Virus record (IMG/VR): IMGVR_UViG_3300027784_000027
Coordinates: 1 to 27,757 of that record
Origin: a virus
Length of the DNA: 27,757 bases
Strand: one strand, 5' to 3'
The translations under genes were made by a program, and so were the position numbers. The notes below the pieces were generated by a model. It searched no databases, was not told where the DNA came from, and saw only the letters and a list, made by a program, of their open reading frames with translations. Position 1 is the stretch's first letter. The number at the start of each line of letters is the position of its first letter. Shown here in pieces: positions 1 to 27,757 of the stretch.

Positions 1-1
1 T

Positions 2-811
2 TCTTGTGGTATTGCATATAATTATAACGGTGAATTTGGAATTTCAACAAGAGGTTCGTTTACTTCAGAACAAGCAATTTGGTCTACAAATTTATTAAAT
101 TCAAAATATAAAGAAAAAATTGAAGTTTTAAATTTTGATGATTATTCTTTTATATTTGAAATAATTTATAAAGAAAATAGAATTGTTTGTGATTATGGTA
201 ATTTTGAAGATATTGTTTTAATTGCAGTTATTGACAAAAATACCGGTGAAGATTTGTGGTTAACCGAAAGAGAAATTGAAATATACAAATCTTCCGGTTT
301 TAATTTTACAGAATATTATCCAGAGTATTCGAAATATTCTTTTGATGAACTAAAAGAATTTAATTTTGAAAATAAAGAAGGATTTGTTATTCACTTTGAA
401 AATGGTTATAGAGTAAAATTGAAATTTAAAGATTATGTAAGATTGCATTCAATAATTACAAATCTTACTGCACGTGATATATGGAAAACATTAAAGGAAG
501 GAAAAGATATTTCGGAAATCATTAACAATGTTCCTGATGAATTTGATAATTGGGTTCGTGAAAAAATTAACTTTTTTAATATTGAACATAAAAGAATTTT
601 AGATGATACAATATTAAGACATAAAAAAGTAAAAAATTCATTATCAAAAAATTATACAAAAAAGGAATTTGCATTAAAAAATATTGAATTAAATAATAAA
701 GAATATAAAGGATTAGTTTTTTCAATTGAAAATGGTTTAGATATTTCAGAACAAATTTGGAAATTGTTATATCCGGATCATGAAAAGGCCTTTTTTAATC
801 AAAATGAATAA
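2..811 (+). CDS. rnlA: T4 Rnl1-like RNA ligase, 5' end outside the window
   Basis: The frame is open from position 2 to the TAA at 809-811, giving 269 residues without a start, so the gene begins upstream; a TTG at 254 would be an internal codon. The visible part matches the ATP-dependent RNA ligase 1 family: a stretch ending SEQAIWSTNLLN, a motif III region reading FIFEIIYKENRIVCDYG, a motif IV region EGFVIHFENG and a motif V region RVKLKFKDYVRLH, followed by a helical C-terminal domain. T4 Rnl1 has 374 residues, so about 100 are missing here, including the expected nucleotidyl-lysine motif. The T4 enzyme seals tRNA anticodon loops cut by host nucleases such as PrrC. A tRNA-repair role here is inferred from family and from the Thg1-like gene downstream. 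Confidence 0.9.
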   Translation, partial: SCGIAYNYNGEFGISTRGSFTSEQAIWSTNLLNSKYKEKIEVLNFDDYSFIFEIIYKENRIVCDYGNFEDIVLIAVIDKNTGEDLWLTEREIEIYKSSGFNFTEYYPEYSKYSFDELKEFNFENKEGFVIHFENGYRVKLKFKDYVRLHSIITNLTARDIWKTLKEGKDISEIINNVPDEFDNWVREKINFFNIEHKRILDDTILRHKKVKNSLSKNYTKKEFALKNIELNNKEYKGLVFSIENGLDISEQIWKLLYPDHEKAFFNQNE

Positions 812-812
812 A

Positions 813-1019
813 ATGAAAATATCAAAAAGAAATTCAATTTTCGCCGAGATTAAAGAATCATGTATTTTTTCAAAAGAAACTGATTATATCGAAATCACAG
901 AATGGAGTAATATGGAGGGCTTTGATGTAGATATCAACGGAGAATATTTTTTCAAATTGACATGGGGGGAATATGAATTACTAAAAAAATTAACAATTAA
1001 ATTAAAAAAGATTAGATAA
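813..1019 (+). CDS. small protein of unknown function
   Basis: A 68-residue protein with no family I recognise. It starts right after the RNA ligase stop; in-frame ATGs also exist at 780 and 804, both overlapping the ligase, and 813 was chosen because it abuts the stop. The body contains WSNMEGFDVDINGEYFFKLTWGEYELLKK split over two parts, suggesting a short beta hairpin followed by a basic C-terminal helix. No signal peptide or membrane segment is visible. It is probably co-transcribed with the RNA ligase and the following phosphoesterase. Confidence 0.6.
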   Translation: MKISKRNSIFAEIKESCIFSKETDYIEITEWSNMEGFDVDINGEYFFKLTWGEYELLKKLTIKLKKIR

Positions 1020-1025
1020 ATTAAT

Positions 1026-1181
1026 ATGAACACACAAAATAAAATATCCGTTATCAATCAAAGAACTCCCAGAGAGTGGTTGATAACGGATACGTAGATA
1101 CATTTCAATCACTATAATATTATTAAATATGAAAATCGCCCATTAAATTATAATGATCTTATAATAGAAAACTGGGGTAAT
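1026..1181 (+). pseudogene. interrupted N-terminal part of the metallophosphoesterase
   Basis: An ATG at 1026 lies seven bases after the previous stop and opens a frame identical to that of the 1182-1601 phosphoesterase. It reads through WLITDT, then TAG (1095-1097), then ATA, then HFNHYNIIKYENRP up to 1182. In intact relatives the block reads D-T/L-H-F without a gap, so the six bases TAGATA at 1095-1100 look like an insertion that both adds a stop and separates the metal ligands. Removing them restores DTHFNH in one frame. Whether this is decay, recoding or an error in the sequence cannot be decided here. Confidence 0.6.
1045..1092. repeat. 16-bp inverted repeat (hairpin) inside the phosphoesterase N-terminus
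   Basis: Arms 1045-1060 and 1077-1092 pair over 16 positions with a single G-T wobble (1058 with 1079) and a 16-base loop. The right arm encodes the conserved WLITD segment, so the left arm is an inverted copy of coding sequence. The in-frame TAG begins three bases after the hairpin. There is no T-run after the stem, so it does not look like a terminator. Confidence 0.8.
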
Positions 1182-1601
1182 ATGGTTAAACCCGAAGATA
1201 GGATTTATCATTTAGGTGATGTTATATTCAAAAAACAAGGAACTTTAGGTTTGATATTGAAAGAATGCCCTGGTGATAAAATTCTTTGTAAAGGAAATCA
1301 TGACTATAACGCAGATGGATGGTATATTAGAAAAGGGTTTTCAGATGTTGTTGAATATTACATAACAAATGGAATTTTACTTTCACACTTACCTCTTGAT
1401 ATTGATGAAATTGAAAAAGAAACGGGAGAAAAAATTAGATATAATATACATGGACATTTTCATAGAAAAAATAGAGAAGAAATTGATAGAGGTCCTGCAG
1501 GATATCCATTTTATTCTGATAAACATTTGCTTATTGCAATTGAAGAAGAAGATTATAAACCTATTTTAATTGAAGATTTTTTAAAAAAGAAAATATTATG
1601 A
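1182..1601 (+). CDS. calcineurin-like metallophosphoesterase, intact C-terminal part
   Basis: A 139-residue open frame carrying most of a small phage/bacterial metallophosphoesterase: YHLGDVIF (second metal-binding block), KGNHDYN (GNHD block), ILLSHLPL and NIHGHFHRK (the GHxH block). The family normally begins with a D-x-H block about 30 residues before the first ATG here. That block is present upstream in the same frame (DT...HFNHYNIIKYENRP) but is split by an in-frame TAG at 1095-1097. Translated alone from 1182, the protein would lack the first metal ligands and would probably be inactive. The substrate is unknown; relatives act on nucleic acids, nucleotides or cyclic phosphodiesters. The stop TGA at 1599-1601 overlaps the next ATG by four bases. 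Confidence 0.7.
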   Translation: MVKPEDRIYHLGDVIFKKQGTLGLILKECPGDKILCKGNHDYNADGWYIRKGFSDVVEYYITNGILLSHLPLDIDEIEKETGEKIRYNIHGHFHRKNREEIDRGPAGYPFYSDKHLLIAIEEEDYKPILIEDFLKKKIL

Positions 1602-2059
1602 ACATAGGATCAGGAAACTCATATCCAGCAAATTCACTTTCAAATTTTGCACCCCATCCATTTGAATTGGATGGTGTACAGATTAATAGTATGGAAGCCT
1701 GGCTTCAGTCACTAAAATTTAAATCAGTGGAAATGCAAGAGGAGGTATGTAAATTAGTTGGGCGAGGAGCAAAGTTTAAGGGTAAACATAAAAAATGGTA
1801 TATTAATCAAAAATTGTATTGGAGAGGAAAGGAAATTGATAGACATTCTAAAGAATATCAATTATTGCTTGATCGTGCATATGAGGCTTTATCAAAAAAT
1901 AAAAAATTTAGAGCTGCTTTATTAGCTTCAGGTAATTCAGTATTAACACACACCATTGGTAAATCAGATTCATCTAAGACTATTTTAACAACAAGAGAAT
2001 TTTGTTCAAGACTTACAAGAATTCGTGAAAAATTAAAAAATGAGAAATCTTTGTTTTAA
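1598..2059 (+). CDS. NADAR-domain protein (YbiA-like)
   Basis: A 153-residue protein matching the NADAR/YbiA family in length and pattern: an N-terminal NSLSNFAPHPFELDGV block (residues 12-27), SMEAWLQSLKF (31-41) with a glutamate at 33 where the family has its SVEHWYQA-type catalytic glutamate, and GRGAK near residue 55. Family members cleave N-glycosidic bonds in riboflavin intermediates, and some remove ADP-ribose from guanine in nucleic acid, reversing DarT-type toxins. In a phage next to RNA-repair genes, an anti-defence role against ADP-ribosylation is a reasonable inference but is not shown. It overlaps the preceding gene by ATGA and ends flush with the next start. Confidence 0.85.
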   Translation: MNIGSGNSYPANSLSNFAPHPFELDGVQINSMEAWLQSLKFKSVEMQEEVCKLVGRGAKFKGKHKKWYINQKLYWRGKEIDRHSKEYQLLLDRAYEALSKNKKFRAALLASGNSVLTHTIGKSDSSKTILTTREFCSRLTRIREKLKNEKSLF

Positions 2060-2839
2060 ATGAAAAAAAGAAAAAATAAAATTTACGGTAATTGTCGGGT
2101 TTTTTCACCAGAAGGAAAATTAATGTTTTTGTGTCTTGAAAAAAGAGCAAATTGGTATTTAGAAAGAAATCTTGCAAAAGTTATTTCAAGTAAACCATTA
2201 TCAATTAAATTAAAATTTCAACCTGCTGGTGAGGGTTTTGATGAAAATGATAATTATTATTTATCTGAAAAATCAAATATTTGTGTTGTTTGTGGTGAAA
2301 ATGATTTAGAAATTTTAACTAAACATCATATTGTTCCTATTGAATATAGAAAACATTTTCCTGAGGAAATTAAGAACAGATCATCACACGATATTGTTGT
2401 TATATGTAATAAAGATCATTATGATTATGAAAACAATTATGCACAAAAATTAAAAAAAGATTTAGAAGAAAAATACGATATATCTAAATCCAACATTGTA
2501 AAAAACAAAACAAAAACTGTAAAGACATATAACTTAGTTTTATTATTGCTTGATTCAAAAAAAGCAGTTCAAATACCAAAACAAAGAACAATTCAAATGA
2601 TGAAGGAAATCAAGGATGTTTTTGGGCATGATGATCTTTTTGAGATTGCAAAGGAAAAAATTTACAAAAAAATTGATAATGAAAAAAATAACATAGGAAA
2701 AGAAATTGTTGATAAAATAGAAGATATTGAATCATTTATAAAAATGTGGAGACAGCATTTTATTGATAGCACAAACCCTAAATATATGCCCAAGGGTTGG
2801 TTAGTAGATAATCCAATTAAAGTAATTAAAACTTATTAA
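2060..2839 (+). CDS. HNH endonuclease-like protein
   Basis: A 259-residue protein with a central zinc-bound HNH fold: CVVC at 75-78, KHHIVP at 88-93, a further histidine at 110 and the CNKDH pair (C116, H120). HNH proteins cut DNA as homing enzymes, restriction enzymes or packaging nicking enzymes. The N-terminal 55 residues (NCRVFSPEGK, RANWYLERNLAK) form a separate small domain that I have seen paired with phage HNH regions but cannot name. The C-terminal 120 residues are helical and lysine-rich. It starts directly after the NADAR stop. A free-standing homing endonuclease and a defence-related nuclease are both possible. Confidence 0.7.
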   Translation: MKKRKNKIYGNCRVFSPEGKLMFLCLEKRANWYLERNLAKVISSKPLSIKLKFQPAGEGFDENDNYYLSEKSNICVVCGENDLEILTKHHIVPIEYRKHFPEEIKNRSSHDIVVICNKDHYDYENNYAQKLKKDLEEKYDISKSNIVKNKTKTVKTYNLVLLLLDSKKAVQIPKQRTIQMMKEIKDVFGHDDLFEIAKEKIYKKIDNEKNNIGKEIVDKIEDIESFIKMWRQHFIDSTNPKYMPKGWLVDNPIKVIKTY

Positions 2840-2849
2840 TTTTAATGTA

Positions 2850-2857
2850 TATAAATA
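2850..2857 (+). promoter_or_regulatory. T4-type late promoter core TATAAATA
   Basis: An exact TATAAATA lies in the 33-base gap after the HNH gene, 15 bases before the next ATG. The same octamer precedes the neck, sheath and tube genes, which supports its being a phage late promoter rather than random A+T. Confidence 0.6.
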
Positions 2858-2872
2858 TAAAAAAATAAAATC

Positions 2873-3112
2873 ATGGATAGTATATCAGGAAGTGCAGCTA
2901 GTTGGTTAACAGAAGAACAGAAAACCAAAAAAGGAGGAACAGGAGGAAAAGGTTCAAATATAAAAGAACTTGTAAATATTGAGAAAGAATTTGATGAATT
3001 AAAGAAATTGCAAAACAAAATTATAAAAAAGAAAATACATGACAAGAACATAAATGATGCTTTGATTATGATAAATTCAGCAATAGATTCTTTAAAACAA
3101 TTAAAAAATTAA
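2873..3112 (+). CDS. small helical protein of unknown function
   Basis: A 79-residue protein with no family I recognise. The first 35 residues are Ser/Gly/Lys-rich and probably flexible (a KKGGTGGKGS run). The remainder is a predicted amphipathic helix or coiled coil rich in Lys, Glu, Leu and Ile. No membrane segment or signal peptide is seen. It is the first gene after an exact TATAAATA motif, so late expression and a virion or assembly role are possible. Confidence 0.65.
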   Translation: MDSISGSAASWLTEEQKTKKGGTGGKGSNIKELVNIEKEFDELKKLQNKIIKKKIHDKNINDALIMINSAIDSLKQLKN

Positions 3113-3114
3113 AT

Positions 3115-3255
3115 ATGAATATGTGGAAGAAAATTTTAATTAATTCATGTTATAGATCTCAGAAAGAAAGACAAACTAATTTTTATTTATATGATAAGGA
3201 TACTCGAGTTAGAATTACCGATGAAGGTATAAAAACAATTAAAGAGTTAAAATAA
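3115..3255 (+). CDS. 46-residue protein of unknown function
   Basis: A short open frame starting two bases after the previous stop, with a second in-frame ATG at 3121. It encodes MNMWKKILINSCYRSQ, then a segment with alternating hydrophobic residues (FYLYDKDTRVRIT) and a lysine-rich end. The tight spacing and clean stop at 3253-3255 argue for a real gene in the run of small genes. No function can be assigned. Confidence 0.45.
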   Translation: MNMWKKILINSCYRSQKERQTNFYLYDKDTRVRITDEGIKTIKELK

Positions 3256-3298
3256 CATTTTATAAAATTTGGCTTATAATTTAAAAACAAATAAAATT

Positions 3299-3598
3299 AT
3301 GGAAAGAGAAAAAATTAAATTAACTAATGAACAATGGAGAGATTTAGTCTGGGAATTGTATTTTGAAATCGACGGTAAAAAAGTTGAAATAAAAGAAATT
3401 CAGAGAGATTATCACGATTCAAGAAGACACACAGAGCAGCATAGTTTAATATTTAAAAGAATTTCCGATGGGAAGTATTTTAAATTATATTATGAAACAT
3501 CGGTAAAAGATGAAATGGGTTGGGGAGAATGTAATTATGGAGAAACAGAAGCAATAGAAGTATTTCCTGAAGCTCAAACAATTATAGTTTACAATTAA
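3299..3598 (+). CDS. protein of unknown function, 99 residues
   Basis: The ATG at 3299 was preferred to an upstream in-frame TTG at 3269 because it follows the A-rich AAAATT leader shared by many genes here. The protein reads as alternating strands: WRDLVWELYFEIDGKKVEI, then HSLIFKRISDGKYFKLYYE, then a Glu-rich acidic end with GWGECNY. This suggests a small all-beta or alpha/beta fold. I do not recognise the family. It sits between small unknown genes and the Thg1-like gene, separated from the latter by 11 bases. Confidence 0.65.
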   Translation: MEREKIKLTNEQWRDLVWELYFEIDGKKVEIKEIQRDYHDSRRHTEQHSLIFKRISDGKYFKLYYETSVKDEMGWGECNYGETEAIEVFPEAQTIIVYN

Positions 3599-3609
3599 AA
3601 TTTTAAAAA

Positions 3610-4470
3610 ATGAAAAATGATGATCTAGGAAATCGTATGAAGGATTATGAAATGCGAACACGTACATATTTACCACGTCGTTCTAATATTATAATTAGAA
3701 TAGATGGAAAAGCATTTCATTCTTATACAAAAGGATTAAATAAACCGTTTGATCTTGGTTTAATGGAAGATATGGCTGAAACAACAAAATACTTATGTTC
3801 AAAAATTCAAGGAGCAAAATTTGGATATACACAAAGTGATGAAATAAGTATTTTAATCACGGATTATGATACAATCAAAACACATGTTTGGTTTGGTGGG
3901 CAAATTCAAAAAATTGTTTCAGTTGCTGCATCAATGGCAACAAGTAAATTTAATTACTTAAGATTGAATAGAAAATTTAATTTGGGGACAGATTGTGTTG
4001 ATATAATTATGGATATGTTTAAGCTTGCAGAATTCGATGCTAGGGTTTATACATTACCGGACAAAGAAGAGGTTCTAAATTATTTTATATGGAGACAACA
4101 AGATGCCTCAAGAAACAGTGTTTCAATGTTAGCACAATCTAATTTTTCTCACAAACAACTTCAGAATAAAAATACTTCACAGATGCAAGATATGTTGATG
4201 ACAGAAAAAGGTATAAATTGGAATAATTTACAATCAGTTGAAAAAAGGGGTTGGGGTGTACTTAGAAGAAAACAAAAATGGATAAGACCTAAAGATAATA
4301 AATCATTTAAGCCATTTAAAATTCCAAATGGTGATTGTGATGTTAAAGATAATGAGATTTTGTATGAAAGAAATGCTTGGGTTGTTGATAATAATATTCC
4401 AATTTTTACAAAAGACAGAGAATATATTTTAGATACTTTGCCAATAAAAAATGAAATATGGAAACCTTAG
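3610..4470 (+). CDS. Thg1-like tRNA(His) guanylyltransferase / 3'-5' RNA polymerase
   Basis: A 286-residue protein of the length and pattern of the Thg1 family. It has IIIRIDGKAFHSYTKG (residues 27-42) with the metal-binding aspartate D32, GYTQSDEISIL (72-82) with the acidic pair D77-E78, and YFIWRQQDASRNS (158-170), a family block. Thg1 adds G to the 5' end of tRNA(His); Thg1-like proteins repair 5'-truncated tRNAs by templated 3'-5' synthesis. A phage copy near an Rnl1-type ligase suggests repair of damaged tRNA, which is inference. The stop is TAG, and the next gene overlaps its end by 13 bases. Confidence 0.9.
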   Translation: MKNDDLGNRMKDYEMRTRTYLPRRSNIIIRIDGKAFHSYTKGLNKPFDLGLMEDMAETTKYLCSKIQGAKFGYTQSDEISILITDYDTIKTHVWFGGQIQKIVSVAASMATSKFNYLRLNRKFNLGTDCVDIIMDMFKLAEFDARVYTLPDKEEVLNYFIWRQQDASRNSVSMLAQSNFSHKQLQNKNTSQMQDMLMTEKGINWNNLQSVEKRGWGVLRRKQKWIRPKDNKSFKPFKIPNGDCDVKDNEILYERNAWVVDNNIPIFTKDREYILDTLPIKNEIWKP

Positions 4471-4676
4471 AAGATATTAGAGAAGAATTAAAAAATATGC
4501 TTCATAACCATTCTATTGAAATTTGTTCTAATGATCTTGAGTATTTAACTATAGAAGAGTGTAAAGTTGTAAATTTAATGTTTTGTGGTTTACCAATTGC
4601 TGGAAAAGAAATAACTTCTAATGCAATTAAATGGTACATTAACAACACAATAAAAAATAAACAATTAAATAATTAA
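4458..4676 (+). CDS. small protein of unknown function
   Basis: A 72-residue protein whose ATG lies inside the last codons of the Thg1-like gene, suggesting translational coupling. It is acidic at the N-terminus (METLEDIREELKNML) and contains LEYLTIEECKVVNLMFCGLPIAGKE, given here in two overlapping parts by position 28-52, followed by a helical Asn/Lys-rich tail. No known motif, membrane segment or signal was seen. Confidence 0.6.
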   Translation: METLEDIREELKNMLHNHSIEICSNDLEYLTIEECKVVNLMFCGLPIAGKEITSNAIKWYINNTIKNKQLNN

Positions 4677-4681
4677 ATAAG

Positions 4682-4713
4682 TTTGTTTTTTCAAAATTTT
4701 TTTTGTATATTTG
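4682..4713 (+). promoter_or_regulatory. host-type (Bacteroidota) promoter
   Basis: TTTG at 4682-4685 and TATATTTG at 4706-4713 are separated by 20 bases, matching the -33 TTTG / -7 TANNTTTG consensus of Bacteroidota. A T-rich spacer precedes the -7 box. The ATG at 4732 follows 18 bases later. The same arrangement with the same spacing occurs at 24169-24200. Confidence 0.75.
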
Positions 4714-4731
4714 TATATAAAAATTAAAACT

Positions 4732-5091
4732 ATGAAAAATCAAATTAAATTTCCAAAGAATTTTAAAATAGAAGGTATTTATCCACCAGGCATAACAACT
4801 ATGGGAAATAAATCTTATGCAGTTGCAGGTGGTAAATGGGTTGAGATTCCAGAAGGAACTGAAGTAAAAGATATAATGCCGCATTGGATAAACACAATGC
4901 CCAAATCTATTAAACAATCAGGCAACAAAAATGATTACAATAAAAAATTTGAAGCACCTTCATCTAAAGGTGATAAAAATTATACAGTACAAATTGATGA
5001 CAATGGAAACTATACATGTACATGCCCTGGATATGGTTTTCGTAGAAAATGTAGACATATTTTAGAGATAAAAAATAAAATAAAACTTTAG
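4732..5091 (+). CDS. SWIM-type zinc-finger protein
   Basis: A 119-residue protein ending in a SWIM zinc finger, CTCPGYGFRRKCRH (residues 96-109), i.e. CxCx8CxH with ligands C96, C98, C107 and H109. SWIM fingers bind DNA or mediate protein contacts in MuDR transposases, SNF2 helicases and recombination mediators. Here the finger stands alone behind an N-terminal segment (WVEIPEGTEVKDIMPHW) that I do not recognise. The ATG at 4732 was chosen over a TTG at 4711 because the TTG lies inside the promoter -7 box. The gene has its own host-type promoter, so early or middle expression ahead of the replication genes is likely. Confidence 0.75.
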   Translation: MKNQIKFPKNFKIEGIYPPGITTMGNKSYAVAGGKWVEIPEGTEVKDIMPHWINTMPKSIKQSGNKNDYNKKFEAPSSKGDKNYTVQIDDNGNYTCTCPGYGFRRKCRHILEIKNKIKL

Positions 5092-5137
5092 TATATTGAT
5101 GTATACAAAAAATAAATAAATATATAATCAACAAAAT

Positions 5138-6094
5138 ATGATAGATCAACTTTTCACAGGGAAATATAGACCCAAAAATTTAAATGAAATAATATTATCA
5201 GATAGAATAAAACAGGAAATTGGAGATGGTGAATTAAAACAAAATTATTTATTTTACGGTAGTTTTGGGATCGGAAAAACTAGCATTGCAAAAATTCTTG
5301 CAGATAATTATCCAACATTATATTTAAACATTTCAGATGAAAGTTCTGTTGATGTAATTAGAACAAAAATTACGGACTGGTGTTCAACGGTTTCGGTTCT
5401 TGATGATAAAAATACATTTAAAGTAGTTATACTTGATGAAATGGATGGTGCATCTGACCAATTTTACAAAGCACTACGGGGAACAATTGAAAAATTTACT
5501 GAAAATGGTTTAGCAAGATTTATCGGAACTTGTAATTTTATTAATAAAATACCTGAACCTGTACAAGATAGATTTAATTGCATACCATTCAACCCGGTTT
5601 CAAAAGAAGAAGAAAAAGAACTTCTTGTTAAATATATTAAAAGAACAATGGGTTTAATGAAGTCTTTAGATATTGAAATTGAAAAAGAAGCAGCAATTGA
5701 ATTTGTTAAGCGTAATTTTCCCAGCATGCGTGCTATTGTTAGTAAAATTCAATCATTTTATGATAGGGGAATAAAAAAAATAAACACAGAAGATATTAAA
5801 GTATTAAACTATTCTTTTAATGATATTTATAATTTAATATTAAAAAATACAGATCCTGAAAAAAATTACAAATTACTTGTTGGTCAATATTCATCAAAAG
5901 TTGATGATGTCCTTTCTTCTCTTGGAACAGAATTTCCTGAATATATTAGAGAAAACCATCCTGATAAAATAAACAAAATACCAATGATTTTAATTGAGGT
6001 TGCCAATTATCAAGCACAGCGTGTTCATGTAATAGATCCTTGTGTTTCAATGGTTGCTTGTGTAATGAAATTACAAATAATAATAAATCAATAA
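5138..6094 (+). CDS. 44: clamp loader large subunit (T4 gp44-like AAA+ ATPase)
   Basis: A 318-residue protein, practically the length of T4 gp44 (319). AAA+ motifs are in order: GKYRPKNLNEII (8-19), Walker A GSFGIGKTS (41-49), Walker B VVILDE (96-101), sensor 1 TCN (131-133) and the DRF arginine-finger/SRC element (144-146), with a helical collar domain at the C-terminus. With gp62 it loads the gp45 sliding clamp for the phage replisome and, in T4, for late transcription. A probable gp62 partner is encoded at 8062-8490. It is separated from the SWIM gene by 46 bases with no convincing promoter. Confidence 0.93.
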   Translation: MIDQLFTGKYRPKNLNEIILSDRIKQEIGDGELKQNYLFYGSFGIGKTSIAKILADNYPTLYLNISDESSVDVIRTKITDWCSTVSVLDDKNTFKVVILDEMDGASDQFYKALRGTIEKFTENGLARFIGTCNFINKIPEPVQDRFNCIPFNPVSKEEEKELLVKYIKRTMGLMKSLDIEIEKEAAIEFVKRNFPSMRAIVSKIQSFYDRGIKKINTEDIKVLNYSFNDIYNLILKNTDPEKNYKLLVGQYSSKVDDVLSSLGTEFPEYIRENHPDKINKIPMILIEVANYQAQRVHVIDPCVSMVACVMKLQIIINQ

Positions 6095-6099
6095 AAATT

Positions 6100-6372
6100 A
6101 TGAAAGAATTTAAATCAAAAGGAAGTTATATTGTCGAATCAGCAGCACAAAGAAAAGAAATAATTTTTTTTGTTGAAAATGATATTGATAGAAATAATAA
6201 AGAAATTGAAGATAAATGGGGTGATTTGCGTCCTACTGTAAAAATTGATGGTAGAATTTTTAAAACAAGAGCAATTCGTGGACATACTCCCTTATTCTCA
6301 GATCCTATTGATCTGAATAAAGGAACGATAATAGGTATAAGTACATATGGAGAAATTAAAAACAAAAAATAA
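6100..6372 (+). CDS. protein of unknown function, 90 residues
   Basis: It starts at 6100, five bases after the gp44-like stop, following an A-rich AAAATT leader; an in-frame ATG at 6040 lies inside the upstream gene and was not used. The protein reads YIVESAAQRKEIIFFVEND, an acidic linker, then PTVKIDGRIFKTRAIRGHTP and DLNKGTIIGISTYGEI, which looks like a small beta barrel or OB-like fold. I do not recognise the family. It lies between two replication genes and is probably co-transcribed with them. Confidence 0.65.
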   Translation: MKEFKSKGSYIVESAAQRKEIIFFVENDIDRNNKEIEDKWGDLRPTVKIDGRIFKTRAIRGHTPLFSDPIDLNKGTIIGISTYGEIKNKK

Positions 6373-6373
6373 A

Positions 6374-6586
6374 ATGGAAATTGAAAAAAATCACGATTCT
6401 TCAACATTAGAAAAAAGTATTTTTAATGAAGAAGAAAATATATTAACTGTACATTTTAAAAACGGTTCAATTTATGAATATTCCAATTTCAATAAAGAAG
6501 ATTATGAAAGTTTTATAAATGCAGCATCAACCGGAAGTTATTTTTATCATAACATTAGAAATAATTTTCCTTATTCAAAATTATAA
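6374..6586 (+). CDS. KTSC-domain protein
   Basis: A 70-residue protein nearly all KTSC domain: SIFNEEENILTVHFKNGSIY, then YEYSNFNKEDYESFINA, then the signature ASTGSYFYHNIRNNFPYSKL. KTSC domains occur alone in phages and bacteria or fused to lysyl-tRNA synthetase and RNA helicases; their biochemical role is not established, and nucleic-acid binding has been suggested. The ATG at 6374 was chosen over an upstream in-frame TTG because it follows the previous stop by one base. Confidence 0.8.
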   Translation: MEIEKNHDSSTLEKSIFNEEENILTVHFKNGSIYEYSNFNKEDYESFINAASTGSYFYHNIRNNFPYSKL

Positions 6587-6589
6587 ATT

Positions 6590-6838
6590 ATGTTTTTAAA
6601 AACAACACCAGATCTTAAAGAATATATTTCTAAATTTTATCCAAAACTTCACACAAAAAAATTTGATGTTGTTAAAATTGGATGGAGAATATATATTATT
6701 CTTATAACAAAAGAAGGATTTTTAGTAAAAGAAAATTTATTCAACGGAAGTTTAGAAACTGTAAACGGTTTACATAAACTGAAAGAAGTTTTAGATAACA
6801 GAATAAAAAAAGTTTTAACAAAATATAATTATGTATAA
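6590..6838 (+). CDS. small protein of unknown function, 82 residues
   Basis: A small basic protein with an amphipathic N-terminal helix (PDLKEYISKFYPKL), a beta hairpin (DVVKIGWRIYIILITKEGFL) and a C-terminal helix (LHKLKEVLDNRIKKVL). No known motif. Its TAA stop shares its last base with the ATG of the RNase H gene, so translation of the two is probably coupled. A role in replication is possible from context only. Confidence 0.65.
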   Translation: MFLKTTPDLKEYISKFYPKLHTKKFDVVKIGWRIYIILITKEGFLVKENLFNGSLETVNGLHKLKEVLDNRIKKVLTKYNYV

Positions 6839-8058
6839 TGAGTTCTTCAAAATTAAATATTATAATTGACGGTCATAATCATTTTCACAAATCTTTATAT
6901 GCAACCGGTAATTATTCAAAAGGAAGAATGTTAGGTTCACAGAAAGATAAGAATATGTATATGCGAAAAATAGCAATGGATCTTGCATTTCTTATACGAT
7001 TTTTCAAAACACCTGATAAAATAGTATTTACAGTAGATGATCATTCCTGGCGAAAATTTGTTTCAATCTTAGAAAATGATGGTTATAAAGCAAACAGAAC
7101 AAAGGATGAAAATGCAGTAGACTGGGATGCTTTTGCTGAGGTAAACCAAGATTTTTTTGATATTTTAGATAAAAGAAATTTTGTTACATCAAAAATAAAA
7201 GGTTGTGAGGGTGATGATTTAATGTATTTTTGGGCAAAAAAATTATATGAACAAGGTGAAAACGTTATTATATTTTCTGGTGATGGTGATATAAGTCAAC
7301 TTGTTGAATATAACGATAAGAATTTTGTTTGTGTATTTAATACAAAATCTACATTAAGACAAATGATAGCTGCTGAGGGTTTTAATGATTGGTTAGATAA
7401 AAAAATAAATGAACATAAAGATATTGTTGATATATTTATGGATTCAGAATTTATACCTTCGTCATATGAAATTGTAAAAAAAGTTATTCTTGAGACTCAT
7501 ATAATTGAAGTAAATGCAAAAGATATTTTATTTGAAAAAATAATATGTGGTGACAGTGGTGATAATGTTCCTTCAATTTTGACATGGCAGACCGAGCAAA
7601 AAAATAAAAAAATAATAAATAATAAATTATCACCAAAAAAAGCTGAGATTATAAAAGAAAAAATTTTAGAAAAAGAAAAAAGCATTGATATAAATAACTT
7701 AAGTAAATATTCTCAGATAATAATTGATAGTATTAAAGAATTATACAAAAAAAATATAGAAAAAGGTTTAATCAAAAAAGAATATTTAGATATTGATCTT
7801 ATTAGTGAAAAATTAAAAAGAAATACAAAATTGGTTAAATTAGATCATAATACTATTCCAATAAATATACAAAACCTTTTTGATGAACATTATATAAAAT
7901 TTAAAAATTATGGATCTCCAAATTTAAACAAAATGGATATGCAAAGTATTTTAGAAGGTAGTAAATATTCAGAAAAAATTTCAATCAAATCAGATATTTT
8001 TTCAGATGCAAGTCCAGATAATATTAAAAAAGATAAACCATCAAAATCGTTATTTTAA
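6838..8058 (+). CDS. rnh: FEN-family 5'-3' exonuclease / RNase H (T4 Rnh-like)
   Basis: A 406-residue flap-endonuclease-type nuclease. The acidic metal-binding set is visible: D11 in IIIDGHNHFHKS, D67 in FTVDDHSW, EGDD (124-127), SGDGD (147-151) and the CGDSGDNVPS block (237-246) typical of phage RNase H and FEN proteins. T4 Rnh removes RNA primers and some adjacent DNA from Okazaki fragments. This protein is about 100 residues longer than T4 Rnh (305); the extra length lies in a Lys/Ile/Asn-rich C-terminal region after residue 250. It lies between a small unknown gene and the probable gp62 gene. Confidence 0.88.
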   Translation: MSSSKLNIIIDGHNHFHKSLYATGNYSKGRMLGSQKDKNMYMRKIAMDLAFLIRFFKTPDKIVFTVDDHSWRKFVSILENDGYKANRTKDENAVDWDAFAEVNQDFFDILDKRNFVTSKIKGCEGDDLMYFWAKKLYEQGENVIIFSGDGDISQLVEYNDKNFVCVFNTKSTLRQMIAAEGFNDWLDKKINEHKDIVDIFMDSEFIPSSYEIVKKVILETHIIEVNAKDILFEKIICGDSGDNVPSILTWQTEQKNKKIINNKLSPKKAEIIKEKILEKEKSIDINNLSKYSQIIIDSIKELYKKNIEKGLIKKEYLDIDLISEKLKRNTKLVKLDHNTIPINIQNLFDEHYIKFKNYGSPNLNKMDMQSILEGSKYSEKISIKSDIFSDASPDNIKKDKPSKSLF

Positions 8059-8061
8059 AAT

Positions 8062-8490
8062 ATGAAATCATTATCTTTATTTGATTATATAAAATTGCTT
8101 TTTCAAAAACCTAAAGAATTTACAAAATTGAGATCATATGAAAAAAGTAAAAATTTTTTTATGATGAATCGATTTTTTTCTATTCGTTATCCTATACAGG
8201 CACACATGTTAAATAATATAAAAATCAACACTGCTGAGGCTACTCAATACTGGTGTGATTCTTTATCAAAAATTTATAGCAACACACCTGGGTGGATTTT
8301 TAATACATTAAAGCAAATAAAAAAATCAAAGAAAATAAAAAAATCAAAATTTAATATAAAAGAAACCACTGTGAAATATTATTGTGAGATAAATCAATGT
8401 TCAAGAAAAGATTTTGATGAAGTTTTGAAAAAATTTAATGATAAATTTATAAAAGAATTAGAAGAACTTGAAAAAATTATAGAACAATAA
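8062..8490 (+). CDS. 62: probable clamp loader small subunit (gp62-like)
   Basis: A 142-residue protein with an N-terminal SLFDYIKLLFQKPKEF, a block KNFFMMNRFFSIRYPIQAHM and a WCDSLSKIYSNTPGWIFN segment. This resembles the short gp62 proteins of marine T4-like phages, where an NxFMxNRxxS block follows a conserved start and a tryptophan-rich middle; similarity to T4 gp62 itself is not obvious by eye. gp62 completes the clamp loader with gp44. In T4 genes 44 and 62 are adjacent, whereas here four genes, including rnh, lie between them. A replicative accessory protein of another kind is the alternative. Confidence 0.6.
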   Translation: MKSLSLFDYIKLLFQKPKEFTKLRSYEKSKNFFMMNRFFSIRYPIQAHMLNNIKINTAEATQYWCDSLSKIYSNTPGWIFNTLKQIKKSKKIKKSKFNIKETTVKYYCEINQCSRKDFDEVLKKFNDKFIKELEELEKIIEQ

Positions 8491-8568
8491 GGCTACTTTA
8501 AAATTTTTTTAGTATACTTTAACAATATGCTGGATATAAAATGAATATATAAATAAAATTCATATTAT
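8491..8568 (+). promoter_or_regulatory. regulatory region with T4-type late promoter core at 8548-8555
   Basis: This 78-base gap separates replication from morphogenesis genes. It holds an exact TATAAATA at 8548-8555, 13 bases before the neck gene ATG, flanked by a 6-bp perfect inverted repeat ATGAAT/ATTCAT (8541-8546, 8558-8563). Upstream, TACTTTAA occurs twice (8494-8501, 8515-8522), 21 bases apart. The second copy overlaps TATACTTT (8513-8520), a degenerate version of the -7 box seen at 4706 and 24193, without a matching -33 TTTG. Confidence 0.65.
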
Positions 8569-10554
8569 ATGCAGCCTATTAGTCTTAAACAATCTGGTCA
8601 ATTTGTAGTTGTTAATATTAAAGATCCATTTGAAAATGTAATAAAAATCAACAATTATTATGATCAAGTTGCTGGGTTTGGACAAATATTAAAACAATTT
8701 AGTTGGTCTTATGATAATAAAGTTTGGTCATTCTGGTCAATTTTAGATCAAGAAAATTTATTAAAACTATCCAAAGATAATTTACTTCCTAAAGATAAAT
8801 TTTACTTCCGTTTTAGATATACATTGACAACAATAGGCAGTATTCAAATATCAGATATCGGTATTGAAGTGGAGTATGATGTCGAAGATAAAAACAAAGG
8901 ATATATACCACACGGATATAGATTAGGTCATACTGGTGAAGTAGAATACGGTTCAATGAGAGGTGAAATTCTCAAAAAATGCAATTCACGTTTTAATCCA
9001 TATCTTGTAAACCCTGCTATTGATTTTTATAAAGATATTTGTTATGAAGTTCAAAATATGTTTGGCTTGGATGTTTCATATTTTAAAGTAAGTCCAAGAA
9101 AAGATTCTGGAGATGTCATATTTAGAGAATGGACATTATTTGATCACCAAGATCCTATTTGTACTAAAATAATGGTTCCTGATAACGAATTCCCAGATGA
9201 TAATATAAATTATATGTTACACGATATGGGATATGAAGAACCTTTTGAGATTCATATCGTTAAAGAAAATTTTGAAGAAATTTTTGGAGTAGGTGCAGTA
9301 CCCCAAAGTAGAGATGTTATTCATTTTAGTTTCATGCCAAGTAAATTATATGAAATAAGAAGTGTATCACCACATCGAGATTTTATGATGCAAATTGCAT
9401 ATTGGAAAGTTGATTTAATGAAATATCGTTCAAAATCTGATTCATATGCATCTGATGATGTTAATGAAATACTTGATGATATTACTAAAGATTCATATGA
9501 AGCATTTGGTGAAGAATTTAAAAAGGAAGCTGAAAAGATAACAAAACCCCAACAATATGACAGATTGGTTGGAAGCAATCTTAGAGATCCTATAAGAAAA
9601 TATGTTAATAAAGAATTGAAAATATATTCTCAAAAAATAGAAAATCATTCAACTGTAATTTCTGAAACACATTATGATTTGAGCACAATATTTAATTTAG
9701 ATAAAAATAACATTGGTGTTGAATATTCAATTTCATCAAATTTTAAAAAATCGGATAACTTTAGTTTTACATGTTGGTTTAAAGAAACAAATCCAAATTT
9801 TTTAATTCCTATAGATTTAGTAAAAATAATATCAGTTGAAAATAATATTGTGAAAATTCAATTACAAAAAAATAGACAATATAAAGAAGGTATAAAATTA
9901 CAAATTTACAGACAAGGAAAATTAAATTTTTTCGGAGAAATTGTAAATAATATAGATAATAAAACATATGAACTGGAAGTAGATAATAATGTATTAGAAC
10001 ACTTAGATTCAATATCATCAAATTGGAAAACTGCACCGGGTTGGTATACAAAAAGATGCTTCGAAGAAATTTTTATAGATGGAATGTCTGAGATTGGCTC
10101 ACCAGAGTTAACAAAAGGCTGGCGAATTTCATTAATCGCGGGACAATATATAAAATTAAATATAAATGAAGATGTTATATATTTTATATTAGAAAACAAT
10201 TTACAAGATCAATGGTATGGGTTAACTTTTAATTATGCAGCCACATTTGGTCAAATGAATTGTTCTGTTTGGGAAATGAATAAAAACATCTCGCAAAAAA
10301 CTACAGATTTGAATCTTGTATATTCTGATACAAAAAATGGAATAATATCAGAAGATAAAGAAACAGATAAAAATTATATAATACCAGGAACAAATTTATT
10401 ATTAACCAATATAAGGATTTTTAATGAAATAATAGAACAAGAGAAACAGTCGTTAATTTTAAATCAAAATATTGTACAAGATTCACAAAAGCTAATACTT
10501 GCCGATAATGCATTAAATTTATTAAAAATACCATATGTTGGAAACACAAAGTAA
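8569..10554 (+). CDS. 14: neck protein (T4 gp14-like) with extra N- and C-terminal domains
   Basis: A 661-residue protein. The middle (about 150-320) aligns by pattern with T4 gp14: GLDVSYFKVSPRKDSGDVIF, then a region ending FEIHIVKENFEEIFG, then PQSRDVIHFSFMPSKLYEIR, comparable to the T4 PKEGDLIYFP...FEI block, and a segment like the gp14 tail-side strand. T4 gp14 has 256 residues. The added N-terminus (1-130) is beta-rich and immunoglobulin-like; the added C-terminus (about 360-600) has NFSFTCWFKE and DQWYGLTFNYAATFGQ, resembling a LamG/concanavalin-type sandwich. Its position before terminase, sheath and tube fits the T4 order 14-15-16-17-18-19, although no gp15 gene follows. Neck function is fairly likely; the sugar-binding-like end is less certain. 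Confidence 0.62.
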   Translation: MQPISLKQSGQFVVVNIKDPFENVIKINNYYDQVAGFGQILKQFSWSYDNKVWSFWSILDQENLLKLSKDNLLPKDKFYFRFRYTLTTIGSIQISDIGIEVEYDVEDKNKGYIPHGYRLGHTGEVEYGSMRGEILKKCNSRFNPYLVNPAIDFYKDICYEVQNMFGLDVSYFKVSPRKDSGDVIFREWTLFDHQDPICTKIMVPDNEFPDDNINYMLHDMGYEEPFEIHIVKENFEEIFGVGAVPQSRDVIHFSFMPSKLYEIRSVSPHRDFMMQIAYWKVDLMKYRSKSDSYASDDVNEILDDITKDSYEAFGEEFKKEAEKITKPQQYDRLVGSNLRDPIRKYVNKELKIYSQKIENHSTVISETHYDLSTIFNLDKNNIGVEYSISSNFKKSDNFSFTCWFKETNPNFLIPIDLVKIISVENNIVKIQLQKNRQYKEGIKLQIYRQGKLNFFGEIVNNIDNKTYELEVDNNVLEHLDSISSNWKTAPGWYTKRCFEEIFIDGMSEIGSPELTKGWRISLIAGQYIKLNINEDVIYFILENNLQDQWYGLTFNYAATFGQMNCSVWEMNKNISQKTTDLNLVYSDTKNGIISEDKETDKNYIIPGTNLLLTNIRIFNEIIEQEKQSLILNQNIVQDSQKLILADNALNLLKIPYVGNTK

Positions 10555-10557
10555 GAA

Positions 10558-10563
10558 AAGGAG
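10558..10563 (+). promoter_or_regulatory. Shine-Dalgarno site AAGGAG for the small terminase gene
   Basis: AAGGAG lies six bases before the ATG at 10570. It is the only strong Shine-Dalgarno sequence I noticed at a start in this window; the other genes have A-rich leaders. Confidence 0.6.
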
Positions 10564-10569
10564 AAATTT

Positions 10570-11235
10570 ATGAATAACAAAAAAGTAAACCAAAAAGAAA
10601 GAGAAAAAAAAATTGATGAACGTAAAGAACTTGAAGAATTGATAAAAGAATCAGGTGAAAGTTTAGATAATTTAACAAAGGAGGCAATGGATCTTGCACC
10701 AAAATCTCAACCTATAGTGTTTAATCATGAGGAAATTGAGGAAAATTCTATACAAGAAGCAACTGATATTGTAGAATCAAGTGCAAAATTTTATTTAGAA
10801 GAAGATGTTATTAAAGAAGAACATTATATTCAACAAAAAATAAATGCTGATGTTATTACAATGACCGATATGATAAAACAATCTAAAGTTGCGGAATACG
10901 CTATATTTAAAATGATTCAGCAAATAGATGAAGGCAATATGCATCCAAGACAATTTGAAGTTCTTTCGGGTTTTCAACGCTCCAAATTAGAATTGACAAA
11001 AACAATTGCACAATATGTAGTGATGATGGAAAATAATTTTAAAAATATTAAAGAAGATTACAAAAATAAAAAAAATGAAAATACACTTGATAGTGATTAT
11101 GATGAAGAAGAAGATAATGAAGAAGAAAGAGTTGAAAGAGGTACCAGAAGCTTTATGCAAAGAGTAAGAGGTGCAGTTGACGATGTAAATGCAGAAAAGA
11201 AAAATGCAGAAAAAATAAACAAAGAAAATGAGTAA
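10570..11235 (+). CDS. 16: probable terminase small subunit (gp16-like)
   Basis: A 221-residue, highly charged helical protein immediately upstream of and overlapping (8 bases) the large terminase gene. The N-terminus is a lysine/glutamate coiled coil, the centre (residues about 125-165, FEVLSGFQRSKLELTKTIAQ and onwards) looks like the oligomerising helix pair of T4-type gp16, and the C-terminus has an acidic run (DSDYDEEEDNEEE) followed by a basic tail. TerS rings recognise phage DNA and stimulate the TerL ATPase. The assignment rests on position, size and helical layout rather than a recognised motif. T4 gp16 is shorter (164). Confidence 0.62.
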   Translation: MNNKKVNQKEREKKIDERKELEELIKESGESLDNLTKEAMDLAPKSQPIVFNHEEIEENSIQEATDIVESSAKFYLEEDVIKEEHYIQQKINADVITMTDMIKQSKVAEYAIFKMIQQIDEGNMHPRQFEVLSGFQRSKLELTKTIAQYVVMMENNFKNIKEDYKNKKNENTLDSDYDEEEDNEEERVERGTRSFMQRVRGAVDDVNAEKKNAEKINKENE

Positions 11236-12985
11236 CACTATTTGGACGTCCACAAAAGTAAAAGAACAGATTAGAAAGATTGAGAATGGAGAAGATGCTG
11301 ATGTAGGTTGTTTTCATGAAGGTGATTTGAGCTTACGTAAAGCCAATATAAATTTTCAATACACAAAAGAAGAACAAAATGAGATAATAAAATGTGCAAA
11401 TGATGTTTTATATTTTGCACAAAAATATTGTTTTGCGATGACCGATGAGGGTATTGCAAGAATTAACCTAAGAGATTATCAAGAAGATATGTTAAGTGAT
11501 TTTCAAGATAATAGATTTGTCGTAATGATGTCGAGTAGACAAACGGGTAAGACGATTACATCAGCAATTTTTATAGTTTGGTATTTATGTTTTCATTTTG
11601 ATAGAAACATTTTAGCAATAGCAAACAAAATGACAACAACTATTGAAATTATTGATAAGATAAGAATTGTATATCAACATTTACCATTTTTTATGAAACC
11701 TGGTGTTACAAACAATGGGGCAACCGGTATGAAATTTGATAATGGCGTTCGTCTATTTTCACAAGCAACGACAAAAACAGCAGCTATAGGTTTTACTATA
11801 CATTTATTATATGCAGATGAGTTTGCACATATTCCACAAAATTATTTAACATCTTTTTATAGATCTATTTATCCAACGTTATCTTCTTCTGAAATATCAA
11901 GAATAATTATTAGTTCTACACCAAATGGGATGAATTTATTTTATGATATTTATTCTAATGCACTTGATGGTAAAAATGGATATAAATCAATTCGTGTAGA
12001 TTGGTGGCAAGTACCAGGAAAGGATGAAAAATGGAAACAAAGAGAAATTGCAAACTTAGGTTCAGAAGAACTGTTTAATCAGGAATATGGGAACCAATTT
12101 TTAGCATCATCTAGAATGTTACTTTCAAGCGATATCCTAACATATTTAAAAAGAATTAAAAATGAATTTAAATGGAAGGAAATTAATGAACTTGAAGATC
12201 TTGATGATCAATATAACGAATTAAGATGGGATGATAGTTTTGATCCAAATAATATTAATCCAGAGACAGATAGATTTGTATTAAGTATTGATTTAGGTGA
12301 TGGTGTTGGTGAAGATTATACAATTTGTAATATTTTTAAAGTTGAAATTCAATCATTATCAATGATTAGAAAAATTGGAACATTTGAAAATGAAGCATCG
12401 TTTTTTAGATTAAGACAAGTAGGGATATGGCGTTCAAATACATATTCTGTTGAGGAATTTTCAAATATCTTATCATATTTAGTTTTTAATGTTTTTAATC
12501 AAAACATTGTAAGAATTGTTTTAGAAATTAATTTTAAAGGATCAGTTGTAATTAATAGATTAGAAAGACATGAAGAATATTATCCAGAAATATTCATACA
12601 TACATTACATTCTCTTGCATCAAATATACTCAAAGCAGGTGTAAAAATAAAAACAGATAATAAAGAAATGTATTCAAGAGAATTGAGAAATATGATTAGA
12701 TCTAAAAAAATTATAATTACAGAAAAAAATACGTTTAATGAAGTGGGTGCATTTGGTTTGGATAAAAATGGAAGATACAAAGCACAAACAGGACATGATG
12801 ATATTGCAATGACATTGATTAATCTTGTAACATTTTTTGAAAATGAAGCATTTTTTGAATTTATAGAAGATATTTTTGATAAAAATCCTAACGAATTAAA
12901 AAAAGTTATTGAACAAAAAATTAATGATGCACCAGGTGATAATGAAGTTGTTGAAAATATTAAATGGATGAGTGACTTTATGTAA
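11228..12985 (+). CDS. 17: terminase large subunit (T4 gp17-like)
   Basis: A 585-residue packaging motor close to T4 gp17 in size (610). The ATPase domain shows Walker A SSRQTGKT (102-109), Walker B LLYADE (193-198) and coupling motif SSTPNG (229-234). The nuclease domain begins with SIDLGDGVGEDYT (353-365), the first RNase H-fold acidic motif, and continues with VLEINFKG and a TGHDDIAMTLINLV block that supplies the later acidic residues. It pumps DNA into the prohead and cuts concatemers, usually by headful packaging. Its ATG overlaps the end of the small-subunit gene. Confidence 0.95.
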   Translation: MSNTIWTSTKVKEQIRKIENGEDADVGCFHEGDLSLRKANINFQYTKEEQNEIIKCANDVLYFAQKYCFAMTDEGIARINLRDYQEDMLSDFQDNRFVVMMSSRQTGKTITSAIFIVWYLCFHFDRNILAIANKMTTTIEIIDKIRIVYQHLPFFMKPGVTNNGATGMKFDNGVRLFSQATTKTAAIGFTIHLLYADEFAHIPQNYLTSFYRSIYPTLSSSEISRIIISSTPNGMNLFYDIYSNALDGKNGYKSIRVDWWQVPGKDEKWKQREIANLGSEELFNQEYGNQFLASSRMLLSSDILTYLKRIKNEFKWKEINELEDLDDQYNELRWDDSFDPNNINPETDRFVLSIDLGDGVGEDYTICNIFKVEIQSLSMIRKIGTFENEASFFRLRQVGIWRSNTYSVEEFSNILSYLVFNVFNQNIVRIVLEINFKGSVVINRLERHEEYYPEIFIHTLHSLASNILKAGVKIKTDNKEMYSRELRNMIRSKKIIITEKNTFNEVGAFGLDKNGRYKAQTGHDDIAMTLINLVTFFENEAFFEFIEDIFDKNPNELKKVIEQKINDAPGDNEVVENIKWMSDFM

Positions 12986-13086
12986 TTAATGATTTGTAAA
13001 ATGAATATATATAAAAAAACAAAAAAGTAAAAATTTTTATTCTTTAAGAAATATATAAATAAAATATAAAATAAAATAATTTTAAG
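12986..13086 (+). promoter_or_regulatory. leader of the sheath gene with late promoter core at 13054-13061
   Basis: An exact TATAAATA occupies 13054-13061 within ATATATAAATAAAAT, the same extended context as at 8546 and 16654, 25 bases before the sheath ATG. A second A+T box, GAATATATATAAAA, lies near 13003 but is not a match. No stem-loop terminator is seen after the terminase stop. Confidence 0.65.
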
Positions 13087-16000
13087 ATGGCAAAATTAAC
13101 ATTAGATTTAAATAAATTTAAAGCAGCTGGTATTTATACTGTAGAGTTTGATGCATCAGAATCTATAACAATAACTACACAAACAACTAGATTGGTTGTG
13201 GGTTTTTCAAGAAAAGGTCCCTTTAATGCACCTGTGTTTTTAAGAGATGTTAAATCGGCAAGAAAAATATTTGGAGAAATTGATCCTATTCTTGAAAAGA
13301 AAGGTTCGTTTTTTCACAGATCAATTGAAACTTGTCTTCAAACAGGTCCAGTTTTTGCATTAAATTTATTATCTTTAAATAATACACCAGATGGTGATAA
13401 AGTTGATTTTAAATCATATTCACTAAGTATTGCAGAAGATAATAGTGAAACACAAAAAGATTTATTATCATCCTTTTATAATAAAGAAAGATTTTGGTTT
13501 GCAGATTCCGATTATTTTCAAGCAATTGTAAATAACAATCCTTTAACCGCAAACAAATTAATGAGTTTTACAAATTTGGGACAAAGACCAATTTCTGTTA
13601 TAACACGTAAAGCTAGAAACATATCAGGTTTTGAAATAACAGCTAGAGATTTTTATGGCTCAGGAAATGTACCTGATTATATAAGAGAATTTGATTTTAT
13701 TTCAGATTATTTTATTGATGTTATTATAATGGAAGGTGATTGGACTAATTATGATACACTTAGTGCAGATCCAGATTATTCAAAATTTTTTGATAAAAAC
13801 GGTATAAAAACCGAAATGATTGAAAATTTTATTGCAGATGAAAATACTACATTAATTGCAAATATGACAGGATGTATAATTCCTGAGTTTACAGATAAAA
13901 CTGGAACAAACCAATACATTGAAACTATTGTAAACAATTCATTAGCAACAACCGGAGTATTTATGACAATTAACAAAGAAGCTTTTGATGATTATGATAT
14001 TTCAGAACACAAACTTGATTTAGTTGGTCATAGTTTAGTTAAATCTAAAAAAGATACAATGAACTTTTTGTCATATGTTTCTCCATTGAGTGACGAATTG
14101 TTTTTTGGTTCATATCCTAATTTTGAGAATGAAATAGAAATTAAAGAATATCATGTTAATGATTTTAATGGTTATCCATTTTATATTAAATCATTACCGT
14201 TTATAGATGATTCAAGTCCATTTATGAACACTCTTGTTATACCAAAACCAAAGCCAACATTTCCAAATCAACACTTTTCATTAAATGATTATAATGAATT
14301 GATGATGAATTTAACAGAAAATAGCTTGGTTAAATCTTATGGTGATGAGTCAAAGAAAAATGATTTTGTAAAAGTAAATTCAGTTAATAATACAGGAACA
14401 TCATTGGAAATTGTTTTATCAAATCCAGACAAAAATACAACAAGTGCAGGTGTTTATAATAATGCAACAGTAACAAATGCGATTCAGGGAGATAATGAGA
14501 TAACAATAGAATTTACTGAGGTATCTCCAAATATTGAACCAAATGATTTGATTTATATTAAAGGTTTAAATAAGTATTATGTAGTTGAAACCACTGAGGC
14601 TTTAAGTACACCTTCTAATTCTTATAAAATTAAACTTTATGAAAAATTAGAAGATATTTCAGGATATGAGAGTTATTTATTCTATGATAAATGGCTTGAT
14701 GAAAATATGCAAATTGATGAAAATGAAATTATAAATAAATCAGTAGCAGTTTGTGTTATTAGTCAACATAGTGATTATATAGCAAATATACTTGATACTG
14801 AAAATGCTGAGATTAAAAAATTTCAATATATAGAAAAATCATCTGTTATATTTGATGAAGAAGAAGAAGATATAAATTATATTGATGTATATCCTGGTAA
14901 TAAATTATTTGAACATATACAAAATAAATTAATTATAAATGGTGATTATATATCAACAAATGAGAATTTCTCAATACTTAATTATTTATCATTTAATAAA
15001 AAAGTTGGATATTACGGATTATCAGCAAAAAGAATTACACAATGGGCTGATATGAATTTATCAACACCACCAAGTAATTATGTTACAATTGGATCTGATG
15101 CACCATCATATACAAAAAGTGGTTTTGAAACAACATGGTCAAGTGATGATACTGAATGGATGGAAATTGTAAAAGAACAAGATTTACCCGATTACGCAGG
15201 TTCAGGATATATTGCAATTAATTCTTCTGTTGAAAAAATTGAACAAAATATTCCATTTATTAATAATACAATGAATGCTACACATACAAGTTTTAGGGTA
15301 GGTGCTGATTATGGTCATTTAATTGATGTAGGACATTTCTTAGTAGTAGAAGATACTGAAGATCCTGGGTTAACAAAAGTTACACAAAAACTTAGAAAAA
15401 CAAATACTGAAACTGGTTATGTAGAATATGAAATTGTTGTAAATGAACCTGTTAGAACATTAGAAAAAATCGTCAATGGGGAAAAAGTTAAATATGTTAC
15501 AAGATTTTATCCTATACCAAAAATTGCAAAACATTTACAATTTGCTAGTTTAGGGGGGTTTAAATTAACATCATATCATATGCCAGGAACACCTGAGCAA
15601 TTATGGAAAATTCTTAATGTAATAGAAACAACAAATCTTGGAGATACATTAGTGGATAAAGAAATAATACACTTTAGATATTTAATTGATACATTTAGTG
15701 GAGGTCTTGAACCTATGTGTGGACCTAAGGTTATTTTATCTCGTCTTGCTAAGAAAAGATATACTTGTATGGCTATTATAAATGCACCATCAATTGCACA
15801 ATTCATTCAATCAACAGATCCTAGGTTTACAGATGAACCGAGACCAGATCTTGGTGAACCTAAACCTGTTTTAAGAACAGAATATATTGCAAGTGGAGGT
15901 AATTTATCATTAGGACCATCATATAGATTTAGTTTACCGGATGATGAAAATGGTGCAAGATTTTCAGGTATATTTAGCCCGTTCTTAAAAATAAGAGAAA

Positions 16001-16602
16001 ATAATAAAAATAAACATATACCACCCGCGGCGGATGTTTCTAATAATTTTATTAGAAAATTTACATCAGGACAACCTTATACAATTGTTGCAGGTCCTCG
16101 TCGTGGTGTTTTATCAAACCCAAGACTTGTAGGTCTTGAATATGAATATTTACTTGCGGATAGAGAATATCTTGAGCCCTTTGGAATAAATCCAATAATA
16201 ACAACACGTAGAACTGGTCCTATGATTTATGGTAACCAATCTGCATATCAAAAAACATTAACTGCATTTAACAATTTACATGTTCGTGATTTATTAATTA
16301 CTGTTACTGAGGCAATTGAAGATGTTTTATCTAATTATGTATTTGAATATAACGATGCTAGAACTCGACTTGAAATAAGAACAATTGTTGAAGGATATTT
16401 ACAAGGAGTACACAATGCAGGAGGTATATTCGACTTCTTAGTAATAATGGATGATAGCAATAATACACCTGAGATAATAGATCAAAATATTGGTATTATT
16501 GATATAGGAATAGAACCTGCAAGAGGAATGCAAAAAGTAATTAATAGAATTACTGTATTAAAAACTGGTGCAATTGCAGCAGGTGGTTTTACGATAGCTT
16601 AA
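13087..16602 (+). CDS. 18: tail sheath protein (gp18-like), very large
   Basis: An 1171-residue contractile sheath protein; T4 gp18 has 659. The N-terminus has the family handshake region: ITITTQTTRLVVGFSRKGPF (27-46) followed by DVKSARKIFGE. The C-terminus carries the conserved polymerisation core: LEPFGINPIITTRRTGPMIY, HVRDLLITVTEAIEDVL, FEYNDARTRLE and IIDIGIEPARGMQKVINRI. The extra roughly 500 residues lie between these ends as long beta-rich insertions (about 330-880), probably domains displayed on the tail surface. The protein contracts to drive the tube through the envelope. It is the first gene after a late promoter core. Confidence 0.93.
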   Translation: MAKLTLDLNKFKAAGIYTVEFDASESITITTQTTRLVVGFSRKGPFNAPVFLRDVKSARKIFGEIDPILEKKGSFFHRSIETCLQTGPVFALNLLSLNNTPDGDKVDFKSYSLSIAEDNSETQKDLLSSFYNKERFWFADSDYFQAIVNNNPLTANKLMSFTNLGQRPISVITRKARNISGFEITARDFYGSGNVPDYIREFDFISDYFIDVIIMEGDWTNYDTLSADPDYSKFFDKNGIKTEMIENFIADENTTLIANMTGCIIPEFTDKTGTNQYIETIVNNSLATTGVFMTINKEAFDDYDISEHKLDLVGHSLVKSKKDTMNFLSYVSPLSDELFFGSYPNFENEIEIKEYHVNDFNGYPFYIKSLPFIDDSSPFMNTLVIPKPKPTFPNQHFSLNDYNELMMNLTENSLVKSYGDESKKNDFVKVNSVNNTGTSLEIVLSNPDKNTTSAGVYNNATVTNAIQGDNEITIEFTEVSPNIEPNDLIYIKGLNKYYVVETTEALSTPSNSYKIKLYEKLEDISGYESYLFYDKWLDENMQIDENEIINKSVAVCVISQHSDYIANILDTENAEIKKFQYIEKSSVIFDEEEEDINYIDVYPGNKLFEHIQNKLIINGDYISTNENFSILNYLSFNKKVGYYGLSAKRITQWADMNLSTPPSNYVTIGSDAPSYTKSGFETTWSSDDTEWMEIVKEQDLPDYAGSGYIAINSSVEKIEQNIPFINNTMNATHTSFRVGADYGHLIDVGHFLVVEDTEDPGLTKVTQKLRKTNTETGYVEYEIVVNEPVRTLEKIVNGEKVKYVTRFYPIPKIAKHLQFASLGGFKLTSYHMPGTPEQLWKILNVIETTNLGDTLVDKEIIHFRYLIDTFSGGLEPMCGPKVILSRLAKKRYTCMAIINAPSIAQFIQSTDPRFTDEPRPDLGEPKPVLRTEYIASGGNLSLGPSYRFSLPDDENGARFSGIFSPFLKIRENNKNKHIPPAADVSNNFIRKFTSGQPYTIVAGPRRGVLSNPRLVGLEYEYLLADREYLEPFGINPIITTRRTGPMIYGNQSAYQKTLTAFNNLHVRDLLITVTEAIEDVLSNYVFEYNDARTRLEIRTIVEGYLQGVHNAGGIFDFLVIMDDSNNTPEIIDQNIGIIDIGIEPARGMQKVINRITVLKTGAIAAGGFTIA

Positions 16603-16687
16603 ACATTGATTTAAATAATTTTAAGAAAGTACAAAAAACTATTGAAGATAAAATATATAAATAAAATAATAAAAAAACAACACAATT
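16603..16687 (+). promoter_or_regulatory. leader of the tube gene with late promoter core at 16656-16663
   Basis: An exact TATAAATA at 16656-16663 in the extended context TATATAAATAAAATAA lies 24 bases before the tube ATG. It would give the tube gene its own transcript, useful because the tube is needed in many copies. Confidence 0.65.
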
Positions 16688-17251
16688 ATGGCAGGATTAC
16701 CACATTATAAATCAAGTATACCCGCTCAAAAACATTGGGATCCAGTATTTTTAGCATATTTTGATATTCAAATAACACCTCCCCCGGGAATTGCCGACTG
16801 GCCGTTAGTAATGAATAATATACTAAGTATCGGTGAAATTTCATTAAATAAGTTTCCTGAAAGTATAGCACAACAAACATATAAAAATGCAAAACGTAGA
16901 TATGTAGGTGGGGCAGTTCCAGACCAAACACAAGATTTAACTTTAAGTTTTGAAGTTAACTTAAATGATAGTGATGAAATGTATGTATATAAAGCATTAA
17001 GAAGATGGTGTGATTTAGCATACAATCCACTTACAGGTAAATTTGGTATGAAGCGAGATTATCACGGAGGGCCTATAATCATTACACAATTTAATGCTAA
17101 TGGTGATATATTTAGACAAATTACATATCAAGTATGTTTCCCAATGTCTCAAGTACCTGGTCCAGATGGAGTTGATTGGACATCAGAAGAGGTTTATAGA
17201 ATTGAAGATTGGACACTTGGAGTTGATGATTGGGATGAAGTTTGGTTATAA
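16688..17251 (+). CDS. 19: tail tube protein (gp19-like)
   Basis: A 187-residue protein directly after the sheath gene. The pattern is that of T4 gp19-type tubes: an N-terminal region leading to PVFLAYFDIQITPP, a middle block LTLSFEVNLNDSDEMYVYKA, then LRRWCDLAYNPLTGKFGMKR, GPIIITQFNANGDIFRQITY and an acidic end (IEDWTLGVDDWDEVWL). Hexamers of this beta-barrel protein stack into the DNA-delivery channel inside the sheath. T4 gp19 has 163 residues. A clear terminator follows the gene. Confidence 0.9.
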   Translation: MAGLPHYKSSIPAQKHWDPVFLAYFDIQITPPPGIADWPLVMNNILSIGEISLNKFPESIAQQTYKNAKRRYVGGAVPDQTQDLTLSFEVNLNDSDEMYVYKALRRWCDLAYNPLTGKFGMKRDYHGGPIIITQFNANGDIFRQITYQVCFPMSQVPGPDGVDWTSEEVYRIEDWTLGVDDWDEVWL

Positions 17252-17389
17252 GAATTAACACAATGAAAGAATTTAAATGCTGGTTATTTTTTAATAGTCA
17301 GCATTTTTATTTTTTATATTTTTGTGTTTTTTTTAAATTTAAATATATACAAAAAATCAAAATTTAATTAAATTAAAACAGAAATAATT
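17252..17389. other. intergenic region with terminator, no gene
   Basis: Besides the terminator this stretch holds T-rich and A-rich sequence. TTTG at 17321-17324 lies 19 bases before TATATACA at 17344-17351, a poor match to a -33/-7 host-type promoter. I see no TATAAATA here, so the promoter for the following gene is unclear. Confidence 0.4.
17275..17320 (+). terminator. rho-independent terminator after the tube gene
   Basis: The stem AAATGCTG (17275-17282) pairs with CAGCATTT (17299-17306) and is extended inward by G-T and A-T pairs. It is followed by a long T-rich tract (TTTTTATTTTTT onwards). It would end the late transcripts of the sheath and tube genes before the gp26-like gene. Confidence 0.8.
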
Positions 17390-18340
17390 ATGACAACAAA
17401 AAAAGAAGATATCGAAAAAGCAGCAAAAGAAGATATCCAAAAACAAGAAAATGGCCAAACACAACAACCTAAAAAAAATCTAGGGAATATAAAAGATAAT
17501 CAACCTGAAGAAAAGGTTAAAGAACAATCAAGGGATCAAATAGGTTGGAAAAATGTTCCTTTGCAAAGTATTCCATCACAAGGTTTATTTTATCCGGCCG
17601 GGACAAAAATTGCAATTCGTGCAGCAAATGTTAAAGAAATTAGACATTGGTCAACTATTGATGAAACAGATGGTTTAGCAATAGATGATACAATCAATTA
17701 TGTTATTGAAAGATGTGTTCAAATGGTAATACCTGGAAAACGTGCATTTTTCAAAGATTTAAAAGAAATTGATAGATTTTATCTTTTATTCGCAATTAGA
17801 GAATTTACTTTTAAAAATGGAGAAAATAAACTTTATACAGATGTACCTTTACAATCCGGAGGAAACCAAAGACTTGAAGTAACAAAAGATATTATTTCTT
17901 ATTTTAAACCGAGTGAAAAACTTATGAAATTTTATTCAGAAACAGAACGTTGTTTTATATTTCCTTTATCAAATGGTGAAAAGTTTAAAATGCATATTCC
18001 CAGTATTGGGATAACATCTTTTCTAAAAACATATAGAGAAGAAAAAAGTCAAAATAGACAAACAGTTGATGAAGATTTTGAAAAATATTGTTTATTTTTA
18101 TTTGAAGATTGGAGAGGTTTAACAAAAGAAATTTTTGACGGTGAACAACAAGCTTCTAATAACTGGAGTTTAGAAAAAATCTCAATTGCATCAAATGTTG
18201 TAGAATTGGTTAAAAATAGTATTAATCCAACAATCACTGCCTCGGTTGATAGTGGCGAGGAGGCCACTGTGCCACTTTCCTTTCAAGGAGGACTTAAGGC
18301 TATTTTCGTTATTCCAAATATCTTGGATGAACTTGTCTAA
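17390..18340 (+). CDS. 26: baseplate hub/tail assembly protein (T4 gp26-like family)
   Basis: A 316-residue protein. After a flexible, Lys/Gln-rich N-terminus (1-50) it has the family opening VPLQSIPSQGLFYPAGTKIA, a contact region IRHWSTIDETDGLAIDDTIN and VIERCVQMVIPGKRAFFKDL, then FYLLFAIREFTF, and a helical end. This is the pattern of the T4 baseplate hub gp26 family, which occurs in many T4-like and other myophages beside the tape measure gene. T4 gp26 is shorter (208). Location between the tube and tape measure genes also fits a tail assembly chaperone role. The last 140 bases overlap an open +1 frame and contain a GC-rich hairpin. Confidence 0.6.
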   Translation: MTTKKEDIEKAAKEDIQKQENGQTQQPKKNLGNIKDNQPEEKVKEQSRDQIGWKNVPLQSIPSQGLFYPAGTKIAIRAANVKEIRHWSTIDETDGLAIDDTINYVIERCVQMVIPGKRAFFKDLKEIDRFYLLFAIREFTFKNGENKLYTDVPLQSGGNQRLEVTKDIISYFKPSEKLMKFYSETERCFIFPLSNGEKFKMHIPSIGITSFLKTYREEKSQNRQTVDEDFEKYCLFLFEDWRGLTKEIFDGEQQASNNWSLEKISIASNVVELVKNSINPTITASVDSGEEATVPLSFQGGLKAIFVIPNILDELV

Positions 18341-18341
18341 A

Positions 18342-18593
18342 ATGGAATTTTTATTGTTAAAACACTTGAATTTACAACCCAGTGAAATTGCAGAAATGGA
18401 ATTTTATAGACTCGAATATTTAATTGAGCATTTTAAAGAATGGAATGAAGAAGAGAAAAAGAAAAGAGAAAAAGAAGAATCCAAGCAAAAGAAAGAACAG
18501 GGTTCAATGATGGATTATAAAAAAGAATTAAAAAAACAACAAAAATCACAAGGTAATTTTTCAAGACCAAATTTACCAAAGTTTAAATTATAA
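18342..18593 (+). CDS. putative tail assembly partner protein preceding the tape measure
   Basis: An 83-residue protein beginning one base after the gp26-like stop. It starts MEFLLLKHLNLQPSEIAEME, continues YRLEYLIEHFKEWNEEEKKK and ends in a basic, charged tail. This helix-rich layout resembles the second product of tail chaperone pairs (lambda gpT) or T4 gp51, but no signature settles it. The same frame stays open upstream to 18204, so a +1 frameshift fusion with the gp26-like protein is possible; independent initiation at 18342 is the simpler reading. Confidence 0.55.
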   Translation: MEFLLLKHLNLQPSEIAEMEFYRLEYLIEHFKEWNEEEKKKREKEESKQKKEQGSMMDYKKELKKQQKSQGNFSRPNLPKFKL

Positions 18594-18600
18594 AAATTAA

Positions 18601-21600
18601 ATGCCCACTCCAGACAAAACACTTAAAGGAATTTTAAATGTTGTTACTCTAACAGAGAAAAATATTAGAGAAATTAACTCTAATGTTGAAAAAATTGCCG
18701 AGACTACTGGGAAGGTGTCTGAGGTTGCGGGTGGTATGACCGGTGGGAAAGTTAGCAAAGAAAAAGATTCAATTGTTGTTAAAAAACTTGATGAAATTAT
18801 AAGTATTCTTAAAGGAACACATAAAGATATAAAATCAACTGAAATTGCTGATATTGCAAAAATAGGAAAAGGAATAAGTTCAATATCATCGGGATTATTG
18901 AGATTTGCACTAGTTCCTAGACCCGTAAGAACAAGCTTTATTAATTTTATTGATAATTTATATGAAACATTTGAAAAACGAGATCCTACCAAAGTAAAAG
19001 CCGGAGCAGACAGTTTAGAAACTGTCTCAAGAACATTAAGTACTTTTGCTAAAGGTTTAGCATTTGTTGGTATTGTTGCAACCGCAACATTACCTTTACA
19101 GCCTATTATAATACTTACACTTTATAGTTATGGTAGAATTTTTGATTATATGGGAGAGCGGCATAGAGAGATAACTGAAGGGGCAAGATCATTTGAGCGA
19201 ATGGGTCGTAGTTTAATGATGATTGCAGGTGGTTTTGCTATGCTAGGTTTAACATTTGCTGCAATAGGTGCACTGATGCCTGGAGAAGGTGGAGTGCTTA
19301 AAGCAGTTGGTGGAATGGCACTTTCATTAGTTGCATTTGCCGGTGCAATGATGCTTTTTGCATTACCTCCTGTTGAAAGAGGAATAAATGCATTACGAGG
19401 AGTTGGACAAGGATTTCTGTTTCTGGCTGGTGGTATTGCTATACTAGGTTTAACATTTGCTGTAATAGGTGCACTAATGGGTGGTAAAGGACTTTTACAT
19501 GGTGTTCTTGGAATAATTGGTGCTATTACCGGAATCGGTTTAGCATTTGCACTTTTAGGTTTAGCAGGAAGACCTATAAGAAGAGGTGTTAGAGCAATGC
19601 AAGGAATTGGATTAGGATTTTTATTTTTATCAATTGGCGTCGGAATAATGGCATTAAGTTTTGCTGCTAGTTCAAAACTATTCGGTGTAAAACCATTTGA
19701 ACTTGGTGCTGCAATTGCAATATCTGTTGTAGGTATTGGTTTATCTTTTATGTTGATGGGACAAATGTCAACTAATATATTAAAAGGAAGTTTAGCAGTA
19801 GCTTTAATGGGATTAGGTTTAATTGTTATAGGATATTCAGTTGGAAAATTATTTGATAATTTACCCGGAAAAACATCAGCTGAAAGATTTACAAGTCTTG
19901 GTGTTTTAGGAACAACAATTGTGGGATTAGGATTAGCTTTTGCGGGACTAGGTGCTGCGGTTAAGTTTGTAGCTTTAGGTGCAGCAGCTATGATAGCAGT
20001 AGGAGGTTCATTAATTATTTTAAGTTCTGGTTTAAAACGTTTTTATGATTCTTTACCAACACAGGATCCAAAAGAAATGCTTAGAAATCTTGCTACAATG
20101 GGTATGACAATTGCAGGATTGGGATTGGCATTTGTACCAGTAGGAATGGCATCTCCTCTTATATTATTAGGTGCAGGATCGATGATTGCTGTAGGTGGTG
20201 CAATAAAATCAATTGGAATAGGATTAAAAGAATATGATAAAACTGCTGGAATTGATACAGATTATGAAAAGATGCGGTATGAATTGTTATCACTTAGAGA
20301 TATGTTTGTTGATATAGGTGGTATTAGAACAGCAGCAAGAGCAAGAAGAGGTTCAAGAACATTAAGACATATATCATCAGCCCTAAGTAGTTTAGCTGGT
20401 GGTATTGGAGATTGGGCAAAACTTGATAATATAAGAATGATTGTAGGTTATGATGATAATGGAAACCCAATTTATGATAAAGAAAGATTAAATGTTGAAA
20501 ATGCAATTTCAAATATAAAAGAAGTTTTAGGTGGTGGTAGTGATAAATTTAATATTTTACATCCATTTATTGAATTATCAGAAGAAGCTGATTTAGGTAG
20601 ATCACCAAATTTAATGAGTATAATGACGGGTGTTAATTTAGCAAGATCACCTTTCAGTAGAGGTGTAAGAATTGCAGGTAGTATTGGTAAAGCTTTATCT
20701 AATATAGCAGAAGGTGTTGCAACATGGGGTCGACTTGATAGTATTCCTACCATTGTGGGATATGATAAAGAAGGAAAACCAGAATATGGTGAACCTGTTA
20801 AGATGTCAATAGCAATTGAAAATATGAAATCTGTATTTGGTGGTGGTGTTGATGATAAATTTAATATATTACAACCATTTATTGATTTATCAAAAGAAGC
20901 AGATTTAGACAGATCTCCAAATTTAGTAAGTATTATGACAGGTATCAATTTAGCAAGATCACCTTTTAGTAGAGGTGTAAAAATTGCCGCCGATATTGGT
21001 AAAGTTCTTTCATCAGTTGCAAGTGGTGTTGGTTCATATGCACACTTAGATGAAATTCCAAGAATTGAAGGTTATGATGAACATGGAAATCCAATATTCA
21101 ATTTCAATAAAGCAGCACGATTAACAAAGGCAATTGAAAATATTAAAAAAGTTTTCAGTTTAGACGGTAGTGTTTTTAATATATTTTCTGAACTTGGTAA
21201 AGAGATTATTAGATCAACAAAAGATAATCTTATAGGTAGTTTTTTAAGAAATCCAATAGGTTCAATTTTTACAGGTGGAAAAAGTTCATTTGAAACTGGT
21301 ATTTCTTCAAGTTTAGGTTTAGGAAAAGTATTATCAATGATTGGTGAAGGTATGGCTACATTTGCAAGTCTTGAAAAAATTCCAATAATTAAAGGTTATG
21401 ATGATAATGGGAATCCAATATATGATCACCATAAAGTAAATGTAAGTGAAGTTGCAGAAAATATTGCAATTGCAATTGGATCAGTATTAGGAGCTTTTGA
21501 AGATGCAGAATTAGATTTTAGTCGAAAACAAAGAAGAAGTTTAAAAGCACTTGGTGGTGTAGGACCAATGCTAAGTGGTTTAACAGAAAGTTTTAAAACA

Positions 21601-22503
21601 TTTTCAGATATAAAAAATATAAAACGAGTAAAAGAATTTACATCTGATGGTGATCCAATATATCATAAAGACCCAGTAGATATTGATGATATTACAAAAA
21701 ACATTGGAACTGCATTAACAATGGTATTGGACGTATTTGAGAAAAAAGATATAAGTTTTAGAAGAAGAGAAAGAAAGTCATTAGAGTCATTGGGTGGTGT
21801 AGGACCAATGCTAACAGGTTTAGCCGGTGCTTTTGATACATTTGCCAGTTTAGAAAGTGTTAAAGTAATTGATAGTATAGATCCAGAAACAGGTGAAATA
21901 AAATATAAAGTTAAAACTGTAACTGTTTCTAAAATAGCTGATAATATTGAAACCGCTTTAACAAGAATATTAGGAATATTTGGAGATGATAAAATAGAGA
22001 AACCTGCAAGTGAATTTACAAAAACTTTAGAAACTCTTGCAAAAATAGAAAGTCCTTTTAGTAAATTTGTAGCATCTTTTGATAAAATGGCTGTTTCAAT
22101 GGGTACATTTTCTGATAATTTTTTAAAAATGACACCTAATGCAATTGATTCATATAAAGATTGGACAAATTCAATGATAGCATTTACACGAATGAGTCCT
22201 CGTGCTTTTTCTGCAAGATTAGATCTTGTTAGTGAAGCATTTGGTACATCTGGTGAAGATGACACTGTACCAACCGAGTCAGCAACAGCAACAGAACAAG
22301 GTCAACGATTTTTAGGATTGGGTGGAGATGAAGCGGATTTAACAGAAAAAGCAAATTTAGAAAAAACAAGACAGGAAACACATGATCAAATGATGTCAAG
22401 ACTTGATGAAATAAGAAATTCGGTTAATATATTAAATGCAACAATATCAGATGGTGTTGATGTTTCAGGATCTTTTATTAAAATTTCAAATCTAGATGAT
22501 TAA
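18601..22503 (+). CDS. tape measure protein (gp29-like)
   Basis: A 1300-residue protein, the longest gene here, at the expected place after the tail assembly genes. The N-terminus is a coiled coil (KNIREINSNVEKIAETTGKV). Residues about 150-540 are a series of long Gly/Ala/Leu-rich hydrophobic helices, probably inserting in the host membrane at injection. Residues about 560-1120 contain six diverged modules, each with a GYDxxGNPIY-type turn. The C-terminus is helical and acidic. Tape measures set tail length and leave the tail ahead of DNA. The length would correspond to a long tail if the usual length relationship holds. T4 gp29 has 590 residues. Confidence 0.85.
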   Translation: MPTPDKTLKGILNVVTLTEKNIREINSNVEKIAETTGKVSEVAGGMTGGKVSKEKDSIVVKKLDEIISILKGTHKDIKSTEIADIAKIGKGISSISSGLLRFALVPRPVRTSFINFIDNLYETFEKRDPTKVKAGADSLETVSRTLSTFAKGLAFVGIVATATLPLQPIIILTLYSYGRIFDYMGERHREITEGARSFERMGRSLMMIAGGFAMLGLTFAAIGALMPGEGGVLKAVGGMALSLVAFAGAMMLFALPPVERGINALRGVGQGFLFLAGGIAILGLTFAVIGALMGGKGLLHGVLGIIGAITGIGLAFALLGLAGRPIRRGVRAMQGIGLGFLFLSIGVGIMALSFAASSKLFGVKPFELGAAIAISVVGIGLSFMLMGQMSTNILKGSLAVALMGLGLIVIGYSVGKLFDNLPGKTSAERFTSLGVLGTTIVGLGLAFAGLGAAVKFVALGAAAMIAVGGSLIILSSGLKRFYDSLPTQDPKEMLRNLATMGMTIAGLGLAFVPVGMASPLILLGAGSMIAVGGAIKSIGIGLKEYDKTAGIDTDYEKMRYELLSLRDMFVDIGGIRTAARARRGSRTLRHISSALSSLAGGIGDWAKLDNIRMIVGYDDNGNPIYDKERLNVENAISNIKEVLGGGSDKFNILHPFIELSEEADLGRSPNLMSIMTGVNLARSPFSRGVRIAGSIGKALSNIAEGVATWGRLDSIPTIVGYDKEGKPEYGEPVKMSIAIENMKSVFGGGVDDKFNILQPFIDLSKEADLDRSPNLVSIMTGINLARSPFSRGVKIAADIGKVLSSVASGVGSYAHLDEIPRIEGYDEHGNPIFNFNKAARLTKAIENIKKVFSLDGSVFNIFSELGKEIIRSTKDNLIGSFLRNPIGSIFTGGKSSFETGISSSLGLGKVLSMIGEGMATFASLEKIPIIKGYDDNGNPIYDHHKVNVSEVAENIAIAIGSVLGAFEDAELDFSRKQRRSLKALGGVGPMLSGLTESFKTFSDIKNIKRVKEFTSDGDPIYHKDPVDIDDITKNIGTALTMVLDVFEKKDISFRRRERKSLESLGGVGPMLTGLAGAFDTFASLESVKVIDSIDPETGEIKYKVKTVTVSKIADNIETALTRILGIFGDDKIEKPASEFTKTLETLAKIESPFSKFVASFDKMAVSMGTFSDNFLKMTPNAIDSYKDWTNSMIAFTRMSPRAFSARLDLVSEAFGTSGEDDTVPTESATATEQGQRFLGLGGDEADLTEKANLEKTRQETHDQMMSRLDEIRNSVNILNATISDGVDVSGSFIKISNLDD
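19231..19680 (+). repeat. hydrophobic repeats in the tape measure N-terminal half
   Basis: GFAMLGLTFAAIGALM (from 19231) recurs as GIAILGLTFAVIGALM (from 19432), exactly 201 bases later and nearly identical in DNA. A third, diverged copy (GVGIMALSFAASS) follows around 19640. Each is preceded by a basic ERG/RRG-containing helix start and a Gly-Phe-Leu-Phe-Leu run in the later copies. Confidence 0.7.
20446..22000 (+). repeat. six tandem diverged modules in the tape measure C-terminal half
   Basis: GYDDNGNPIYD-type turns begin at 20446, 20758, 21070, 21394, 21634 and about 21871. The spacing is 312, 312, 324, 240 and about 237 bases. The first three modules share KFNIL, FIxLSxEADL, RSPNL, MTGxNLARSPFSRGV and an IGKxLS segment; the fourth keeps only parts of these; the last two share a short form with RRSLKALGGVGPML. 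The array looks like stepwise duplication. Confidence 0.8.
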
Positions 22504-22504
22504 T

Positions 22505-22729
22505 ATGGAAAAAGAAATAATAAATTATAATGATTATTTAAAATCAAAAGAAAAAACAGCAAATACTAATGATTATCCTGTTCCTGATAGTGCTGCTGGG
22601 ATGCAACCGGGTGATAAAATTGTATCCTTTATGAAATCACAATTTTCATCACAAGTTCCTTATTTTACAATGGGAATAAGATCAACAAATACAGATCTCA
22701 CCAAGTATTCTCATACACGAGAATTTTAA
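22505..22729 (+). CDS. small protein of unknown function after the tape measure
   Basis: A 74-residue protein; the ATG at 22505 follows the tape measure stop by one base, and an in-frame ATG at 22496 would overlap it. It is polar and probably little structured: a Lys/Asn/Glu-rich start, YPVPDSAAGMQPGDKIVSFM in the middle and a C-terminus SQVPYFTMGIRSTNTDLTKY. Position suggests a tail or baseplate accessory protein, without direct evidence. Confidence 0.55.
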   Translation: MEKEIINYNDYLKSKEKTANTNDYPVPDSAAGMQPGDKIVSFMKSQFSSQVPYFTMGIRSTNTDLTKYSHTREF

Positions 22730-22751
22730 AACTTTTTATAAGTTATGTATA

Positions 22752-22759
22752 TATAAATT
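22752..22759 (+). promoter_or_regulatory. near-match late promoter core TATAAATT
   Basis: TATAAATT, one base off TATAAATA, lies within GTATATATAAATTG, 21 bases before the kinase ATG at 22781. Confidence 0.35.
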
Positions 22760-22780
22760 GTATGTTAATTTAGTATTTTA

Positions 22781-23311
22781 ATGAAGAAAAAATTAGTATT
22801 TATAGGAAAAAGTTGTAGTGGAAAAACAACACTTGCCAATGAATTATGTAAATTTGGATTAAAAACACAATTAAGTACAACGTCTCGTCCAAAAAGAAAA
22901 TTAGAAAAAAATTATGTAGATTATGAATTTATTTCAGAAAATGAATTTAATAATCGGAAGAAAAACGGTAAGTTTATTGAAACTGATGTTTTTAATGGTT
23001 GGAATTATGGTCTTTCATATGAAGAATTTGAAAGAAGTGATATATTAATTTTAACACCAAGAGGTTTTAAAAAAATTATAGAAAAAGTTTCTTGTGATAA
23101 TTTTCTTGTTATTTATTTAGAAACCTCAATTTCTTTAAGAAAACAGCGAATTGAAGAAAGATGTGATAATTATGATAGTTTACATAGAAGATGGGTTGCG
23201 GATGATATTGATTTTGAAAATTGGGAACAATGGGGATATCCCTGGGATATGAAAATTTCATTACAAAATAATACAATAATGGAAATAATAGAAATAATTA
23301 CAAATAAATAA
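22781..23311 (+). CDS. guanylate kinase-like P-loop enzyme
   Basis: A 176-residue kinase-like protein with P-loop GKSCSGKT (9-16) and the guanylate kinase GMP-binding element STTSRPKR (32-39) followed by a YEFISENEF block (49-57), as in GMP kinases (xYxFxxxExF). A later arginine pair (LRKQRIEER) could be the lid. Guanylate kinase makes (d)GDP from (d)GMP. Next to a dCMP deaminase, a dNTP-supply role is likely. It is slightly shorter than cellular guanylate kinases (about 205), with an unusual tryptophan-rich end (FENWEQWGYPWDM). Confidence 0.75.
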   Translation: MKKKLVFIGKSCSGKTTLANELCKFGLKTQLSTTSRPKRKLEKNYVDYEFISENEFNNRKKNGKFIETDVFNGWNYGLSYEEFERSDILILTPRGFKKIIEKVSCDNFLVIYLETSISLRKQRIEERCDNYDSLHRRWVADDIDFENWEQWGYPWDMKISLQNNTIMEIIEIITNK

Positions 23312-23358
23312 AAATAATTAGCTAAAAATTTTGTTTTTTAATAAAATTTGGTTAAATT

Positions 23359-23366
23359 TATAAATA
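23359..23366 (+). promoter_or_regulatory. T4-type late promoter core TATAAATA
   Basis: An exact TATAAATA in the 67-base gap after the kinase gene, 12 bases before the ATG at 23379. It would drive the following unknown gene and perhaps the deaminase gene. Confidence 0.6.
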
Positions 23367-23378
23367 AAAATAATAAAT

Positions 23379-23720
23379 ATGAAAAAACAGACTGAAGAAC
23401 AAGTACAAGCAGAAAAAATTTTTGAAGTTGATGATAAATTAACTCAAATACTTAGAAATTATTTAGGTTCAAAGCCTTTTATGGATGTTGCTCAAGCCAT
23501 ACGAATGTTAAATTCAAAGGAATTTACAGAAAAACAAATTAATACTATAATTAATGTTATGGGAAAATATCCATATGATGAAGTTCAAGAAATTTTTTCT
23601 TTATTTTCAACAAATATAAAACAAACAACTACTAAACCTGAGGAACAGGCATCAAAAGCTGAAAAAGAAGAACAGTCACCAAAAGTTAAAAAAGAAAAAC
23701 AGGCATCAAAGAAAAAATAA
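23379..23720 (+). CDS. protein of unknown function with charged repetitive tail
   Basis: A 113-residue protein. The first 80 residues look like a compact helical domain (LTQILRNYLGSKPFMDVAQA, then FTEKQINTIINVMGKYPYDE). The last 35 are a Lys/Glu/Gln low-complexity tail with repeated QASK/EEQ/KKEK units. I do not recognise it. It is the first gene after a late promoter core, and its stop is directly followed by the deaminase ATG. A structural or decoration role is possible. Confidence 0.6.
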   Translation: MKKQTEEQVQAEKIFEVDDKLTQILRNYLGSKPFMDVAQAIRMLNSKEFTEKQINTIINVMGKYPYDEVQEIFSLFSTNIKQTTTKPEEQASKAEKEEQSPKVKKEKQASKKK

Positions 23721-24155
23721 ATGAAAGCTATTAATAAATTTTTTATGAATACTGCAACTGGGCTTGCAAAATTATCTAAATGTGTATCATTTCAGGTTGG
23801 TGCAGTAATAGTTAGAGATGAAAGAATTATATCAATGGGCTATAATGGTTCTCCAAAAGGTTATTTAAATTGTTGTGATAAATTTAATAAAGAAAATTTT
23901 AATAGAAAAGATCATCATAAATGGTCAAATATATATGAAATTCACGCAGAACTAAATGCCATATTATTTGCCGCAAAAAATGGAATATCATTAGATGGTT
24001 GTGTAATGTATGTGACATTTAAACCTTGTGATCAATGTATAAAAAATATTATACAATCGGGAATAAAAAAAGTTATTTATTTAAATGAATATGATAAGTG
24101 TTCATTAAATAATGATTTAATTTCAGAAACAAATATAACTATAGAAAAATTTTAA
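23721..24155 (+). CDS. cd: dCMP deaminase
   Basis: A 144-residue zinc-dependent deaminase of the dCMP/CDA-like family. The catalytic motif is HAE at 75-77 (EIHAELNAILFAA) and the second zinc half is PCDQC (102-106, C103 and C106). The N-terminal substrate region VGAVIVRDERIISMGYNGSP is typical of dCMP deaminases. The enzyme makes dUMP from dCMP for dTMP synthesis; T4 gene cd is the counterpart (193 residues, so this one is shorter and more like bacterial forms). It follows the unknown gene with no gap. Confidence 0.9.
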   Translation: MKAINKFFMNTATGLAKLSKCVSFQVGAVIVRDERIISMGYNGSPKGYLNCCDKFNKENFNRKDHHKWSNIYEIHAELNAILFAAKNGISLDGCVMYVTFKPCDQCIKNIIQSGIKKVIYLNEYDKCSLNNDLISETNITIEKF

Positions 24156-24168
24156 TATGAAAAAAAAG

Positions 24169-24200
24169 TTTGTTATTGTCAAAAATTTTTTGTATATTTG
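24169..24200 (+). promoter_or_regulatory. host-type (Bacteroidota) promoter of the sigma factor gene
   Basis: TTTG at 24169-24172 and TATATTTG at 24193-24200 are 20 bases apart, the same boxes and spacing as at 4682-4713, and the bases just before the -7 box are nearly the same (CAAAA, T-run, G). The sigma gene ATG lies 44 bases downstream. Confidence 0.75.
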
Positions 24201-24244
24201 TTTATATTAAACTAAAAAATCTAAAATCTAAAATATCTAAAATA

Positions 24245-24904
24245 ATGGGAAGAAAAGAAAAGTCAATACAAGAATTTGCAAACGAATGGTTTGAAACAAA
24301 ATCTGAAGTGAAATTTAAAAAATTAATTGATAGATTATTACCGGGTTTTCATAAACATATAATAGATATTGAAAAATGCCCAATAAAACGCGATGAAATA
24401 ATAAATGATTCTTTTTCAAAAATTTGGGATAAAATACACCAATACGATAGTGAAAAGGGTGCATTTTCAACATGGGCTCATAAGATAGTATATCATGAGG
24501 CTTTATTATCAAAAAGATATTCAAATAAAAACTCATCATTAGATGAAATGATGGAATTTGGTGTAACTAATTATAAAAATTCATCGGATTTTTCAATACA
24601 ACCTGATGAATATGGTGATGAAAAAATATCAAAAGAAATAGTTGATGAATTATATACTTATACAATTGAAACAATGAAAAACTTTCCAGAAAACGGTAAA
24701 TTTAAAAAATGGAAACATGCTTTACTTTTAAAAGAACTGGAGAAAAAAAGATTTAATGAAATTGCAAAAATCATGAACGAAAATGAAAATACAGTAAAAG
24801 GTTGGGTTTGTAAAGCTCGAAGGTATTTAAAAGAAATAGTTAAAGAAAAACATAATGTTTTAGTAGATGATTATAAAAAATTAAAATGTGTAAATGAAAA
24901 TTAA
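24245..24904 (+). CDS. sigma-70 family (ECF-like) RNA polymerase sigma factor
   Basis: A 219-residue protein with a region 2 (residues about 47-92: DSFSKIWDKIHQYDSEKGAF then STWAHKIVYHEALLSKRY) and a region 4 helix-turn-helix (about 168-197: KRFNEIAKIMNENENTVKGW then VCKARRYLKEIV). This two-domain plan is that of ECF sigma factors and of the phage late sigma factor (T4 gp55 has 185 residues). The ATG at 24245 was chosen over an upstream TTG at 24170, which lies inside the promoter. Given TATAAATA boxes before structural genes, a late sigma role is the likely inference. It overlaps the next gene by 11 bases. Confidence 0.88.
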   Translation: MGRKEKSIQEFANEWFETKSEVKFKKLIDRLLPGFHKHIIDIEKCPIKRDEIINDSFSKIWDKIHQYDSEKGAFSTWAHKIVYHEALLSKRYSNKNSSLDEMMEFGVTNYKNSSDFSIQPDEYGDEKISKEIVDELYTYTIETMKNFPENGKFKKWKHALLLKELEKKRFNEIAKIMNENENTVKGWVCKARRYLKEIVKEKHNVLVDDYKKLKCVNEN

Positions 24905-25361
24905 AAAAAGAAAATCATTTAGAAATAATAAAGTTTATTTATATTTAAGAGAAATAAATAATTATTTTTATATACAAAGAACAATCAAAAAACAAAAGGA
25001 AACAGATCAATGGGTTGCCTTGAAATTGAGATCCGACTGGATTGGAAGAATTTATACAGTAATTAATATAAGAAAGGAAGATGTAGGTGAAGAAGATACT
25101 GTAAAACGTGCAAGGGTTTTTGAAAAGATTATTCCATTAAATTCATATTTGAAAAAATTAGATTTACATGAAATTGTATATCCTGCAATTGAGCAAATAA
25201 CTGATAGATCATATCTTATTGTATATTCTCCATTATTTACAACTATTACAATTTTAAGAACTCTTAAATATTTATTTTCATTGACTATTTTTACAATTCT
25301 TGTTTTTAACTATAATAACATAAAAACTTTTATACAAGAATTTATAGAAAAAATATTCTAA
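24894..25361 (+). CDS. protein of unknown function with a C-terminal membrane segment
   Basis: A 155-residue protein. The first 30 residues are strongly basic; the middle (WVALKLRSDWIGRIYTVINI, DTVKRARVFEKIIP) looks beta-rich; residues about 116-140 (LRTLKYLFSLTIFTILVFNY) are hydrophobic enough for a membrane helix near the C-terminus, as in tail-anchored proteins. I do not recognise the family. It begins inside the end of the sigma gene and shares its last base with the start of the nuclease gene, so the three are likely translated from one message. Confidence 0.65.
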   Translation: MKIKKRKSFRNNKVYLYLREINNYFYIQRTIKKQKETDQWVALKLRSDWIGRIYTVINIRKEDVGEEDTVKRARVFEKIIPLNSYLKKLDLHEIVYPAIEQITDRSYLIVYSPLFTTITILRTLKYLFSLTIFTILVFNYNNIKTFIQEFIEKIF

Positions 25362-26068
25362 TGCAAATAAAAGGTAAAAGAGGATCCGGTGGAATATATA
25401 ATATTAAATATAAAGATAAGGAATTTAATTTTCCTTCTGTTACTACAATAATATCAAAATTTCGAGATCCATATTTAGAAGAATTACAAAAGGAAATTGG
25501 TGATGATGATTTTAAAAAAATATCATTAAATGCAGCCAATCGTGGATCTGTAATGCATAATTTTTTAGAAAATTATACAAAGGCTTATAGTAAATTTAAA
25601 GATAAAGATAAATCTTTATTATATTCTCAGAAAAAAACACCAAGAGAATTTAAAGATTTTGATTCATCTATAATAGAAAAAGGTAGAAATTTATTTTATA
25701 ATTTATACCATTCGGAGTTTTTAGAAGAAATGCATAAACCTTTATTAATTGAAGGATTAATGGTTTCTTTTAAATATAAATATGCAGGTAGGGTTGATTT
25801 AATATATCTTGATAATACCAAACAAATAATATTGAGTGATTTTAAAAGTTCATCTAAGTATATTGATATTACATCTAATAAAATTATAAAGTTTAAGTTA
25901 CAACTTGCTGCATATATTAATGCATTTGAAGAAATATATAATAAAACAATAGAATGTGGTGTAATATGGGTTTCGTATCCTGGGGGTATTCAAAAAATAA
26001 TTTTAACAAAATTTGAATATCAGATATATTTAAACTTCTTTTTAAATTTAATAAAAATAAATAAATAA
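25361..26068 (+). CDS. PD-(D/E)XK exonuclease (RecB-like)
   Basis: A 235-residue nuclease with the ordered motifs of the RecB-type PD-(D/E)XK family: RGSVMHNFLE (61-70, H66), a conserved glutamate at 131 (IEGLM), YAGRVDLIYL (141-150, D146), LSDFKSS (159-164+, D160 and K162) and KLQLAAYINAFEE (179-191, the QxxxY motif). Such single-domain proteins in phages process DNA ends for recombination or degrade host DNA. The four-cysteine cluster of Cas4/AddB is absent. The ATG overlaps the previous TAA by one base. Confidence 0.85.
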   Translation: MQIKGKRGSGGIYNIKYKDKEFNFPSVTTIISKFRDPYLEELQKEIGDDDFKKISLNAANRGSVMHNFLENYTKAYSKFKDKDKSLLYSQKKTPREFKDFDSSIIEKGRNLFYNLYHSEFLEEMHKPLLIEGLMVSFKYKYAGRVDLIYLDNTKQIILSDFKSSSKYIDITSNKIIKFKLQLAAYINAFEEIYNKTIECGVIWVSYPGGIQKIILTKFEYQIYLNFFLNLIKINK

Positions 26069-26095
26069 ATAAACAAAACGCGAAAAAATAAAATT

Positions 26096-26632
26096 ATGAA
26101 AAACACAAAAAAAGCAGACTTAAAAATTGAAAATTCTGAAAAGAAAAAAGTAGAAAATTCTGAAAAGAAAAAAGAAAAAAATGAAAAACTTATAAAAGAG
26201 TTAACAAAGGAACGTGATAAATTCCAAGATGAGCTTGATAGTAAAGAATATCTTATTGATGGTGGAGAATCTATGGCCAAAGAATTGTTAAAATTTGTTA
26301 GACAAGATGCTAAGTGGAAATTTACTGAGGCACTTGGTATTATTGAAATTGTAAAAACATTAGAAAAAATTACTTCAGGTAATAAAAAAGAATTTATGAT
26401 AGGACCTCTAGAATTAGAAGCAATTTATTATTTTTTATCAAAACATGAAGGGACGGGTTATCAATCTGCAAAAAGATGTGTTGATTTTTTGAAAGCAATT
26501 AACCCTGCAAAATCAAGGAAAGATAATGATGGTAAAAAATTTGAAGAATTGAACTTTAAAATTACAAGTCTTGAGCATGGTGTAGATCCAGAAGAAGCAG
26601 AAAAAGAAATGCAAAATAATGAAAAAAAATAA
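26096..26632 (+). CDS. protein of unknown function with coiled-coil N-terminus
   Basis: A 178-residue protein. The first 50 residues are a Lys/Glu coiled coil that includes a direct repeat of ENSEKKK (24-base period from 26129). The remainder is a helical domain: AKWKFTEALGIIEIVKTLEK, FMIGPLELEAIYYFLSKHEG, YQSAKRCVDFLKAINPAKS. It ends in an acidic tail (DPEEAEKEMQNNEKK). I do not recognise the family. Its ATG follows an A-rich leader, and its end overlaps the next gene by 14 bases. Confidence 0.65.
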   Translation: MKNTKKADLKIENSEKKKVENSEKKKEKNEKLIKELTKERDKFQDELDSKEYLIDGGESMAKELLKFVRQDAKWKFTEALGIIEIVKTLEKITSGNKKEFMIGPLELEAIYYFLSKHEGTGYQSAKRCVDFLKAINPAKSRKDNDGKKFEELNFKITSLEHGVDPEEAEKEMQNNEKK

Positions 26633-26897
26633 TAACAACAACATACAATCTGATATAGAAATACAATTATTAAAAAATATAATTAAAGGAAAATTACTTG
26701 AAGAAAATATATTAGATTTTATATACATATCAAATTCTCTAAAAGAATATTCAAATGAAAAAATCTTAGAATTTTTATATTCTTTTGGTTTTAAAAAAGA
26801 AATGATAGATGATAAGTTTATTGAGGAATTTAAACGTTCAATGGATATATTAAAAGAGGTTATATTTGATGAATGTTGTAATAAACAAAAAAATTAA
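26619..26897 (+). CDS. small helical protein of unknown function
   Basis: A 92-residue protein starting with an Asn-rich run (MKKNNNNN) inside the end of the previous gene. The rest is helical and acidic (IQLLKNIIKGKLLEENILDF, KILEFLYSFGFKKEMIDDKF), ending with a cysteine pair (DECCNKQKN). No motif recognised. Overlaps on its 5' side suggest translational coupling. Confidence 0.6.
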   Translation: MKKNNNNNIQSDIEIQLLKNIIKGKLLEENILDFIYISNSLKEYSNEKILEFLYSFGFKKEMIDDKFIEEFKRSMDILKEVIFDECCNKQKN

Positions 26898-26904
26898 TTT
26901 TAAT

Positions 26905-27225
26905 ATGGAAAAAAAAATCAAAACATTAATTATTGGAATAATAATTGTAGTAGCTTTAAGTTTCTTAAATATGTGTAATAGTTGTTCTGTACGAAGATCA
27001 CAAATTAACGAAGCACAAAAAACAGATTCTTTAGTAATTGAGTTTGAGAATAAAATAAATGATATATATAAATATATAGATAAATTACCGAATAATAATG
27101 ATTTAAAAATAGAAGGTTTGCGTAATGAATTGAGAATGATTCAGGCTACTGATAGGAGAATGTTAGATGTACGTAGGCAAACTGAAATAGAAGAAGAGAT
27201 AAAAAAATTAACAGAGAATGAATAG
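26905..27225 (+). CDS. single-pass membrane protein with coiled-coil domain
   Basis: A 106-residue protein. Residues 6-23 (KTLIIGIIIVVALSFLNM) form a membrane helix or uncleaved signal; the CNSCS that follows is not a good lipobox. The remaining 80 residues are charged and helical, likely a periplasmic coiled coil (VIEFENKINDIYKYIDKL, MLDVRRQTEIEEEIKKL). The size and plan recall an inner-membrane spanin, and a multi-pass membrane protein follows, but no lysin gene is seen to support a lysis cassette. The ATG at 26905 was preferred to one at 26866 that overlaps the previous gene. The stop is TAG and overlaps the next ATG. Confidence 0.6.
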   Translation: MEKKIKTLIIGIIIVVALSFLNMCNSCSVRRSQINEAQKTDSLVIEFENKINDIYKYIDKLPNNNDLKIEGLRNELRMIQATDRRMLDVRRQTEIEEEIKKLTENE

Positions 27226-27757
27226 AAACAAATCTATACATTGGTTTATTATTTCAACATTTGTAATATTATGGTTATTTGTTTCTTTAATATCAATGAT
27301 TCATGTTATTGAATTTTTTGAATTAAGTAACCCAAGGTCATTAGCTATAACACTTGCGATTGCTTTTGAGGTAGGTGGTGCCGCATCTCTAGCCTCAATT
27401 ATTGTTCTTGATCGAATGAACAAAACAATTGTATGGTCAATATTTATTTTATTAGCATTAGTGATGATGATGGGTAACACATATTATGCATTTGTTCATT
27501 TAGAAAATTATACTGGGTGGATTGAATTATTCGGTTTACAAGGTGAAAGTGTTATAATGCAAAAAAGAATATTATCAATAATTAGTGGTGCATTATTACC
27601 TTTAATTGCATTAGGTTTTATCAAAGCACTTGTTGATTATTTAAGACCAAGTGAGGATAAGACAGAAGAAACACCAAAGGTTGAAAAGACAGAAGAAACA
27701 CCAAAGGTTGAAAAGACAGAAGAAACACCAAAGGTTGAAAAGACAGAAGAAACACCA
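27218..27757 (+). CDS. multi-pass membrane protein with repetitive tail, 3' end outside the window
   Basis: The ATG at 27218 overlaps the previous stop, and the frame is open to the window end (180 codons). Four hydrophobic segments are visible: about residues 9-28 (WFIISTFVILWLFVSLISMI), 42-63, 70-90 (IVWSIFILLALVMMMGNTYY) and 120-140 (IISGALLPLIALGFIKAL). After LVDYLRPSED the protein becomes a perfect tandem repeat of KTEETPKVE, which continues past the window. The function is unknown; membrane topology suggests both ends on the same side. A holin is possible but the size and tail are not typical. Confidence 0.7.
   Translation, partial: MNRNKSIHWFIISTFVILWLFVSLISMIHVIEFFELSNPRSLAITLAIAFEVGGAASLASIIVLDRMNKTIVWSIFILLALVMMMGNTYYAFVHLENYTGWIELFGLQGESVIMQKRILSIISGALLPLIALGFIKALVDYLRPSEDKTEETPKVEKTEETPKVEKTEETPKVEKTEETP
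27659..27757 (+). repeat. perfect 27-nt tandem repeat in coding sequence
   Basis: Units begin at 27659, 27686, 27713 and 27740 (the last one cut by the window end). The three complete units appear identical in DNA and each encodes KTEETPKVE, so the array is recent or kept uniform. Confidence 0.9.

What the first reader, a model, noticed from the sequence alone, without database searches (positions are those of the whole stretch)
24169..24904. Host-type promoter drives a phage sigma factor while structural genes carry T4-type TATAAATA boxes
Two exact TTTG-N20-TATATTTG promoters occur, one in front of the sigma factor. Five exact TATAAATA octamers lie in the short gaps before 2873, 8569, 13087, 16688 and 23379, three of them neck, sheath and tube genes. 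This fits a T4-like early-to-late switch adapted to a host with a very different -7 consensus, using an ECF-like sigma in place of gp55.
Basis: partly seen in the sequence, partly recalled or inferred. Interest (0 to 1): 0.62.

Follow-up and report, generated by a model that had tools for sequence, protein, structure and literature searches.

The report
Three-tier promoter switch, huge phages
A fragment of a very large virus of (probably) Bacteroidota bacteria carries three kinds of gene switches, and comparison with its relatives suggests that the host's own machinery starts infection, a borrowed stress-type sigma factor then turns on DNA-copying genes, and a phage-T4-type factor turns on particle-building genes last.

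Summary
The observed motifs are real. Both host-type promoters are exact (4682, 24169), and five TATAAATA octamers sit in gaps before genes. Comparison with relatives changes the reading. TATAAATA lumps together two or three promoter classes. (1) Early: host-type TTTG-N20-TATATTTG, before the sigma gene and one other. In six related records the sigma gene always carries the clade's early promoter. In seven relatives, 53 of 57 intergenic GAATATAA sites have AAC at gap 14-15, against 3 of 57 coding sites at gap 14; middle genes are replication and nucleotide genes. (3) Late: a single T4-type box without a -35 (AATATATAAATA in the window, GATATATA or GGAATAAATAGTAA in relatives), before 8569, sheath, tube and 17390. 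Relatives carry a T4 gp55 homologue as well as the ECF-type sigma, so 'ECF in place of gp55' is not supported. Best explanation: host sigma, then ECF-type sigma (middle), then gp55 (late). No transcript or protein data exist, and the sigma-to-promoter assignments are inferred. A 430-kb relative that has the sigma showed no AAAC class.

The parts
24245..24904 (+). ECF-type sigma factor gene (219 aa; region 2 at residues 27-87, region 4 at 159-194)
   Evidence: Pfam Sigma70_r2 6e-8 and Sigma70_r4_2 3.6e-5; NCBIfam ECF families; profile hits SigW 1.8e-22, SigH, RpoE; AlphaFold two-domain model closest to sigma-E; syntenic orthologues
24169..24200 (+). early, host-type promoter of the sigma gene: TTTG-N20-TATATTTG
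   Evidence: early-class promoter conserved before main-clade sigma orthologues
4682..4713 (+). early, host-type promoter: TTTG-N20-TATATTTG, before gene 4732-5091 (SWIM zinc finger)
23330..23360 (+). possible host-type promoter TTTG-N19-TAAATTTA, overlapping the fifth TATAAATA (23359-23366), before 23379; could instead be a late-box variant AATTTATAAATAAAA
   Evidence: sequence; in G006 the orthologue has GATATATA
2828..2854 (+). middle promoter: AAAACTT-N12-GTATATAA, before 2873; overlaps the first TATAAATA (2850-2857)
5082..5108 (+). middle promoter: AAAACTT-N12-GTATACAA, before the clamp loader gene 5138-6094
   Evidence: the clamp loader of G001, G002 and G008 has AAC-TAAGTATACT..GAATATAA
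22728..22754 (+). middle promoter: AAAACTT-N12-GTATATAT, before guanylate kinase 22781-23311
   Evidence: orthologues in G001, G002, G003, G008, G010 and G011 preceded by GATATATA
13050..13064 (+). late box AATATATAAATAAAA before tail sheath 13087-16602
   Evidence: ATATATA core before nearly all sheath orthologues
16652..16666 (+). late box AATATATAAATAAAA before tail tube 16688-17251

Best explanation
The window is a fragment of a huge T4-related phage, probably of a Bacteroidota host, with a three-step transcription programme. Step 1: host RNA polymerase with the host housekeeping sigma reads TTTG-N20-TATATTTG promoters, among them that of the phage's own ECF-type sigma. Step 2: the ECF-type sigma, with its region 4 on the AAAC -35 and its region 2 on the -10 (GTATAyA in the window, GAATATAA in the main relatives), redirects host core polymerase to middle genes such as the clamp loader and guanylate kinase. 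Step 3: a gp55-type small sigma, encoded outside this fragment, reads single T4-type boxes before structural genes. Shown by sequence: the three motif classes, their conservation, the two sigma families and the gene classes in one relative. Inferred: which sigma reads which class, the timing, the host, and a gp55 gene in this particular phage.
For: Sigma is ECF-type with regions 2 and 4. gp55 family in 16 of 18 related records and in 4 more, with T4 gp55 as the best PDB match. GATATATA in seven relatives: 99 intergenic-sense, 24 coding-sense, 6 antisense sites, no -35. GAATATAA: AAC at gap 14 or 15 in 53 of 57 intergenic-sense sites, against 3 of 57 coding and 3 of 28 antisense sites at gap 14. 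The AAAC pair also came top in an unbiased pair search in G002, G013 and LR756500. Middle genes in G002: clamp loader, DnaB helicase, topoisomerase II, dUTPase, SSB; late: sheath, tape measure and others. Main-clade sigma genes have the early promoter, 6 of 6. The -10 reading needs a new sigma region 2, since GAATATAA is not the host TAnnTTTG (PMC7366714).
Against: No transcript, protein or binding data. The window itself has no gp55 gene, although it is only 27.8 kb. A 430-kb relative (G017) has both sigmas and strong early and late classes but no detectable AAAC class. T4 co-factors gp33 and gp45 were not found with Pfam models in 11 records. Three middle and four late sites in the window are few. 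The middle and late -10 boxes resemble each other (TATA-rich), so one sigma could read both.
Confidence: 0.67

Rival explanations
1. One reading: a two-step early-to-late switch in which the ECF-type sigma itself reads the TATAAATA boxes of structural genes in place of gp55.
For: The window holds an ECF-type sigma and no gp55, and structural genes have the boxes.
Against: gp55 homologues are present throughout the relatives; late boxes have no -35 although the sigma has region 4; a separate AAAC class with an ECF-type -35 exists.
Confidence: 0.08
2. The AAAC element is the site of a phage activator (MotA-like), and gp55 or a modified host sigma reads the TATA-rich middle -10; the ECF-type sigma serves another, unseen set of promoters or the host.
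For: T4 middle promoters need the early proteins MotA and AsiA with host polymerase (PMC6024815 abstract). Middle and late -10 boxes are similar. G017 has the sigma without a visible AAAC class.
Against: The AAAC-to-box distance is nearly fixed at 14-15, the AAC core fits ECF -35 elements (own knowledge: GGAACTT of sigma-E), and the sigma gene is an early gene, as a middle-class switch should be.
Confidence: 0.17
3. The motifs reflect only A+T-rich leaders and translation signals, not promoters.
For: The window gaps are 81% A+T and TATAAATA is not over-represented in the window as a whole.
Against: Strand-specific, gap-specific conservation across genomes of 32-41% G+C, and fixed spacing between two elements.
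Confidence: 0.04

Closest known systems
T4 late transcription (gp55, gp33, gp45; TATAAATA)
   Same: gp55-family protein in relatives; single -10-like box before structural genes with no -35; core NATA(A/T)ATA is within one or two bases of TATAAATA
   Different: box is GATATATA or GGAATAAATAGTAA in relatives; gp33 and gp45 not found with Pfam models; gp55 gene lies downstream of a late-promoter ORF
SPO1 sigma cascade (host sigma, gp28 middle, gp34 late; PMC9429907)
   Same: successive phage sigma factors for middle and late genes
   Different: here the inferred middle sigma is ECF-type and the late one gp55-type, in a T4-related phage
T4 middle transcription (MotA and AsiA with host sigma)
   Same: middle genes are replication and nucleotide genes
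   Different: the -10 is not the host type, so a new sigma rather than an activator is implied
ECF (group IV) sigma factors such as RpoE and SigW
   Same: regions 2 and 4 only, -35 with an AAC core
   Different: phage-encoded, early-class promoter, no anti-sigma factor looked for; -10 is a long TATA-rich box
Jumbo/huge phages of Bacteroidota (Lak phages, moraphages PMC12619734, Jug phages PMC12363816)
   Same: large genomes related to T4, predicted Bacteroidota hosts; a sigma gene is noted in moraphages
   Different: the papers held and checked describe no promoter classes or sigma-promoter links

Membership tests
ECF (group IV) sigma factor | regions 2 and 4, no region 3 | tested here: met
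   Pfam r2 and r4 hits (r4 just under its cut-off), two-domain AlphaFold model, best PDB relatives ECF
ECF (group IV) sigma factor | reads a -35 with AAC and a -10 | tested here: inconclusive
   AAAC-N14 promoters exist in the window, main clade, G013 and LR756500 but binding was not tested and G017 lacks them
T4-type late transcription | gp55-family sigma | tested here: inconclusive
   met in relatives, absent from the 27.8-kb window
T4-type late transcription | single box near TATAAATA and no -35 | tested here: met
   99 sites in relatives without -35; exact TATAAATA before 8569, sheath and tube in the window
T4-type late transcription | gp33 co-activator and gp45 sliding clamp | tested here: not met
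   no match to PF16805 or PF02916 in 11 records; divergent versions would be missed, and some records are fragments
Bacteroidota sigma-A promoter | TTTG at -33 and TAnnTTTG at -7 (PMC7366714) | tested here: met
   two exact sites
T4 middle promoter (MotA box) | host-type -10 plus MotA box | tested here: not met
   middle -10 GAATATAA / GTATAyA is not the host TAnnTTTG; MotA itself was not searched for

The most novel reading that the evidence does not exclude
In a whole group of T4-related huge phages, the MotA/AsiA-type middle switch has been replaced by an acquired ECF-type sigma under an early host promoter. Its -35 (AAAC) stays fixed while its -10 drifts between lineages (GAATATAA, GTATAyA, GnrTAAT, GCATATAA), which would be a natural series for reading how sigma region 2 and its promoter change together.
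Probability: 0.52. Interest if true: 0.72.

Novelty: new variant of a known kind. Interest (0 to 1): 0.6.

Why it matters
It would give an explicit promoter map for uncultivated huge Bacteroidota phages, letting genes be sorted into early, middle and late from sequence alone. It would also show a T4-type late system combined with an SPO1-style sigma relay, and it offers a testable set of sigma-promoter pairs in Bacteroidota, where promoter tools are few. No paper in the held library described these classes, though subscription papers are mostly missing.

Tried and rejected
One late class defined by TATAAATA: rejected, because it is only weakly or not intergenic-enriched in relatives and mixes classes in the window. 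A GAAC -35 for late promoters, suspected from a few sites: rejected on 99 sites. A promoter in the gap before gp55: the gap is an open -1 frame with an A9 run. AAC-N14/15-GTATA inside that frame, 196-283 bases before gp55 in six records, may be only peptide conservation, so it is left open. A close relative of the sigma by single-sequence search: none. An AAAC class in G017 was sought and not found.

Full report
What the window is. G000 is a complete 27,757-base IMG/VR record, G+C 27%, nearly all genes on the + strand. It holds an RNA ligase/fibre protein, a tRNA-His guanylyltransferase, clamp loader, exonuclease, large terminase, contractile tail sheath, tube, tape measure, guanylate kinase, dCMP deaminase and a sigma factor. 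Its relatives are huge T4-like phages; the nearest are two contigs of one metagenome, G013 (217.7 kb, sigma 49%, terminase 65%) and G004 (146 kb, sheath 57%, tube 69%). G004 has gp55 but no ECF sigma and G013 the reverse, so they may be parts of one genome (inference).

The octamer is not over-represented in the whole window but is in the gaps. Longer patterns are much stronger: four AATATATAmAwAAAA against 0.03 by chance and three AAAACTT-N12-GTATA against 0.001. These longer patterns were defined after looking at the gaps, so their chance values are best read together with the independent evidence from relatives.

Late class. In 80 sheath loci the element kept upstream of the sheath is (G/A)ATATATA, not TATAAATA. 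In seven long relatives GATATATA occurs 99 times intergenic-sense, 24 coding-sense and 6 antisense, although gaps are only 5-13% of the DNA. No -35 shows in the 99 sites. In G013 the box is GGAATAAATAGTAA, whose AATAAATA is one base from T4 TATAAATA; GATATATA is two. The window AATATATAAATA fits both registers. PMC2988020 reports highly similar late consensus sequences in several T4 relatives and a variant in phage Aeh1.

Middle class. GAATATAA in the seven relatives has AAC at gap 14 (34 sites) or 15 (19 sites) among 57 intergenic-sense sites; coding controls have 3 of 57 and antisense 3 of 28 at gap 14. A pair search without this hypothesis put AAAC (or AACT) with a TATA-type box at the top in G002, G013 and LR756500. 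The -10 differs by lineage: GAATATAA (main clade), GnrTAAT (G013), GCATATAA (LR756500), GTATAyA (window). Middle genes in G002 include clamp loader, DnaB helicase, topoisomerase II, dUTPase, SSB and a third sigma; late ones include sheath, tape measure, the 8569 orthologue and a homing endonuclease, with most of the others unnamed; early ones are mostly small unknown ORFs plus DNA ligase and an exonuclease. These annotations cover one record only.

Early class and the sigma gene. Main-clade early promoters have a TTGTTAATAACTTT box with the -7 (TAnnTTTR) exactly 40 bases (30 cases) or 38 bases (7) downstream. All six main-clade sigma genes examined have it. In remote clades the sigma follows the dCMP deaminase gene closely and shows no promoter of its own. 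The -7 fits the Bacteroidota consensus in PMC7366714. The Bacteroidota host is inferred from this and from predicted hosts of similar phages (PMC12619734); it was not tested otherwise.

Which sigma reads what. The window sigma is ECF-type by profile, PDB relatives and model (the model has low confidence in the linker and a pTM of 0.42, so the arrangement of the two domains is not certain). Relatives also carry a gp55-family protein. A two-domain sigma fits a two-part promoter and a region-2-only sigma fits a one-part box; the sigma gene itself is in the early class. This is an argument from architecture, not a test. Against it: G017 has both sigmas with no AAAC class found, and gp33 and gp45 were not found.

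Conclusion. Confidence 0.67 for the three-step model as a whole; higher (about 0.85) that the late boxes are a T4-type gp55 class, about 0.7 that the ECF-type sigma reads the AAAC class.

Noticed in passing
G001 28456-30018 (L107), also G002 61418-62992, G006 9182-10768, G008 57100-58644: A run of nine A at the end of a 514-528 aa ORF (late promoter in G002 and G008; probably capsid by position) with the -1 frame open for 212-214 further codons in all four records: a likely programmed -1 frameshift, with the gp55 gene next.
   Followed up: partly
upstream regions of G001, G002, G006, G008, G011, G014: A TTGTTAATAACTTT box (TTGTTAGTAACTTTT in G013/G004) at a fixed 40 or 38 bases before the host-type -7; its binder is unknown, and its complement resembles a DnaA box.
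   Followed up: partly
G017 (430 kb relative; loci L392-L411), early regions: G017 has about 50 TATATTTG-type upstream sites, many followed by GTAATTAA and some preceded by TTTAACG..ATCGTT boxes, unlike the main clade.
   Followed up: no
G002 192179-192796 (L135): A third sigma-like gene (PHROG 1740) behind a middle promoter; LR756500 has five sigma region 2 matches.
   Followed up: no
window 2060-2839: HNH-endonuclease-like ORF with a weak match to IscB (E 0.001, far under its cut-off).
   Followed up: no
window 16652 region: The tube promoter also has AAC at gap 13-14 before its box and might be read by both classes.
   Followed up: no
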